Shown piece after piece: positions 1 through 64,000 of a DNA stretch of 64,000 nt. The stretch comes from an uncultured Lachnospiraceae bacterium (GTDB lineage: Bacteria > Bacillota > Clostridia > Lachnospirales > Lachnospiraceae). The stretch spans positions 1 through 64,000 of the forward strand of contig CAMOZY010000008.1 of assembly GCA_946631295.1 (NCBI GenBank). Reading direction: 5' to 3'. The notes under the pieces are model-generated. The model did not search any database. It saw nothing but the letters and a program-made list of their open reading frames with translations, and was not told where the DNA came from. The translations under genes were made by a program, and so were the position numbers. Every line of letters begins with the position of its first letter. Position 1 is the stretch's first letter.

Positions 1-47
1 TCCGCCCGGAGCCGCTCCTGAGAGAGAGAGATTATTATTTTCGCCTA

Positions 48-1013
48 TCAGTTTCCGATAGTTACAAGGGTTCCATCGGGAACTGTATTATACAGCCACA
101 TGGCATCATCAACACTGAGTCTTACACATCCGAGTGATGCCTTTGATCCGAGTGCCGCTACCTCTTCGGGTATAGGATAGGGATCGTATTTTTTTGCGAA
201 GCATACGGAATGGAACATGTATCCGCCGGTCCTGAACCTCATGCCCCATATAGCCCAGGTTCCGTCAGCCATGTAAACCCATCCGCCGCCTGCGGTGTGC
301 TCGTAAATGGTAAAGGTTCCTGCCGGAGTTCCGTGTCCCGCTCTTCCTGTTGAGCAGAGCATGCTTCTTACGAGCTGGCAATACGTTCCGTCGCTTCCGA
401 CGGTAAAGACGTTACAGACATTGTAGGTTCTGTCAACGATGATGTAATAGGGTGATCCGTTTGACTTAATGCCTGTCGGAAAATATGTTCCGGTTGTCTC
501 TGTAGCGGCTGCAGTCGTCTGCTGAACAGTTGTCTGCGATGCTGCAGTTGTAACGGCTGTGGGTGCTGAAGGGGTGGCACCCGTTAAATTGCCGTTTTTG
601 TCGATCGTGTGCACATACGTTGCATTGGGGCGTCTTTGTTCGCTCCTTCCGAGAAGTATATAATGCTGGAAAAGCTTCTCGGCACTGCTTCCGTATACCG
701 CTGCTACATCCGGATATGTGGAGGCGTAATATGCTGCATCGAACCAGTCGGGAGAGGCGGCCGGCTTTCTGTTTTCATACACGCCGCAGTTCTTATAGTG
801 GAACCACATTGCGGAATCAAATCCGCCGTACTTTGCTGCATCAGATCCGTAGATCGCATATACATCAGGATAAGTGCTTGCGTAATATTCTGCGTCAAAC
901 CATACCGGTGTGGACTGGGGAAGATTCCCCGATGCCTTTACCGTAAGCTTAGGTGCCAGGATAACAGTTACCAAAAGTGCCAGTACGGTGATAAATCTTC
1001 TTAAATTATTCAT
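48..1013 (-). CDS. Secreted L,D-transpeptidase (YkuD family) with N-terminal YPDV repeats
   Basis: The protein has 321 residues. An N-terminal signal peptide or anchor (about 1-28, ending near TVKASG) indicates export. Two copies of a WFDA-YYASTYPDV unit (about residues 38-51 and 89-102) each start a small repeat of unknown role, probably binding to the envelope (inference). A Thr/Ala-rich linker (about 145-175) leads to a C-terminal YkuD domain with the motif SLGCVRLS and an upstream MFHSVCF His. This family forms 3-3 cross-links in peptidoglycan or attaches proteins to it using the Cys. The usual SHGC His is Leu here, a common variant. The gene diverges from the DUF3048 lipoprotein gene. 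Only a weak ribosome binding site is visible. Confidence 0.88.
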   Translation of the reverse strand: MNNLRRFITVLALLVTVILAPKLTVKASGNLPQSTPVWFDAEYYASTYPDVYAIYGSDAAKYGGFDSAMWFHYKNCGVYENRKPAASPDWFDAAYYASTYPDVAAVYGSSAEKLFQHYILLGRSEQRRPNATYVHTIDKNGNLTGATPSAPTAVTTAASQTTVQQTTAAATETTGTYFPTGIKSNGSPYYIIVDRTYNVCNVFTVGSDGTYCQLVRSMLCSTGRAGHGTPAGTFTIYEHTAGGGWVYMADGTWAIWGMRFRTGGYMFHSVCFAKKYDPYPIPEEVAALGSKASLGCVRLSVDDAMWLYNTVPDGTLVTIGN

Positions 1014-1117
1014 TGTGATTCTTTCTTCTCGTGCTTCTTACCGAAATAGAGCGAAAAGCACATATTCTTCTCTTCTTGTTTACAATTTAATTCTTAACAT
1101 CTTTTTTTTCTTGTGAC

Positions 1118-1147
1118 AATATACCCTTCAGTGTGGTAAAGTGCCAA
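1118..1147 (-). promoter_or_regulatory. Sigma-A promoter of the L,D-transpeptidase gene
   Basis: On the minus strand TTGGCA and TATATT are separated by 18 bp, about 105 bp upstream of the start codon. The leader is purine-rich. The promoter shares the divergent region with the TTAAGATT boxes. Confidence 0.5.
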
Positions 1148-1190
1148 AAAGCCCGTATTTACGCGGTTTCCGGGCATTTTTAGCGAAACT

Positions 1191-1237
1191 TTAAGATTTA
1201 CTTAAGATTAAATCCACTTTAAGAATTGTTTAAGATT
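1191..1237. promoter_or_regulatory. Four TTAAGA(T/A)T direct repeats, likely activator or repressor boxes
   Basis: TTAAGATT or a one-base variant starts at 1191, 1202, 1219 and 1230. These form two pairs with 11-bp spacing, 17 bp apart. Direct repeats with about one helical turn of spacing are typical of OmpR/PhoB-type winged-helix response regulators. The boxes lie just upstream of the -35 element of the DUF3048 promoter and upstream of the divergent transpeptidase promoter. The regulator is not identified. Confidence 0.5.
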
Positions 1238-1258
1238 ACCACAAAATATGCATATGCC

Positions 1259-1287
1259 TTGTAAAATCGGATTACAAACACTATAAT
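1259..1287 (+). promoter_or_regulatory. Sigma-A promoter of the DUF3048 lipoprotein gene
   Basis: TTGTAA and a perfect TATAAT are separated by 17 bp. The -35 element lies in an inverted repeat TTGTAA-N7-TTACAA. The expected transcript begins with a 6-bp hairpin ATGTGT-N7-ACACAT (1296-1314), followed by GGAGG and the ATG. Confidence 0.8.
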
Positions 1288-1331
1288 TAGTAATGATGTG
1301 TGCAAGTGACACATTATATGGAGGTTAATTT

Positions 1332-2555
1332 ATGAAAAGAAAAAAACTGATATCAATCCTTGCCGTTATGGCAATGACTGCATCTCTTCTTGCAGGCTGT
1401 GGAAATGAAAGCGGCGAAGCAGGCAGCGAGGCGCAGCCCAGCACAGGATTTGAATCACAGCCCATTGTAACTGTAGACGATCCTGCTAACAGTGACCCCA
1501 CAACTGTCGAGCCCACTGTTGATACACCTTCTCTCGAAGTTCCTGCAGGATGCTATCTTTCAGAGCTTACAGGTCTTCCCATAGCAAACGAAATGAAGAC
1601 ACAACGTCCCATCGCGGTTATGGTAGATAATGAGAAGACAGCTCTTCCTCATTTCGAGATTGCAGAATGCGACATCGTATATGAGCTCATGAACTCAACC
1701 CTCAACGACAGAGTCACAAGACTTATGTGTATCCGTAAGGACTGGAGGAACATCACCCAGATGGGAAGCATTCGTTCCACACGTCCCACAAATATTCCTC
1801 TTGCCGGTGAGTACAATGCGATCCTTGTACATGATGGCGGCCCCGTTTATATCACCGACTTTATCGCAAAGCCTTACTGTGATCACCTTTCAAGCGGATT
1901 CTGCCGTTACGATAATGGAAAGCCCTGGGAGTACAGAGAATATGTTACATCCCAGCCCACTTCCGGTATAACCCTCAGCGGCGGAACCCAGACCTACGAC
2001 GGACTCATCGAGAGAATTGACCACGCAGGATATTCAACCGAGTACAATTCATATGCTCCCATGCGTGACAGCCACTTCCTCTTCAGAGGATATGGAACCG
2101 ATATCACTCCTACCGAGATGGGATACAGCAATGCAATCTCTGCTAACAATATCACCATCGGAACATTCATCCATACTCAGACAGCTCTCAAGTATAATGC
2201 TGAAACATCAACCTATGACTATTATCTCTACGGTGAGCGCCAGGAAGATGCTGAGGACGGAGAAGTCGTAAGCTTCAACAATGTCATCCTTCAGTGCACA
2301 GACTTCTACAGATACGACGAGCACGGATATCTTCTGTATTACTACATCGATCCTACTCCCGCTAAGGAAGGCTGGTACATCTCCAACGGAGAAGCTATCA
2401 AGATCACCTGGGAAAAGGAATGCCCTGATGCAAAGCTCGATTATAATATCACCAAGTATTATGACGAGAACGGAAACGAGATTGAGATCAATCCCGGCAA
2501 GACCTACATCGCACTCGTTCCCAAGGACGGATGGAACACTGTAGTCATCGACTAA
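1332..2555 (+). CDS. DUF3048 (YerB-like) lipoprotein
   Basis: The protein has 407 residues with a lipoprotein signal: a Lys/Arg start, a hydrophobic stretch and the lipobox LLAGC at about residue 22. An acidic, Ser/Thr-rich linker (about 25-75) follows. The rest matches the two-part DUF3048 fold seen in YerB-like proteins of Firmicutes, with typical stretches such as RPIAVMVDN, IRSTRP and the C-terminal GKTYIALVPKDGWNTVVI. The molecular function of the family is unknown; it acts outside the membrane. The ATG follows a strong GGAGG. The gene is monocistronic, with its own promoter and a strong terminator. Confidence 0.9.
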   Translation: MKRKKLISILAVMAMTASLLAGCGNESGEAGSEAQPSTGFESQPIVTVDDPANSDPTTVEPTVDTPSLEVPAGCYLSELTGLPIANEMKTQRPIAVMVDNEKTALPHFEIAECDIVYELMNSTLNDRVTRLMCIRKDWRNITQMGSIRSTRPTNIPLAGEYNAILVHDGGPVYITDFIAKPYCDHLSSGFCRYDNGKPWEYREYVTSQPTSGITLSGGTQTYDGLIERIDHAGYSTEYNSYAPMRDSHFLFRGYGTDITPTEMGYSNAISANNITIGTFIHTQTALKYNAETSTYDYYLYGERQEDAEDGEVVSFNNVILQCTDFYRYDEHGYLLYYYIDPTPAKEGWYISNGEAIKITWEKECPDAKLDYNITKYYDENGNEIEINPGKTYIALVPKDGWNTVVID

Positions 2556-2572
2556 AAGAAAAAGGCATGAAC

Positions 2573-2612
2573 AAAAAAGTTCGCAGGCTGATGTGCCTGC
2601 GAACTTTTTTTC
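2573..2612 (+). terminator. Rho-independent terminator after the DUF3048 gene
   Basis: An 11-bp perfect stem AGTTCGCAGGC / GCCTGCGAACT with a 6-base loop is flanked by A6 upstream and T7 downstream. It can work in both directions and so also serves the convergent murL-like gene. Confidence 0.93.
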
Positions 2613-2643
2613 TGCTATTACATGTATTATCCCGGGAATAATC

Positions 2644-2716
2644 CTTATAGGTTCATCAGATATTATCTCAAACTCTATTCTTTATGGTTCTTCAAATATT
2701 TTCCTAAGCTCTGTTC
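2644..2716. repeat. Imperfect 36/37-bp tandem repeat after the murL-like stop codon
   Basis: Two adjacent copies (2644-2679 and 2680-2716) share the layout CTT-GGTTC-TCA-ATATT-CT-TT with roughly three quarters identity by eye. The second copy abuts the stop codon of the murL-like gene. No function is evident. Confidence 0.5.
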
Positions 2717-2717
2717 C

Positions 2718-4073
2718 TTATAATTCCTCGAGCGCTTTTTTTAGCCTTCCGGTAAACACTTCTGGAACGCTGTTTTCGGAGCACCACTCCCTCAGAAGTT
2801 CATTCAGCGGCTTTGCATTGATGGCCTTTATCTCAGATTCATATCTTTCAGTAAGCATGCTCTTTTTGCCTTTTTCGATATAATCCTTAAGGCAGGCGAC
2901 CACTTCACTTCTTGTTCCTACGCATTCAAAAGGCTTGTTATCATCAAGTCCTACCAGTTCCCTGAAGTCCTTATCAAGCGATTCCTTATCAAGGAGCTTT
3001 TCTCCGAATATCCTGTTAAGCTCATCTTCTTCTATAAACGGCGAGAGGATGATATAAACAAACAGACACTTAGGACAGCTGCAGCACCATATTCCCTTCT
3101 TGCTGCCCCTGTTGCAGGATCTGAATACCTCGTAATAATCCTTACCCTTTGCCGCAAATACCGCAGCAATCTGAGCCTCAGTGAAAGGCCTTAAGAGTGA
3201 AAAGTAATGAATATCCGAATCGATGAGACCTTCTATATATTCATCGAAATCCTCTTCGAATTCATAACTCTTGGAATACTGATGATTGACCTTTGTTCCG
3301 GGCACGGTGCTCTCATTGGCACTTGTTTCATTGGAAAGAGCGATATATTTAAATCCGCACAGATATGCTGTAATGACAGAGGAAAAAGCAAATACGGCAG
3401 AGATGGGAATATGACCGTTCATGTATCCCTCTTCGTTCATCCTGATTATCTCGGGATCAAGAGTTCTCTTTGCGGTATATACGCCCTTCTTGTGATCACA
3501 CTTTTCAATGACATTGGTTGCGGTCGCATTTTCATTTACGACATATGTCGTAATATCTTCACCCTTCAAAAGTTCGAGGCTCACAACAGAGTCCTTGCCT
3601 CCTCCGACGGGAACAAGACATCCTGAATAAGTCCTGTCATCATGAAATACTGCAGGCTCATCATCTGTAGTGGTTGCACACTCAAATCTGACAAGTCTGT
3701 CGCGGCTTACATTAATTCCATTCCTGTAAAGGAATTCACCAAGTCCGTTAAAATAGAGCTTTCTCCACCAGTCCTTCTGGGAAGCGGAAAGTGAGCCGCA
3801 CTTTATTACAACGGTCTCGGGACATACAGTCTTGTAATAGCTTATCGTCTCAACAAGTCCGAGGTTGAAAATAAGCGTTCTGAGAATAGGATCATTAAGA
3901 TCTATCTCTCTTTCTCCAAGGGGGAATTTCCATTCAGGCTTGAAATCCCTCAGTCCCGGTATTGAGAATCTGTATCTTACAAAAAGTGCGCCATCCTCTA
4001 TCCTGCACTCATATTTTCTGTATTCAAATGTATCGTGAAGTTTTCTGAGATCGTCAAACTGTTTCTGTGACAT
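2718..4073 (-). CDS. MurL-like UDP-MurNAc-L-Ala-L-Glu epimerase
   Basis: I set the start at the MSQKQF Met, so the protein has 451 residues; the longer ORF start adds a hydrophobic stretch with no support. Motifs recalled from the MurL family are present: LVPVGGGKDS (PP-loop-like nucleotide site, about 170), NGHIPISA, ALSNETSAN, VNHQYSKS, YFSLLRPF and a Cys pair in CSCPKC. In Xanthomonas, MurL epimerises the terminal L-Glu of UDP-MurNAc-L-Ala-L-Glu, in an alternative to MurI for making D-Glu for peptidoglycan. Its partner MurD2 is not in this window. The gene stands alone with its own promoter. The assignment rests on motif memory, not a search. Confidence 0.68.
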   Translation of the reverse strand: MSQKQFDDLRKLHDTFEYRKYECRIEDGALFVRYRFSIPGLRDFKPEWKFPLGEREIDLNDPILRTLIFNLGLVETISYYKTVCPETVVIKCGSLSASQKDWWRKLYFNGLGEFLYRNGINVSRDRLVRFECATTTDDEPAVFHDDRTYSGCLVPVGGGKDSVVSLELLKGEDITTYVVNENATATNVIEKCDHKKGVYTAKRTLDPEIIRMNEEGYMNGHIPISAVFAFSSVITAYLCGFKYIALSNETSANESTVPGTKVNHQYSKSYEFEEDFDEYIEGLIDSDIHYFSLLRPFTEAQIAAVFAAKGKDYYEVFRSCNRGSKKGIWCCSCPKCLFVYIILSPFIEEDELNRIFGEKLLDKESLDKDFRELVGLDDNKPFECVGTRSEVVACLKDYIEKGKKSMLTERYESEIKAINAKPLNELLREWCSENSVPEVFTGRLKKALEEL

Positions 4074-4122
4074 ATATTCACCTGCTTTTTCCGGATTGAT
4101 CAGATATAAGATTAATAGGTAT

Positions 4123-4151
4123 ATTTTAAAACTTATTGGCAGTAGTAGCAA
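4123..4151 (-). promoter_or_regulatory. Sigma-A promoter of the murL-like gene
   Basis: On the minus strand TTGCTA and TAAAAT are separated by 17 bp, about 50 bp upstream of the chosen ATG. This supports the shorter start. Confidence 0.6.
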
Positions 4152-4233
4152 GTATCAGGGGTAATCAGTCTGCTTCTCTTTGCAGAAATCAGTCAGTTCA
4201 GTTTTTTCGCTTGATCAGATGCATTCTTTATGA

Positions 4234-4271
4234 CAAAAAAGATGGCTCTGTTCTTCGCAGAGCCATCTTTT
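4234..4271 (-). terminator. Rho-independent terminator of clpB
   Basis: A 13-bp stem AAAGATGGCTCTG / CAGAGCCATCTTT with a 7-base loop is followed on the minus strand by a T6 tract. Confidence 0.93.
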
Positions 4272-4294
4272 CATTTGTAATCTGATGTACCCTT

Positions 4295-6889
4295 TTACTG
4301 CTGCTTTACACTTGCCTGATATCCGTCACCGCACTTATCTATCACGATGATCTGATTTTCGGATACCATGTCTTCAAGAATGAATCTCGCAGCCAGGGTC
4401 TCGATGTATTTCTGGATATAACGCTTGAGAGGTCTTGCTCCGTAGACAGGATCATATGCGGAATCTATGACACTCTGTATAGCAGCATCAGTCAGTTCGA
4501 TCCTGATATCCCTGTCGGAAAGTCTCCTGTTGATATCCTCAATGAGCAGGCTGATGATACCACTGAGATTATCCTTGGTAAGAGGCTTGAACATTATGAT
4601 CTCGTCAAGTCTGTTGAGGAACTCAGGCCTGAACGAACCGCGGAGTTCTTCCATTGCCATCTCTTCGGCATCTGCCTTGATATTACCGTCATCATCGATA
4701 CCGTCGAGCAGGAACCTTGCACCGATATTGGAGGTCATGATGATGATCGTGTTCTTGAAGTCGACAGTCTTACCATGTGAATCGGTAATACGGCCGTCAT
4801 CAAGCACCTGAAGCAGAACATTGAAAACATCAGGTGCAGCCTTTTCTATCTCATCGAAAAGCACTACGCAGTAAGGCTTTCTGCGCACTGCCTCAGTAAG
4901 CTGTCCGCCCTCATCATATCCGACATATCCGGGAGGAGCTCCGATAAGTCTTGATACACTGTGCTTCTCCATGTATTCCGACATATCGATACGGACCATG
5001 TTGGTCTCATCATCAAACAGAGCCGCAGCAAGTGACTTGGCAAGTTCGGTCTTACCAACACCTGTAGGTCCGAGGAAAAGAAATGATCCTATAGGCTTGG
5101 AAGGATCCTTTATCCCGGCCTTTGAACGGATGATGGCTTCAGTGACCTTGGTAACGGCTTCATCCTGTCCCATGACCCTCTTGTGAAGTTCATCATCAAG
5201 ATGCAGGGTTTTGGTCCTCTCGCCTTCTGTAAGCTTGGCTACGGGGATTCCCGTCCACTTGGAAACTATACGGGCAATCTCTTCATCGGAGACCTTCTCC
5301 CTGACAAGCTTATTATCATCGGACTGTGCATCCTCTGCTTCCTGCAACTGACGCTTCAGTTCCGGAAGAGTTCCGTATGATAGCTCCGCAGCCTTCTCAA
5401 GATCACCCTTTGTCTGGGCAATGACTATCTGGGAATTGACTGCATCTATATCCTCACGAAGCTTGCTCAGACGGTTTGCAGCATTCTTCTCGTTGTCCCA
5501 CTGCGCCTTCTGGACTTCGAAATTCTCTCTGAGTTCAGAAAGTTCCTTCTGGAGATCTTCAAGTCTTTCTTTTGACAGATTGTCCTCTTCCTTCTTAAGA
5601 GCAGTCTCTTCGATCTGAAGCTGAAGAATCTTACGGTTCATTTCATCAAGCTCTGCAGGGAGTGAATCCATCTCAGTCTTGATAAGTGCACACGCTTCAT
5701 CAACAAGATCGATAGCCTTGTCGGGAAGGAATCTGTCGCTGATGTAACGATTTGAAAGAACTGCTGCCGAAACAAGCGCGGTATCCATGATCTTAACACC
5801 ATGGTAAACCTCGTATCTTTCCTTTAATCCTCTGAGGATGGAAATGGTATCTTCAACAGTCGGCTCATCTACCATGACAGGCTGGAAACGTCTCTCAAGC
5901 GCGGCATCGGTTTCAATATACTGCCTGTATTCATCAAGTGTTGTAGCACCTATGCAGTGAAGCTCACCTCTTGCAAGCATGGGCTTGAGCATGTTGCCGG
6001 CATCCAGTGCACCGTCCGTCTTGCCCGCACCGACAATTGTATGCAGCTCGTCGATAAAAAGAATGATCTGTCCGTCCGAGCCCTTGACATCATCAAGAAC
6101 CGCCTTAAGTCTCTCCTCGAATTCGCCCCTGTACTTTGCGCCTGCGATGAGAGCGCCCATGTCGAGTGAGAAGATCTTCTTGTCCTTAAGGTTATCGGGA
6201 ACATCACCTCGAACGATACGCTGCGCAAGCCCCTCTACAACCGCAGTCTTACCTACACCGGGTTCACCGATGAGCACGGGATTGTTCTTGGTCTTTCTGG
6301 AAAGTATTCTGATGATATTCCTTATCTCTGAATCTCTTCCTATGACGGGATCGAGCTTCTGGTCACGTGCCTTCTCTACAAGGTCCTGGCCGTATTTTTC
6401 CAGAGTGTCATATGTGGCTTCGGGATTATCACTCGTTACTCTCTGATTGCCCCTGACCTGAGAAAGAGCCTGGAGAAAACGCTCCCTGGTTATGCCGTAT
6501 TCCTTGAACATTTCCTTCATCGTGCGTGAAGGATATTTGATCATCGCAAGGAATAGGTGTTCAACGGAGACATATTCATCTCCCATCGCCTTAGCCTCGT
6601 CCTCGGCAAAAGTAAGGACTTTATTGAGATCCTGACTTATGTGCATCTGTCCGGCGCCACTTCCTGTTACCTTGACGCACTTCTCAAGATACTCGTCTGC
6701 CTTTGCACAGAAATGCTCTGTGTTGATCTCCATTTTCTCGATGAGCTTCAGGATAAGGCTGTCTTCAACATGAAGAAGCGAGACAAGAAGGTGCTCTTGT
6801 CCGAGTTCCTGATTGCCGTATTCAGTACCGAGGCGCTCTATTCCGTTTATCGCCTCCATGGACTTTTGTGTGAATTTCTGAATGTTCAT
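4295..6889 (-). CDS. clpB: ATP-dependent disaggregase chaperone ClpB
   Basis: The protein has 864 residues, normal for ClpB. It contains an N-terminal Clp repeat domain (1-145), a first AAA+ module with Walker A GEPGVGKT (about 205) and [10 protein letters not shown], a long charged coiled-coil middle domain (about 405-525) that separates ClpB from ClpC/ClpA, and a second AAA+ module with GPTGVGKT (about 605) and the [18 protein letters not shown] loop. It has no ClpP-binding (L/I)GF loop that I can see. It works with DnaK to resolubilise aggregates in the cytosol. GGGGGC lies well placed before the ATG. The promoter lacks CIRCE and CtsR operators. Confidence 0.97.
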
Positions 6890-6936
6890 ATTTATGCCCC
6901 CTTTCGGAATGGCCTTGTTCGTTCTGTTCTATTTGT

Positions 6937-6964
6937 AGTATAACACGCTATATTAAGAATGCAA
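6937..6964 (-). promoter_or_regulatory. Sigma-A promoter of clpB
   Basis: On the minus strand TTGCAT and TATACT are separated by 16 bp. No CIRCE inverted repeat (TTAGCACTC-type) and no CtsR heptad repeat is visible, so heat-shock control, if present, uses another route. Confidence 0.7.
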
Positions 6965-6974
6965 TATTCCAATT

Positions 6975-8174
6975 CTAAATATTTTCGAAATTCAGAGCTT
7001 CCATATACAGTTCATTAAAGCAGGATTCTTCTGCGAGATTAATGACTGTGCAGGAAGGAAGCTTGATTGAAGAACAATCTGAAGCTTTCCCGTCGCGAGC
7101 AGCATACTCCAGTGCTCCCATCAGTGCGGTATTTCCGCCTGAGCGGCATACAGGTATGAGTTCACCCGGAAGTAATCCTATGCGTGCGGCATCGTCAGGG
7201 TTAAGGTGATATCCGAATCCACCCGCAAGAATACACAGCTCTATATCATCAAAGCTTATCCCCGCTTTATCAATCAGAATTCTTATCCCTGCCTTCATCG
7301 CACCCTTTGCAAGCTGCAGAGCTCTTATGGATTCCTGCGTCACAGCTGCGCTGCCGATAGTGATCCCATTATCAAAATAAGGATCCTTCATAAGTCCCGT
7401 GGCATCAATGATCTTTTCATCAAGAAGCACGGATGCAAAATGTATCATATCCGCGCCCCATATCCCCTTGCACGGTCCTCCCTCAAAAGCAGGACCTGCA
7501 GCAGTGGCTGTCACATAAAGCCTGTCCTTATTTCCAAGTGCGATCTCACCGTTTGTTCCAAGGTCGCATAAAAGTCTGTATTTTTCGGATGAGCACAGCT
7601 TACCTGCAAGTATTCCGGCATAGATGTCGCCTCCTACAAATGCAGAAAACCCCGGAAGGAGTTTTGCATGAATCTTCTTTCCGGTATCAGGAACATCCAG
7701 ATCAAACTCCGCACCATTTATGTGAGTCGCAGTAAAAGGAGCCCTCCCGAGTTCCGAAGGATCAAGTCCCATCAGAAGATATGACATGGTCGTATTTGCG
7801 GAGATATAGATGCATTCTGCATCAAAAGAAGACAAAAATCTTCCGGCCCCGCATTTAAGCACATCCAGAACCGACTGTTTCATCTCATTAAGTATCACGG
7901 GATCTTCCGCAGACCTTATCCTCGATATGACATCTGCGCCATATTTTCCCTGAGGGTTCAGAGCAGCATAAGTGTCCATGATCCGTCCGCTTTTGTCGCA
8001 GCAGATCATGGCTATGGTAGTAGTCCCTATATCGGCACAGATAACGGCAGATAAAAGCGGCACAGAAGGAATGCCCTCTTTGCCCGAGCCTGAAATGATG
8101 CGGATGTTTTCTTCATTCTCGCCGAAGCATCTTCCGCATCCCGTGCAGATTGTACATTTATTTCCTTTTTTCAT
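6975..8174 (-). CDS. ASKHA-domain (DUF4445/RACo-like) ATPase with N-terminal Cys cluster
   Basis: The protein has 399 residues. An N-terminal CTICTGCGRC segment has four Cys with CxxC spacing, a possible metal or Fe-S site. An ASKHA ATPase fold follows: ADIGTTTIAM (phosphate-1), LLCDLGTNGEIAL, ATAAGPAFEGGPCKG and LAGGFGYHLNPDDA. RACo and RamA relatives use this domain to reactivate oxidised corrinoid proteins with ATP. Those proteins carry an N-terminal 2Fe-2S ferredoxin domain and are about 600 residues; here it is replaced by the short Cys motif. No corrinoid protein or methyltransferase lies nearby, so the partner is unknown. The start shows no clear ribosome binding site. Confidence 0.8.
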   Translation of the reverse strand: MKKGNKCTICTGCGRCFGENEENIRIISGSGKEGIPSVPLLSAVICADIGTTTIAMICCDKSGRIMDTYAALNPQGKYGADVISRIRSAEDPVILNEMKQSVLDVLKCGAGRFLSSFDAECIYISANTTMSYLLMGLDPSELGRAPFTATHINGAEFDLDVPDTGKKIHAKLLPGFSAFVGGDIYAGILAGKLCSSEKYRLLCDLGTNGEIALGNKDRLYVTATAAGPAFEGGPCKGIWGADMIHFASVLLDEKIIDATGLMKDPYFDNGITIGSAAVTQESIRALQLAKGAMKAGIRILIDKAGISFDDIELCILAGGFGYHLNPDDAARIGLLPGELIPVCRSGGNTALMGALEYAARDGKASDCSSIKLPSCTVINLAEESCFNELYMEALNFENI

Positions 8175-8222
8175 ACCCGTCTATAATATCACAAAACATA
8201 TTAAGAATACCTTTTCGGGAAA

Positions 8223-8254
8223 CAAAAAAGACTTCCGGCAAAAACCGGAAGTCC
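8223..8254 (-). terminator. Rho-independent terminator of the zinc-ribbon membrane protein gene
   Basis: A 9-bp stem GACTTCCGG / CCGGAAGTC with a 6-base loop is followed on the minus strand by T6. Confidence 0.9.
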
Positions 8255-8287
8255 TTTGATCATATTTTTCTTCAGACAGTGATCAGA

Positions 8288-8758
8288 TTACTTGATGATT
8301 CTGATGGTGCCGTAGAAAAGAACAGGCTTGGTCTGTCCCTTACAAGCATATACGATAGCGATGATCATGCATACGAAGTTGAAAATGCTCCAGAGCCATC
8401 CGATGAAAGGGATGATGCCGATAAGAGCAAAGAGAGCAAGTACAAGACCTTCGTTAGCATAGAATCTGAGATAATCTGAACGCTGTCCGTTTACATCTCC
8501 GCCGAAGTATGCAAGGATAACTCCGATGAATCCGCACATAACCGCAACGATTCCGAGTACCTTGTCACAAGGATTAACGGGTGCATACATAGGATGTGAT
8601 GCTGCAACAGGTGCCTGCTGATAAGGCTGCTGATACTGAGGCTGGGGTGCTCCCTGAGGTGCTGCTCCTGAAGCTGCTGCGCCAAAGTTAAATCCACATA
8701 CTGTGCAGAATCCTGCATCATCAGCGATCTGTGCTCCGCACTTAGGACATGTTTTCAT
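8288..8758 (-). CDS. Small zinc-ribbon membrane protein
   Basis: The protein has 156 residues. An N-terminal zinc ribbon (CPKCG-N11-CTVCG, residues 4-22) is followed by a Gln/Pro/Ala-rich linker (about 27-62) and two or three membrane segments (about 68-85, 100-122, 125-140). The stretch RFYANEGLVLALFALIGIIPFIG resembles the DUF4870/TM2 class of small membrane proteins. Its function is unknown. The ATG follows a strong AGGAGGG. The gene is monocistronic, with an extended -10 promoter and its own terminator. Similar zinc-ribbon plus membrane designs recur at 61.3-63.0 kb. Confidence 0.8.
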   Translation of the reverse strand: MKTCPKCGAQIADDAGFCTVCGFNFGAAASGAAPQGAPQPQYQQPYQQAPVAASHPMYAPVNPCDKVLGIVAVMCGFIGVILAYFGGDVNGQRSDYLRFYANEGLVLALFALIGIIPFIGWLWSIFNFVCMIIAIVYACKGQTKPVLFYGTIRIIK

Positions 8759-8830
8759 AATAAATCCCTCCTAGATAAGTGAAGTGTAAAGTTTAGATGA
8801 GTCTGCACGTTTAATAACCCACCGGAAATG

Positions 8831-8860
8831 ATTATAGCATATAAATCTAAATATTGTACA
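8831..8860 (-). promoter_or_regulatory. Extended -10 promoter of the zinc-ribbon protein gene
   Basis: On the minus strand TGTACA and TATAAT are separated by 18 bp, and a TGC triplet just before the -10 makes an extended -10 element. Confidence 0.6.
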
Positions 8861-8907
8861 TTAATCTTTCTTTAAGACTTTTTTATCCTTTATATAGATG
8901 TGATACC

Positions 8908-8936
8908 TTGCGCGGGCATAAATTTTTCTATAGAAT
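8908..8936 (+). promoter_or_regulatory. Possible promoter immediately before the beta-helix gene
   Basis: TTGCGC and TAGAAT are separated by 17 bp. The -10 ends 7 bp before the GTG start codon, so transcription would begin at or next to the start codon. Confidence 0.4.
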
Positions 8937-8943
8937 ATAGTCC

Positions 8944-10134
8944 GTGAAAAGAAATCCTGCAGACAATCTTTTTTTGCGCCTGTTATGCGGTATCACAGCC
9001 GCATTATTTCTGATACTTGTAAAAGCAGTCCCCGTAATGGCAGCTGATACAGATATCGTCAGTCTCTGGAGCATGTATGCTCTTCAAAGCGGCAAAAATC
9101 TCCTTATGGTATCTCAGAATATCCCCGGAACTTTTGATACCGTAACAGGTGCCGTAACAGCAGCATCAGACGGTGATATCATCCTTATTTTCCCCGGAAT
9201 ATATGAAGAAAGCCTGGACATAAGAAGCAAGGATATCATCCTTATAGGAACGGACAGAGACTCGTGCATAATCAGATACAACACCTGTGACTACCTCTAT
9301 CCCGTCCTCAACATCTCATCAGGCGTCTTCTGCAATCTTACACTTTACGGATACAGAGAACCGGATGCTCAGGAAAAGCCCTATATCGATGCTTACCTTG
9401 TAACCCCCGAAAACGTCAATAACTATTTTGCGGGATATACGGTTCATATAGATGACGACCGCGAGTATGGCAGATCCGTAATGTTCAGCAACTGCAGCAT
9501 TGTCTCTGAAAACAGCAACTGCATCGGAATGGGACTCAGGAATCATTTCACCGCAGCCTTCTCAAACTGCTCCTTCAGATCAACAGGATGCGCCGGAATA
9601 TTCTATGTGCATGATTCGGCCAATCCCTTATTTGCGGGAACAGATATGCATCTGATCTTTACTGATAACATTTGGGAAAATTATGGCTATCCTTACCTGA
9701 TGCTGATGACTTCACTTAATCCCGCAGACCGCATTGAAGTCACTTTCAAAAATGTCACAACTTACTGCTACGCTTCCAACAAGGCAGATCTTTACTACTA
9801 TGACAACTCCTACACAGGTGCGGATATCAGGACTATCAATACATTTCCGGGACTATTTTCTGCAACGCCTGTTTATGCGGAGCAGTGCAGATTCGGGACG
9901 AGAATGGCACAGCTGAAGGCACATACCCCGTATGATGCTCCCGGCATCTATTACATTTATGATGAAGCTTACGCAAAAGAAGATACGACTCCCAAGACCC
10001 TGTACCCCATATATATCAGGAATCCTCTGGATCTTCCGGGATTCGGATGGGGAGGGAGCTTTTGCTATTTCCTTACACCGGACAGCTCCGGAAACACACT
10101 GTCCGAGATGAATTATCCCGTACTTAACGGATGA
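8944..10134 (+). CDS. Secreted parallel beta-helix (pectinesterase-like) protein
   Basis: The protein has 396 residues and begins at GTG; an in-frame TAG six bases upstream excludes a longer form. A signal peptide (about 1-33, ending VMAAD) indicates secretion. The segment TVTGAVTAASDGDIILIFPGIYEESLDI is typical of the first turns of pectinesterase-like right-handed beta-helices. The later body is rich in Asn, Tyr and short beta repeats. The active-site Asp/Gln set of true pectin methylesterases is not evident, so the activity is unknown; carbohydrate binding or hydrolysis is an inference. There is no ribosome binding site, which fits a leaderless mRNA. No downstream gene is cotranscribed. 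Confidence 0.65.
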   Translation: MKRNPADNLFLRLLCGITAALFLILVKAVPVMAADTDIVSLWSMYALQSGKNLLMVSQNIPGTFDTVTGAVTAASDGDIILIFPGIYEESLDIRSKDIILIGTDRDSCIIRYNTCDYLYPVLNISSGVFCNLTLYGYREPDAQEKPYIDAYLVTPENVNNYFAGYTVHIDDDREYGRSVMFSNCSIVSENSNCIGMGLRNHFTAAFSNCSFRSTGCAGIFYVHDSANPLFAGTDMHLIFTDNIWENYGYPYLMLMTSLNPADRIEVTFKNVTTYCYASNKADLYYYDNSYTGADIRTINTFPGLFSATPVYAEQCRFGTRMAQLKAHTPYDAPGIYYIYDEAYAKEDTTPKTLYPIYIRNPLDLPGFGWGGSFCYFLTPDSSGNTLSEMNYPVLNG

Positions 10135-10208
10135 TTTGTGCAAAATGATATCACGGGGTTAAATTTTAATACAAATTGCTGATTTTTCAGTATTTAAAGG
10201 CAATTTTA

Positions 10209-10238
10209 TTGACAGATTGAGCAGTCTGATGATAAGAT
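10209..10238 (+). promoter_or_regulatory. Putative cspA promoter upstream of the leader hairpin
   Basis: A perfect TTGACA and TAAGAT are separated by 18 bp. No other credible promoter lies between the hairpin at 10267-10325 and cspA, so the cspA transcript should carry an mRNA leader of about 165 nt. Confidence 0.55.
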
Positions 10239-10266
10239 TCAAAAAGATTCAGGTACGGGTGTGATC

Positions 10267-10325
10267 TCACATATTTTTGTAAATCACCTCTGTTGTGATG
10301 ATTTACAAAAGTATGTGATTTTTTT
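10267..10325 (+). terminator. Terminator-like hairpin in the cspA leader (candidate attenuator)
   Basis: A 22-position stem (10267-10288 with 10297-10318) has one G-U pair and one mismatch and an 8-base loop, followed directly by T7. The 3' arm AGTATGTGAT (10310-10319) can instead pair at 9 of 10 positions with ATCTCATACT (10331-10340), which would leave the U tract in a loop. This gives two mutually exclusive folds. It could also simply terminate the beta-helix gene. Confidence 0.75.
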
Positions 10326-10411
10326 ATAGGATCTCATACTGAATCATTAACGGGTCACAGACCCACATTTTCAAGAGGGGATAATATCCCAAGGCTTTAA
10401 GGAGGCACTAA

Positions 10412-10624
10412 ATGAACAAGGGAACTGTCAAGTGGTTTAACGCACAGAAGGGTTATGGTTTCATCACCGATGAGGCTACACAGAAGGACGTATTCGTACA
10501 CTTCTCCGGCATCAACTCTGATGGATACAAGACTCTCGACGAGGGCGCTACCGTTACCTTCGATATCGAAGTTGACGAAGCAAAGGGCAAGGAGCGCGCT
10601 GTTAACGTTACTGTACAGAAGTAA
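10412..10624 (+). CDS. Cold-shock protein, CspA/CspB family
   Basis: The 70-residue protein is a single OB-fold cold-shock domain. The RNA-binding motifs KGYGFI (RNP1) and VFVHFSG (RNP2) and the starting KGTVKWFN are intact. It binds single-stranded RNA and DNA and acts as an RNA chaperone. AAGGAGG lies 7 bases before the ATG. Expression is probably controlled in the long leader, which carries a terminator-like hairpin and two smaller palindromes (GGGTC-ACA-GACCC and GGGATAATATCCC) before the ribosome binding site. It is followed by a strong bidirectional terminator shared with aguB. Confidence 0.97.
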
Positions 10625-10667
10625 ACCGTTTGAATATAGATAAATATATTCACTAGGACAAAAAACC

Positions 10668-10705
10668 CAAAAGCGGATGGCATTCAGCCATCCGCTTTTC
10701 TTTTA
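10668..10705. terminator. Bidirectional terminator between cspA and aguB
   Basis: A 12-bp perfect stem AAAGCGGATGGC / GCCATCCGCTTT with a 5-base loop has T-rich flanks on both strands. Confidence 0.92.
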
Positions 10706-10717
10706 GTCTGTAATCTT

Positions 10718-11590
10718 TCAGTCTGTGATCAGTCCGTACATCTCAGGTCTTCTGTCCCGGAAGATTCCCCATTCAAGTCTTTTGCTGCGAAGCAGTTCAA
10801 AATCATACTCTGCAGTTACGATCTCTTCTCCGTCATTTCCCGCTTTTGCGATCACATCACCTGTCTCATCCGTAAGGAAGCTCGTTCCATAGAATTTAAG
10901 TGAGCTGCTCTGCCCTCCGTTTTCTTCGGTGGGAGCAACCTCTTCCGTTCCATATCTGTTGGCTGCAGCGACGGGGATTATGTTTGCGGCAGAATGACCC
11001 TGCATCGTTCTCATCCAGTGACCCGAACTGTCACCGCCAAGGATCGGTTCGCTTCCGATAGCCGTGGGATACAGGATGATATCCGCACCAAGAAGCGCAA
11101 GGCTCCTTGCAGTCTCCGGGAACCACTGATCCCAGCATATTCCCATTCCTACTCTTCCGTATGTCGTATCAAAAACCTTAAATCCCGTATTACCCGGAGT
11201 AAAATAGAACTTCTCCTGATAGAAATGATCATCAGGGATATGTGTCTTTCTGTATATTCCGAGGTTCTTTCCGCAGTCGAGCATCACAACGGTATTATAA
11301 AGAACCGTTCCTGCTCTTTCATAAATGCTTACGGGAATAACGACAGAAAGCTCTTCGGAAACACCGGTCAGTGCATTTACGGCATCATTTTCCGAAACGC
11401 TCTTTGCAAACTCATAATAATCATATCTTCTTTCCTGGCAAAAATACTGTCTTTCAAAAAGTTCGGGAAGAAGAATGATCTTCGCACCGCCCTCTGCTGC
11501 TTTTCTCACAAGCCTTATCGCCTTATCGATATTTTCCTGAACAATGCGCGTACAGCTCATCTGTATTGCGGCAACTTTTATCTCAGACAT
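10718..11590 (-). CDS. aguB: N-carbamoylputrescine amidase
   Basis: The protein has 290 residues from the MSEIKV start, which has AGAGAGGA before it; the ORF's longer start is not supported. It is a nitrilase-superfamily amidase with the Glu-Lys-Cys triad in LPELFE, KTHIPDDHFYQE and GMGICWDQWFPE. It hydrolyses N-carbamoylputrescine to putrescine, CO2 and ammonia in the cytosol. It is the last gene of the polyamine operon and directly follows aguA, which makes its substrate. Its length is normal for AguB. Confidence 0.95.
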   Translation of the reverse strand: MSEIKVAAIQMSCTRIVQENIDKAIRLVRKAAEGGAKIILLPELFERQYFCQERRYDYYEFAKSVSENDAVNALTGVSEELSVVIPVSIYERAGTVLYNTVVMLDCGKNLGIYRKTHIPDDHFYQEKFYFTPGNTGFKVFDTTYGRVGMGICWDQWFPETARSLALLGADIILYPTAIGSEPILGGDSSGHWMRTMQGHSAANIIPVAAANRYGTEEVAPTEENGGQSSSLKFYGTSFLTDETGDVIAKAGNDGEEIVTAEYDFELLRSKRLEWGIFRDRRPEMYGLITD

Positions 11591-11651
11591 TCTGAATTCC
11601 TCTCTGTTTCTCACAATCCGGTTTCGTCAAACGGCAGAACCACTCCCTCAT

Positions 11652-12836
11652 TCACATAGGTATCTGCTGGGTTATGCAGTGGATATTGCCACCGCCAAGC
11701 AGGATGTTTCTTGCATCTATCGGGATTACTTTTTTGTCCGGCAGGAGCTCTTCAAGGATCTTAACCGCCCTTTCATCGCTTTTAGCGTTAACGCCTCCAA
11801 ACTGCGGAACAAGCGCGCATCCGTTTGCAAAATAAAAATTCACATAGCTTGCAGCCAGTCTTTCTCCCTCTTCCCTTTCATCCTCGCCGGGTTCAAATAC
11901 ATAATTGTCTATATCTTCCCCGGTACAGCACACCGGGATATCCGGAATCGGGAGCTTATGAACCTTAAGAGTTCTTCCCCTGGCATCGGTCACGCCTGAC
12001 AGATACTCAAGATCAGCCGATGAAAGTTCGAACTGAGGATCATTCTTATCATCGGTCCATGCAAGCACCACCTCACCGGTACGAATGAACGCGGCAACAT
12101 TATCTACATGCTCATTGGTCTCATCCATATATATGCCGCGGGGAAGCCATAATACCTTTTCTATACCAAGGTTTGCCTTAAGCTTTTCTTCTATTTCCTC
12201 CCTGGACAGATTGGGATTTCTTCCGGGTGAAAGAAGGCAGCTTTCCGTAACAAGAAGAGTCCCTTCACCATCCGTATGTATGCTTCCGCCTTCAAGAACA
12301 AACGGAGAAGCATCGATAACTTCGTCTCCCAAAACAGCAGCGAATTTTTTCGCAACCTCCTGATCCCTGCTCCAGTCGGCATAGAGCCCGTCATAAGTTC
12401 CGCCCCATGCATTGAAGTTCCAGTTAACTGCGAGACGCTGATGGGATGAATTACCGGTTTCTTCGTTTTTGTTTTCATCATCCCTTATTACAAAAGTAGG
12501 TCCTGTATCCCTTGCCCAGGAATCATCAGTCTCCATCTCAATAATAGTAAGCCGTTCCTCATTAATGAGACTATCTTCATTGTTGAGCCTGTCCTCACCT
12601 GCAACCCCTTCTTCACGTACATGGCTTTCCCTTGCAAGTGTTTTTAACCTTCCAAGGACATATTCTTTTTTTCCGGGACTGACGATAAGCCAGACCTTCT
12701 CTGTCTTAAGGAGATTCATGATCACGTCCGTAAAAGAAGCCTCGGCACCTGAAGTATCCTTCCCCCAGCTGCCGGGTCTTTCGGGCCATATCATAAGCGT
12801 TCCAAGATGCGGTTCAAATTCTCCGGGAAATCTCAA
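11652..12836 (-). CDS. aguA: Agmatine deiminase
   Basis: The protein has 394 residues, with guanidino-modifying-enzyme motifs: DDSWARDTGPTFV, LEGGSIHTDG, NEHVDN and the catalytic Cys in the C-terminal GGGNIHCITQQ. It converts agmatine to N-carbamoylputrescine. The start codon is TTG (TTGA overlaps the nspC stop by 4 bp) with AAGGAG inside nspC, so translation is coupled. A charged repetitive insert of about 20 residues (RLNNEDSLINEERL, about 75-90) interrupts the N-terminal part and looks specific to this lineage. Confidence 0.95.
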   Translation of the reverse strand: MRFPGEFEPHLGTLMIWPERPGSWGKDTSGAEASFTDVIMNLLKTEKVWLIVSPGKKEYVLGRLKTLARESHVREEGVAGEDRLNNEDSLINEERLTIIEMETDDSWARDTGPTFVIRDDENKNEETGNSSHQRLAVNWNFNAWGGTYDGLYADWSRDQEVAKKFAAVLGDEVIDASPFVLEGGSIHTDGEGTLLVTESCLLSPGRNPNLSREEIEEKLKANLGIEKVLWLPRGIYMDETNEHVDNVAAFIRTGEVVLAWTDDKNDPQFELSSADLEYLSGVTDARGRTLKVHKLPIPDIPVCCTGEDIDNYVFEPGEDEREEGERLAASYVNFYFANGCALVPQFGGVNAKSDERAVKILEELLPDKKVIPIDARNILLGGGNIHCITQQIPM

Positions 12837-14140
12837 GAAAGTCTCTCCTTAAAATCTTCGTAACCAAATGTCCTGACGATCTCAAATCTGTCCTCGTCAT
12901 CAGAATCTTTTTCAAGGACGATGTCCGGCAGCGGCATTCCGTTAAATGTATTATTCTTGACCATGCTGTAAATGGCCATATCCCCGAAAGTAAGGATATC
13001 TCCGACAGCAGGCATTTGAGGAAGCCTGTAGATACCGATCACATCCCCGGCAAGACAGGTTCTCGATGCAAGCCTTACCCACACTCCGCCTTGTTCATCT
13101 GTGGAAGCTTTTCTGACACTTCCGTCACTTTCTGAAATGATATTCTTTTCAGGCACGAAGCTTTCCGTACCGGGTCTGCTTCCCAGGGCTCCGAAAAGAG
13201 GAGGTGTATAGGGCATTTCAAGCACATCAGGCATATGACATGCAGCAGATGCATCCATGATCAGAGTCGGAATATCACTTGTGTTAACTATATCCATCAC
13301 CTTAGTGATAAGCGTTCCCGCATTAAGCGCTATGGCTTCACCGGGTTCAAGATATATCTGAAATCCGTAACGTTCTCTGACTTCCTTCAAAAAAGAGATA
13401 AGACGGCTTACCTCATAATCATCCCTTGTTATATGATGGCCGCCGCCCATGTTTATCCATTCGATCTGTTTCAGTTGCTCTCCGAATCTTTCTTCAACAC
13501 TTTTGAAGGTATCGATAAGAGGCCGGACATTCTGCTCACAGAGAGTATGGAAATGAAGTCCGGTAACACCTTCTGGAAGCTTATCGGAAAGATCATTTCT
13601 TCTTATTCCGAGTCTTGAACCCCTGCTGCAGGGATCATAAATGGCATGCCCTTCCTGAGTTGAGAATTCGGGATTGATGCGAAGTGCGGTCTTTACCTTA
13701 CCTGCTTTCTGATAAGGCTCCCAAACAGATCTGTGAAGTTCAAGCTGCGAAAGTGAGTTGAAGTAAATATGCGAGCATATCTCACACAACTCCTTCATCT
13801 CATCCGGTGCATATGCAGGCTCGAATACATGATTTTCGGTTACATGATCAGATGCTGCATGATCCTCTGTAATATTTTCAGTCACATGTGCGCTTTCTGT
13901 TATATCATGTGCATGAAATTCTTCGCATGAAAGCCTTGCTTCATATATTCCCGAGGATGTGGTTCCGTCGAGATACGAAGCAATAAGAGGATAAACGCGA
14001 TACATCGAAAAAGCCTTCTGTGCAAGAAGTATCCTGCATCCCGACTCATCACGCACCTTCTTTAGTATTTTCAGATTTTGCTTAAGAGCCCCTTCCTGCA
14101 CAATGTAGGAAGGGGTTCTGAGTTCACTGTATTTCATCAT
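12833..14140 (-). CDS. nspC: Carboxynorspermidine/carboxyspermidine decarboxylase
   Basis: The protein has 435 residues, a fold-type III PLP enzyme. The PLP Lys lies in ILLAQKAFSMY (about 40); the substrate and dimer motifs WINMGGGHH, YLEPGEA and LASRTCLAGD are intact. It decarboxylates carboxyspermidine to spermidine. It is about 50 residues longer than usual; much of the excess is a His/Glu-rich insert with two HVTEN repeats (about 85-110) in an otherwise conserved loop. Its ATG overlaps the dehydrogenase stop by one base. Confidence 0.93.
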   Translation of the reverse strand: MMKYSELRTPSYIVQEGALKQNLKILKKVRDESGCRILLAQKAFSMYRVYPLIASYLDGTTSSGIYEARLSCEEFHAHDITESAHVTENITEDHAASDHVTENHVFEPAYAPDEMKELCEICSHIYFNSLSQLELHRSVWEPYQKAGKVKTALRINPEFSTQEGHAIYDPCSRGSRLGIRRNDLSDKLPEGVTGLHFHTLCEQNVRPLIDTFKSVEERFGEQLKQIEWINMGGGHHITRDDYEVSRLISFLKEVRERYGFQIYLEPGEAIALNAGTLITKVMDIVNTSDIPTLIMDASAACHMPDVLEMPYTPPLFGALGSRPGTESFVPEKNIISESDGSVRKASTDEQGGVWVRLASRTCLAGDVIGIYRLPQMPAVGDILTFGDMAIYSMVKNNTFNGMPLPDIVLEKDSDDEDRFEIVRTFGYEDFKERLS

Positions 14141-15402
14141 TAATCAACAAGCACGGGGTTTTCATCAACTACCCAGGGAAGTCCGTAGGTGTTAAGCATT
14201 TCCATGTAAGGATCCGGATCAAATTCATCGGTTGTAAATACTCCGGGCTTCTTCCATAGTCCCTTTACAACGAGTGCGGTTCCGATCATTGCAGGCACAC
14301 CTGTTGTATAGCTGATTGCCTGGCTTCCAAGCTCCTTATAGCATTCCTGATGATCACATACATTGTAGATGTAGATCTGTCTTTCCTTTCCGTCCTTACG
14401 GCCGGTGAAGATACATCCGATATTGGTCTTGCCGACCGTTATGGGTCCGAGACTTGCGGGATCAGGAAGCAGTGCCTTGAGGAACTGGATGGGAACTATT
14501 TCCTTACCGTCAAAATTGATAGGACTGGTTGAAAGCATTCCGACATTCTCGAGACATTTCATGTGAGTAAGATAGCTCTGTCCGAATGTCATGAAGAATC
14601 TGATCCTCTTTACGTTCGGGAAGTTTCTTCCGAGAGCTTCTATCTCCTCATGGTGAAGAAGATACATATCCTTTTCTCCGACCTCGGGGAAATTATATAC
14701 TCTCTTGATCTCCATGGGCTTTGTCTCAACCCATTTTCCGTTCTCCATGTAGCTTCCGTTAGCGGAAACCTCACGCAGGTTTATCTCGGGATTGAAGTTC
14801 GTAGCGAAAGGATAACCGTGATCACCGCCGTTACAGTCAAGAATATCGATGGTATCTATCTCATCAAAATAATGCTTTGCTGCATATGCGGTAAATACGC
14901 TTGTTACGCCGGGATCGAAGCCGGTTCCGAGAAGTGCGGTAAGTCCTGCCTCTTTGAACTTCTCTTCATAAGCCCACTGCCAGCTGTAATCGAAGTATGC
15001 GGTAAAGCCCTTCTCCGCACATCTCTTTTCGTAGATAGCTCTCCACTCAGGGTCATCGGTATCTTCAGGTTCGTAATTTGCGGTATCGATATAATCGACT
15101 TTGCACTCAAGACATGCGTCCATGATGGTCAGATCCTGATAAGGAAGTGCCACGTTAAGAACTGCATCCGGCTTATATGAACTGATGAGCTTTACAAGTT
15201 CATCCTTGCTGTCTGCATCGACCTTTGCAGTAGAAAGCTTTACACTTGTTCCTGCCTTCTCGATCTTTTCCTTAAGTTCAATGCACTTGCTCTCGGTACG
15301 GCTTGCTATCATAAGTTCAGTAAATGTCTCACTGTTCTGACAGCACTTCTGAATTGCAACCTGTGCCACACCACCGCAGCCAATAACCAGTAATCTGCTC
15401 AT
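14140..15402 (-). CDS. Carboxyspermidine dehydrogenase (saccharopine dehydrogenase family)
   Basis: The protein has 420 residues with an N-terminal Rossmann motif VIGCGGVAQVAIQKC and the family signatures DTANYE, LLGTGFDPGVTSVF and DCNGGDHGYPFATNFNPEIN. It reductively condenses putrescine with aspartate beta-semialdehyde to carboxyspermidine using NAD(P)H. TAGGAGG precedes the ATG. It lies between speE and nspC, which makes the carboxyspermidine route certain in this operon. The gene is sometimes called lys1 or CASDH. Confidence 0.93.
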   Translation of the reverse strand: MSRLLVIGCGGVAQVAIQKCCQNSETFTELMIASRTESKCIELKEKIEKAGTSVKLSTAKVDADSKDELVKLISSYKPDAVLNVALPYQDLTIMDACLECKVDYIDTANYEPEDTDDPEWRAIYEKRCAEKGFTAYFDYSWQWAYEEKFKEAGLTALLGTGFDPGVTSVFTAYAAKHYFDEIDTIDILDCNGGDHGYPFATNFNPEINLREVSANGSYMENGKWVETKPMEIKRVYNFPEVGEKDMYLLHHEEIEALGRNFPNVKRIRFFMTFGQSYLTHMKCLENVGMLSTSPINFDGKEIVPIQFLKALLPDPASLGPITVGKTNIGCIFTGRKDGKERQIYIYNVCDHQECYKELGSQAISYTTGVPAMIGTALVVKGLWKKPGVFTTDEFDPDPYMEMLNTYGLPWVVDENPVLVD

Positions 15403-15491
15403 TACATTTCCTCCTATATTTTACGCACCTTTCTGCAGCATTTCTGCAGGATCAGTACTATTATTGTTTCATACATTTTTACGAAAGTGTA

Positions 15492-16358
15492 TTATTCTTC
15501 TTCCTTCATGATATCCTCTACATACTTGGGAAGCATGAATGCTCCCTGATGCAGATGTGTAGTGTAATACCATGTCTTTATATTTCTCTTTTCCCAGCGC
15601 TCCGGGTCAAAATCCTTCAGAGGATGATACTTCTTCGATGCAAATCCGAAGAGCCAGTAACCCGCAGGGCATGTGGGAATATGTGCCTGGTAAACTCTCG
15701 TTATCGGGAATGATTTAAAAACCTTCCTGTGCATGGCCCTGCAGTTTTCCTCATCCTCATCAAAGAAGGGACTTCCGTGCTGGTAGACCATGATACCGTC
15801 TTCATGAAGTGCCTTATAGCAGTTCCCGTAGAATTCCTTCGTAAAAAGTCCTGCCTCATGTCCGAGAGGATCCGTCGCATCATTGATGATAAGATCGTAC
15901 TTATCCTTGCATCTTCTGAGGAATCTGAGACCGTCCTCGTAATAGATCCTTACTCTTACATCCTCGAGACCAATTGCATTGTCGGGAAAATATTTTCTGC
16001 ACACATCGACAAACATCTTATCGGGCTCGGCGATATCAATAACCTCGATCTCCTTGTAGTGTGACAGCTCTCTGGCAACACCGCCGTCTCCGCCTCCGAT
16101 GACAAGCACTCTCTTAACATTGGGGTGTACCGCCATGGGAACGTGGACTATCATCTCATCATATGTGAACTCTTCCTGTTCGGAAAAAATAACATTACCG
16201 TTTGATGTAAGAAATTTTCCAAACTCCGGAGAATCAAATACATCTATCCTTCTGAATTCACTTGTTCCGCTGTAAAGATGCTGGTCAACACGGATAGCCA
16301 TCTTAACGTTGGAGGTATGCATTTCCTCGAACCAGTATTCCATTCTGTTTTCTGCCAT
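15492..16358 (-). CDS. speE: Polyamine aminopropyltransferase (spermidine synthase family)
   Basis: The protein has 288 residues. The spermidine-synthase fold motifs are present: EFTYDEMIVHVPM, VLVIGGGDGGVAREL, the catalytic NDATDPLG and GLFTKEFY. The ribose-binding acidic motif is altered: the usual VEID is replaced by VIDIAEPDK. Such enzymes transfer an aminopropyl group from decarboxylated AdoMet to putrescine or another amine. No AdoMet decarboxylase (speD) lies in the window, although a second route to spermidine lies in the same operon. Its real substrate is therefore open; it may make a longer polyamine. Confidence 0.85.
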   Translation of the reverse strand: MAENRMEYWFEEMHTSNVKMAIRVDQHLYSGTSEFRRIDVFDSPEFGKFLTSNGNVIFSEQEEFTYDEMIVHVPMAVHPNVKRVLVIGGGDGGVARELSHYKEIEVIDIAEPDKMFVDVCRKYFPDNAIGLEDVRVRIYYEDGLRFLRRCKDKYDLIINDATDPLGHEAGLFTKEFYGNCYKALHEDGIMVYQHGSPFFDEDEENCRAMHRKVFKSFPITRVYQAHIPTCPAGYWLFGFASKKYHPLKDFDPERWEKRNIKTWYYTTHLHQGAFMLPKYVEDIMKEEE

Positions 16359-16442
16359 AATATTTTCCTCTCAGAAATATCAGACTCAGCGCATTTCCTG
16401 ACTGTCTCTTCGAAAAAGACATCTGTAAATCCGCATAAAACA

Positions 16443-17891
16443 TCACTTCAGCACGCAGAGCTCCGAGATATCATCACTTTCAGGTCCCTGCATGGAACAG
16501 CCCTTTTCCTTGGCCGCCTTGATATAATCAAGTATCTCACGGGTTATCATCTCACCGGGAGCAAGTATCGGGATTCCGGGCGGATAACACATTACTGACT
16601 CCGCACAGATCCTGCCTACTGTATCATCTATCGGAAGCTTAATCTTCTCTGCATAAAATGCTTCCTGCGGTGTGGCCTTTACGATCGGTGTCACATATTC
16701 CGCACTGAAGAAGCTCCCCTCAGGCTTGGAATACAGCCTTGCAATATCATCAAGAGCACCGGCAAGTCTTTCGATATCCTGAAGCCTGTCACCTATTGAG
16801 ATGTAGGCAAGGACATTGGACAGATCACCGAACTCCATCTGAATATCATACTCTTCACGAAGAAGATCATATACCTCGATTCCGGTAAGACCTATTCCTC
16901 TTGTATTGATAACGAGCTTGGTCTCATCGAAATCAAAAACACTCTTTCCGTTTATCAGTTCCGAACCGAATGCGTAATATCCTTCTATCTCATTGATCTC
17001 GGCTCTTGCATATGAAGCCATCTCACATACCTTCCCGAAGCTTTCTTTTCCGTGAAGGGCAAGATTTCTTCTGCTTATGTCAAGACTTCCGAGAAGAAGA
17101 TATGACGCACTTGTCGTTTGTGTGAGATTGATTATATTGCTCACATATCCTTCATTAACTCCCTCACCTATGAGCAAAAGAGAACTCTGTGTGAGCGAAC
17201 CTCCTGATTTATGCATGGATACGGCTGACATATCCGCGCCTGCTGCCATTCCGTTCAGAGGAAGATTCTCTCCAAAGTAAAGATGTGTTCCGTGAGCTTC
17301 ATCAACAAGCGCCAGCATTCCCGCATCATGAGCAAGCTTTACTATCGTCTGAAGATCGGAGCAGATTCCGTAATAAGAGGGATTGTTGATAAGTATAGCC
17401 TTTGCATCGGGATTCTCCGTGATAGCCTTCTTAACATCCTCTATCTCCATTCCGAGAGGGATACCGAGCTTGGTATCAACCTTCGGATCTATATATACAG
17501 GTATAGCTCCGCAAAGCACCAGAGCATTTATCGCACTCTTGTGAACATTTCTGGGCATGATGATCTTATCGCCTCTTTTGCAGGCGGTAAACACCATACT
17601 CTGAACCGCTCCCGTTGTTCCTCCGACCATGAAGAAAGCATGAGCTGCTCCGAAAGCATCGGCCGCAAGTTCCTCTGCCTCCTTGATAACGGAAACAGGA
17701 TGACACAGATTGTCCAGGGGCTTCATTGAGTTGACATCAATCTCAACACATTGCTGTCCGAGAAAATCAACCAGCCCGCGGTTTCCGCGTCCTCTCTTAT
17801 GTCCGGGAACATCGAAGGGTACGACCCTCAGTCTTCTGAATTTTTCAAGTGCACTGTAGAGTGGCACTTCCTGCTGCTTTGCATTATCCAT
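16443..17891 (-). CDS. speA: Arginine decarboxylase (Orn/Lys/Arg decarboxylase major family)
   Basis: The protein has 482 residues, the short fold-type I PLP decarboxylase found in Firmicutes. Key motifs are FFMVGGTTGAVQSMV, DEAHGTHLYF and the PLP Lys in VSMHKSGGSLTQSS. A C-terminal ornithine/arginine decarboxylase domain ends in CYPPGIPILAPGE. The neighbourhood (aguA, aguB) points to arginine as the substrate, giving agmatine. It heads the polyamine genes and starts 13 bp after traX, so both are probably on one transcript. Confidence 0.92.
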   Translation of the reverse strand: MDNAKQQEVPLYSALEKFRRLRVVPFDVPGHKRGRGNRGLVDFLGQQCVEIDVNSMKPLDNLCHPVSVIKEAEELAADAFGAAHAFFMVGGTTGAVQSMVFTACKRGDKIIMPRNVHKSAINALVLCGAIPVYIDPKVDTKLGIPLGMEIEDVKKAITENPDAKAILINNPSYYGICSDLQTIVKLAHDAGMLALVDEAHGTHLYFGENLPLNGMAAGADMSAVSMHKSGGSLTQSSLLLIGEGVNEGYVSNIINLTQTTSASYLLLGSLDISRRNLALHGKESFGKVCEMASYARAEINEIEGYYAFGSELINGKSVFDFDETKLVINTRGIGLTGIEVYDLLREEYDIQMEFGDLSNVLAYISIGDRLQDIERLAGALDDIARLYSKPEGSFFSAEYVTPIVKATPQEAFYAEKIKLPIDDTVGRICAESVMCYPPGIPILAPGEMITREILDYIKAAKEKGCSMQGPESDDISELCVLK

Positions 17892-17904
17892 TTCTTATAA
17901 ACCC

Positions 17905-18939
17905 TTACATTCCAAATACATAATACCTGCACAGGAAAAGAAGGAACAGATGCACAGGATAGAACGCATAGAAGAAATATTTCATTCTCAGTCCGCGCTT
18001 TCCGTTATACATCCTTATGGGAATCTCATCGATAAATGCAATGCCCTCTCCGAAGCTCATGATCGTAAGAGCAAGACATCCCATTGCAAATCCCTTATCC
18101 TTGTTACTCCTGAATACATAAATGGCAACAACCGCAAGAACTCCCCATCCGCCGTAATCCGTGAAAAGCACCTCGGCAGTTCCGAAGAAAACAAGCGTTG
18201 TAAGGAGCGAAGCTGAAACACGCTTTTTCTTCTCATCATCCCATTTGTTCGAAACACACAGGTATATGATCACTCCGGTCGCAAAACCTATCACGCCCGT
18301 GATAACGGTCTGAATAGTATCATCAGCCCCGAAGATCGAACCGAAAATGATTCCGAAGATACTGACCATACTTGTGCATGCTCCCCATCCGGCAAGCACA
18401 CCGCTGATGAGCCATCCGATCTTAGCGGGAACTTTAAATATCCTGTGCGAGATATCAAGTTCCGATAACTTCTTTATCGAAGCAAGCGCCAGCACACCGA
18501 AAAACAGCGTGAAGAACACGTTCTGGTGTCTGAGCGTTACCTCTCCGAAAAATGCAAGATCAAAGGGAACATCAGACACAAATGCAAAAATGATAAGTCT
18601 GATCATATATTTCCTGAGATCATGTGTATGTATGAACCCTTCAACAAGCAGAAAGCAGAATATCGGAAATGCAATTCTTCCTATACTCCTGAGAGTCATA
18701 TCTATACTGTTGACCGTTGACGCATCAAGCATCCAGTCATGCCAGAGCCACGGTACCTTTGCCATCATCTGCTGTCTGCAGTATTCGGCTCCGTTTTGAT
18801 CCATGAATTTATAGGTATAAAACTCGAAAAGCGATGCACCGACATGATCTATGAACATCGTGATGATTGCGATCAGTTTGAGCGTACTGCCGGGAATCCC
18901 CTTCCTTCCTGATGCAGCCTCATTTTTCACATTTTCCAT
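17905..18939 (-). CDS. TraX-family membrane protein
   Basis: The protein has 344 residues and about eight hydrophobic segments. The start LKLIAIITMFIDHVGA and the segment RSIGRIAFPIFCFLLVEGF are the signature of the TraX family, named after the F-pilin acetylase. In Firmicutes, chromosomal copies have no known substrate; an acyltransferase role in the membrane is inferred. GAGGAG precedes the ATG. It sits between engB and the polyamine operon with short spacers and may share its transcript. No conjugation genes are near, so this is not a plasmid remnant. Confidence 0.88.
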   Translation of the reverse strand: MENVKNEAASGRKGIPGSTLKLIAIITMFIDHVGASLFEFYTYKFMDQNGAEYCRQQMMAKVPWLWHDWMLDASTVNSIDMTLRSIGRIAFPIFCFLLVEGFIHTHDLRKYMIRLIIFAFVSDVPFDLAFFGEVTLRHQNVFFTLFFGVLALASIKKLSELDISHRIFKVPAKIGWLISGVLAGWGACTSMVSIFGIIFGSIFGADDTIQTVITGVIGFATGVIIYLCVSNKWDDEKKKRVSASLLTTLVFFGTAEVLFTDYGGWGVLAVVAIYVFRSNKDKGFAMGCLALTIMSFGEGIAFIDEIPIRMYNGKRGLRMKYFFYAFYPVHLFLLFLCRYYVFGM

Positions 18940-18997
18940 TATTCAATTACTCCTCACAAGAAAAAATTATTCAACGCCATATGACATCACTGTCATT

Positions 18998-19615
18998 TTA
19001 TCCGGCAATGAATCCCTCAACTATCTCAAGCAGTTCTTCTCTTCCCTGCTTCGTCTCTGCCGAAAAAGGAAGTATAGTCACATCCTTCTCAGCCTTAAGT
19101 ACGGTTCTTATATTCTTAACCTGCTTTGCTATCTGAGATCTGTTTATCTTGTCTGCCTTGGTTGCAACCACAACCGGTGTAAGTCCCGCAGACACTATCC
19201 AGTCATACATCTGACGGTCATCCCCTGTTGGATCATGACGTATATCCACGAGAAGAACCACACACTTAAGCGTCTTAGACATTCGCAGATACTTTTCTAT
19301 CATCGGTCCCCACTTGGCCCGCTCTTCCATCGAGGTCCTCGCATATCCGTATCCCGGAAGATCCACAAGATAAAAGAATAGTTCTTCTTCCAAGCTGTCA
19401 CTTCCGCATCTTACCTTATAGTAATTAACGGTTCTCGTCTTGCCGGGCTCAGCACTTGTTCTTGCGAGCTTTTTTCTGTTAAGGAGCGCATTGATAAGGG
19501 ATGATTTTCCCACATTGCTCCTTCCCGCAAAAGCAAGCTCTGCATGCTCCATGACCGGGAATTTACTTGTGATACCGCAGACCGTCTCCAGTTCCGCATT
19601 CTTGACTGTCAGCAT
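18998..19615 (-). CDS. engB: Ribosome biogenesis GTPase EngB/YsxC
   Basis: The protein has 205 residues. The GTPase motifs are intact: G1 GRSNVGKSSL, the G2-region Thr of GKTRTVNYY, G3 DLPGYGYA and G4 TKADK. It acts in late assembly of the 50S subunit. The ribosome binding site AAGAGG follows directly after the T-tract of the clpX terminator, leaving no room for a promoter, so transcription must read through from clpX or start inside it. Confidence 0.96.
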   Translation of the reverse strand: MLTVKNAELETVCGITSKFPVMEHAELAFAGRSNVGKSSLINALLNRKKLARTSAEPGKTRTVNYYKVRCGSDSLEEELFFYLVDLPGYGYARTSMEERAKWGPMIEKYLRMSKTLKCVVLLVDIRHDPTGDDRQMYDWIVSAGLTPVVVATKADKINRSQIAKQVKNIRTVLKAEKDVTILPFSAETKQGREELLEIVEGFIAG

Positions 19616-19625
19616 TTTTACCTCT

Positions 19626-19661
19626 TAAAAAAAGCTCCGGAAGCTATCCTTCCGGAGCTTA
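19626..19661 (-). terminator. Terminator between clpX and engB
   Basis: A 12-bp perfect stem AAGCTCCGGAAG / CTTCCGGAGCTT with a 5-base loop is followed on the minus strand by T7, then at once by the engB ribosome binding site. It probably lowers rather than abolishes engB transcription. Confidence 0.9.
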
Positions 19662-19679
19662 ACGCATTACTGTCTATGT

Positions 19680-20951
19680 TCAGACGGCATCTTTTTTCTT
19701 GATGAGCTTGACTACTTCGGGATTGCCGCCGTTTTCAACAGCTTCCTTCGTAACAAGACACTTCTTGATGGAATCGTCCGAAGGGATATCATACATGACG
19801 TTCATCATGGACTTCTCCATTATCGAGCGAAGTCCTCTTGCTCCGGTCTTGCGCTCATATGCCTGGTCGGCAACTGATTCAAGAGCCGCATCTTCGAAAT
19901 CAAGTTCAACACCGTCCATCTCGAACAGTTTCTTATACTGTTTTACAAGAGCATTCTTGGGCTCCTTCAGGATTCTGATAAGAGCAGCCCTGTCGAGTCC
20001 TTCAAGACTTACCGCGATAGGAACACGTCCTACAAACTCAGGGATAAGTCCGAACTTGATGAGATCCTGAGGTTCAACCTTCTTGAGCACCTCTCCGATC
20101 TCACGCTCTGTCTTGGTCGTAACTTCAGTATTAAAACCGATAGCCTTACGATCAAGTCTGGTCTCGATGATATTCTCAAGACCGTCAAACGCTCCTCCGC
20201 AGATAAAGAGGATATTGGTTGTATCGATCTGGATCAGTTCCTGATGAGGATGCTTTCTTCCGCCCTGGGGAGGTACGGATGCAACAGTACCCTCAACGAT
20301 CTTGAGGAGTGCCTGCTGAACACCTTCACCTGAAACATCTCTGGTGATGGAAACGTTCTCGGACTTCTTGGTGATCTTATCGATCTCATCGATGTAGATG
20401 ATACCGCGTGATGCGCGGTTAACATCATAGTCCGCAGCCTGGATAAGCTTGAGGAGAATGTTCTCAACATCTTCTCCGACATATCCTGCTTCGGTAAGAG
20501 TTGTTGCATCAGCAATCGCAAAAGGTACATTGATTATCTTGGCAAGGGTCTGTGCAAGATATGTCTTTCCGCTTCCGGTAGGTCCAAGAAGCAGGATATT
20601 GCTCTTCTGAAGCTCTACATCACCCTCCTTTGCAGGATTGGTAACTCTCTTATAGTGATTGTAAACAGCAACCGAAAGTGCCTTCTTGGCATCCTCCTGT
20701 CCTATTACATACTCATCGAGAAACTCTTTTATCTGACGGGGCTTGAGAAGTCTGATATCATCCGCAGCTGCAGATGCAGAGCTTTCAGCCTCATCCTCAT
20801 AATCATCTTCGATTATATCGGCACAGATGCCTATGCACTCATCGCATATATATACTCCGGGAGGGCCTGCGACAAGCTTCTTTGTATCACGCTTTTTCTT
20901 GCCGCAAAACGAGCATCTGATGTCTTCATCGCCTGATTTGTTTGAAGCCAT
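19680..20951 (-). CDS. clpX: ATP-dependent Clp protease unfoldase ClpX
   Basis: The protein has 423 residues. An N-terminal C4 zinc-binding domain ([10 protein letters not shown]... ICDECI, 14-40) is followed by one AAA+ module with Walker A GPTGSGKT (about 127), Walker [11 protein letters not shown], the pore loop GYVGEDVE and the C-terminal [11 protein letters not shown]. It unfolds substrates and feeds them to ClpP. Its ATG overlaps the clpP stop by one base, so the two are translationally coupled. Confidence 0.98.
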
Positions 20952-21562
20952 TATTTCTTATCCTTCTTATCACCGGTGTCATGGTTTTCGATAACGGAAT
21001 CAACAAGACCGTATTCAACGGCTTCCTTTGCGCTCATCCAGTTATCTCTGTCGGTATCGATGCACATCTGCTCATAGGTCTTGCCGGTATTCTCAGCAAG
21101 GATCCTGTTGAGCTTTTCCTTGGTGCGGATGATGTTCTTTGCAGCGATCTCAATCTCTGAAGCCTGTCCCTTTGCACCGCCTGAAGGCTGATGAATCATA
21201 ACCTCAGCATTGGGAAGGATATAACGCTTGCCCTTTGCTCCGCCTGCAAGGAGGAATGCTCCCATGCTTGCTGCCATACCGATACAAACGGTAGAAACAT
21301 CGCTCTTGATGTAGTGCATGGTATCATAGATAGCCATGCCTGCGGTAACGGATCCGCCGGGGCTGTTGATATACAGATGGATATCCTTCTCGGGATCCTC
21401 TGCCTCAAGGAACAGGAGCTGTGCTACAACGATGCTCGCAGTATCATCATTAACCTCGTCTCCGAGGAAAATGATCCTGTCCTTAAGAAGTCTTGAATAA
21501 ATATCATAAGAGCGCTCGCCCTTAGAAGTCTGCTCTATTACGTAAGGTACTAAACTGGACAT
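20951..21562 (-). CDS. clpP: ATP-dependent Clp protease proteolytic subunit ClpP
   Basis: The protein has 203 residues. The catalytic Ser ([11 protein letters not shown]), His (MIHQPSGG) and Asp (TDRDNWM) are all present, as is the family start [23 protein letters not shown]. The barrel-shaped tetradecamer degrades substrates from ClpX. The gene starts directly after the tig stop, as in many bacteria, so tig, clpP and clpX form one operon. Confidence 0.98.
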
Positions 21563-22843
21563 TTAAACCTCCTTGGCATTGTCGGTAATGAACTCCATTG
21601 CCTTCTTGATGAGAAGATCCTTCTCCATTTCCTTGGAGCCCTTAGCTTCAAGCATTTCTCTTACCTTATCAACTTCAAGCTGATATGCCTCAGCCATTGA
21701 CTCATATTCCTTCTGGCGATCCTCATCGGTAACATTGATTCCTTCAGCCTTTGCAACTGCCTCGAGAACGATGCGGGACTTGATGCGGTCCTCAGCCTGA
21801 GGTCTTACCTGCTCCATCATCTTGTCGATGGTAAGTCCGGTATACTGCATATAGCTGTCCCATGAAAGTCCCTGCATAGCAAGTCTCTGCTGATAGTCTC
21901 TGATGATGAGCTTCTGCTCTGTCTCAAAGATCTCCTCGGGAACTTCGAACTTTGCATTCTCAACTACCTTTGCGATAGCTTCGTCCTGCTTCTTGCCTCT
22001 TGCCTCGTTGAGCTTGTCAACTTCAAGGTCGCTTCTTACGGAATCCTTGTAATCCTTAACGGTCTCGAATCCCTTATCTGCTGCGTAGTCGTCATTGAGC
22101 TCGGGAACCTTCTTCTCCTCGATCTCGTTAACCTTGCACTTGAAAACGGAAGCCTTGCCTGCAAGTGACTCCTCGTGATAATCCTCAGGGAAGCTAACAT
22201 TAACATCTACATCAGCACCGATCTCAGCGCCAACGAGCTGCTCTTCGAAGCCGGGAATGAACTGACCGGAACCGATAACGAGATTGTAATTGGTTCCCTT
22301 TCCGCCTTCGAATGCAACACCGTCAACAAAGCCTTCGAAATCAAGCTTGATGCGGTCACCGTTTGCAACGGCTCTTTCTACCTTCTCATATCTTGCATCC
22401 TTGTCGAGCTCGGATGAGATCTTCTTCTCAACATCATCATCGGTAACGGTGGTATCAACTGCAGCAATCTCGATTCCCTTGTAATCTCCGAGGGTTACTT
22501 CGGGCATAACTGCTACGGTTGCGGTGAAGATAACGGGCTTGCCGGCCTCAGCCTGGATAACCTCGAACTTGGGGCTGGACATGATGTCCTCTTCTACCTC
22601 GTCATATGCCTTCTCATACTCGTCAGGAACGAGCTGATCAAGGGCATCGTTGAAAAATACCTCTTTACCATACATCTTCTCGATGACGCTCTGAGGAGCC
22701 TTTCCCTTTCTGAATCCGGGAACACTGATCTTGTTCTTCTCCTTGTTATATGCAGCAGTAATGGCCTTTTCAAATTCCTCAGCTGCGACCTCGATGGTCA
22801 TTTTGATCTTGCTGCCTTCAAGTTTCTCGACACTAACGCTCAT
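21563..22843 (-). CDS. tig: Trigger factor
   Basis: The protein has 426 residues. The ribosome-binding motif appears as GFRKGKAPQ in the N-terminal domain, followed by a FKBP-type peptidyl-prolyl isomerase domain (about 150-245, with FEGFVDGVAFEGG) and a helical C-terminal domain. It folds nascent chains at the ribosome exit tunnel. It is the first gene of the tig-clpP-clpX operon with a clear promoter and a short structured leader. Confidence 0.97.
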   Translation of the reverse strand: MSVSVEKLEGSKIKMTIEVAAEEFEKAITAAYNKEKNKISVPGFRKGKAPQSVIEKMYGKEVFFNDALDQLVPDEYEKAYDEVEEDIMSSPKFEVIQAEAGKPVIFTATVAVMPEVTLGDYKGIEIAAVDTTVTDDDVEKKISSELDKDARYEKVERAVANGDRIKLDFEGFVDGVAFEGGKGTNYNLVIGSGQFIPGFEEQLVGAEIGADVDVNVSFPEDYHEESLAGKASVFKCKVNEIEEKKVPELNDDYAADKGFETVKDYKDSVRSDLEVDKLNEARGKKQDEAIAKVVENAKFEVPEEIFETEQKLIIRDYQQRLAMQGLSWDSYMQYTGLTIDKMMEQVRPQAEDRIKSRIVLEAVAKAEGINVTDEDRQKEYESMAEAYQLEVDKVREMLEAKGSKEMEKDLLIKKAMEFITDNAKEV

Positions 22844-22879
22844 TTGTAAATCTCACTTTCTAAAAAAATATATTTAACT

Positions 22880-22926
22880 CTTTGCGAAGAGCAATTTCAC
22901 TGTTTTCGGGCTCTGCGCACGCAAAG
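22880..22926 (-). other. Hairpin at the 5' end of the tig mRNA
   Basis: CTTTGCG / CGCAAAG (7 bp) encloses AGAGC / GCTCT (5 bp). The outer stem starts at the expected transcription start, about 7 bp after the -10. It probably shields the 5' end or affects translation (inference). Confidence 0.5.
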
Positions 22927-22929
22927 TAC

Positions 22930-22958
22930 AGTATACCCGAATACCTTGCAAAATTCAA
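22930..22958 (-). promoter_or_regulatory. Sigma-A promoter of tig-clpP-clpX
   Basis: On the minus strand TTGAAT and TATACT are separated by 17 bp, giving a leader of about 80 nt before tig. Confidence 0.75.
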
Positions 22959-23043
22959 GGATTTCAGCCTTAACTATGAGTTTAATCATCCGAAACTTTC
23001 AATCCGGCCGGATACCGTTTTCCGGGCTGCCTTCCGGCCTCTT

Positions 23044-23865
23044 TCAGGCCTGTATATTCCTGCTGAAGCTCACGCTTTTGCCTGCATCCATCTCCTTAAG
23101 TACCCGCTCGGCATTCTTCTCAAGCTTTACATATTCGCGGGGAGTACAGGTTGCCACATCCACAAGCCGCTGAAGCACATTATACATATCCGGTATCCTG
23201 TCCTCCGGCTTTTCCATGCAGCACTGTCTGATTATCAGCTCCATATTCGAGGAATAGGAAGGATCGATCTTTTTTATCGAAACATCCCCTCCTGCGGCTC
23301 TTTTTCCCGTGAGCATGTGATAGAGGAGCTTTCCGAACGCATACACATCCGAATACATTCCCTGAGCCGCGCCGGCCTGTAACTGCTCCGGTGCCGATGC
23401 CCCAACAGTCCCGGCTCCCGTAGATGAAGCATCATCAAGAAAACACGCCGCTCCAAGATCACAGAGCCTTATCTCACCATCCGGCTGAAGAATAAGATTT
23501 TCCGCCTTCAGGTCCCTGAAAAGAATACCTCCTTCCGCCTGCTGCAGATAGGCGATACCGTCAGCTATGGAGATGGCAAATCTCATACACTCGGGCTGTG
23601 CAAATCCTCCGCGCCTTTCGATACATTCGTCCAGAGGATTGCCCCAGATAAATTCCTCGAGAATATAACTGAGTCCCTCATCATAGGAATCTACGAATTT
23701 CGGAAAAAGAGGGTGATCGGCGGCTTTAAGGAATGTGACCTCACGGTCCCTGAGCTTTTTACCCTTCATTTCCTTAAGGGCAAAATATTCATCACCCTTT
23801 TTTACTCTGAAGACGCTTCCGAAAGCCCCGCTCCTTATAAGTACTTCTTCATCGTAACCAAACAT
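23044..23865 (-). CDS. Cytosolic serine/threonine protein kinase
   Basis: The protein has 273 residues, almost only kinase domain. It shows a Gly loop (SGAFGSVF), the ATP Lys in YFALKEMKGKK, a catalytic loop FRDLKAENLIL (His of HRD is Phe, Asp and Asn kept) and CDLG in place of DFG. The APE-region motif is ASAPEQ and the SDVYAFGKLLYHMLTGKRAAGG helix is normal. There is no membrane segment or PASTA repeat, unlike PrkC. The start lies one base after the stop of the preceding, possibly phosphatase-like gene, so the two are expressed together. The substrate is unknown. Confidence 0.9.
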   Translation of the reverse strand: MFGYDEEVLIRSGAFGSVFRVKKGDEYFALKEMKGKKLRDREVTFLKAADHPLFPKFVDSYDEGLSYILEEFIWGNPLDECIERRGGFAQPECMRFAISIADGIAYLQQAEGGILFRDLKAENLILQPDGEIRLCDLGAACFLDDASSTGAGTVGASAPEQLQAGAAQGMYSDVYAFGKLLYHMLTGKRAAGGDVSIKKIDPSYSSNMELIIRQCCMEKPEDRIPDMYNVLQRLVDVATCTPREYVKLEKNAERVLKEMDAGKSVSFSRNIQA

Positions 23866-23866
23866 A

Positions 23867-24529
23867 TTACCTCACTATCAGCGCTGCGGCGCAGCCATCA
23901 AAGCCTTCCCCCGCAAGCTCTGCCATACGCCTGTCGAGCGCTTCGTCTCTTCCCACATCATCCGGATCAAACAAACAGACAAAGTCTTCAAGTGACTTAC
24001 CGTTTTCTTTATTTTCTTCAAGATATTCAAAAGTCCAGCACTCCGGACACGCTATCAGGACAGCTCCCTTTTCAAGGCCCAGAATATCCTCTCCGCCTTC
24101 TTCGGACGAAATGCATCTCACCGCTTTCTTTTTTCCGAAGACGTCCGTGATCCTTACGATGCACATTCCCGAGCCTTCAGTCACATAAACATACGCGTTG
24201 CTTCCTGCGGCAAGTATCCCGGCGCAGCCTCTTCCAAATCCCGCACCCGGACCAAAAAGCGGTGTTTCCCCTGCAGGTGACATCGAATACCCAAGCACTG
24301 CTGCCTGAAGATAATCTTCACCGTATCTGGAAACCCCGCCCGTAAAATCATTTTGAAACGCTGCGGCAATCATTCCTTTCAAAGCACCCGTAACAGGCTC
24401 AGCTTCATCAGGCAAAGGGATATAGTCAAGATCTCCGCATACGGCAAGCGCCATATGGATACCATTTACCTCAGCCTTTTCAAGGACAACATGTCCGCAG
24501 GTCTTCATGTAGCCTATTTTGTATTCCAA
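23867..24529 (-). CDS. Uncharacterised protein, possibly a degenerate PP2C-like phosphatase
   Basis: The protein has 220 residues. I do not recognise it with certainty. The order of segments resembles PP2C phosphatases: an early GIHMALAVCGD (where AVCDGMGG would be), a central GCAGILAAGSNAYVYVTEGSGMCIVR (as in the strand pair around GDSR), AVLIACPECW (as in LLLCSDGL) and a final FDGCAAALIVR (as in DNITVIVVR). The metal-binding Asp residues expected at these places are missing. Its place between dxr and a kinase gene supports a kinase-partner role. It could also be an unrelated beta-rich protein. Confidence 0.4.
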   Translation of the reverse strand: MEYKIGYMKTCGHVVLEKAEVNGIHMALAVCGDLDYIPLPDEAEPVTGALKGMIAAAFQNDFTGGVSRYGEDYLQAAVLGYSMSPAGETPLFGPGAGFGRGCAGILAAGSNAYVYVTEGSGMCIVRITDVFGKKKAVRCISSEEGGEDILGLEKGAVLIACPECWTFEYLEENKENGKSLEDFVCLFDPDDVGRDEALDRRMAELAGEGFDGCAAALIVR

Positions 24530-24553
24530 CAGTCTACCTCTTATGGAATCTGT

Positions 24554-25690
24554 TTAAAAAGCTCCTCTGGCATTTTTTTCTGCCTCAAGTATCTCATCAA
24601 CCGAAGGATTCTGAATAACCCTGTGATCATCCATAGCCTTCTCAATATCATCATAAATATCCAAAAATCCGATCTTGTGATCAAGGAATCTTGCCACTGC
24701 TTCCTCGTTTGCCGCATTGAATACCGTTGGCATCGTACCTCCGGTCTTTGCAGCCTTTATCGCAAGAGCAAGTCCCCTGAACGTATCAGTATCAGGCTTT
24801 TCGAAGGTAAGTGCTCCTACGGAAAAGAGATCAAGCTTCTGTGCGTTCATAGGCATACGGTCCGGATAAAACAATGCATAATTGATTGGAAGCTTCATAT
24901 CAGGAGTTCCCATCTGTCCGATAACTGCTCCGTCCACATACTCAACCGCTGAATGCAGAACGCTCTGCGGATGGATCGTAACACATACCCTGTCAGTCTC
25001 CACACCGAAGAGCCATGATGCTTCCATGACCTCAAGTCCCTTGTTAACAAGGGTTGCTGAATCTATGGTGATCTTTCTTCCCATGTTCCAGTTCGGGTGC
25101 TTAAGAGCATCCTCGCATGTTTTCTTAGCAAGATCCTCTTTCTTCATTCCTCTGAAAGGACCGCCCGAGCATGTAAGGATGATGCGTGCTATCCGCTCTG
25201 ACGGTGAACCCTGTAACGACTGGAATATTGCTGAGTGCTCACTGTCCACGGGAAGTATCTTAACGCCCATCTTTTTTGCAAGAGGCATAATGATATGTCC
25301 TGCGCAGACCAGTGTCTCCTTGTTGGCAAGTGCGATATCCTTACCGGATTCGATTGCGGCGATGGTAGGTCTTATACCGATCATTCCGACGATTGCGGTG
25401 ACCATTATATCGCTTCCGGGATCGGACGCCATCTCAAGCATTCCGTCCATTCCGGACAAAACCTTTACAGACGGAAGATCTGAAAGTCTGTCTTTAAGAT
25501 CCTTAGCTGCATCTTCATCTCCCATTACCGCCATGGCAGGCATGAATTCCCTTACCTGCTTTTCGAACAGGTCAACATTCTTACCTGCGGACATTGCGGT
25601 AACCTTTAACTTATCCGGATTTTGTCTTACGACCTCAAGAGTCTGGGTGCCTATGGAACCTGTAGAACCCAGCACGGAAATTTTCTTCAT
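24554..25690 (-). CDS. dxr: 1-deoxy-D-xylulose 5-phosphate reductoisomerase
   Basis: The protein has 378 residues from the ATG of MKKISVLGSTGSIGTQ; the ORF's extra 15 residues overlap rseP and lack support. The NADPH motif GSTGSIG, the metal and substrate motifs LPVDSEHSAIFQ, TCSGGPFRG and PNWNMGRKITIDSATLVNKGLE are complete. It makes 2-C-methyl-D-erythritol 4-phosphate, the committed step of the MEP isoprenoid pathway. That links it functionally to uppS upstream. The usual order dxr-rseP is reversed here. Confidence 0.97.
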   Translation of the reverse strand: MKKISVLGSTGSIGTQTLEVVRQNPDKLKVTAMSAGKNVDLFEKQVREFMPAMAVMGDEDAAKDLKDRLSDLPSVKVLSGMDGMLEMASDPGSDIMVTAIVGMIGIRPTIAAIESGKDIALANKETLVCAGHIIMPLAKKMGVKILPVDSEHSAIFQSLQGSPSERIARIILTCSGGPFRGMKKEDLAKKTCEDALKHPNWNMGRKITIDSATLVNKGLEVMEASWLFGVETDRVCVTIHPQSVLHSAVEYVDGAVIGQMGTPDMKLPINYALFYPDRMPMNAQKLDLFSVGALTFEKPDTDTFRGLALAIKAAKTGGTMPTVFNAANEEAVARFLDHKIGFLDIYDDIEKAMDDHRVIQNPSVDEILEAEKNARGAF

Positions 25691-25697
25691 AGGAGCC

Positions 25698-26792
25698 TCA
25701 CATAAAAATGTTGTGTATATCGTTGAAGAAAACAACGACTACGATAATGAGAAGGAGTACCATTCCGGCAAGATGAACATATGCTTCCTTCTTGGCAGGT
25801 ACAGGCTTTCCTCTTAATATCTCCAGAATAACGAACAGTAATCTTCCTCCGTCAAGAGCAGGTACGGGAAGCAGATTGAACACACCGAGGTTGACTGTAA
25901 GAAGAAGCATCAGGTTAAGCATATTTACGAGCACAGTCTGCCATCCGTACGGGCTTGTCTCTTCAATGATATCGCCTACCATGTTGACTACACCCACGGG
26001 GCCCGCAACATTTTTTCTGGACAATCTTCCGGTGATCAGTCCGCCGAGACTCTTCCATACCATCCTGACATTGTATCTCATCTCATACCAGGTATATCTG
26101 AATGCATCGGTGCCGTGGAGTTCCTCGACATATGTGTCATTTATTATTCCGAACAGATATCTTCCGTAATCCTCGTCATAAAGAGGAGTCATTACGGTAT
26201 TGGCTCTCTGGCCGTCTCTTTCGTATGTGACCAGCACCTCGCCGCCGTGGTAAAGAGATGTATATACCGTGATCTCATCGTAAAGGTAGATGCTCTCTCC
26301 GTCTATGGCAACGATCTTGTCACCCGGAAGAAGGCCCGCACTTTCAGCAGCTCCGCCCTCGATCAGTTCGGTTATGACGGGTTCTCTTATCACGATCATA
26401 TTGACCATGACGAATGCAACTATGAATCCCAGGATGAAATTAAATAACGGTCCTGCGATCAGAACAGCGAACTTGACCCAGGGATTTGCATGAAGGAATT
26501 TTGACTTATCCTTAACCTCTTCAGCATCCTCTGTCTGCTCCGTTCCCATGATCACATCATCTTCGAGCTCATCCATTCCGTCGTAAACACAGGCTCCGCC
26601 CAAAGGAAGAAGACAGATCTTGTATGTGGTATTTCCCTTTTTCCATTTAAAAAGCACGGGGCCGAGTCCTACCATGAATTCCTTTACACGGATACCGTTA
26701 GCCTTCGCAACGATAAAGTGGCCGAACTCATGGGATGTTACAACAATGGAAAAAATAATGATAAACCATATGAGAGAAAAGATCATGTTCAT
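25698..26792 (-). CDS. rseP: RIP metalloprotease RseP (site-2 protease)
   Basis: The protein has 364 residues with about four membrane segments. The zinc site HEFGH lies in the first helix (about 20) and the LDGG motif in NLLPVPALDGGRLLF near the end. A PDZ domain (about 145-215) follows an Asp/Glu-rich cytosolic loop (ELEDDVIMGTEQTEDAEE). It cleaves membrane-bound anti-sigma factors or signal peptides within the membrane. It starts after AAGGAG and ends 7 bp before dxr. Confidence 0.96.
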   Translation of the reverse strand: MNMIFSLIWFIIIFSIVVTSHEFGHFIVAKANGIRVKEFMVGLGPVLFKWKKGNTTYKICLLPLGGACVYDGMDELEDDVIMGTEQTEDAEEVKDKSKFLHANPWVKFAVLIAGPLFNFILGFIVAFVMVNMIVIREPVITELIEGGAAESAGLLPGDKIVAIDGESIYLYDEITVYTSLYHGGEVLVTYERDGQRANTVMTPLYDEDYGRYLFGIINDTYVEELHGTDAFRYTWYEMRYNVRMVWKSLGGLITGRLSRKNVAGPVGVVNMVGDIIEETSPYGWQTVLVNMLNLMLLLTVNLGVFNLLPVPALDGGRLLFVILEILRGKPVPAKKEAYVHLAGMVLLLIIVVVVFFNDIHNIFM

Positions 26793-26816
26793 TACACAAA
26801 CTCCTTAAAACGGACA

Positions 26817-26844
26817 AATGCGGCCGGGATAACCCGGACGCATT
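26817..26844 (-). other. Intercistronic hairpin between cdsA and rseP
   Basis: AATGCG-G-CCGGG-ATAA-CCCGG-A-CGCATT forms a strong 11-bp stem with one internal mismatch. There is no T tract, so it is more likely a processing or mRNA-stability element than a terminator. Confidence 0.5.
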
Positions 26845-26859
26845 ATAAATGTCATTAAT

Positions 26860-27690
26860 TTACTGCGAAGAAGCAACCAGAAGATATGTCAGAATGTATG
26901 CTGCAGGTCCGCAGAGGATCATTGAATCGAACCTGTCCATAACTCCGCCGTGTCCCGGTATCAGATGGCCGAAATCCTTGATATTGTTATTTCTCTTGAT
27001 ACCTGAAGCTGCAAGATCTCCGACCATTCCCATCAGTGCACCTGTTCCGCAGATCAGTGCAAGCTTCACGACAATGTAGGGATCGTTTATAAATCTGGAT
27101 ACATAAAAGAAACCAAAGATCGCACCCAGTATAGCACTTCCGATTATTCCTCCAATGCAGCCTTCGGTCGACTTCTTGGGAGAAAGCAAAGGGAATGGAT
27201 GATGCTTTCCGAAAAGCATTCCGGAACAGTAAGCCAGAGTGTCACATCCCCAGGATGATATCAGGACCACCCACACGAAATATTCCCTTCCGTCAAGGTT
27301 GCGCAGCATATATATAAAGCTGAGCATGACGGGACAATAAAGAACCGAGAATACCGTTCTTACGATACGGTCGGTGGAGTAATGAGGGAACTTCAGAACA
27401 AACCATACAAGCTCCACCAGAGTGAAGCCTCCGATGACCAGTATCAGGAATGTGTAATTGAATGTAAAGGTGACAGCTATGTAATACAGAACTATCGAGA
27501 TGATAGCGATAGTGTCGGGACCGTTCAGACTTCTCCTTTCCGTTTCGGAGCAGAGAGCCTTGACGAGTTCCGCATAGCCTATGAGTGAGATTATGAGCAG
27601 AAACGCGTTGAGAAAATAACCGCCAAAGGCAAATGCAAACCCAAGGACGATCACTAACACGATGCCGCTGATAAGTCTTTTGATGAACAT
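26860..27690 (-). CDS. cdsA: Phosphatidate cytidylyltransferase
   Basis: The protein has 276 residues and about seven membrane segments. The family signature is complete: SGIKRNNNIKDFGHLIPGHGG followed by VMDRFDS. It makes CDP-diacylglycerol from phosphatidate and CTP, the precursor used by PgsA (encoded at 45.1 kb) and other phospholipid enzymes. It lies in the conserved frr-uppS-cdsA gene order with a CAGGAG ribosome binding site. Confidence 0.96.
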   Translation of the reverse strand: MFIKRLISGIVLVIVLGFAFAFGGYFLNAFLLIISLIGYAELVKALCSETERRSLNGPDTIAIISIVLYYIAVTFTFNYTFLILVIGGFTLVELVWFVLKFPHYSTDRIVRTVFSVLYCPVMLSFIYMLRNLDGREYFVWVVLISSWGCDTLAYCSGMLFGKHHPFPLLSPKKSTEGCIGGIIGSAILGAIFGFFYVSRFINDPYIVVKLALICGTGALMGMVGDLAASGIKRNNNIKDFGHLIPGHGGVMDRFDSMILCGPAAYILTYLLVASSQ

Positions 27691-27704
27691 TAAGGTCTCC
27701 TGTT

Positions 27705-28415
27705 TTACTCTTCACCCTTAACAAGTCCGCCGAAACGTCTTGTCCTGGATGCGTAGCTTTCAAGCGCCCTGTCCAGCTCAGCCTCTGTAAAATCAGGCCA
27801 CGCGCAGTCCGCAAAATAGAACTCGCTGTAGGCAAGCTGCCAGAGAAGAAAATTCGAGATTCTCTCCTCTCCGCATGTACGGATGAGAAGATCGGGATCT
27901 GGTATGTCACCTGTATCAAGTGCAGAGCCCAGATCCTTGTCAGTCAGGCCCCTCATAAAATCAAGATCATGTTCGGATGCAAGCTTTCTTACGGCTCTTA
28001 CGATCTCGTCTCTTCCGCCGTAATTAAGTGCAATCTGAAATGTAAGTCCGGTATTGCCGGATGTTGCCTCTTCAAGAGAAGCGATGGATTCCTGAAGATC
28101 CGCATCAAGACCGCTCTTGTCACCGATAACCCTGACGCGCATGTTATTCTTCATAGCGCGCTTAACAGAATTTTTCATATAATCCCTGAGAAGCTTCATA
28201 AGTGCAGAAACCTCCTCAGCAGGTCTGTTCCAGTTTTCGGTTGAGAAGGCATAGACAGTCAGATACTTAATACCTTTATTCCACACGATCTCACACATGT
28301 CCTCAAGGACACGTGCTCCTGCGGCATGTCCGGCATTTCTGGGAAGGCCTTTTTTCTTGGCCCATCTTCCGTTTCCGTCAAGTATTATGGCAAGATGCGT
28401 AGGTATCTTATCCAT
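27705..28415 (-). CDS. uppS: Undecaprenyl diphosphate synthase (isoprenyl transferase)
   Basis: The protein has 236 residues. Diagnostic motifs are ILDGNGRWAKKKGLPRNAGHAAGA, YAFSTENWNRP, NYGGRDEI and a C-terminal DLLIRTCGEERISNFLLWQLAYSEFYF. It makes the C55 lipid carrier used by cell-wall and surface-polysaccharide synthesis. Its ATG overlaps the frr stop by one base. The last Arg-rich residues (SRTRRFGG) are normal for the family. Confidence 0.97.
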   Translation of the reverse strand: MDKIPTHLAIILDGNGRWAKKKGLPRNAGHAAGARVLEDMCEIVWNKGIKYLTVYAFSTENWNRPAEEVSALMKLLRDYMKNSVKRAMKNNMRVRVIGDKSGLDADLQESIASLEEATSGNTGLTFQIALNYGGRDEIVRAVRKLASEHDLDFMRGLTDKDLGSALDTGDIPDPDLLIRTCGEERISNFLLWQLAYSEFYFADCAWPDFTEAELDRALESYASRTRRFGGLVKGEE

Positions 28416-28966
28416 TATACGGTCATCAACTCCTTGGTCTTCTCTTCAAGTGCCTTATCGATCTTGGCAATGTAATCGTCAGTAAGCTTCTGAAGGGAAT
28501 CTGCAAGATCAGCTGCTTCGTCCTCAGAGATCTCACCCTTTCCGAGCTTCTTGAATTCTTCGTTTCCGTCACGGCGTACGTTTCTGAGAGCTACCTTGCT
28601 CTCTTCAGCCTTCTTCTTGATATCCTTAACGAGATCCTTACGTCTTTCCTCGGTAAGCTCAGGAAACTGAAGTCTGATGATGCTTCCGTCGTTCTGGGGA
28701 TTGATGCCGATATCGGAGGTAAGGATTGCCTTCTCGATAGCCTTGAGCATTGATTTATCCCAGGGTGCAATCTGGATGATACGTGCCTCGGGAACGGAGA
28801 CATTACCCACCTGCTGAATGGGAGTGGGAGTTCCGTAATAATCTACCTTGATCTTGTCGAGAACGTGGGGATTTGCTCTTCCCGCACGAACCGCAGCATA
28901 CTCCTCGCCAAGAAACTCGAGGGTCTTTTTCATCTTCTCTTCATATGCCTGTAATCTGGCGTCCAT
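28415..28966 (-). CDS. frr: Ribosome recycling factor
   Basis: The protein has 183 residues, the usual length. Conserved segments are the AVRAGRANPHVLDKIKVDYYG loop, IQQVGNVSVPEAR, PWDKSMLKAIEKAI and RKDLVKDIKKKAEE. It splits post-termination ribosomes with EF-G. It begins after GGAGGAATAAAT and lies between pyrH and uppS as in most bacteria. Confidence 0.97.
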   Translation of the reverse strand: MDARLQAYEEKMKKTLEFLGEEYAAVRAGRANPHVLDKIKVDYYGTPTPIQQVGNVSVPEARIIQIAPWDKSMLKAIEKAILTSDIGINPQNDGSIIRLQFPELTEERRKDLVKDIKKKAEESKVALRNVRRDGNEEFKKLGKGEISEDEAADLADSLQKLTDDYIAKIDKALEEKTKELMTV

Positions 28967-28984
28967 ATTTATTCCTCCGCAGTT

Positions 28985-29677
28985 TTATACTGTGATTCTT
29001 GTTCCGTTAAAGGTTCCGTAAAGTGTATTGACGATGCTGTTCTCCTCATTCAGTGAAAAGACTGTCATCGGCATCTTATTATCTCTTGCAAGGATTGAAG
29101 CAGTCATGTCAACAACCTGGAGATTATTGGCTATAACTTCATCGATGCTGACTTCGTCATATCTCTTTGCATCGGGATCCTTGGCAGGATCGGATGTATA
29201 TACACCGTCGATTGACTTTGCAAGAAGTATCTGATCAGCTTCAACCTCAACAGCTCTCAAAACGACACCTGTGTCGGTAGAGAAATAAGGATGACCTGTA
29301 CCTCCTGCGAAGAACACTACATGTCCCTGCTCAAATGCTGCATTTGCCTTATCCTTGGAAAATAGATCGGTAAATGCACCTATCGTAAAAGGAGTCAGGA
29401 TATCGGTCTTAAGACCTACCGATCTGCAAATCTCGGAAACATACAGTGCATTCATGACTGTTGCGAGCATTCCGATCTGATCGGCCTTGGTACGATCGAT
29501 ATTCTCGGAGCTTCTTCCTCTCCAGAAGTTTCCTCCTCCGATGACAACTCCGACCTGTGTTCCCTTGCTTACTATTTCTGCGATCTGCTTAGCCACCATT
29601 CTTACTGTAGGCTCGTCAAATCCGGTCTTTGAAGGTCCTGCAAGTGCTTCACCGCTGAGCTTTAAAAGTATCCTCAT
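28985..29677 (-). CDS. pyrH: UMP kinase
   Basis: The protein has 230 residues, a bacterial hexameric UMP kinase of the amino-acid-kinase fold. Motifs include LKLSGEAL, GVVIGGGNFWRGR, DQIGMLATVMNAL and GTGHPYFSTDTGVVLRA. It phosphorylates UMP for pyrimidine nucleotide synthesis. The start (MRILLKLSG, after GGAGACC) lacks the usual 5-10 N-terminal residues, which is a common variation. Confidence 0.96.
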   Translation of the reverse strand: MRILLKLSGEALAGPSKTGFDEPTVRMVAKQIAEIVSKGTQVGVVIGGGNFWRGRSSENIDRTKADQIGMLATVMNALYVSEICRSVGLKTDILTPFTIGAFTDLFSKDKANAAFEQGHVVFFAGGTGHPYFSTDTGVVLRAVEVEADQILLAKSIDGVYTSDPAKDPDAKRYDEVSIDEVIANNLQVVDMTASILARDNKMPMTVFSLNEENSIVNTLYGTFNGTRITV

Positions 29678-29716
29678 ACTGGTCTCCTTACATTCTGTAT
29701 CCCTTGGTTAACAGGT

Positions 29717-30901
29717 TCAGGCATTCTCCTCAGTCTTCTTCCTTGACTTTTTTTCGGGCTTCTTTTCAGGAGTGTAATCATCAAAGAATGCAGTAGGACT
29801 TACTTCAGCATATGCCTGTGAGCATATACCTTCAAGAGCAGCGCCGTTGTTGATCTGTACAGACTTGGAACGGATGTTGCCCATTACGATAGCTGTGGAA
29901 TCAAGGATAACGGGACCGTGTACATCGATATCTCCCTTGACAGCACCTGCTATAGCCGCGCTGAATGCTGAGATATTTCCTACGATAACGGTTCCTGCAC
30001 CGATCTTGACAGATGATTCACTGACGATGTTACCGGTAATCTTCGCATTCTCTGCAAATACTTCCTTTGCTTCGGAGTTGCCTATAATGTGGCCGGTTAC
30101 ATTGAGCTTACCCTTAACGGTAACATCTCCCGCAACCTTTCCGAACAGATCAAGTGATCCGAGTGATTCAACATCACCATTTACTACCATTCCTGCGGTG
30201 ATTACAGATGTTTCATCTGAATAAGTTCCTGCTTCCATTTCATCTGCTCCTTCTATATACATAAAATGTCTCTTTTCTTCAGTCTCTTCTTCGATATCTC
30301 CTTCAGCTTCTTCAGCCTCTTCCTCGATATCTGCTGTTTGCTCTACAGCCGTTTCTTCTGCAGCTGTTTCTTCGCTTACTGCAGCAGTCTCTTCTGCAGC
30401 TTCCACGGAAACCTCTGATGTTAAATCTTCTGCTGCATCCTTATCCGATGCAACTGCTGTATCTTCCACTGCAGGCTCTTCGCTTACAGCATCCTCAGCA
30501 GCCGGCTCTTCTTTCACTAAATCTTCTGAAGCAGGCTCGGAAATCACTGCCTCTTCCTTAACTGCATCTTCTGCAGCAGATTCCGGAACACTGATATCTT
30601 CAATGACATCATCCGAAACAGGGCGGAACAAAATCTCTTCTTCAGATTCCTTATCCGCAGCAGGCTCTTCAGAACCAAGATCCGATACCAGATCCTTCAA
30701 AAGAGCGGCTACATCCTCACCGTCATCACCGAAATTATAATCATCAAGTGATGTCTGCTTCATTACGCTCTCTGCTTCATCAAGTCCTGCTATTTCAGCA
30801 TCCGCCAGAATTCTGTCGGCTTCGGCATCAGCTTTTTCCTTTTTCTTTTCGTTACCGGCAACCAGGGAAAGGTCCTGTTTTAATTCACCGAAAAAACCCA
30901 T
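29717..30901 (-). CDS. Bactofilin-type polymer-forming cytoskeletal protein with long acidic N-terminal region
   Basis: The protein has 394 residues. An N-terminal segment (MGFFGELKQDL) is followed by a long low-complexity region rich in Ala and Glu (about 60-215) with repeated EEPAAEDA-like units, then a bactofilin beta-helix (about 235-360; GDVESLGSLDLFGKVAGDVTVKGKL) and a Lys-rich tail (KKPEKKSRKKTEE). Bactofilins polymerise without nucleotide and organise envelope enzymes. Many are about 150 residues, so the acidic arm is unusual. The upstream neighbour is a polysaccharide deacetylase, which hints at a cell-wall role. Confidence 0.9.
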   Translation of the reverse strand: MGFFGELKQDLSLVAGNEKKKEKADAEADRILADAEIAGLDEAESVMKQTSLDDYNFGDDGEDVAALLKDLVSDLGSEEPAADKESEEEILFRPVSDDVIEDISVPESAAEDAVKEEAVISEPASEDLVKEEPAAEDAVSEEPAVEDTAVASDKDAAEDLTSEVSVEAAEETAAVSEETAAEETAVEQTADIEEEAEEAEGDIEEETEEKRHFMYIEGADEMEAGTYSDETSVITAGMVVNGDVESLGSLDLFGKVAGDVTVKGKLNVTGHIIGNSEAKEVFAENAKITGNIVSESSVKIGAGTVIVGNISAFSAAIAGAVKGDIDVHGPVILDSTAIVMGNIRSKSVQINNGAALEGICSQAYAEVSPTAFFDDYTPEKKPEKKSRKKTEENA

Positions 30902-30958
30902 ATGCTACCTCCGTGTTGGTTTATTGGAAATCCCATCAGGGAATGGTCAGGTCAAAGG

Positions 30959-31948
30959 TCAGATATTATGCTGAATGACAGTCGTGTCATCCGTGATCGG
31001 AAGGATGACGGTATTGTCCATGGACTGTATAGCTTCGATGATACCGGGAAGTGCCTGTACTGTGTTCCACTTGGCAGCCGTATCGTGAAGAAGGATGACC
31101 GAAACAGGTCTGTCTTCTATCCCGCTTATGGCATTGCGCATTATCTGATCGGAAGTCAGTGCTTCGCCGCTTGCATCCCCGCTTGATACGTTCCAGTCAA
31201 AATAAACGATTCCCTCTTCCTCAAGATAATCCGCAAGTAAATGAACATCAGTTGCACTGACATCATTGGAACTTCCGCCGGGGAATCTGTAGAACCTCGG
31301 GGATATTCCCGTAACATCTTCAAGAAGCTGTCTTAACCTCTGTGTGTCTGCGGCAAAGGCTTCAGGTGATGCATAGATCTCATTATATACATGAGAATAT
31401 GAATGCATTCCGAGAGTATGACCCTCTTCAAGGATACGCAGATATCTTGCATAAGATGCAGCATTATCTTTTCCTATGACGAAGAAGGTTGCCTTTACAT
31501 CATACTCTGCAAGGATATCGAGGATATCATCGGTGTAGATGCTGGGGCCGTCATCGAAGGTAAGATAAACTCTGTGTATGCCGTCCCACTCGGTATCGGA
31601 TGCATAATTGACAAGACCGCTTCCGTCCGTTTCAGCCATCGAAACATATTTTCCGGGAACATACTCCGCAGCCGCATCTTCAGCATCTGATACTTCGCTC
31701 ACGGGCACAGCTTCGGTTTCAGGCTGTAAAATCTGTTCCGAAATACCCTCTGAATATGAAGCCTCATCATACCAGGAAAGCTGTACAAGTCTGGATTCAC
31801 GGTATCCGAGTGACTCGTACGCCTCTCTTCCGCGTATCTGTCCTTCAAGAAATGAAACTCTTGCTGCAAGAACAACGCACACGATACACGGTATGAGTAT
31901 GACAAGAGGTATCAGCTTTATTAATATTTTTTCAAAACGATGATCCAT
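30959..31948 (-). CDS. Membrane-anchored polysaccharide deacetylase (NodB domain)
   Basis: The protein has 329 residues from the ATG at MDHRFEK; an in-frame TTG start adds five residues. One N-terminal membrane segment (about 15-35) is followed by a linker and a NodB-homology domain: TFDDGPSIYTDDIL, FFVIGKD, LGMHSYSH, RFPGGSSND and VILLHD. The metal-binding Asp and two His are present, so it should be active, probably on peptidoglycan or a secondary glycan outside the membrane. Its transcript may come from aroF upstream through a weak terminator. Confidence 0.92.
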   Translation of the reverse strand: MDHRFEKILIKLIPLVILIPCIVCVVLAARVSFLEGQIRGREAYESLGYRESRLVQLSWYDEASYSEGISEQILQPETEAVPVSEVSDAEDAAAEYVPGKYVSMAETDGSGLVNYASDTEWDGIHRVYLTFDDGPSIYTDDILDILAEYDVKATFFVIGKDNAASYARYLRILEEGHTLGMHSYSHVYNEIYASPEAFAADTQRLRQLLEDVTGISPRFYRFPGGSSNDVSATDVHLLADYLEEEGIVYFDWNVSSGDASGEALTSDQIMRNAISGIEDRPVSVILLHDTAAKWNTVQALPGIIEAIQSMDNTVILPITDDTTVIQHNI

Positions 31949-31962
31949 GCTTTTTACGTCCA

Positions 31963-31986
31963 AAAGGCGGTGATGAAACCGCCTTT
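31963..31986 (-). terminator. Weak terminator or intercistronic hairpin after the DAHP synthase gene
   Basis: A 9-bp perfect stem AAAGGCGGT / ACCGCCTTT with a 6-base loop has only a short T tract on the minus strand (TTTT). It lies between the DAHP synthase stop and the deacetylase start, so partial read-through is likely. Confidence 0.6.
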
Positions 31987-32004
31987 GCAGGGATCATCAC
32001 CTTA

Positions 32005-33033
32005 TTAAACCAGGTCTGCTATATCGTAGATCAGTCTCTCGGAATCGGCCCATCCGAGGCAGGGATCCGTAATGGACTTGCCATAGACGCCTTCTCCGAT
32101 CTTCTGATTTCCTTCTTCAATGTAACTCTCGATCATCAGACCCTTTACAAGCTTTCTGATATCGGGATTAATGGAACGGTTGTGGAGTACTTCCTTAACG
32201 ATCCTTATCTGCTGCTTGAACTGTTTGTCCGAGTTCGAGTGGTTGGAATCGATAACAACCGCAGGATTCATCAGGTCCATCTTGTTGTACATATCAAGAA
32301 CCCTGACAAGATCCTCATAATGATAATTGGGAGTGTTGTTGCCATGCTTGTTGGTAGCTCCTCTGAGTACCGCATGCGCCTCCTCATTACCTGTAGTCTT
32401 AACTTCCCATCCTCTGTAGATGAATGAGTGTCCGTGCTGTGCAGCATAGATGGAGTTCATCATAACTCCCAGATCTCCGCTGGTAGGATTCTTCATTCCG
32501 GCAGGAACATCAAATCCCGAAACGGTAAGTCTGTGCTGCTGGTCTTCAACCGAACGTGCTCCGATTGCGACATATGACAGGATATCCGAAACGTATCTCC
32601 AGTTCTCGGGATAGAGCATTTCATCTGCAGCGGTAAGTCCTGTCTCCTCAACCGCTCTTATATGCATATGCCTCATGGCAACAAGTCCCGCAAGGAAATC
32701 AACTTCCTTCTGGGGATCCGGCTGGTGTACGATACCCTTATATCCTGAACCAGTCGTACGAGGCTTATTGGTATAGATTCTGGGGATAAGGATCAGCTTA
32801 TCCTTAACCTTGTCATATATATTGGCGAGTCTGCCTACATAATCACAGACTGCCTCCTCATTGTCCGCAGAACAGGGACCTATTATAACGAGGAACTTAT
32901 CGGATTTTCCGGTAAAAACATCCCTGATCTCCGCGTCGCGGGCTTTCTTGATCTCTCTGACCTTCTCAGGTACAGGGTACTGCGCTCTTATCTCATCGGG
33001 AGTAGGGAGCTTCTTAATGAATTCGAATGACAT
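32005..33033 (-). CDS. 3-deoxy-7-phosphoheptulonate synthase, type I (AroF/AroG/AroH-like)
   Basis: The protein has 342 residues. Motifs IIGPCSADNEEAV, PRIYTNKPRTTGSGYKG, GARSVEDQQHR, PAGMKNPTSGDL and VVIDSNHSNSDKQFKQQ are complete, including the metal ligands. It condenses PEP with erythrose 4-phosphate, the first step of the shikimate pathway. It is a stand-alone gene with a strong promoter whose -10 is covered by a palindrome, suggesting repression, perhaps in response to aromatic amino acids (inference). Confidence 0.96.
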   Translation of the reverse strand: MSFEFIKKLPTPDEIRAQYPVPEKVREIKKARDAEIRDVFTGKSDKFLVIIGPCSADNEEAVCDYVGRLANIYDKVKDKLILIPRIYTNKPRTTGSGYKGIVHQPDPQKEVDFLAGLVAMRHMHIRAVEETGLTAADEMLYPENWRYVSDILSYVAIGARSVEDQQHRLTVSGFDVPAGMKNPTSGDLGVMMNSIYAAQHGHSFIYRGWEVKTTGNEEAHAVLRGATNKHGNNTPNYHYEDLVRVLDMYNKMDLMNPAVVIDSNHSNSDKQFKQQIRIVKEVLHNRSINPDIRKLVKGLMIESYIEEGNQKIGEGVYGKSITDPCLGWADSERLIYDIADLV

Positions 33034-33130
33034 ATCTGTGGTTTCCTTTACTGTTAATGCAACTTGTGCGATTTCGGACTCTTATTAAGTCCGGCGCTCT
33101 TCGTCTTTTCGAAACTCAGGGCAGCATATT

Positions 33131-33161
33131 GGATTATACTGTATAATCCCCACTTGTGCAA
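33131..33161 (-). promoter_or_regulatory. DAHP synthase promoter with an operator-like palindrome over the -10
   Basis: On the minus strand TTGCAC and a perfect TATAAT are separated by 17 bp. A 19-bp palindrome GGATTATAC-A-GTATAATCC (33131-33149) covers the -10 and half the spacer, in the position of a repressor site. Confidence 0.75.
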
Positions 33162-33180
33162 ACAATCAGGAAAGGTTTTT

Positions 33181-34053
33181 TCAGCTTCTGGGATGTGCTC
33201 CCGCATATGTCTTTCTCAGGGAATTCTGTGCCATTTTTGCATAGACCTGAGTAGTGGAAATATCCGAATGTCCGAGCATTATCGAAACGCTCTTTATATC
33301 AGCTCCGTGCTCTATGAGATGAGCCGCAAAACTGTGTCTGAGCAGGCAGGGCGTTACATCCTTCTCTATACCTGCTGCCTTTACATAGGACTTAAGTATC
33401 TTCCAGAATCCCTGTCTGGACATCTCCTCGCCCTGATAGTTGGGGAACAGCACACTGCTTTCCCTTTCTCCAATCAAGACAGGACGTGCCTTTTCAAGAT
33501 ACTCGATCATGGCACCTCTTGCGTGCCTTCCGAGAGGGATACTGCGTCCATTCACCAAAAGCATATCCGTCTTAAGATCCGCATCCTCAACCTTGAGGCT
33601 TATAAGCTCCGACACCTTGATTCCGGTAGCATACATAACCTCCAGCATAGCCTTGTCCCTTAGACCCTTTGGATCGTCCGAAGAGGGTGCTTCAAGAAGC
33701 CTTACGACTTCATCTTCAGTAAGGATATCCGGATCACTGCGCTTAACCTTAGGGCCTGCGAGTCCTCTTGATACATCTTCATCAACTTCGTGAAGAGTAT
33801 AAAGATATGAATAGAATGCGTGGATTGAAGCTACATTTCTCGAGATTGTGGAGGATTTGAACTCCCCCGCTTCAAGATAGTCGATATAATTCTCGAGATG
33901 ATGTTCGGTAACTTCGGTAAGATCGTCTATAGCGAGATCACTGCAATAGCTTTCAAGCCTGCTCAGATCTCTCCTGTATGACTGAATGGTATTCTCGGAC
34001 ATCTTCTTTTCTTCTACGAGATACCTGGTGAACAGATCAAGATACTTCCCCAT
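33181..34053 (-). CDS. XerD-like tyrosine recombinase with altered catalytic residues
   Basis: The protein has 290 residues from the ATG at MGKYLDLF. It has the SAM-like N-terminal core-binding domain (NTIQSYRRDLSRLESYC) and the C-terminal recombinase domain. The final LLRHSFAAHL, LGHSDISTTQVYAKM keeps Arg-II, His-III and the nucleophilic Tyr. Arg-I in the usual TGLRVSEL is Lys here (TGIKVSEL), the His-II before LRH is Cys (TPCLLRHS), and the beta-hairpin that carries the catalytic Lys (GKGNKER in E. coli XerD) is shortened to VNGRSIPLG. The reading frame is intact. It has its own strong promoter. Whether it still recombines dif sites is doubtful. Confidence 0.85.
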   Translation of the reverse strand: MGKYLDLFTRYLVEEKKMSENTIQSYRRDLSRLESYCSDLAIDDLTEVTEHHLENYIDYLEAGEFKSSTISRNVASIHAFYSYLYTLHEVDEDVSRGLAGPKVKRSDPDILTEDEVVRLLEAPSSDDPKGLRDKAMLEVMYATGIKVSELISLKVEDADLKTDMLLVNGRSIPLGRHARGAMIEYLEKARPVLIGERESSVLFPNYQGEEMSRQGFWKILKSYVKAAGIEKDVTPCLLRHSFAAHLIEHGADIKSVSIMLGHSDISTTQVYAKMAQNSLRKTYAGAHPRS

Positions 34054-34124
34054 CAATGAAAATTCCTAACCGGCTTCCGTGCCATATTTTGTCTTCCATC
34101 ATAAGGAACAGATTATGTCTCCTT

Positions 34125-34175
34125 AAGCGACAAATCGCATTATAAAAAACGGAAAAAAGTTTTTCAAGCGACAAA
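34125..34175 (-). promoter_or_regulatory. Strong xerD-like promoter with two flanking direct repeats
   Basis: On the minus strand TTGAAA (34162-34167) and TATAAT (34139-34144) are separated by 17 bp. The 10-mer AAGCGACAAA occurs at 34125-34134 and 34166-34175, i.e. on both sides of the core promoter, 41 bp apart in the same orientation. This could be an operator pair. Confidence 0.7.
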
Positions 34176-34240
34176 AAGCATAGAAAAATAGCCGTTTTTT
34201 CTACGATTTTTTATCACCACAATATGTTGTTAAAAAGGGG

Positions 34241-34271
34241 AAAAAAAGAGGACTTGCGACCACAAGTCCTC
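34241..34271 (-). terminator. Terminator of the NUDIX hydrolase gene
   Basis: A 9-bp perfect stem GAGGACTTG / CAAGTCCTC with a 6-base loop is followed on the minus strand by T7. Confidence 0.93.
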
Positions 34272-34291
34272 CAAAAAAAATTTTTATTAAA

Positions 34292-34831
34292 TTATAGGTG
34301 ATATTTTGAAGCGTACAGAAGAATGCCTACGATGGTCTTCGAATCCTGGATCTTTCCGTCATATATCATCTGTCTTACTTCATCAAGTGTATATGCCTCA
34401 AGATTAATGAATTCATCCTCATCGAGATGCTGGGGATGCCTGTCCTTAAGCCCTCTTGCAAGATACAGACCGATCTTCTCATCACAGAAGGCAACCGTTG
34501 TATAGATGGTTGTAAGGTACTCAATATCCTCGCACACATATCCCGTCTCTTCCGCAAGTTCACGCTGTGCGGCTTTCATCGGATCCTCATCGCGTGTATC
34601 GAGTTTTCCGGCAGGAATCTCAAGAGTATATCTTTCGAGCGGATTTCTGTACTGTCTGACCATCAGAAGCTTTCCGTCCTCACGAACCGCAACGACTGCT
34701 GCCGCCCCGTCATGGTCTATCAGATCCCATTCCACGGTATGTCCGTCCGGCATCTGCATTGTATCCTGGTAGAAGTCGATGACCTTGCCTTTATGTACAA
34801 GCTTTCTGTCTATTCTCTTTATCTCATCCAT
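34292..34831 (-). CDS. NUDIX hydrolase, ADP-ribose pyrophosphatase type
   Basis: The protein has 179 residues. The NUDIX box is complete (GKLDTRDEDPMKAAQRELAEETGY, with the metal-binding REL-EE). The flanking VRQYRNPLERYTLEIPAG and the later FCDEKIGLYLARGL match the NudF/YffH group that hydrolyses ADP-ribose to AMP and ribose 5-phosphate. It probably recycles or detoxifies ADP-ribose. The gene lies directly after the palindromic element at 34859-35087. Confidence 0.92.
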   Translation of the reverse strand: MDEIKRIDRKLVHKGKVIDFYQDTMQMPDGHTVEWDLIDHDGAAAVVAVREDGKLLMVRQYRNPLERYTLEIPAGKLDTRDEDPMKAAQRELAEETGYVCEDIEYLTTIYTTVAFCDEKIGLYLARGLKDRHPQHLDEDEFINLEAYTLDEVRQMIYDGKIQDSKTIVGILLYASKYHL

Positions 34832-34858
34832 AAATAGTTACCTGTAAAAGAAAAAAAC

Positions 34859-35087
34859 GCGGGTGGCACTGACGAAAAAACGTCGACGTCGAAGCGCCTG
34901 CGAGAATGCACAAAAAACTTTGGCTTTTGTAATCGCTCGCAGGAATGCCTGCTTCGCGAACAAAATCTCAAAGTTCGCCTGGCCCGAACGAAGTGAGTGG
35001 CCTGCGGCAAGAGTAGAAGATTTCTGTAATAAGTGCTTCCGCCTGGCGCTGAAGTAAGGAGACTTTTTTCTCAGTGACAGGACCCGC
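34859..35087. repeat. 229-bp foldable intergenic element with terminal inverted repeats
   Basis: The ends pair: GCGGGT (34859-34864) with ACCCGC (35082-35087) and CACTGA (34867-34872) with TCAGTG (35071-35076). Inside are CCTGCGAG / CTCGCAGG (34897-34904 with 34936-34943), GCGAAC / GTTCGC (34956-34961 with 34973-34978) and a GGCC-N14-GGCC arm. On the minus strand the last arm is followed by GT7, so it could end aminotransferase transcription. It is either a MITE/REP-like element or a structured RNA. The 64-residue plus-strand ORF inside it has no ribosome binding site and is not annotated as a gene. Confidence 0.6.
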
Positions 35088-35096
35088 TGTTATGTT

Positions 35097-36389
35097 TTAT
35101 ACGTTAAGCAATTGCTCTACAGCTGCGATTTTGACGCACAGAACGAGCAGATCAGTTGCCTGTGCCATCTCTTCAGGTGAAGGATATGAAGGTGCAATAC
35201 GGATGTTGGAATCCTTGGGATCATTCTTGTAGGGATATGTAGCACCTGCTCCGGTAAGGGTAACTCCCGCTTCCTTGCAAAGTGCAACAACTCTCTTTGC
35301 ACATCCGGGCATAACATCGAGAGAAATGAAATATCCTCCGTTGGGTACGGTCCAGGATGCGATACCTGTTCCACTGAGTTCCTTGTCAAGAACTGCCTCA
35401 CAAGCTTCGAACTTGGGACGAAGAAGTGCGGCATGCTTCATCATATGAGCCTTGATACCGTTTATATCCTTGAAATATCTGACATGGCGGAGCTGATTGA
35501 TCTTGTCATATCCGATGGTCTGGACGGTCATTGACTTTCTCATATCATCAAGATTAGCAACTGAAGAAGCGATCGCAGATATACCTGCTCCCGCAAAAGT
35601 AACCTTGGAGGTTGAGCAGAATTCAAATACCATGTCGGGATTTCCGGCCTTCTCACACTCGGAGATGATATCGGGAATCTTGTCCTGGCGGCTCTCGTCC
35701 TCATAGAGATGGTGAATTGCATATGCATTGTCCCAGAAGATCCTGAAGTCTTTAGCTGCAGGCTTAAGGGAAGCAAATCTCTTAACTGTCTCTTCAGAGT
35801 ATGTAACGCCCTGAGGATTAGAATACTTGGGCACGCACCAGATACCCTTTACAGCCTCGTCCTTTGATACCCACTCTTCAACGATATCCATGTCAGGACC
35901 GTTCGGAGTCATGGGAATAGTGATCATCTCCACACCGAAATGCTGACAGATTGCAAAATGTCTGTCATATCCGGGTGCAGGGCAGAGGAACTTAACCTTA
36001 TCAAGCTTACACCAGGGAGTATTTCCGAGAAGTCCGTGGATGAAAGCTCTTGAGAAGGTATCATACATTATATTAAGTGAAGCATTTCCGCAGACGATAA
36101 CGTTCTCGGGCTTTGTCTCCATGATATCAGCCATGAGCTTCTTAGCCTCGGGAATACCGTCCATAACACCGTAATTTCTGGTGTCCGAATTATCGCTTGC
36201 GATCATATCGCTTTCCGAATTGATCACATTCAGGAAATCCATTCCCATATCAAGCTGTGCGGGTGAGGGCTTTCCTCTTGCCATGTTAAGTGCAAGACCC
36301 TTGCCTTTTGCATCCTGGTACTCCTGATTAAGCTGGGACTGCAGCTCCTTCAGCTCTTCTTTCGACATTTCGGCAAATGCTTTAGACAT
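35097..36389 (-). CDS. PLP-dependent aminotransferase, class Ic aspartate aminotransferase-like
   Basis: The protein has 430 residues. I choose the ATG of MSKAFAEM because GGAGG lies before it; the ORF's earlier ATG lies in that ribosome binding site. It is a fold-type I aminotransferase with the PLP Asn/Asp region WCVPKYSNPQG and WDNAYAIHH, and the Schiff-base Lys in FCSTSKVTFAG. The N-terminal LNMARGKPSPAQLDMGMDFL belongs to the large class I subgroup that includes Corynebacterium type Ic aspartate aminotransferases. Aspartate or alanine transamination is likely but unproven. It is a monocistronic gene. Confidence 0.88.
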   Translation of the reverse strand: MSKAFAEMSKEELKELQSQLNQEYQDAKGKGLALNMARGKPSPAQLDMGMDFLNVINSESDMIASDNSDTRNYGVMDGIPEAKKLMADIMETKPENVIVCGNASLNIMYDTFSRAFIHGLLGNTPWCKLDKVKFLCPAPGYDRHFAICQHFGVEMITIPMTPNGPDMDIVEEWVSKDEAVKGIWCVPKYSNPQGVTYSEETVKRFASLKPAAKDFRIFWDNAYAIHHLYEDESRQDKIPDIISECEKAGNPDMVFEFCSTSKVTFAGAGISAIASSVANLDDMRKSMTVQTIGYDKINQLRHVRYFKDINGIKAHMMKHAALLRPKFEACEAVLDKELSGTGIASWTVPNGGYFISLDVMPGCAKRVVALCKEAGVTLTGAGATYPYKNDPKDSNIRIAPSYPSPEEMAQATDLLVLCVKIAAVEQLLNV

Positions 36390-36461
36390 TATTTCCTCCA
36401 TAAACTAAAAACAAAACAAAATTGGATATTTGCATAATCGTATACAATCCATACCTGTGCT

Positions 36462-36490
36462 ATTCTACACAACGCTTTGTAATTTGTAAA
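36462..36490 (-). promoter_or_regulatory. Sigma-A promoter of the aminotransferase gene
   Basis: On the minus strand TTTACA and TAGAAT are separated by 17 bp, about 70 bp before the chosen ATG. Confidence 0.7.
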
Positions 36491-36516
36491 GTGATTAAAA
36501 AAGGAAAACGTTTGAC

Positions 36517-36551
36517 ATAAAAAAGACAGCCACATCTTGTAGCTGTCTTTT
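36517..36551 (-). terminator. Terminator of the RNase Y gene
   Basis: A 9-bp stem AAAGACAGC / GCTGTCTTT with an 11-base loop is followed on the minus strand by a T6 tract. Confidence 0.85.
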
Positions 36552-36586
36552 CCATTTGTTCAGTTGTAATGCCAGAAACCGGCGGG

Positions 36587-38140
36587 TTATTTCGCGTAAT
36601 CCACAACCCTCTTCTCGCGGATGATATTGACCTTGATCTGTCCGGGATATTTCATCTCGTCCTCAATCTGCTTGGATATATCTCTTGCGAGTATCACCAT
36701 GTCCGCATCCGAAATCTGATCGGGTACGACCATGACTCTGACTTCCCTTCCTGCCTGAACAGCAAAAGATTTTTCAACACCCTTATAACTATTGGAGATT
36801 TCTTCAAGCTGCTTTAAGCGGTTCGTGTAAATATCCAGTGACTCTCTTCTTGCACCGGGACGTGCTGCAGAAATTGCATCTGCTGCCTGAACGATACAAG
36901 CAATGAGGGTCTGAGGCTCTACATCGCCATGGTGAGCTTCAACCGCATTGATGACGGTGGGGCTTTCCTTGTACTTACGGCACAGATCTGTACCAAGCTG
37001 TACATGGGAGCCTTCGATCTCGTGATCTACTGCCTTACCGATATCATGCAATAATCCTGCACGCTTTGCTGTCTTGACATCAAGACCGAGTTCAGCGGCC
37101 ATGAGTCCGGAAAGCTGAGCAACTTCGATGGAATGCTTGAGGACGTTCTGACCGTAGCTTGTACGATATCTCATACGTCCGAGAAGCTTGACCAGCTCGG
37201 AGTGAAGTCCGTGTACACCGACTTCAAGTACGGCAGCTTCGCCTTCTTCCTTAATAGTCTGGTCAACTTCCTTGCGGGCCTTCTGTATCATCTCCTCGAT
37301 CTTCGCGGGATGGATACGTCCGTCCACAATAAGTTTCTCAAGTGCGATCCTGGCAACTTCTCTTCTTACAGGATCAAATGCAGAAAGAACAACCGCATCG
37401 GGAGTGTCGTCCACGATAAGTTCGACACCTGTCATAGTCTCGAGGGTTCTGATATTTCTTCCCTCTCGTCCGATGATCCTTCCCTTCATGTCTTCACTGG
37501 GAAGCTGTACTACGGAAATAGTACTTTCAGCGACGTGATCTGCTGCACATCTCTGGATAGCCGTGACGACGATCTCCCTCGCCTTCTTGTCGGCTTCTTC
37601 CCTTGCCCTGTTCTCAGATTCCTTGATCATCAGGGCTTCTTCATGTTTCAGGTCTTCTTCAACAATACTTAATAAGTGTTCTTTTGCTTGTTCAGAGGTT
37701 AATCCGGAAATCCTTTCCAGTTCCTGCAGTCTCTCTTCATTGAGTTTGGAAATCTGAGCCTCTTTAGCCTTCAGATTTTCCTCCCTTGCCGAAATCGACT
37801 GTTCACGTCTCTCGATATTGTCGAGTTTCTTATCGACTGACTCTTCCTTCTGCTGAATTCTGCGTTCGGACTTGGTCACCTCGGCTCTGCGTTCCTTGAC
37901 TTCACGGTCAACATCGTTCTTGACGCGCAGTGCGTCTTCCTGAGCCTTGATGGATGCCTCACGCTTCTCTGATTCAGCCTTCTTAAGAGCTTCGTCGATG
38001 ATCTCTCGTGCTCTCTTCTCTGCATTTCCTATAACACCGTCAGCCTGGTTCTTCATCTTGGAAGAAGTAAGAGCTGCGGTAGCAAGTACCGAAATGATCA
38101 CAGTAGCAACGAGGATCCCGATCCATACACCAGTAGGCAT
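36587..38140 (-). CDS. rny: Ribonuclease Y
   Basis: The protein has 517 residues from the MPTGVWIG start; the ORF's 13 extra residues include the AGGAGG ribosome binding site read as codons. One N-terminal membrane helix (about 5-28) is followed by a long charged coiled coil (about 35-200), a KH domain ([15 protein letters not shown]) and an HD domain ([12 protein letters not shown]). It is a membrane-anchored endoribonuclease that starts mRNA decay in Firmicutes. Length and layout are normal. It has its own perfect promoter and terminator. Confidence 0.97.
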
Positions 38141-38186
38141 GATACAGGAGCACCTCCTTATTAAATTGTCATAGTACAACAGATTT

Positions 38187-38215
38187 ATATTAGATTTTTA
38201 CGACAATTATGTCAA
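38187..38215 (-). promoter_or_regulatory. Sigma-A promoter of rny
   Basis: On the minus strand TTGACA and TAATAT are separated by 17 bp. The -35 lies 4-9 bp upstream of the last base of the glycosyltransferase stop region, so the intergenic space is used fully. Confidence 0.8.
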
Positions 38216-38218
38216 GAA

Positions 38219-39250
38219 TTAATTATGTAAAGCTCCCCTCAGATCCCTGTATGTCCACAAAAGACCATATTCAATAAAAAATAGAAGGGAATTACGCATA
38301 AGAATGTCGACATACTTCTTCTGTTCCCCGTCCATGAAGCGTCCGTAGTTCGGATTGCTCCTGAAATCAGGGAACTCCTCAAGCATGCGCTTTTTGATAT
38401 GACGAATGACCGAATACCTCTTCCCATGTTTCATCCTCATATAGGAAAAAACGGTATTCGTCAGGTAGATATTGGTAAAATAGCTCTCTATCTCACTGTG
38501 ATATTTTTCAAGGAAACCGCGCTTCTTAAGTTCAGAGATCATAATCTCCGCGCTCGTCATCCTGTCCTTACATCTTGAAGGGGTTATCGTATGGACCGTT
38601 GAGCTGTCATGCTGGTAATAGTAATAAAGCGGCTCATCCACATATTCAAAACGCTGATAATACATGGCCCAGATTGGTCCTGCCGCATTATCCTCGTAAA
38701 AGATCCCTTCCGGAAAAGAAAGATCATTGTCCCTTATCAGTGACGTCTTGTAGATCTTAGTGACCATGCTGGACATATTGTTCAGGAAATCCCGGCGTCT
38801 TTCATCGGTAAACTCTCCGGTTCCCTGTTTATATCCGCACCTTACAATCTCACCCTGCTCGAAAGTATGGCTCCCCACCATCTGATAGCAGCATCCGACG
38901 ACATCCGCACCGGTTTCCTCAGCTCTTTTAAACAGCTTCTCATAATACTGAGGAGAAACCCAGTCGTCCGAGTCGATAAAACTTATCCATTCACCGGAAG
39001 CCGCCCTTATACCGGCATTCCTTGCACCGCCTTGATGCATATTTTGATCAAGAGCTATGACCTTGATAAGTGAAGGATATTTATCCTCATATTTACGAAG
39101 AACCAAAAGAGAATCATCCGTTGACACATCGTCAACTGCAATGATCTCATACTCTTCACGGATGCTCTGGTTTATCAGAGAGTCCAGACAGAAATTCAGT
39201 TTTCCGTCAGACGCCATATTATAGACAGGAACTATGATGCTAAGCTTCAT
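38219..39250 (-). CDS. Glycosyltransferase family 2 (GT-A fold)
   Basis: The protein has 343 residues from MKLSIIVPVYN, which has AGAGGA upstream. The GT-A nucleotide-sugar motifs are intact: SIIVPVYN, AVDDVSTDDSL, GGARNAGI and the DXD-type SFIDSDDW. The C-terminal third is helical and ends in a hydrophobic stretch. Such enzymes add one sugar to a surface glycan; donor and acceptor cannot be told. It lies divergent from a GT52-like gene and near an amidotransferase for acetamidino sugars, so the three may serve one glycan. Confidence 0.92.
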   Translation of the reverse strand: MKLSIIVPVYNMASDGKLNFCLDSLINQSIREEYEIIAVDDVSTDDSLLVLRKYEDKYPSLIKVIALDQNMHQGGARNAGIRAASGEWISFIDSDDWVSPQYYEKLFKRAEETGADVVGCCYQMVGSHTFEQGEIVRCGYKQGTGEFTDERRRDFLNNMSSMVTKIYKTSLIRDNDLSFPEGIFYEDNAAGPIWAMYYQRFEYVDEPLYYYYQHDSSTVHTITPSRCKDRMTSAEIMISELKKRGFLEKYHSEIESYFTNIYLTNTVFSYMRMKHGKRYSVIRHIKKRMLEEFPDFRSNPNYGRFMDGEQKKYVDILMRNSLLFFIEYGLLWTYRDLRGALHN

Positions 39251-39282
39251 AAACAGCAGATCCTCTTTCTTTATCAAAGTAA

Positions 39283-39311
39283 AATATACACCAGATGTTT
39301 TTTTCTAACAA
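39283..39311 (-). promoter_or_regulatory. Promoter of the GT2 gene
   Basis: On the minus strand TTGTTA and TATATT are separated by 17 bp. Confidence 0.6.
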
Positions 39312-39375
39312 CCATATCGATCATGCGCAATCTGTGATAAAGTAACAGAGGCGGCAATAAACCATATTTTAAGAT

Positions 39376-40470
39376 ATGATCTCAATGAATAATAACAAGA
39401 GAAAATCCAGGATATACATATGCCACACATTTTATCACGTATATGTTTCCTGTCTTAAGGAATTTAATCTTCCCTCTTCCGAGCGCGGCAAGGCTGATAT
39501 AATGCTCAGTCTGATGTCCAACGATTTCGGAAACCTCTCGGAAAAGCTTCGCGACACAGGCCTGTTTGATGAAGTATTCATCTACGATGAAAAAAGAGAG
39601 GATCACTTCCCTGAGCTTGCAAAGTGGAAGAAGGACAGGGGAAACATCGTATTCAATATGTTTTCCAGAATAGTATTTACCAAGAAGTTTGGTAAGCTTC
39701 AGGCGCAGTTTATCCCCACCGATCTTCATGAATATAAGGACATATACGTATACTGTGATGCCGATCCTATAGGCTATTATCTCAGTACACACAGGATAAG
39801 ATACCATGCCGTGGAGGACGGTCTCGATACACTGGCTGACCTTGTTGAAGCAGTTTATGATAACCGCGGTGCTTTTCCTCTGAAGAAATTCATGAGTGAC
39901 AAGCTGAATCTTATATTCATCCGAGACGGATACAACAAGTACTGCATGGATATGGAAGTCAACTGTATTTCCAAGATTCGCTTTCCAAACAAAAAGTACA
40001 TTGAAGTATCACGTGCGGAGCTTGCTTCAAAACTTACCGACTCCGATAAGGATATACTGCTCAGACTCTTCATAAGAGACTATGATTCCCTCAGGGAAAA
40101 GATCGATAAGCTCGATCCGTCGGCACGTAACATCCTGATCCTCACAGAACCATTATGTGAGCTTGATGTAAGGAAGAAGCTTTTCGGGGATCTTATCGAG
40201 GAATATTCAAAGGAAGGTGATGTATATCTCAAGCCGCATCCAAGAGATATACTTGACTATAACAGGGAATTCCCCGATGTAAAAAGCTTCGATGGCAAGA
40301 TGCCTATGGAGGTTTTCAATTTTCTTCCTAACTTCAGGTTCTCCAAGGTAGTTTCCATATATACACATGTCTCCGACATAAAATTTGCTGATGAAGCAGT
40401 CCTGCTCGGACATGATTTCATGGATAAATACGAAGCACCGGAGATACACCGCAAGGATGAAGTGATATAA
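39376..40470 (+). CDS. GT52/polysialyltransferase-like glycosyltransferase
   Basis: The protein has 364 residues and no signal peptide. The start RIYICHTFYHVYVSCL, the segment YVYCDADPIGYYLS and the late YLKPHPRDILDYN followed by FRFSKVVSIYTHVSDI resemble GT52 and bacterial sialyl/polysialyltransferases, where the KPHP motif binds the CMP-sugar. It may transfer a nonulosonic acid to a cell-surface glycan (inference). The gene stands alone on the plus strand. The start is unclear: ATG at 39376 or 39385, both without a good ribosome binding site. Confidence 0.65.
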   Translation: MISMNNNKRKSRIYICHTFYHVYVSCLKEFNLPSSERGKADIMLSLMSNDFGNLSEKLRDTGLFDEVFIYDEKREDHFPELAKWKKDRGNIVFNMFSRIVFTKKFGKLQAQFIPTDLHEYKDIYVYCDADPIGYYLSTHRIRYHAVEDGLDTLADLVEAVYDNRGAFPLKKFMSDKLNLIFIRDGYNKYCMDMEVNCISKIRFPNKKYIEVSRAELASKLTDSDKDILLRLFIRDYDSLREKIDKLDPSARNILILTEPLCELDVRKKLFGDLIEEYSKEGDVYLKPHPRDILDYNREFPDVKSFDGKMPMEVFNFLPNFRFSKVVSIYTHVSDIKFADEAVLLGHDFMDKYEAPEIHRKDEVI

Positions 40471-40500
40471 GAAATGGCGCTGCTCACGCAGCGCCATTTC
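40471..40500. terminator. Bidirectional terminator between two convergent glycan genes
   Basis: A 12-bp perfect stem GAAATGGCGCTG / CAGCGCCATTTC with a 6-base loop directly follows the GT52-like stop codon. The T tracts are short. Confidence 0.75.
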
Positions 40501-40513
40501 ACTACACAAATTC

Positions 40514-41650
40514 TCAGCTTTCGAAATCAGTTCCGGGTGTGAACCTAGGAACCCACTTACCCTTTTCATCCTTCTCGAACAGGTCTCTGTTGACGTATCT
40601 GTCAACAACTTCCCAGAACTCTTCTCTCGTGATGTCTATATACTTACAGAAATCATCAATGTATCTGTCTCCGCATTTTCCGTCATACTGCTGAAGAAGC
40701 CAGATGCCGTCCTCACGGTCGATACGTCCCTCACGGATATCATAGCAGACTTCATCGGTCGCAAATCCGAAACCGAACTTAAGATACTTGATCATCTGAT
40801 TGGGAATCTGAAAATCGGAATCCAGTGCGGAATATCTTCTGAATCTTCCGATCTCTTCAAGAGGCTCACTTCTTCCGGTAAGTCCTCTTGCAATGGCAAA
40901 ATCGGCATTATATACCTGAGACCATCTCTTTGTATAATACTGAAGCCATATTGCACGGATATCCTTGTTTTCGAACTCCTTTGCATCAGGGAACTGATAC
41001 ATGAAAAGATCTGCTTCGGTAACTCCGTTTCCTACCCATTCTGAAGCCTTGCATCCGTTAAGGGTATCAAGCTTCGTAACATTGAATGCATTTCCGTCAG
41101 CGCTCTGTCCGGTCTTGGATACTCCGAGTGTAAGTGCTGCATTCTCTCCCTGAATGATGAGGGGAATGTCAAAATTCAGTGCGATCCTGAATGCGGAAAC
41201 CCAGAGAGGATACTCTGAAGGTTTAACAATGTTGCCGTACTCAAGGAAGGATCTTCTGGTAAGTTCCTTCATCACGACGGGATTAGGACGCATCTTGATA
41301 CAGTCAAATCCCTTGTTAATAAGATTCTCGATATTCTTCTTGCCGACCTCGGTGATACCATCGGGTTCACTGTTAACAAGAAGAACTCTGAGTCCGAGCT
41401 TTTCCTTTGCATATAATGCCTGGAAAGTGGAATCCTTGCCGCCGCTTACTCCTATAACACAGTCATAGGTCTTATGCTTTGACTTAGCCCATTCAGCTAT
41501 GTCACGGAGCTCTTTTTCCCTGGCATCCCAGTCAACTCCTTTTTGCTTTTCCTCTTCCCAGAGGCAGGCACCGCACACGCAGTCCTCTGAAAAATAAACG
41601 CCGGGTCTTGTATCCGGCTGAAGGCATCTCTTACAATATCTCATTTTCAT
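40514..41650 (-). CDS. N-acetyl sugar amidotransferase (PseA/WbpG/LegG-like)
   Basis: The protein has 378 residues. An N-terminal Cys cluster (CKRCLQPDTRPGVYF, CVCGAC) precedes a PP-loop ATP pyrophosphatase domain (VIGVSGGKDSTFQALYAK, about 75). Later IIQGENAALTLGVSK is typical of the amidotransferases that convert an N-acetyl to an acetamidino group on pseudaminic acid, legionaminic acid or mannosaminuronic acid. It normally works with an imidazole-glycerol-type glutaminase pair, which is not in the window. GGGAGG precedes the ATG. Confidence 0.9.
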   Translation of the reverse strand: MKMRYCKRCLQPDTRPGVYFSEDCVCGACLWEEEKQKGVDWDAREKELRDIAEWAKSKHKTYDCVIGVSGGKDSTFQALYAKEKLGLRVLLVNSEPDGITEVGKKNIENLINKGFDCIKMRPNPVVMKELTRRSFLEYGNIVKPSEYPLWVSAFRIALNFDIPLIIQGENAALTLGVSKTGQSADGNAFNVTKLDTLNGCKASEWVGNGVTEADLFMYQFPDAKEFENKDIRAIWLQYYTKRWSQVYNADFAIARGLTGRSEPLEEIGRFRRYSALDSDFQIPNQMIKYLKFGFGFATDEVCYDIREGRIDREDGIWLLQQYDGKCGDRYIDDFCKYIDITREEFWEVVDRYVNRDLFEKDEKGKWVPRFTPGTDFES

Positions 41651-41685
41651 GGCAATGTCCCTCCCGACAGGTAATGATTATATAT

Positions 41686-41719
41686 CAAAAAGGACTTATG
41701 CGCTATAGGCATAAGTCCC
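41686..41719 (-). terminator. Terminator downstream of recX
   Basis: A 10-bp perfect stem GGACTTATGC / GCATAAGTCC with a 7-base loop is followed on the minus strand by T5. Confidence 0.88.
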
Positions 41720-41749
41720 TGTTTATCATGTATTATATTCACTGCTGCA

Positions 41750-41872
41750 GATCATCCGTGCATCAGCTGTCGAATATATCTGTCAACCGTAATCATCAGA
41801 TGAACCGATCATCCGTGCATCAGCTTTCAAATGTATCTGTCAACTGTAATCATCAGATGAACCGATCATCCG
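41750..41872 (-). repeat. 57-bp tandem duplication of the recX 3' end
   Basis: Two copies (41750-41806 and 41807-41863) differ at four positions; a third partial copy starts at 41864 in the coding region. Each copy encodes GSSDDY-S/G and a TGA stop in frame. The unit is exactly 19 codons. The outer copy lies after the real stop. Confidence 0.9.
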
Positions 41873-42472
41873 CATCGTGCGAAAAACATCTTCGGAAGAA
41901 AAGCCCCGTCTGATGACAAACGCAGCTATTTTATTCTTAGTCGCAGGATCCATATCGGAAGTAAAATGCTTCTTCTCAAGGAGTCTTCTTATTGCCTCGC
42001 TGCTGTCTTCGATAAGTCCGAGTTCTTCTGTCTCACTCCATGCCTTCTCGAAATCAGCATCTCCAACACCCTTTTGCATAAGTTCCATTCTGATCCTGTT
42101 CTTACCGCGTCCCTGGGATGAATGATACCTTATGTAATCGGATGCATATCTGACATCATCAATATATCCGTACGACTTAACATACTCTATAGCCTTGTCC
42201 ACTATCTCTTCGGGATAACCGCCTTCAGAAAGCTTCCTGATAAGTTCACCCTCGGCAAATGTCTTCTTCTGGAGAAGATTCATTGCCCTTTTTATACATC
42301 TGGAGGGAAGGATCTGAGTCATTATCATCTGAAGTGACTCATCGGAGAGATCTCTCCCCTCCTGAGTATCAAATTTGGATAGTTCCGACGAATAGAGCGG
42401 AAAGCTCAGTCCGGATTCAAGCTTTACTATACTTCTGGATCTGCCGCATTTTGTTATATGCGTAACTATCAT
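41840..42472 (-). CDS. recX: Regulatory protein RecX
   Basis: The protein has 210 residues of tandem three-helix repeats, e.g. LLQKKTFAEGELIRKLSEGGYPEEIVDKAIEYVKSYGYIDD (about 65-105) and YHSSQGRGKNRIRMELMQKG. RecX caps RecA filaments and limits recombination. It lies 18 bp after recA and is probably on the same LexA-controlled transcript. The ribosome binding site is weak, which fits a low level relative to RecA. Its last codons are part of a 57-bp tandem duplication. Confidence 0.94.
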   Translation of the reverse strand: MIVTHITKCGRSRSIVKLESGLSFPLYSSELSKFDTQEGRDLSDESLQMIMTQILPSRCIKRAMNLLQKKTFAEGELIRKLSEGGYPEEIVDKAIEYVKSYGYIDDVRYASDYIRYHSSQGRGKNRIRMELMQKGVGDADFEKAWSETEELGLIEDSSEAIRRLLEKKHFTSDMDPATKNKIAAFVIRRGFSSEDVFRTMRMIGSSDDYS

Positions 42473-42490
42473 GACAGTCTGTACCGGGCG

Positions 42491-43573
42491 TCAGGCCTTG
42501 GCTGCTTTGTCAGATTTTGCCTTGGGGCTGTCTGCAGCCTTAGCATCATCGGAAGGTTCAAGTCCGTAATGCTCTCTTACAGCCTTATCAACCTCTGCAA
42601 GGATCTCGGGATTCTCCTCAAGGTACTGCTTTGCATTCTCTCTGCCCTGTCCGATCTTCTCACCCTTATAGGCAAACCATGCACCGGATTTAACGATGAT
42701 ATCCGCAGCGGTGGCAACATCAAGAATGTCACCGACCATAGAGATACCCTTTCCGAACATGATATCGAACTCTGCCTCTTTGAAGGGAGGAGCCACCTTA
42801 TTCTTAACAACCTTGACTCTGGTCCTGTTACCGATGACCTCGCCGCCCTGCTTGATGGATTCGATACGGCGTACATCAAGTCTGACAGACGAATAGAACT
42901 TAAGTGCACGTCCGCCGGTAGTGGTCTCGGGATTTCCGAACATGACACCGAGCTTCTCACGGAGCTGGTTGATGAAGATGACCACACAGTTGGACTTACT
43001 GATCACTGCAGTGAGCTTACGGAGCGCCTGGCTCATGAGTCTTGCCTGAAGACCCATATGCGCATCTCCCATGTCGCCTTCAATCTCAGCCTTGGGAACA
43101 AGAGCGGCTACCGAGTCAACAACAACGATATCGATTGCACCGGAGCGGACCATTGTCTCGGCAATCTCGAGAGCCTGTTCACCGCTGTCGGGCTGCGAAA
43201 TGTAAAGATTGTCTATATCAACGCCAATGTTCTTCGCATATACGGGATCCAGTGCATGCTCTGCATCGATGAAGCCTGCGATACCGCCGCGCTTCTGAAC
43301 CTCTGCTATCATATGAAGGGTAACGGTTGTCTTACCGCTGGATTCAGGTCCGTAAATCTCGATGATCCTTCCCTTGGGAATACCACCCTGTCCGAGCGCG
43401 AGGTCAAGGCTGATGGAACCCGTAGGGATCGTCTCAACCTTCATCTGAGCACCGGGCTCACCCAGTCTCATGACGGCACCCTTTCCGTACTGTTTCTCAA
43501 TCTGTCCGAGTGCTGCCTCAAGGGCCTTTTTCTTTTCAGCGTTTACATTAGCATTTTCCATTGTATTACCCAT
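42491..43573 (-). CDS. recA: Recombinase RecA
   Basis: The protein has 360 residues from the ATG at [10 protein letters not shown], which follows GGAAAGGAAA; the ORF's GTG start five codons earlier lies in the ribosome binding site. Walker [10 protein letters not shown] (about 73), the L1/L2 loops and the motifs [27 protein letters not shown] and [15 protein letters not shown] are complete. It drives homologous recombination and SOS induction. The short Ala/Lys/Asp-rich tail is typical. The promoter carries two LexA boxes. Confidence 0.98.
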
Positions 43574-43634
43574 TGATTTCCTTTCCACGTTTTGAAACGT
43601 ATACGCACAGCCTCTGTAAAAAACAGGGCAATGC

Positions 43635-43683
43635 AGGAACGAATGTTCGTATTAGATAATAGAACATCTGTTCACTCTTGTCA
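43635..43683 (-). promoter_or_regulatory. recA promoter with two LexA (SOS) boxes
   Basis: On the minus strand a perfect TTGACA (43678-43683) and TATTAT (43655-43660) are separated by 17 bp. One GAAC-ATCT-GTTC box (43661-43672) fills the spacer; a second GAAC-GAAT-GTTC box (43636-43647) covers the transcription start. Centres are 25 bp apart. Both match the Firmicute LexA (Cheo-type) consensus. Confidence 0.93.
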
Positions 43684-43739
43684 ACTATAAAAATCTTAAC
43701 ATGATCCATGTCCGAAATAATGGACATAAGAAAAACGTG

Positions 43740-43836
43740 ATGCGGCGGAGACCATGGTTATGCTGCCGGTCAGCCGGAAACCGCTTGGTGCATACAGAAG
43801 GAGCACCGATTAAGAATGTAACCTGCATTCCGCCGC
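43740..43836. ncRNA. Candidate structured RNA between cinA and recA
   Basis: A nested fold is visible: P1 TGCGGCGGA / TCCGCCGCA (43740-43748 with 43828-43836, 9 bp), P2 GGTTA(TG) / (TG)TAACC (43755-43761 with 43816-43822), and within it two hairpins, CCGG-TCAG-CCGG (43765-43776) and TTGGTGC / GCACCGA (43784-43790 with 43802-43808). The strand is not decided; on the minus strand a T5 tract follows P1 after 4 bases. A competing CCTGCATT / AATGCAGG hairpin overlaps the P1 3' arm. I do not recognise the family. Confidence 0.5.
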
Positions 43837-43865
43837 AAAAGACGAAATGCAGGATTTATTTCAGA

Positions 43866-45125
43866 TCAGCCGAAATTGACCTTGCTTATATATTCAAGTA
43901 TGCACTCTCTTGCAAGAATAAGTGCATTTTTGACGGAAAGGGCACGAATCTTGTTACGGTCTCCTGAAAAATGGAACTCCTTAACTTTAATCTCACCCTT
44001 TACGCTGCATCCGATGTAGACAAGTCCGACGGGCTTTTCCGCACTTCCCCCGCCTGGGCCTGCAAGCCCCGTCACTGAAATACATACATCGGACTTGGAT
44101 GTGGCCGCACCGCCCTTTGCCATCTCTGTGGCTGTCTGTTTGGAAACGGCGCCGTACTTGTCGAGAGTGCCTTTTTTTACTCCGACGAGTTTTCTCTTGG
44201 CCTTGTTCGAATATGTGACAAAACCGCATTTGAGCACATCGGAAGCTCCAGGAACGCTTACTATCGTTGCAGAAATAAGTCCTCCCGTACATGACTCTAC
44301 GGTCGATAATGTCATCTTGTTGGATGCGAGAAGTTCGACTACGGACTGTTCAAGCGAAATCTCATCCTCTGCAGCATAGACGCTGTTTCCGAAACGCGCT
44401 TTCAGTTCCTTTACCACAGGCTTGACCAGTTTTTTTGCTTCCTTTTCATCAGAACCGAAAGCAGTGACTCTGATATGTACCTCACCTGTCTTGGCATAGG
44501 TTGCGATGGTGGGATTGGACTGCGCATCGATCATATCCATGATCATGGTCTCAGCCTTGCTCTCACCTACACCTACTATCTTCACTGTCCGTGAAAAAAT
44601 AACTCCTGCCCCGAGTCCCTGAAGATAAGGCATGATCTGCGAATCAAACATCGCTTCAAGTTCAATGGGAGGTCCGGGCAAAAGAATATATGTGCAGTTC
44701 TTTGTTTCAAGTATTATTCCGGGCGCTGTGCCGTTTGCATTGGGTACAGCCTTTGCCCCTTTTGGAATAAGAGCCTGCTTCCAGTTATTCTCGGTAGGTT
44801 CTATCCCTCTTTTTGCGAAGTACTCTTCAATGGACCTGCGGCTTTCGGCATCCTCTACAAGGGGAAGCTTCGTAAACTTTGCCACAGCCTCCTTAGTCAT
44901 ATCATCTTCCGTAGGTCCGAGTCCTCCGGACAAAATAATGATATCGCTCCTTGAAGAACTCTCCTTAAGCTGGGACAGGCACCTGTCCATATTGTCACCG
45001 ATGACGCACTGGTTATAGCATTCGATACCAAGGCGTGATATGCGCTCGGCAATGAATGCGGCGTTGGTATTGACTATATTTCCGAGCAGAAGCTCTGTTC
45101 CTACGCAGATTATCTCAGCGTTCAT
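43866..45125 (-). CDS. cinA: CinA family nicotinamide-nucleotide amidase / competence-damage protein
   Basis: The protein has 419 residues with the two usual halves: an N-terminal MoCF-like domain (ILSGGLGPTEDDMTKEA, LPGPPIELEAM) and a C-terminal CinA deamidase domain (TVESCTGGLISATI, SVTGLAGPGGGSAEKPVG). It recycles NMN to nicotinate mononucleotide, with a pyrophosphatase activity in the N half. Its ATG overlaps the pgsA stop by 4 bp; recA lies downstream. The pgsA-cinA-recA order is conserved in Firmicutes. Confidence 0.95.
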   Translation of the reverse strand: MNAEIICVGTELLLGNIVNTNAAFIAERISRLGIECYNQCVIGDNMDRCLSQLKESSSRSDIIILSGGLGPTEDDMTKEAVAKFTKLPLVEDAESRRSIEEYFAKRGIEPTENNWKQALIPKGAKAVPNANGTAPGIILETKNCTYILLPGPPIELEAMFDSQIMPYLQGLGAGVIFSRTVKIVGVGESKAETMIMDMIDAQSNPTIATYAKTGEVHIRVTAFGSDEKEAKKLVKPVVKELKARFGNSVYAAEDEISLEQSVVELLASNKMTLSTVESCTGGLISATIVSVPGASDVLKCGFVTYSNKAKRKLVGVKKGTLDKYGAVSKQTATEMAKGGAATSKSDVCISVTGLAGPGGGSAEKPVGLVYIGCSVKGEIKVKEFHFSGDRNKIRALSVKNALILARECILEYISKVNFG

Positions 45126-45721
45126 TTTAATACTCCACGATTCTTATACAGATAGTCGACAAGAGAGATAACGGTAAGTCCGAGTGCGACATACATAACG
45201 ATGTCAATGAGCACGATAGGAATTCCGATCAGAGCAAGTGTGGGCTCAACGATCATCATAATGACCATGATCATCTGGAAAGTAGTCTTGAACTTGCCCC
45301 ACCAGCTGGCTGCTATAACAACTCCTCTTTCGGCAGCAACAAGCCTGAAACCGCTGATAATGAACTCTCTTGCGATGATGATCATTACGATCCATGCAGG
45401 AATGCGGTTCATATCAACGAGTGCGATAAGCGCGGTACATACAAGAAGCTTATCTGCAAGAGGATCCATGAACTTTCCGAAATTGGAAACAAGATTATAT
45501 GCTCTGGCAATCCTGCCGTCTAGCATATCTGTAAGTGATGCGACAACGAAGATCAGATCTGCGATGATATCGGGGATAAGAAGATTCTGACCAAACCATC
45601 CTCTCTGACCGCCGAGCAGAAATATCGCAAAAGGAATTATCAGAACAATCCTGAACAAAGTCAGGGCATTGGGAAGATTCCAAATAGAATTCGTTTTTTT
45701 TGTGTTCTTAGTTTCACTCAT
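45122..45721 (-). CDS. pgsA: CDP-diacylglycerol-glycerol-3-phosphate 3-phosphatidyltransferase
   Basis: The protein has 199 residues with about five membrane segments. The CDP-alcohol phosphatidyltransferase motif is exact: DGRIARAYNLVSNFGKFMDP then LAD. It makes phosphatidylglycerol phosphate, the first step to phosphatidylglycerol and cardiolipin, from the product of CdsA. It overlaps the rimO stop by 8 bp and cinA by 4 bp, so the three are translationally coupled. Confidence 0.95.
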   Translation of the reverse strand: MSETKNTKKTNSIWNLPNALTLFRIVLIIPFAIFLLGGQRGWFGQNLLIPDIIADLIFVVASLTDMLDGRIARAYNLVSNFGKFMDPLADKLLVCTALIALVDMNRIPAWIVMIIIAREFIISGFRLVAAERGVVIAASWWGKFKTTFQMIMVIMMIVEPTLALIGIPIVLIDIVMYVALGLTVISLVDYLYKNRGVLK

Positions 45722-47063
45722 CTATCATAACTCCGGACAGATCGTACCCTTGTGCCTCGGTGACTTCGGCCCTGATAATGTCTCCGGTCATAAGTTCACG
45801 TGAAGCCTTTACAAAAAACAATCCGTCAACTCCCGGAGCATCTCTGTAGGTGCGTCCCACATAGATACCGTCCTCGGGGAGATATCCTTCTATAAGTACA
45901 TCGAGTTTTTCACCGACGAAAGACTCGTTCAGATCAAATGTAACTTCCTGCTGAAGCTCCATCAGTTCATCACGTCTGAAGGATGCGGTTTCTGCGCTCA
46001 CCTGATCAGGCATAACCGCAGCAGGTGTACCTTCTTCAGCAGAGTAGGTAAATACTCCGAGCCTGTCAAATTCCGTATCGTTTACGAATCTGTACAGCTC
46101 TTCAAATTCTTCCTGTGTCTCTCCCGGAAAACCTGAAATAAGAGTGGTCCTGAGACATATTCCGGGAATGCAGGATCTAAGCTTTTCTATAAGCTCTTCA
46201 ATACTTCTTTTTGAAGTCTTCCTGCCCATCCGCTTCAGTATTTCATCCGAAGCATGCTGTATGGGAAGATCGAGGTATTTACAGATCTTATCTTCAGAAG
46301 CCATAACCTCTATAAGTTCATCCGTGATCTCTTCAGGATATGCATAGAGAACCCTGATCCACATGATCCCTTCTATCTCACACAGCTTCTTAAGAAGTTC
46401 GGGAAGGGTCTTTTTTCCGTAGAGGTCTGTTCCGTAAAGAGTCGTCTCCTGTGCAACAATGATAAGTTCCTTGACACCCTTTGAAGCAAGATCACGTGCT
46501 TCGCTCAGAATATCATCCATGGGTATGCTGCGGTAATTACCGCGGACATAGGGAATGATACAGTAAGTGCATCTTTTGTTGCAGCCTTCGGCAATCTTGA
46601 GATATGCGTAATGACCGCCTGTCGTAAGACTTCTCTTTGTTTCGGAATATGGCTTTACATCAAGGGAATCAGCCCTTGATACTTTTTTATCCGTATTACC
46701 TGATGAGATATTACCGAGCACCTCGTCGAGAACTTCTGCGATCGAACCGATGGACATTGTCCCGATGACGGCATCAAGTTCCGGAAGATCAGCAAATATC
46801 TCATCCATGTATCTCTGGGCAAGGCATCCTCCTGCGATCAGGCATTTAAGTTTGCCCGTCTTTTTGAGTTCGCCGAGGCGGATGATCTCGGAAATGCTTT
46901 CTTCCTTTGCATCTCCGATAAAACAACAGGTATTAATGATGATGATATCTGCGTCTTCTTCATCATCCGTAAATTCATACCCACGGCCGGAAAGGATGCC
47001 AAGCATCTTCTCCGAATCCACCAGATTTTTGTCACACCCCAGTGATACAAAAAATATTTTCAT
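45714..47063 (-). CDS. rimO: Ribosomal protein S12 methylthiotransferase RimO
   Basis: The protein has 449 residues. The N-terminal UPF0004 domain carries its cluster Cys in LGCDKNLVDSE, NTCCFIGDAKEE and IAGGCLAQRY; the radical-SAM domain has CNKRCTYCIIPYVRG; a TRAM domain ends the protein. It methylthiolates an Asp of S12. The text LGCDKNLVDSE separates RimO from MiaB. It overlaps rpoZ by one base. Confidence 0.96.
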   Translation of the reverse strand: MKIFFVSLGCDKNLVDSEKMLGILSGRGYEFTDDEEDADIIIINTCCFIGDAKEESISEIIRLGELKKTGKLKCLIAGGCLAQRYMDEIFADLPELDAVIGTMSIGSIAEVLDEVLGNISSGNTDKKVSRADSLDVKPYSETKRSLTTGGHYAYLKIAEGCNKRCTYCIIPYVRGNYRSIPMDDILSEARDLASKGVKELIIVAQETTLYGTDLYGKKTLPELLKKLCEIEGIMWIRVLYAYPEEITDELIEVMASEDKICKYLDLPIQHASDEILKRMGRKTSKRSIEELIEKLRSCIPGICLRTTLISGFPGETQEEFEELYRFVNDTEFDRLGVFTYSAEEGTPAAVMPDQVSAETASFRRDELMELQQEVTFDLNESFVGEKLDVLIEGYLPEDGIYVGRTYRDAPGVDGLFFVKASRELMTGDIIRAEVTEAQGYDLSGVMIDE

Positions 47064-47305
47064 TACTGCTCTGAAGGGGTGCCGGGAAGGATGTGTACCT
47101 GTCCTTCGTAAAGCTCGTCAACTGCGATTGAAAGAGGCTTCTCGTCGGGCTTGCCTGCAAGAGGCTGATCGCCTGAAACAATCTGGCGTGCACGCTTTGC
47201 AGATGCCATTACGATAGAATAACGGCTCTGTACGATCTCTTCTCCTTCGGGCGCATCTGAGTTAACTGCGTCCATCATGTCAACATAAGAGGGATGAAGC
47301 ATCAT
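47063..47305 (-). CDS. rpoZ: RNA polymerase omega subunit
   Basis: The 80-residue protein contains the omega core: MLHPSYVDMM, SRYSIVMASAKRARQIV and KPLSIAVDELYEGQVHI. Omega helps assembly of RNA polymerase. Two ATGs in a row occur at the start; GGAGAATTAATATT lies before them. The gmk-rpoZ order is conserved in Firmicutes. Confidence 0.95.
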   Translation of the reverse strand: MMLHPSYVDMMDAVNSDAPEGEEIVQSRYSIVMASAKRARQIVSGDQPLAGKPDEKPLSIAVDELYEGQVHILPGTPSEQ

Positions 47306-47353
47306 AATATTAATTCTCCTTCTGCCTGTATGGCCACGTCCGTAAAAAACGGA

Positions 47354-47977
47354 TCATCTGTGATATTTTTCAAGCCCCTTTCGGAGCTCTTCTATAAATG
47401 TTTCCTGTCTCGCAGGCTTTCTCTTGGCACTGCGTATCGTCTCCATTACATCGGCGACGCATTTATCAAGATCGTCATTTATGACAATGTAGTCATATTC
47501 TCCGATACGCTCGGACTCTTCGCTTGCTCTTGAAAGTCTTCCGGCGATGACATCCTCTGTCTCTGTGCCTCTTCCCTTAAGCCTTCTTTCAAGCTCCTCT
47601 CCTGTGGGAGGTGTGATAAAAAGAAGCACGCTCTCGGGATAGATCTTTTTGATATTCATCGCTCCCTGAATCTCAATCTCAAGGATGACGTTCTTGCCTT
47701 CGTTTATCTTCTGCTCCACATATGCTCTGGGGGTTCCGTAATAATTCCCGACAAACTGAGCATGTTCTATAAGTCCGTTTTCCGCGATGGTCTGTTCAAA
47801 CTTCTCCTTCGTAACGAAGAAATAGTCCTTTCCATCGACCTCTCCCGGTCTCGGAGCTCTTGTTGTCATCGAAACCGAAAGGCAGTAATCATCACTTTCG
47901 GACAGAAGTTTTTTTATCACGGTTCCTTTTCCGGCACCGGAAAAACCTGAGATAACAACCAAAATACCTTTATCCAT
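47354..47977 (-). CDS. gmk: Guanylate kinase
   Basis: The protein has 207 residues from MDKGILVVISGFSGAGKG, which follows AAGGAGAAC; the ORF's 43 upstream residues are read-through of the intergenic region. P-loop GFSGAGKGTV, the GMP-binding SMTTRAPRPGEVDGKDYFF and the LID RGTETEDVIAGRL are complete. It phosphorylates GMP. The length matches the family. Confidence 0.96.
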   Translation of the reverse strand: MDKGILVVISGFSGAGKGTVIKKLLSESDDYCLSVSMTTRAPRPGEVDGKDYFFVTKEKFEQTIAENGLIEHAQFVGNYYGTPRAYVEQKINEGKNVILEIEIQGAMNIKKIYPESVLLFITPPTGEELERRLKGRGTETEDVIAGRLSRASEESERIGEYDYIVINDDLDKCVADVMETIRSAKRKPARQETFIEELRKGLEKYHR

Positions 47978-48057
47978 AATAAGTTCTCCTTGATCAAAAT
48001 CACCCGTTAATGCAAGCATTATTCGTATTATGATCAGTTCACTTTTATCAATGATAT

Positions 48058-48091
48058 GGATTGCTGCGCTGCTTCGCAGCTCCCGCAATCC
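48058..48091 (-). other. Intercistronic hairpin between yicC and gmk
   Basis: GGATTGC / GCAATCC (7 bp) encloses GCTGC-TTC-GCAGC. There is no T tract, so it may be an mRNA processing or stability signal. Confidence 0.5.
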
Positions 48092-48119
48092 TACAGCTAT
48101 TCGCAATCCGCTGATTTCA

Positions 48120-48998
48120 TCACTCTATGTTCTGAATCTGCTCACGGATCTTCTCAATCTCTGTCTTAAGTTCAATACCGCGATTGGAGATCTCAAGATC
48201 TGTGGTCTTGGAAAGAGTGGTGTTAGCCTCTCTGTTCATCTCCTGAGCAATGAAATCGAGTTTCCTTCCCACATCAGCGTTTCCGGAAAGTTCCTTCTTC
48301 ATGGTCTCAATATGGGATCTGAGTCTTACGATCTCTTCATCAACGCAGATCTTATCAGCAAAAACAGTAACTTCTGTAAGGAGCCTTCCTTCATCGGGAG
48401 TGTTGTCACCGAGTATCTCCTTTACCCTTGAGTAGATCTTCTCTCTGTATTCATCAACTATCTTCGGAGATCTCTCCTGGATAAAATCAACTATGGTAAG
48501 AAGGTTATCAAGTTTGGGAACAAGATCCTTAACAAGGTTCTCACCTTCCACACTTCTTGCCTCAACCATCTTCTCGCATGCTCCGTCAACAGCCTTCTTA
48601 AGGCCTATCCAGAGCTCGTCCTCATCATCGGTATCCTCGATGACTTCGAATACATCGGGGAAGCTTGCAAGCCTGGTCGCACGGAGATCATTTTCGAGAC
48701 CGAATTCATCGGCGATCTCTTTTATGAACGAAGCGTACTTGGAAGCAAGGTCATGATTATACTTGAGCTCTGCCTGGGACTCAGCAAGGTTCTCATATGA
48801 GATATATACGTCAACCTTGCCGCGGCTTAAGTATTTCTTGATCTCTGCCCTTACATTTCCCTCAAGACATGACAGAACCCTGGGAGTCTTGACGGAGAGG
48901 TCAAGATATCTGTGATTTACAGACTTGAGCTCAACGGTGTATCTCTTATTGTTTTCGATGACCTCGGCTCTGCCGAAGCCGGTCATGGATCTTACCAT
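48120..48998 (-). CDS. YicC family endoribonuclease
   Basis: The protein has 292 residues from the ATG of MVRSMTGFGRAE, six bases after GGAG; the ORF start is a TTG in that site. It has the YicC N-terminal domain (RSMTGFGRAEV, VNHRYLDLSVKTPR) and the DUF1732 C-terminal domain (GRKLDFIAQEMNREANT, followed by GIELKTEIEKIREQIQNIE). YicC/YloC relatives are endoribonucleases. The yicC-gmk-rpoZ order is common in Firmicutes. Confidence 0.93.
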   Translation of the reverse strand: MVRSMTGFGRAEVIENNKRYTVELKSVNHRYLDLSVKTPRVLSCLEGNVRAEIKKYLSRGKVDVYISYENLAESQAELKYNHDLASKYASFIKEIADEFGLENDLRATRLASFPDVFEVIEDTDDEDELWIGLKKAVDGACEKMVEARSVEGENLVKDLVPKLDNLLTIVDFIQERSPKIVDEYREKIYSRVKEILGDNTPDEGRLLTEVTVFADKICVDEEIVRLRSHIETMKKELSGNADVGRKLDFIAQEMNREANTTLSKTTDLEISNRGIELKTEIEKIREQIQNIE

Positions 48999-49034
48999 AT
49001 TAATCTCCAATCATATAGAAGCGCATACATATAT

Positions 49035-49063
49035 ACAATAGCACATATTCTTAAGATAGTCAC
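49035..49063 (-). promoter_or_regulatory. Possible promoter of the yicC-gmk-rpoZ-rimO-pgsA-cinA run
   Basis: On the minus strand GTGACT and TATTGT are separated by 17 bp, with TGC before the -10 making an extended -10 element. It is the only promoter-like signal between NFACT and yicC. Confidence 0.5.
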
Positions 49064-49102
49064 GAGGGGACATCTAATCCTTTTTAGTCAGCCGCATAAT
49101 CA

Positions 49103-50860
49103 CTATACTTCTTTAAGAGACGAGATATCCGGGGCTATGGTCATGGAGTAGTTCGTATAGTAGACCACAAATCCCGGCTTGGCTCCCGAGGGCTTCTTGA
49201 CTTCTTTTTTGAGGACGTAGTCGATGTCCACCTTGGACTGTTCACGGCCTGCGGAGTAATATGCCGCGAGGGCTGCCGCTTCTTCAAAGGCACGGTCGGG
49301 GAGTTCTTCTCCGGGTTCCTTTACCTTGAGCACAACGTGAGAACCGGGGATCTTCTTGGCATGGAACCACCAGTCTGCGCCTACCGCAAACTTGAAGGTA
49401 AGCTGGTCGTTCTGGATGTTGTTTCTTCCAACGTAGATATCGTAGCCGTCCGAGGAAATGTAATGATAGGGTTCACCTTTGAGTTTTACGGGCTTGCCCT
49501 TTACGTAATGTTCCCTGATATATCCTGCCTCGGAAAGCTCTCTCCTTATCCAGGAAAGGTCCTCTTCGCTCTCGGATATGTTAATGCTCGCAAGGACTGA
49601 TTCCAGGTGCTCAAGTCTGGACTTTACGTTCTCTGTCTGGACTGCAAGTGCCTCCGAAGTTCTCTTAAGTTTTGTATATCTGTCAAAATATTTGACTGCA
49701 TTCTCCTGAGCCGTAAGTGTAGGATCAAGGGGAATGATCTCTTTTTCGTTAGTATAGTAATTGTCTACAGCAAGCTGTTTGTCACCGGGCTGTGCGGAGT
49801 ATCCGAAGGCATTGAGAAGTTCTCCCCAGATACGGTACTTGTCGCGGCCTTCAGTCTTTTTCAGCTGCTGGAGCTGTTCATCGAGGGTATGTGAATCTCT
49901 TTCGATGAGTGTTTTGACCACGCGCTTCAGATCAGATGAGCGCTGGTTCATCCTCACATACTGCTGCTTTTCACCATAGAATCTTTCGAGGACTAGGGAG
50001 ATGGAATCCATTCTGACAAGCTCATCATCTCCGCCTTCATACATGGTCAGTTCAAAGGCTTCGTATTCCTCGGGCTTACCGTTTACATATGCTATGCAGG
50101 GATCAAACTTTTCATTCCTGATATCGTTTGAAAGTGCGGTAAGCTGAAAGATCAGACGTGACATTTCATCATCGGACAGTGAAGAAACCGATGCATCTCC
50201 GTCAAGACCCGCCCTGAATGCTATCTCATGAGCGATAAGCGGTGAAAGTCCCGTAAAAGAAGTATAGATTGCCTTGAAAACAGGTCCGGGATATTTTGCT
50301 ATGATCTCCCTGATCTGTTCTTCGGACGAAGAAAGAAGGTCTGTTTTTTCCTGAGTATTGGGGATGAAATAATCTCTGCCCGGAAGCACTTCACGCACAG
50401 AACTTACTATTGCGGATACGTGCTTTATTGAATCGACAATCTTCTCTGTTCCGTTATCATCCTCGGTAAGGATTATATTGCTGTGCTTGCCCATGATCTC
50501 CGTAACAAGGCTTACACGCTTCACATCTCCCATTTCGTCGAGGTGCTCGGCATCGATCCTTATTGCTCTTTCAAGACCGGGCTGGGTTACGCTTATGATC
50601 CTTCCGCCCTGGATCCTCTTTCTTAAGACCATGCAAAAATTCGGAGCGTTCAGAGGTGATTTCTTGGACTGCTCCGTGATATATACGAGGGGGAGTGATG
50701 CATCAGCACTGAGCAGCAGCTTCAGATTGCCTTCAGCCGTATTAACCGTGATCTGAAGTTCATCACTTTCAGGCTGTGCGATCTTGGAGATACGTCCTCC
50801 CGATAATCTCTTATTCAGTTCCGCGCAGAGAGCCGCGGTTGTAATTCCGTCAAAAGCCAT
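49103..50860 (-). CDS. NFACT family protein (RqcH/Rqc2 homologue, FbpA-like)
   Basis: The protein has 585 residues: NFACT-N (MAFDGITTAALCAELNKRLSGGRI), helix-hairpin-helix and coiled-coil middle parts (about 270-430) and a C-terminal NFACT-R domain (YDIYVGRNNIQNDQLTFK, DWWFHAKKIPGSHVVLK). RqcH binds stalled 50S subunits and adds Ala tails to nascent chains in ribosome quality control; older annotations call it a fibronectin-binding protein. It lacks a strong ribosome binding site. It is next to the flippase gene with a 12-bp spacer. Confidence 0.95.
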   Translation of the reverse strand: MAFDGITTAALCAELNKRLSGGRISKIAQPESDELQITVNTAEGNLKLLLSADASLPLVYITEQSKKSPLNAPNFCMVLRKRIQGGRIISVTQPGLERAIRIDAEHLDEMGDVKRVSLVTEIMGKHSNIILTEDDNGTEKIVDSIKHVSAIVSSVREVLPGRDYFIPNTQEKTDLLSSSEEQIREIIAKYPGPVFKAIYTSFTGLSPLIAHEIAFRAGLDGDASVSSLSDDEMSRLIFQLTALSNDIRNEKFDPCIAYVNGKPEEYEAFELTMYEGGDDELVRMDSISLVLERFYGEKQQYVRMNQRSSDLKRVVKTLIERDSHTLDEQLQQLKKTEGRDKYRIWGELLNAFGYSAQPGDKQLAVDNYYTNEKEIIPLDPTLTAQENAVKYFDRYTKLKRTSEALAVQTENVKSRLEHLESVLASINISESEEDLSWIRRELSEAGYIREHYVKGKPVKLKGEPYHYISSDGYDIYVGRNNIQNDQLTFKFAVGADWWFHAKKIPGSHVVLKVKEPGEELPDRAFEEAAALAAYYSAGREQSKVDIDYVLKKEVKKPSGAKPGFVVYYTNYSMTIAPDISSLKEV

Positions 50861-50872
50861 ATTTATATTTTC

Positions 50873-52546
50873 TCATCTTATGAGATGTACTTTTTTCAGT
50901 ATTCCGTAGATACGTGTTCCGCCGGGAAGAGCCTTGAGTTCTTTTTCGCTGACAGATCTGAGTACTACGAGAAAAATAAAATACACAGGTACAGCTGCGA
51001 TCACCGCAGGGATGACAGCGATCCTTTCGTTGTGAACAATGAGCATTACAAGTCTGTAGACGCCGTAGGAAAGAATGCACATAACGAACGAACACTCAAG
51101 AGGTCTTATGAATGTCCTGAGGATCTCCTGCTTATATCCTATTGCGCGGCGTACTGCCAGCTGGTTCAGAACTGCCATAACTCCGGCATAGAATGTATAT
51201 GATATTGAAACCGCAAACACATCCAGATTTGTAAACTTAAGCAAAATGACAAGGAGCACTGTCTGAAGTCCGAGCGCTATCAGCGAATTGAAGATCGGGG
51301 TATGGAGCTTTCCGATGGACTGAAGTATTGAAGAGTTCAGAGTGGAAAGTGCAATGAGCACAACCGATACGGACAGTGCCATAAGGCAGTGTGTGCTTAT
51401 CTCAATATTTGATCTTGAATTCGGGAAAAGAAGCAGCATCATGGGGCCTGCGAAGGTAAATATTCCGGCAGCGGACGGTATCGAGATAAGCATTGTGGTC
51501 TTGACGCCGAGCGCTATACGTCCCTTTGCGGATTCCTTATCTCCCGATGTCATGAAGCCGCTTACCTGAGGGATCATTGCAGCAGCCATTGCCGAAGAAA
51601 AAGCTATGGGGATATTGGATATGACCTGAGCCTTTCCCTGGAATATTCCCCAGTGAGAGGTGGTCACAACCTGCGACATATCTCTCCATACGGGATAATA
51701 TGTACAGAAGATCTTATTGTTGATCGGGCTGAAAACATTATAGACAGCGGTTGAAAAAATGAACGGAGTGACAACACCGATAATAGTTTTGAATATGGTC
51801 ATATAGCTGTCGGTCTTTCCGCTTCTGTCATTTACCGCTCTTTTAAGAATATCATTTCTGTTGATGAAATATACTGCAGCCATAAATACAAGCGCAGCAA
51901 CAACTCCGAGTCCGGTACCAAGTGCAGATCCCTGTGCACCTCTGACTGCTCTGAGGATCTGACCTGCCTCTTCAGCAGGTTCCTCCATCGTGCCCATTGT
52001 AAGCTTTATCAAAAGAGCTGCGGCGCCTACACTTACTATCGCATTAATGATCTGCTCAATGATCTGGGACATTGATGTCTGGGACATGGACCTGTGGGCC
52101 TGGAAATATCCTCTCAGAACTCCAAGAATACCGTATATGAATATCGTGGGAGCAAATACCTTAAGAACAGGTATTGCAGCCTCCTCAACAAAAAGCGGTG
52201 CCCCAAAAAAGAGTACCATTGATGCGATAGCACCAACGATCAGCACGTATACAAGAGCCCCGAGAAAAAGCCTGTGGGCATTTCTGTATTCTTTTAATGC
52301 AAGTTTCTGTGCGATGATCTTGGAGATTGCGGAAGGAATGCTGTAGGAAGAAATGATCAGTATTATGGTATAGAAATTATAAGCAGACTGGTAATATCCC
52401 AGTCCGAGGTCGCCAATGATACCTGACAAAGGGCTTCTGTAGAGAAGCCCTATTATCCTGCTCACGATACCTGCAATTGCAAGGAAAGAAGCCTGTTTTA
52501 CCAGGTTATCATTTTTTTCACTGTCTATTATGGAATGACTTTTCAA
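50873..52546 (-). CDS. Lipid-linked oligosaccharide flippase of the MOP superfamily (SpoVB/YtgP-like)
   Basis: The protein has 557 residues and about 14 membrane segments. The N-terminal ASFLAIAGIVSRIIGLLYRSPLSGIIGDLGLGYY and the later SAISKIIAQKLAL match the SpoVB/YtgP group of the polysaccharide transport family, which flip lipid-linked cell-wall or polysaccharide precursors. MurJ-like lipid II flipping is possible. The start codon is TTG and the ribosome binding site is weak; no closer alternative exists. Confidence 0.92.
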   Translation of the reverse strand: MKSHSIIDSEKNDNLVKQASFLAIAGIVSRIIGLLYRSPLSGIIGDLGLGYYQSAYNFYTIILIISSYSIPSAISKIIAQKLALKEYRNAHRLFLGALVYVLIVGAIASMVLFFGAPLFVEEAAIPVLKVFAPTIFIYGILGVLRGYFQAHRSMSQTSMSQIIEQIINAIVSVGAAALLIKLTMGTMEEPAEEAGQILRAVRGAQGSALGTGLGVVAALVFMAAVYFINRNDILKRAVNDRSGKTDSYMTIFKTIIGVVTPFIFSTAVYNVFSPINNKIFCTYYPVWRDMSQVVTTSHWGIFQGKAQVISNIPIAFSSAMAAAMIPQVSGFMTSGDKESAKGRIALGVKTTMLISIPSAAGIFTFAGPMMLLLFPNSRSNIEISTHCLMALSVSVVLIALSTLNSSILQSIGKLHTPIFNSLIALGLQTVLLVILLKFTNLDVFAVSISYTFYAGVMAVLNQLAVRRAIGYKQEILRTFIRPLECSFVMCILSYGVYRLVMLIVHNERIAVIPAVIAAVPVYFIFLVVLRSVSEKELKALPGGTRIYGILKKVHLIR

Positions 52547-52594
52547 AACAAAAACGCTTTCAAATATATGTTATCCGCTTTATTACCGACGGAT

Positions 52595-52622
52595 ATTATA
52601 GCAGAAATCTCAGGTTAAACAA
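52595..52622 (-). promoter_or_regulatory. Promoter of the flippase gene
   Basis: On the minus strand TTGTTT and TATAAT are separated by 16 bp, with TGC before the -10. The -35 overlaps the stop codon of the hybrid kinase gene. Confidence 0.6.
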
Positions 52623-54993
52623 ATATACTGATCTTGGTTATCAGTTCTTCCTTCCTGAAGGGCTTCGGAATATGATCGTTCATACCGGCATCAAGTGCTT
52701 CCTGAACATCCGAAGCAAAGGCATTGGCGGTCATCGCAAGAATTGGGATCTTGGAGAGCTTGGGATCTTCAAGTGCCCTGATCTTACGTGATGCTTCAAG
52801 GCCGTCCATCACGGGCATAAGAACGTCCATGAGTATAACGCTGATATCACCAGGCTTTGATGACCTTACCATCTCCACCGCTCCGACACCGTTGTCTGTG
52901 GTGATGACCTTGAATCCGAACTTGGTCAGAAGTCTTTCACACAGTTTCAGGTTCTGTGAAGTATCATCGACAACAAGGACAGTATTGCCGGTATAATCCC
53001 TGTTCATCGCATCGGTTACGGCGCTGTTTCTCTCGGTGGGAATATCCCTGCCCCATGCCGGCTTGAAGGGAAGATCAATGATGAATTCACTTCCTTCACC
53101 AGGTTTGGACTTGACCTCGACGGTTCCATTCATCAGATTGATTATATTCCTGACTATTGCCATTCCGAGACCGGTTCCCTGAGTCTTCTGAACATAGTCG
53201 GTATTTTCTCTTGAGTAAGCTTCCCAGATGTGCTGAACGAAATCCTCGCTCATTCCGACACCCGTGTCACGCACTCTGATCTCATACAGAATATTATCTG
53301 CACGTTCAAGGATCTTGCCTTCGAGGAAAACACTTCCGTCTTCATATGTGAACTTACATGCATTGGACAGAAGGTTGATCAGCACCTGTGAGAATCTGAG
53401 CTTGTCGCACATGACCATGTCATCACCGACTTCCTCGATATCAACCACAAAGTGCAGATTATTATCATTCATTCTGATGCGGATCATATCCGCACATTCA
53501 TTCAGGATATCCTTTACCTTGACAGGCGCGGGAGCAAGTTCCATCTTACCGCTTTCAATCCTGCTCATATCAAGGATATCGTTGATCAGGCTCATAAGGT
53601 GATCACCTGCAGAAACAATCCTCTCAAGGTAATCCTCTACATTTTCCTTATTATCGATCTCATCAATCGCAAGTCTTGAGAATCCCGTGATGGCATTCAT
53701 CGGGGTTCTGATATCATGTGACATCCTTGAAAAGAAGGACGTCTTGGCCTCGTTCGCACGGTTTGCCTCATCGATCGCATTAAGGAGAAGTGTCTGTCTT
53801 TCCTCAAGTTCCTTCTTCTGGGTTGCGATCATTCTGTCGGCATCCATCTTCTGCGCACGAAGATCATCTATCACAGATGCTGTAATGAGCATACGGGATA
53901 CGCCTGTATCATCACGGTCTATAACATGATAATCGATGCGGATCCATCTGTTTTCACCGGCATCCTTATAGACAAATTCTCTTCTGTCAAGATCCTTAAA
54001 AAGCTTAGTACGAAGCTTAACGATATCGCGAAGATCCTTTTTCTCAATCTCGGTAACTTCCTGAAATCTCGGAGTCAGCATATCAAGAAGATCACCGCAT
54101 TTTGCATTGTCGCACAGTTCAAGGATACCATCTTCCTTGATCACCTTGACAGTGTCCTTATTAAAGTCCATAAGGTAGATGCAGCGGTATTCCTCCGCAA
54201 GACTTCCTATGATCTGATTATCAAGCTTGATATTTCCAAGCTCTGTCTCAGAGATAAGGGTTGCCGAAGCGAACGCCTTATATGGAGCGCCGTTTTCATC
54301 ATACTCGATCGTATATTTGATACGGAAAGGGATTCGTCCTACAGTCAGAGGAACATCAATTTCAGGAACCGGAAGTCCCTGATCAACGCGGTGCATATAC
54401 TCACGATACATATCCGCATAATCGGGAGGAAATATACCCGACTCTATAGCAGGCTCGGGATAATTATATACAACTGCCGGCAGCCCGAGATCTCTCATAC
54501 AACGGTAACAGGGACGCATTTCCTTTGTTGCGATCCTGTATTCCCAGTTGTAGATATTGATCTGTTCCAGCGAACTCTTGTATCTGTATTCGGTATCATC
54601 AAGAGTCTCTTTAGTCTTGATCTCATTGGTGATATTACGGATACCCTCATAGACAACTGCAATATCATCCTCTTTTTCAACAAGAACCAGTCTGCTTTTA
54701 ACGCATACCTTGTCATATCCGCAGCAATCGGTAAACATGTTTCTCCATGTATCAACTGTCTGCTCCTCGCCCGTTTCAACGCATCTTTTAACAGCCTGAT
54801 TAAAAACCTTAAGATTGTCCTCATCAAAAACCTTGCCGAGGTTAGGTCCCAGGAATTCTTCTTTGGAAATGTTCATCCAAAGTTCATCAAGAAACCTTGC
54901 ATTAACATCAGCAATAAGAGACAGTCCATTCTGATAAGTTATAATGGCTGCAGGTTCACTGAATTTGTTCTGAATCAGTTCGGAGTAATCCAT
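52615..54993 (-). CDS. Cytosolic hybrid histidine kinase with receiver domain
   Basis: The protein has 792 residues. No membrane segment is visible. Two or three PAS-like regions (about 1-375) precede a helical linker, HisKA (FFSRMSHDIRTPMNAI, phospho-His about 425), HATPase (NLLSNACKF, DTGVGMS, GTGLGMAIVRNI) and a receiver domain (VLVVDDTSQNLKLCERLL, with the phospho-Asp in VILMDVLMPVMDG; about 665-792). No histidine phosphotransfer protein or DNA-binding regulator is adjacent, so the output is unknown. The receiver may be the only downstream step. Confidence 0.95.
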   Translation of the reverse strand: MDYSELIQNKFSEPAAIITYQNGLSLIADVNARFLDELWMNISKEEFLGPNLGKVFDEDNLKVFNQAVKRCVETGEEQTVDTWRNMFTDCCGYDKVCVKSRLVLVEKEDDIAVVYEGIRNITNEIKTKETLDDTEYRYKSSLEQINIYNWEYRIATKEMRPCYRCMRDLGLPAVVYNYPEPAIESGIFPPDYADMYREYMHRVDQGLPVPEIDVPLTVGRIPFRIKYTIEYDENGAPYKAFASATLISETELGNIKLDNQIIGSLAEEYRCIYLMDFNKDTVKVIKEDGILELCDNAKCGDLLDMLTPRFQEVTEIEKKDLRDIVKLRTKLFKDLDRREFVYKDAGENRWIRIDYHVIDRDDTGVSRMLITASVIDDLRAQKMDADRMIATQKKELEERQTLLLNAIDEANRANEAKTSFFSRMSHDIRTPMNAITGFSRLAIDEIDNKENVEDYLERIVSAGDHLMSLINDILDMSRIESGKMELAPAPVKVKDILNECADMIRIRMNDNNLHFVVDIEEVGDDMVMCDKLRFSQVLINLLSNACKFTYEDGSVFLEGKILERADNILYEIRVRDTGVGMSEDFVQHIWEAYSRENTDYVQKTQGTGLGMAIVRNIINLMNGTVEVKSKPGEGSEFIIDLPFKPAWGRDIPTERNSAVTDAMNRDYTGNTVLVVDDTSQNLKLCERLLTKFGFKVITTDNGVGAVEMVRSSKPGDISVILMDVLMPVMDGLEASRKIRALEDPKLSKIPILAMTANAFASDVQEALDAGMNDHIPKPFRKEELITKISIFV

Positions 54994-55024
54994 AAAACAT
55001 CCGCTCCTTAAAATCCTATATCGC

Positions 55025-55744
55025 TTAGTAACCTATATTGCTTACTGTCCCGACAGATACGAACCCATCGAGTATTGCTCTGAAATCACTGCCTTCCTCG
55101 GCTACCATCGTATGGACGCCCTCTATCATATAACGCACGCCGCCGTTTTCAAGCTTCTCCATAACGTTGTAATGATCCTTAAAATACATACCCACAGATA
55201 CTTTTCTGTCATACAGAATACCCCTGCATTCTGAGAGCCTGCATGAAGGAAAATTCACATTATGTATGTAACCTTCGGGGACGGATTCATTTATCAGCCT
55301 GCCGAGTATCTCTTCAAGATATCTGTCGGTGGTTTCATGTACATCATCAAATCCTTCGGATACGGCAATCGGATGATACCCCTGGAATGCCGCTTCAAAT
55401 GCCGCGCCTGCCGTTGCAGAATACTGGATATCCGATGCAACATTGTAACCCTTGTTGATACCTGTAAGTACAACATCAGGTTTCTCATCCATCACATTAA
55501 GGCTTCCCACCCTGACGCAATCGGCAGGCATACCGCTGCACGAAAACGCCCTGACTCCCGGCACGGGATAATCCTCCACCGGATAAACATCTATCGTATT
55601 CCTGAGAGTGATACTGTGGCTTGCCGCACTTCTTTCCTTTTCGGGAGCCACGATCCATACCTCTCCGAACTTAACCGCCGCTTCGGCAAGGCGTCTGAGT
55701 CCGTCTGCCCTTATTCCGTCATCATTAGTAATTAATATTTTCAT
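55025..55744 (-). CDS. surE: 5'/3'-nucleotidase SurE
   Basis: The protein has 239 residues. The metal-binding N-terminal ILITNDDGIRADGLRRLA, the SAASHSIT loop and VLTGINKGYNVASDIQYSATAGAAFEA are complete. It dephosphorylates nucleoside monophosphates and short polyphosphates. Its ATGA overlaps the GNAT stop, so the two are coupled. Confidence 0.95.
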   Translation of the reverse strand: MKILITNDDGIRADGLRRLAEAAVKFGEVWIVAPEKERSAASHSITLRNTIDVYPVEDYPVPGVRAFSCSGMPADCVRVGSLNVMDEKPDVVLTGINKGYNVASDIQYSATAGAAFEAAFQGYHPIAVSEGFDDVHETTDRYLEEILGRLINESVPEGYIHNVNFPSCRLSECRGILYDRKVSVGMYFKDHYNVMEKLENGGVRYMIEGVHTMVAEEGSDFRAILDGFVSVGTVSNIGY

Positions 55745-56217
55745 AGATCCTTGATAAAAAATCTGTTCATTGAGCTGTGACCGGTTTCTGCAGGCTTGTC
55801 TATTTCCGTATATCCGCTCTTTTCGTATATGTGGATTGCAGCCTGAAGATTATCATGCGTCTCTAAGTATGAGCGCTTAAATCCTGCTTCCTTCATCTTA
55901 TTTTCAACAAACTTTATCATTCTGTATCCGAGACCTTTTCCCTTTACCGGATCGTCCAGATAAATCTTCTGTAATTCAGCCGTATCATCCATAAAAGGAA
56001 ACTTTGCAAAGCCTATACCGCCGACCACCTGTCCGTCACATTCAAGAACATAATAGCCCTCATCATCTTTACCGTAGCAGGTGCTCAGATGATCCAGACC
56101 TTCGTCAAAATAAGCCGTTCCGGGAATGTTCAGAGAATAAGCCTCAAGATTTTTACGGATGATGGATACGATCTTCTCATCGTCATCAGGTGTTATTTCC
56201 CTAAATGCATAATCCAT
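55741..56217 (-). CDS. GNAT family N-acetyltransferase
   Basis: The protein has 158 residues, a single GNAT domain. Motif A appears as DPVKGKGLGYRMIKFVENKM (acetyl-CoA pyrophosphate site) after the strand LQKIYL; the C-terminal NLQAAIHIYEKSGYTEID is motif B. The target amine is unknown. AAAGGAG precedes the ATG. Confidence 0.92.
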   Translation of the reverse strand: MDYAFREITPDDDEKIVSIIRKNLEAYSLNIPGTAYFDEGLDHLSTCYGKDDEGYYVLECDGQVVGGIGFAKFPFMDDTAELQKIYLDDPVKGKGLGYRMIKFVENKMKEAGFKRSYLETHDNLQAAIHIYEKSGYTEIDKPAETGHSSMNRFFIKDL

Positions 56218-56235
56218 CAGGACTTCTCCTTTCGA

Positions 56236-57318
56236 TCATTCACGGTCTTCGAAGACAACTATATTCTTGCCGTGCTGCTTACCGTAATACATCCTTGCAT
56301 CGGCTGTTCTTATTACATCATCGGGGCTGACATATCCCTCTTTGTTTTCACCGATGCCGATGGTTATCGTTGCAAAGATCCTCTTGTTGAAGAATATGGT
56401 GGGACTGGATTCAATGCTTCTCCTGAGTTCCTCCATCTTCTCCCTGGCAAGATTAATATCGCAATCCCTCATCAGGATAAGAATCTCTTCACCGCCCCAT
56501 CTGCAGACATCACAGCCGTGGGATTTGTTCTTGATGATCTTCGTGATATGCCTCAGTACTTCATCACCGGCATCATGACCATACGAATCATTTATACGCT
56601 TGAAATTATCTATGTCGCAGAATGAAATGCAAAAATCAGAAGGCTTATCTTGTTTCATAAGTTCCTCAACTATCGGAAGAAATCCACGCCTGTTGAGAAG
56701 ACTTGTGAGCAGATCCTCTGATGCATCAAGCGAAAGCTGCTTATTCTGAAGTTCCAGGCTCTTAACACGGAGCTCACTGGAATAGATATAGATAATGTTA
56801 TAGAAGATCGTAGAGAAGACCATTACGAACGATGAGAAAATGACTATTATCGCACGCATCATTGGTGGCACTTCATATACCGGTCTTATATTGTTGAATT
56901 TCGCATAAAGGAAAGCAAAGAGACCAAAATTCAGGAGAAGAAGGATCACGATATGCCATCTCATCTTTCCCTTGAACAGGAAGCATCCGAGATAAATGAT
57001 TATCGGAACGATGGAAAACAGGAAACAGTATGTACCGCACCTAAGTCCGATATAATATGTCGAAAGGATCGTATATGCAGTAACCTCAACAATGATACTG
57101 ATATAAACAAGCAGGACATGACCCGTCACACACAATACGCTGCAGAAGATATATACCACCACACTCAGTATGTTGAACTGAAACAGCGGCATAACATCAA
57201 TACTGTACATCATCACCATCAGCACCGTATGAACCAGGCACATAACGACTGCAGTAACAAAGTTACTGTTATGTACAAGAAAGTGCATTAAATTATCGAT
57301 CGGATTGTTTGTCTTCAT
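56236..57318 (-). CDS. Membrane diguanylate cyclase with GGEEI active site
   Basis: The protein has 360 residues. Six membrane segments (about 15-175) form an MHYT-less integral sensor, followed by a short coiled coil and a GGDEF domain (about 190-350). The substrate motifs NRRGF, FCDIDNFKRINDSYGHDAGD are standard. The active-site loop reads RWGGEEIL; Phe of GGEEF is Ile. No RxxD inhibitory site precedes it. It probably makes c-di-GMP, perhaps weakly. A 53-residue membrane protein gene lies directly upstream and could be cotranscribed. Confidence 0.92.
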   Translation of the reverse strand: MKTNNPIDNLMHFLVHNSNFVTAVVMCLVHTVLMVMMYSIDVMPLFQFNILSVVVYIFCSVLCVTGHVLLVYISIIVEVTAYTILSTYYIGLRCGTYCFLFSIVPIIIYLGCFLFKGKMRWHIVILLLLNFGLFAFLYAKFNNIRPVYEVPPMMRAIIVIFSSFVMVFSTIFYNIIYIYSSELRVKSLELQNKQLSLDASEDLLTSLLNRRGFLPIVEELMKQDKPSDFCISFCDIDNFKRINDSYGHDAGDEVLRHITKIIKNKSHGCDVCRWGGEEILILMRDCDINLAREKMEELRRSIESSPTIFFNKRIFATITIGIGENKEGYVSPDDVIRTADARMYYGKQHGKNIVVFEDRE

Positions 57319-57399
57319 ACCGCCGTGTTATCCTCTCCCCTTTTGATCACACTGCCATATACCGGTATCTGTCCGTTATAAAAATTCCTGCCACGATCA

Positions 57400-57561
57400 T
57401 TACCTGTCCAGTACTTTTTTGATCTGTACGATCATTACAGCCGCACCGATAACTATCATTACAATAGACAGTATATTCATATTTCCAACGAATAATCCTA
57501 TACATCCCGCCAGAATAAAAAAGACGCCGATTGCAATATTAATGGCAATATCCCTGGACAC
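57400..57561 (-). CDS. Small two-helix membrane protein, not in the ORF track
   Basis: The 53-residue ORF starts at GTG after GAGGAG and ends with TAA. It encodes two hydrophobic segments, AIGVFFILAGCIGLFVG and ILSIVMIVIGAAVMIVQI, and a basic end KKVLDR. An alternative GTG lies four codons upstream. An extended -10 (TGT-TATAAT) is found upstream. The gene is followed after about 80 bp by the diguanylate cyclase gene, so it may be a small membrane partner or an independent protein. I do not recognise a family. Confidence 0.55.
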   Translation of the reverse strand: MSRDIAINIAIGVFFILAGCIGLFVGNMNILSIVMIVIGAAVMIVQIKKVLDR

Positions 57562-57636
57562 CTGACTCCTCACTTTCGGTCATAAAAAAGTAAATAAACT
57601 GACAATTTATTATAACATATATCAGCCTTACAACGT

Positions 57637-57669
57637 AAAAAAAGAGCTCCGGATTTCCGAAGCTCTTTG
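57637..57669 (-). terminator. Terminator of pilT
   Basis: A stem AAAGAGCT-CGGA / TCCG-AGCTCTTT, with one base mismatch, is followed on the minus strand by T7. Confidence 0.88.
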
Positions 57670-57690
57670 TGATACTTTCTAAAAAACTTA

Positions 57691-58737
57691 TCAGCACATC
57701 TTGTCGAGTGCAACGGGATCATTGGAAACCGCCATAGCCTCTTCTCTTGTGACTCTGCCGTGGATGATAAGAGATGCAAGGTCATCGTTAAGAAGATGCA
57801 TGCCCTGGTTACGGCTGCTCTGAATGATGGAAGGAAGCTGAATGGTCTTCTTATCACGAATGAGGTTGCCGACTGCGGGAGTATTGGTCATGATCTCGGT
57901 TGCAACTACACGTCCCTTTCCGTCTGAGGTAGGAAGAAGGGTCTGGGTGATAACACCCTTAATGACGTTGGAGAACTGGGTTCTGATCTGATCCTGTCCT
58001 TCAAGAGGTGTAGCGTCGATGATTCTCTCGACTGTCTGTGCAGCACTTGTTGTATGAAGTGTGGAGAGGACGAGGTGTCCGGTCTCTGCTGCGGTGATAG
58101 CTGCGGAGATTGTCTCGAAGTCTCTCATTTCTCCTACGAGGATGATATCGGGATCTTCACGGAGAGCTGAACGAAGAGCTGTAGCGAATGTCTCAACGTC
58201 TCTTCCTACTTCTCTCTGGTGGATCATAGCCTTATCATGAGGATATACATACTCGATAGGGTCCTCAATGGTAATGATATGTCTGGAAGTGTTGTGGTTG
58301 ATATAATCTACCATTGAAGCAAGGGTGGTAGACTTACCTGAACCGGTAGGACCGGTAACAAGTACAAGTCCTCTGGGCATCTCTGCCAGATCCTTGACAA
58401 CGGGAGGAAGACCGAGCTCTTCAAAAGAAGGTATGGTCTGATTGAGGATACGGATACTTGCTGCGAGATTGTTTCTCTGGTGATAGATATTGGCTCTTAT
58501 TCTGGTGCCGTCCCAAAGCATGACACCGACGTCAAGATCCTTGCCTCCGGATACAGTCTCAACCTGCTCCTGATCAAGGAATGAGAAGATCATGTTTCTT
58601 GATTCCTCAGCCGTAGGTGCGGGCTCAAGGATCTGAAGTGTACCGAATCTTCTTATTGCAAGATTGGTACCAACCGTAATATGAATATCGGAGCATTCGT
58701 TCTGTTTTGCGTATTCGACCAGTTCTTTAAAATCCAT
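57691..58737 (-). CDS. pilT: Type IV pilus retraction ATPase PilT
   Basis: The protein has 348 residues. It has Walker A GPTGSGKSTT, the Asp box ITIEDPIEY, Walker B PDIILVGEMRD, the His box GHLVLSTLHT and the PilT-type N-terminal KQNECSDIHITVGTNLAIR. The C-terminal AIRNLIR-like motif is present as GNLIRDKK. It disassembles pili for twitching. No other pilus gene is nearby. GGGGAGG precedes the ATG; it has its own perfect promoter and terminator. Confidence 0.96.
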   Translation of the reverse strand: MDFKELVEYAKQNECSDIHITVGTNLAIRRFGTLQILEPAPTAEESRNMIFSFLDQEQVETVSGGKDLDVGVMLWDGTRIRANIYHQRNNLAASIRILNQTIPSFEELGLPPVVKDLAEMPRGLVLVTGPTGSGKSTTLASMVDYINHNTSRHIITIEDPIEYVYPHDKAMIHQREVGRDVETFATALRSALREDPDIILVGEMRDFETISAAITAAETGHLVLSTLHTTSAAQTVERIIDATPLEGQDQIRTQFSNVIKGVITQTLLPTSDGKGRVVATEIMTNTPAVGNLIRDKKTIQLPSIIQSSRNQGMHLLNDDLASLIIHGRVTREEAMAVSNDPVALDKMC

Positions 58738-58778
58738 TAAAGTTTCCTCCCCTTATAAGGTTTTACGCACACGTTGAT

Positions 58779-58807
58779 ATTATAGCAAAATATTTATCCA
58801 TTTCCAA
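58779..58807 (-). promoter_or_regulatory. Sigma-A promoter of pilT
   Basis: On the minus strand TTGGAA and TATAAT are separated by 17 bp. Confidence 0.8.
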
Positions 58808-58842
58808 CAAAAACTATCTGCCCTGCTGATGAAACCGCTTAC

Positions 58843-60339
58843 TTAATGGAACGAAACCACCTTTTCATAATCATAACCGCGGTCCGGAGTATATTTTCTT
58901 GCCTTCAGGGTAAAATAGACCACTCCGTTCTTCCTTACGGTAACAGGAACACCGGTCTTTCCTCCCTCAGCCCTGATGATCCTGCTCTCAGTCAGAGGAT
59001 ATGCTGCGCCTCTTATAAGATCGGTTTCATCATCTGAAGGATAAGCAGGCTCGCCCATATCATGCCAGAGCTTCAGAGGATTACAGCAGACCTCATCCAC
59101 TGTCATGGTGATCAGGGTGTACTCTCCCTTTATGTCAAATGAGGGTTCTCTTACAAGATCGTCTTCATCGATATTCCAGAGAATTCCGGCATAATCCTCA
59201 CCGTTTTTGATTATGACCGCATTATCATCCCTGTATACACAGCTGTTTCCGAAGAGCTTAAGCTGTTTGTAGAAATAAAAAGTCCAGAACGAAGGCTTGG
59301 GGATATTGCCTGCAGCAACCATTCCGAATCCTCCGTGGAAAAGAGAATCAGGTACGCCCTGCTCCTCGAAGACATCTCCGAATGTCCAGTATGAATAAGC
59401 TTCATTTACATCACCGAGTCTTGAAAGCTGTCTTGCAAGATAGGATGCATTGATGTTCGTATCGTGGATGACACCCTTCGGAGTATAGGATGTACTGAAC
59501 TCCGTAAGATGAATCGGTGTTCCCCTGAATTCATCAAAGGAATCAACTATGTCACGTGTTGACTGAAGATTGGCAAAACGGAATTCCTGATCCTCAAGCT
59601 TCGAATAATCGTAATGTCCTATTCTTTCAGGGAATTCAACACAATAGTGATGCCTTGTTATACGGTCGGGCTGAAGCCCTTCCTTTTTACAGAACTTAAG
59701 GAATCCCTCTATCCACTCCGCATCCCTGACTCCGCAGATTGCAGGTCCGCCAACCATAAAGCGCCTGTCAAAAGCCTTTATCGCAAGAAATGTCTCCTTG
59801 AAGAGTTTAAAGTACTCTTCCATGTCAGCCTTATACCAGAATCCGGGAAGATTGGGCTCATTCCACACTTCGATGGGCCAGGTATATACTTCCTCGCCGT
59901 AACGGGAAATGAGATGCTCAAGAAGTGCAACGACCATGTCGGTCCAGAGCTTATAATCCTTAGGCGGTGTGGTATTGCCCTTCCAGTAAAAGATGGTCTG
60001 CTCTCCGCTTGCCATCTTGCCGGGCATGAATCCGAGTTCAAGATAAGGACGGATATCCAGTCTGACATATGCATCGATTATACGGTCTATATAGGTATAG
60101 TTGTACTCTACCTTCGTCACACCGTCTTCTTCATATTCGTGATAAATAGATACGTCATCGGAAAAGAGGCCATGTCCCCTGATATAGGAAAAGCCTATCA
60201 TATCCTGAACAAATTCAAGTTCATTAAGATACTCTTCCGTGAGTGCAAGACCAAGACGTCCGGTTCCAACACAGTAGTCGACATTATTGTTGAATACGAC
60301 GCTGTTTTCGGGTAAAACATCAAACTTCTGAGTAGTCAT
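58843..60339 (-). CDS. Glycoside hydrolase family 39-like beta-xylosidase
   Basis: The protein has 498 residues and no signal peptide, so it is cytosolic. The (beta/alpha)8 catalytic domain carries the acid/base Glu in WPIEVWNEPNLPGFW (about 180) and the nucleophile Glu in IHLTEFSTSY (about 275); a C-terminal beta-sandwich follows. GH39 members hydrolyse short xylo-oligosaccharides. The gene stands alone, without a visible transporter or regulator, and starts after GGGGGAA. Confidence 0.9.
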   Translation of the reverse strand: MTTQKFDVLPENSVVFNNNVDYCVGTGRLGLALTEEYLNELEFVQDMIGFSYIRGHGLFSDDVSIYHEYEEDGVTKVEYNYTYIDRIIDAYVRLDIRPYLELGFMPGKMASGEQTIFYWKGNTTPPKDYKLWTDMVVALLEHLISRYGEEVYTWPIEVWNEPNLPGFWYKADMEEYFKLFKETFLAIKAFDRRFMVGGPAICGVRDAEWIEGFLKFCKKEGLQPDRITRHHYCVEFPERIGHYDYSKLEDQEFRFANLQSTRDIVDSFDEFRGTPIHLTEFSTSYTPKGVIHDTNINASYLARQLSRLGDVNEAYSYWTFGDVFEEQGVPDSLFHGGFGMVAAGNIPKPSFWTFYFYKQLKLFGNSCVYRDDNAVIIKNGEDYAGILWNIDEDDLVREPSFDIKGEYTLITMTVDEVCCNPLKLWHDMGEPAYPSDDETDLIRGAAYPLTESRIIRAEGGKTGVPVTVRKNGVVYFTLKARKYTPDRGYDYEKVVSFH

Positions 60340-60429
60340 GTAAATTCCCCCTGTGATGATGTTAAAGAACCATTCCCTACTAGATTACACTAACAGAGAA
60401 GGTTATTACATTTAATTTTAATATTATTC

Positions 60430-60458
60430 TTGACATATTATTTCTGTAATATTATTTT
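60430..60458 (+). promoter_or_regulatory. Promoter of the GGDEF/RHH-like gene
   Basis: A perfect TTGACA and TATTTT are separated by 17 bp, with an AT-rich leader of about 115 nt before the AAGGAGG ribosome binding site. The rest of 60340-60580 is AT-rich and shows nothing else. Confidence 0.6.
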
Positions 60459-60579
60459 ATACATAGTTCCTGATATTACTTTACAAATAATATTTATAAA
60501 TATTACGGCAGTTAATTATCGTAAACCTTATGCAATGATCCGGTATCCCCGGACGCATAACCACAAAAAGGAGGCTACT

Positions 60580-61296
60580 ATGGCAGCAAAAAAATCAGTT
60601 AAGGCATCCCGTCCCATAACAGTTAAAGATCACATGGAATTATCAGCAGAACATGCAAAGAAAAAGATAAACGGCGTAAATGAAGCACTTAAGTTCCCGC
60701 TTGGTGAACAGTTTGAAAAAGACATCACTGAAATTCTTGAAAGTGACTGTGAGGCAGAAGGCGAAACCGTGGTTATCGCTCTCATCGATTTCGACAGCTT
60801 TCTTCACATCAATACCGATTTCGGAACAGAAGCAGGTGACAGGGTCCTTATCGATACAGGACTCTATATAAAAAAGCACCTCCCGAAGGATGCTACCGTT
60901 TACCGCATCGGAGGCGATGAATTCGGTATCATCTTCAAGGGTGCCACAGAACGTGAGGATATCTTCCTCTTTTTGAACGATCTTAAGAACGGATTCGATG
61001 TCAAGACTCCCGACGGAGCATCACAATCGATCACTATAGGAATGGCTACCGCATTCGTTGATGCGAACCGCTGCCAGGAACTTATCAGGAAGGCCGACGG
61101 AGCTTTGTATCGTGCCAAGCTCAGCGGAGGAAACCGTGTTGCAATGGCAAGGGAAGAAAAAATGATCCCCAAGACAAGCCACTACACTCAGGATCAGCTC
61201 CAGAGACTTGCCAAGCTGTCCAAGCTCGAAGGCATCGGCGAAGCAATACTGCTCCGTGAAGCTCTCGACATGCTCCTGAAAAAATATGACAACTGA
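60580..61296 (+). CDS. Cytosolic GGDEF protein with a ribbon-helix-helix-like C-terminus
   Basis: The protein has 238 residues from the ATG after AAGGAGG; the ORF's 50 upstream residues are the leader. A basic N-terminus (MAAKKSVKASRPITVKDH) precedes a short GGDEF domain (about 55-190; LIDFDSFLHINTDFGTEAGD, RIGGDEFGII) with the canonical active site and no RxxD site. The last 40 residues, HYTQDQLQRLAKLSKL and ILLREALDMLLKKY, look like a ribbon-helix-helix DNA-binding fold. The combination suggests a c-di-GMP-linked transcription factor, but cyclase activity and DNA binding are untested. Confidence 0.85.
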   Translation: MAAKKSVKASRPITVKDHMELSAEHAKKKINGVNEALKFPLGEQFEKDITEILESDCEAEGETVVIALIDFDSFLHINTDFGTEAGDRVLIDTGLYIKKHLPKDATVYRIGGDEFGIIFKGATEREDIFLFLNDLKNGFDVKTPDGASQSITIGMATAFVDANRCQELIRKADGALYRAKLSGGNRVAMAREEKMIPKTSHYTQDQLQRLAKLSKLEGIGEAILLREALDMLLKKYDN

Positions 61297-61317
61297 CCTG
61301 ATCACTGATTCAGACGA

Positions 61318-63003
61318 TCAGTCAGACTCTTTTTCATAGAGACCAAAGACATCAAATTCCAGAAGCCCGTCTTCTACAGGTATCTCATAATCCGAGGAAT
61401 CGATACTTACGTATTGTATGAGTATGCATCCGTCATAATAGGATCCTTCATCATACTCTTCATAACGCCAGGTGAATGTAACAATCTGTCCGTTGGGATA
61501 GTTGATCTGCCCTCTTCCGTCTTCACCAAGCATAAGTATCGGTGCCTCGGTTTTCCATAATCCCCTGGCCCACCATGTTCCGGCGAATTCAAGAGAAGTC
61601 TCATCAAGTTCAGGTGAGACCGTATCATCCTCAAGAACATCTTCAGATGAGATACGCTTGTAGCTTACTCCTGAAACAAACATGGTTCCGAATGAGTAAC
61701 TGACATCATCTTCGATCTTTTTTCCGGAAGCGGCATAATACATGGTGATATTGCCATAGTCATCATTACCTTCACACTCCCAGGTTATATCCCTCGGATC
61801 GGTCATTCCCTTAACGTAGATATACCCTGTGCCATCCGGCAGAAAATGATATTCAGGAAGTGCAGGTGAATCCGATTCTGCCCTCCATGTTCCGACTACG
61901 GACGGATAATCACCAAGGGCTTCATCATCCTGTTCAGAAACAGTCCCATCACCATCCGTTGAAACCATCCATGGCTGCAGATATGAAAAAGCAAGCTCCT
62001 GTGCATGGTAGTATTCGGCAAGTTCCTTAAGAGTATCATAGTCCCATCCGGTTTCGTTACAGACCTTTCTGAGTAATGTATAATCATTCCCCAGTTCCTG
62101 TATAAGTGCCGACGGGAGATCGGTTTCATCACATACAAGCGTACTGATCACGACACGTCCGTTTTCATGCACGACTGCCGAATGCTCACCTGCCGAAATC
62201 GTATCCCGATCCGAGTCACCGGTTTTTTCATCAAATGCGGTAAGTTCCACCTCGCCGCCCGTGATCCAGATACGTGTGTCATCTTCTCCGTCAAAATAGA
62301 TATATCCTGAAGCTTCCCTTATAAAGACAATCATGTTGGCGGTTTCTATCTCAAACACTTCATCTCCGTGAAATGCCCTGTCGATATTGAAGAAGACCGC
62401 CCCCTTCTCCAGAACGATCCATGTTGCATCATCCTTCTGATGTGCCTCAATCTCACTTAATGAAAAAAGAATCAGATCACGGTCATCACCCAGACTGATC
62501 CACGCTTTCGATTTCATCGCAGTTCTGAGGGTATCATTGTCGTGCAAAGTCATATTGGAAGTGATCCCTTTTTCCTGTCCGTTACCGGAAAAAAGATAAA
62601 CAGCTCCCTGACTGCCGGTTACCACCATGGATGTGCGTGCGGTCCTGCTTCCGGATGCGAACATCGTCACAATCCCTAGCAGCATAACACTCAGGATTAT
62701 AATTATGAGAATAAGAGTGCCAAATGAAACAGACTTCCTTCCGGTATTTTCGGGCAGCTTACCATTTGCCCCCGGTTTATAGTCAGAATAATCCACCTCA
62801 TTCCACGGATTGGCGATAGTAGAATGTGCAGGTTCAGCAGGTCTTTTTACGGCATCAAGTGATTTTGCCTGCTCAGATACTTTACCAATATCAGGCGTAT
62901 TAAATCCTGTCCGGATCCTCTCGGGCTTTTTCAGTTTAGATCCGCATTCACAGCAAAGGATCTCACCATCTTCATTTTTCTTTCCGCAATTGGGACAGAT
63001 CAT
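61318..63003 (-). CDS. Zinc-ribbon membrane protein with FecR-like domain and C-terminal beta repeats
   Basis: The protein has 561 residues from MICPNCGKKN, which follows GAGGAA; the ORF's GTG start is five codons earlier. A zinc ribbon (CPNCG-N12-CCECG, 3-22) is followed by a linker, one membrane helix (about 92-117), a FecR-like beta domain (about 130-280; GAVFFNIDRAFHGDEVFEIETANM, ISAGEHSAVV) and two beta-rich repeats each starting with GTW (about 380 and 480). The extracellular part may sense or bind envelope material. The function is unknown. Confidence 0.75.
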   Translation of the reverse strand: MICPNCGKKNEDGEILCCECGSKLKKPERIRTGFNTPDIGKVSEQAKSLDAVKRPAEPAHSTIANPWNEVDYSDYKPGANGKLPENTGRKSVSFGTLILIIIILSVMLLGIVTMFASGSRTARTSMVVTGSQGAVYLFSGNGQEKGITSNMTLHDNDTLRTAMKSKAWISLGDDRDLILFSLSEIEAHQKDDATWIVLEKGAVFFNIDRAFHGDEVFEIETANMIVFIREASGYIYFDGEDDTRIWITGGEVELTAFDEKTGDSDRDTISAGEHSAVVHENGRVVISTLVCDETDLPSALIQELGNDYTLLRKVCNETGWDYDTLKELAEYYHAQELAFSYLQPWMVSTDGDGTVSEQDDEALGDYPSVVGTWRAESDSPALPEYHFLPDGTGYIYVKGMTDPRDITWECEGNDDYGNITMYYAASGKKIEDDVSYSFGTMFVSGVSYKRISSEDVLEDDTVSPELDETSLEFAGTWWARGLWKTEAPILMLGEDGRGQINYPNGQIVTFTWRYEEYDEGSYYDGCILIQYVSIDSSDYEIPVEDGLLEFDVFGLYEKESD

Positions 63004-63128
63004 CTCCCGCTTCCTCACTCAGAACAAATTAAAAATTCCGCCTGATTCATACATGTCAGACCATATACATGTCTGAACATAGTTTCAAGCATAAACACGG
63101 TAAATTATTTTATCATAAACATCGCTCA

Positions 63129-63161
63129 ATAAAAAACTCTCTCCCGCAAAGGGAGAGAGTA
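63129..63161 (-). terminator. Terminator of the aldo/keto reductase gene
   Basis: A 10-bp perfect stem ACTCTCTCCC / GGGAGAGAGT with a 5-base loop is followed on the minus strand by T6. Confidence 0.93.
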
Positions 63162-63177
63162 ATAACATCACATCCAT

Positions 63178-63223
63178 CGCCTGCTGACAGGGCCATATGG
63201 GGAGGGTAGATAGTCAGCAGGCG
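63178..63223 (-). other. Large hairpin between the aldo/keto reductase stop and its terminator
   Basis: CGCCTGCTGAC (63178-63188) pairs perfectly with GTCAGCAGGCG (63213-63223), enclosing a 24-base loop that itself holds the palindrome CCATATGG. Its role is unknown; it may stabilise the 3' end. Confidence 0.6.
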
Positions 63224-63241
63224 GCAGATGAATATTTAATA

Positions 63242-64000
63242 TCACTTAGCCTGAGCTGCCTTAATGTCTGCGAGAACCTTCTTAAGATCTTCGCGTATCG
63301 CAAGGTGCTGAGGACATGCCTGTTCGCACTTTCCGCACTGCCTGCAGGCTTCTGCGGTCTTATTTTCCTTGACCATGTTGTTCCAGTTCCAGCTGACCAC
63401 ATCATAATTCTGATACATATGATAACGGTTCCAAACGCTGAAATTACCGGGAATATCAACGCCGAAAGGACAAGGCATACAGTATCTGCATCCGGTACAT
63501 CCGTTCTGAATGCGGCTGTTCATGACTTCCTTGATACGGTCGATAGCCTGATACTCCTTTTCATCCATGGGAACGAAATTGACGAAGGTATCAAGATTAT
63601 CATCAACCTGGTCCATAGTCGACATTCCGCTGAGTACGGTCAGGATATTGGGAAGAGTTGCAACATATCTGAGTGCAAAAGATGCGGCGCTCTTACCTGG
63701 TCTTACCTCAGAGAAGATATCCATGATATCATCCGATAATTTTGCAAGTGATCCGCCCTTTACAGGTTCCATGATCGTAAGAGGAATACCAAGTTCTTCA
63801 GCAAGCTTGTATCCCTTCATTCCGGCCTGTTCTTCGGTATCCATGTAATTAAGCTGTATCTGGCAGAAATCCCAGTCACGATATTTTATTATCTCTTCAA
63901 ACGCATCGTAATCATCGTGGAATGAGAAGCCGAGGAATCTGATCTTGCCCTCTGCCTTAAGCTGCTCGAGTCTTTCAACTGTTCCGAGTTCAACCATCTT
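63242..64000 (-). CDS. Aldo/keto reductase with C-terminal 4Fe-4S domain (5' end missing)
   Basis: Only the last 252 or so residues lie in the window; the gene continues past the right edge. The visible part has the second half of an aldo/keto reductase barrel (GKIRFLGFSFHDDYDAFEE, QIQLNYMD, GIPLTIMEPVKGG, LSGMSTMDQVDDN) and a ferredoxin-like tail with CTGCRYCMPCPFGVDIP and CRQCGKCEQACP. Such fused oxidoreductases are common in anaerobes; the substrate is unknown. Confidence 0.9.
   Translation of the reverse strand, partial: KMVELGTVERLEQLKAEGKIRFLGFSFHDDYDAFEEIIKYRDWDFCQIQLNYMDTEEQAGMKGYKLAEELGIPLTIMEPVKGGSLAKLSDDIMDIFSEVRPGKSAASFALRYVATLPNILTVLSGMSTMDQVDDNLDTFVNFVPMDEKEYQAIDRIKEVMNSRIQNGCTGCRYCMPCPFGVDIPGNFSVWNRYHMYQNYDVVSWNWNNMVKENKTAEACRQCGKCEQACPQHLAIREDLKKVLADIKAAQAK

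Follow-up and report, generated by a model that had tools for sequence, protein, structure and literature searches.

recA is mostly described as a LexA-controlled gene, and the spacer that separates it from cinA in this genome raises the question of whether it also contains a structured RNA and, if so, which part of the spacer is kept in relatives. The window (the whole 64,000-nucleotide stretch of DNA analysed) carries look-alikes of rimO, pgsA, cinA, recA and recX, all on the minus strand and read in the same direction; the names were assigned by resemblance and, for cinA (43866-45125, minus strand) and recA (42491-43588, minus strand, probable start codon at 43573), also through close relatives. 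The recA frame opens with a GTG at 43588, and the ribosome site and the relatives indicate an ATG at 43573 or 43561. The cinA-recA spacer spans ~280 bases and contains positions 43740-43836, for which the original prediction drew four helices around a three-way junction, together with a competing hairpin that would act as a switch.

The arms of the drawn fold are present, as are CCTGCATT (43822-43829) and AATGCAGG (43846-43853), and the 97-nt stretch does fold into a closed, branched structure. Its folding energy was -36.8 kcal/mol on the plus strand (z -3.0, with 2 of 200 shuffles equally good) and -38.0 kcal/mol on the minus strand (z -3.4, 0 of 200 shuffles), values that apply to a stretch picked after looking at the sequence. 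The claim that this is more order than expected was not borne out, since a z of -3 or below was reached by 3.1% of non-overlapping 97-nt segments of the same 64 kb, a calculation in which the stretch itself scored -2.7 and -3.0. When the minus-strand minimum-energy fold was compared with 14 relatives, in which such column pairs form standard pairs at a background rate of 43%, its closing stem was paired in 29% of cells, its second stem in 42%, its GGTGC hairpin in 46% and its CCGG inner hairpin in 73%. Upstream of the conserved element described below, neither the GCGGCGG arm on the cinA side of the closing stem nor AATGCAGG was found in any of the 15 other genomes that bear it. The closing stem with its three-way junction and the switch through a competing hairpin are thus genome-specific, and the drawn fold, which shows no compensatory changes in close relatives, fails as a conserved structure. 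Judged by these comparisons, it is most likely a chance property of this genome.

The conserved unit within this stretch is only 43 nt long (43742..43784, presumptively minus strand) and uses other pairing partners. Across 16 species, mean identity was 0.89 within the element, compared with 0.40 upstream and 0.44 just downstream. Read in the recA sense, the consensus is GCGGUNUNNNGCUGAYCNGCNGC-loop-CCANGRUCUCCGCCGC. In every bearer the element lies in the cinA-recA spacer, beginning ~20 bases past the cinA stop codon in some species, and all 16 species belong to one rumen-type Lachnospiraceae clade. BLAST and pattern searches of the genus found 15 bearer genomes; the sixteenth copy, in G002, is diverged and was spotted by reading its spacer, and a covariance model that had not included it also matched it. 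The element is single-copy in its own genome and gave one pattern match per bearer genome, so a repeat or mobile element (REP, MITE), which would occur in several copies, was rejected. A small coding sequence was rejected as well, because G010 and G027 carry one-base indels within the element and the variable positions show no period of three.

Searches beyond these species suggest a narrow distribution. The covariance model gave no significant match at the other 13 recA loci within the genus, nor at 28 close ones from other genera, and across 397 genomes of the family it returned only weak matches outside the genus; none of the top weak matches fetched lies close to recA or cinA, and the ones read resemble coding sequence. 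When 84,980 species were scanned with a pattern, 47 matches resulted; 14 were at recA, all of these in Lachnospiraceae, among them the isolates AC2028 and P6A3 as well as MAGs from gut or rumen. The other 33 occur in varied bacteria with neither recA nor cinA nearby and were taken as chance. No plasmid or phage matched the element by DNA similarity, and the one match in a viral scan, which lacks the CCGCCG end, was likewise attributed to chance.

Two short helices recur in the element. P1 pairs GCGG (43781..43784) with CCGC (43742..43745), and P2 pairs GACC (43768..43771) with GGUC (43750..43753), both arms of P2 reading GAUC in other species; all four arms are given on the minus strand. Among 11 distinct sequences, both helices were paired in all 11, that is, in 100% of cells, and no slid register came near this value. 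In P2, one pair changed from C-G to U-A on both sides in 4 of the 11 sequences, and in P1 a single compensatory change, from G-C to U-A, occurred in G002 alone. Two of the eight pairs of P1 and P2 have therefore changed on both sides, while the other six are invariant and uninformative. On the cinA tree, the P2 change corresponds to one or two events and the P1 change to one, so the covariation points to real but modest support for the two helices, with few events behind it. RNAalifold independently yielded P1 and P2 from the alignment, and of 82 column pairs that vary on both sides, 3 were canonical in all rows on the recA-sense strand, 2 of these being the changed P1 and P2 pairs. An alternative pairing of GCUG with CAGC and GGU with ACC drew no compensatory support.

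Our preferred reading, which we hold only tentatively, is that the element is a bulged-hairpin RNA acting in cis, in the recA sense, within the cinA 3' region or a recA read-through leader. It would lie in the 3' untranslated region of cinA and in whatever transcripts continue from cinA towards recA, with P1 (4 bp) and P2 (4-5 bp) flanking an internal loop that has an invariant GCU on one side and UCCG on the other. In the most likely scheme, a protein (or a ligand) would recognise the hairpin, which would thereby set the 3' end of the cinA message, its stability or its read-through in front of recA, a gene with its own LexA-controlled promoter downstream. That the element is transcribed, from this strand, and has a regulatory role is what we infer. 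The local conservation, the fixed locus and the nested helices kept through compensatory changes argue for a cis-acting RNA, whereas the covariation events are few, the window has no intrinsic terminator past the element, and the element alone folds no better than shuffled sequence, with z of -0.5 and -0.9 on the two strands, all of which argues against it. In the part of the pneumococcal report available (PMC6560143), read-through from cinA to recA with internal start sites is documented; the gene order and the separate recA start site of the Streptococcus pneumoniae cinA-recA operon are as here, but that operon is under ComX control, and the same part of the report mentions no structured element between the two genes.

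Close behind stands the main rival, in which the 43 nt are a DNA regulatory site. This quite possible reading holds that the nested inverted repeats GCGG...CCGC and GAYC...GRTC are bound by a protein dimer or multimer acting on an upstream recA promoter of the form GGACA-N10-TATNAT. Symmetric changes in an inverted repeat look alike under DNA and RNA selection, so the changes in P1 and P2 also fit a DNA site, and the weak single-strand fold and the conserved promoters downstream of the element agree with it. The nearer of these promoters includes a palindrome, TGTCC-N8-GGACA (43709-43726, minus strand), present in the form (G)TCC-N8-GGAC in all 16 bearers, and, 10 bases past it, a -10-like hexamer (43693-43698, minus strand) in the same arrangement in all 16; together (43693..43726) they probably form a second recA promoter, distinct from the element. 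In 12 of the 16 species the element ends 9-11 bases from the palindrome, as a DNA site would lead one to expect, but 6, 16, 41 or 71 bases from it in the other four, and this spacing shows neither a tight promoter link nor full independence. Two further observations count against a DNA site. G002 has 38 extra bases within the P2 loop, which separate the P2 half-sites by that much more, and nevertheless keeps both helices and the internal-loop bases, favouring RNA over a rigid DNA operator. In addition, the pair 18-31 reads G-U, U-G or C-G in 8 of the 11 sequences on the recA-sense strand and is standard in just 2 of 11 on the other strand; these RNA-type wobbles weakly favour the recA-sense strand. 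The G002 element lies at 2921-3001 of L051 and 1274-1354 of L158, and its extra bases can form hairpins of their own.

A small trans-acting RNA, released from the cinA 3' end by cutting or transcribed from a promoter of its own on one or the other strand, is unlikely. The element is short, conserved, single-copy and intergenic, as such an RNA might be, and upstream of it the window has a weak promoter-like site on the plus strand (TTGTCA-16-CATGAT, 9 of 12 matches). However, a conserved promoter for the element was found on neither strand, no terminator follows it in the window, and its constant position beside recA suggests a role in cis. By far the least probable reading is the four-helix switching RNA as first drawn, refuted as a conserved structure since its z of about -3 comes from one sequence and is matched by ~3% of segments here, while its helices pair at about background in relatives and its partner arm is missing in the other bearers; a fold drawn from a single genome may convince while the conserved element within it pairs differently.

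What endures of the original prediction is that the cinA-recA spacer holds a probably structured and uncatalogued element, conserved with compensatory changes. Rfam 15 gave no match in the window at the gathering score; around the element at E up to 10, and in seven relatives at E up to 5, it returned nothing but unrelated chance-level matches. There is no intrinsic terminator downstream of the element in the window to serve as a riboswitch expression platform, and two promoters separate the element from the recA ribosome site. On sequence grounds, then, the element is without a riboswitch expression platform and without an Rfam family. An intrinsic terminator of cinA was considered, but neither the window nor L168 or L163 shows a GC-rich stem with a U run at the element. 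The cinA end of the G016 group is overlapped by a terminator-like hairpin, CGGATGATCTATCCG-TTTTATTTTC (L168 2690-2704, minus strand), which lies upstream of the element and would restrict transcription across the element; the hairpins at the cinA end differ in other groups.

No RNA motif at recA turned up in the literature searched. The element resembles the orphan candidate RNA motifs described by Weinberg et al. (2010, PMC2864571), among others, which are likewise short, conserved, intergenic, fixed in gene neighbourhood and supported by compensatory changes in their helices; it differs in being narrower (one clade, 16 species), with few covariation events, and is a candidate RNA. The main text of that report mentions neither recA nor cinA. 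By its sequence features, the element is a clade-restricted orphan motif, new in itself but of a kind already known. That it represents a new class of cis-acting RNA tying the cinA message to recA expression in this Lachnospiraceae group is a long shot; if true, the SOS recombinase of these bacteria would be controlled by an RNA layer beside LexA. Together, a conserved, possibly RNA-based element and a second conserved promoter would give this abundant family of the gut and rumen further control over its recombinase.

The LexA operator is a distinct feature of the same spacer. The main recA promoter, TTGACA-17-TATTAT (43656..43684, minus strand), has 11 of 12 consensus matches and is conserved in relatives, and two LexA (SOS) boxes, GAACNNNNGTTC, lie at 43662-43673 and 43637-43648 (minus strand). 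The box consensus is that of the clostridial LexA/SOS operator of recA (PMC4234289), which also sits at the recA promoter in this spacer; here the operator is ~70 bp from the element, which has no GAACN4GTTC box. The candidate second promoter lies upstream of this LexA-controlled promoter, and the same arrangement, nGGACA/T-N10-TAnnnT, occurs upstream of recA in other genera. A regulon marked by the palindrome was rejected, as no obvious promoter context surrounds the one further exact copy of TGTCC-N8-GGACA that the genome contains. In several Lachnospiraceae genera the candidate promoter reads roughly GAGGG-N2-GTTTAa/t-nGGACA-N10-TATnAT, without a normal -35; it was seen upstream of recA in L155-L170, L183, L185, L186, L189, L190, L192, L194, L196, L200, L202, L204 and L205. 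Finally, the window's clade has a small hairpin, ACGTTT...AACGT (43587-43601, minus strand), just upstream of the ribosome site of recA; absent from the sister-clade leaders printed, it reads GCGTTT...GGCGC in G019 and G023, so that its pairing seems conserved.
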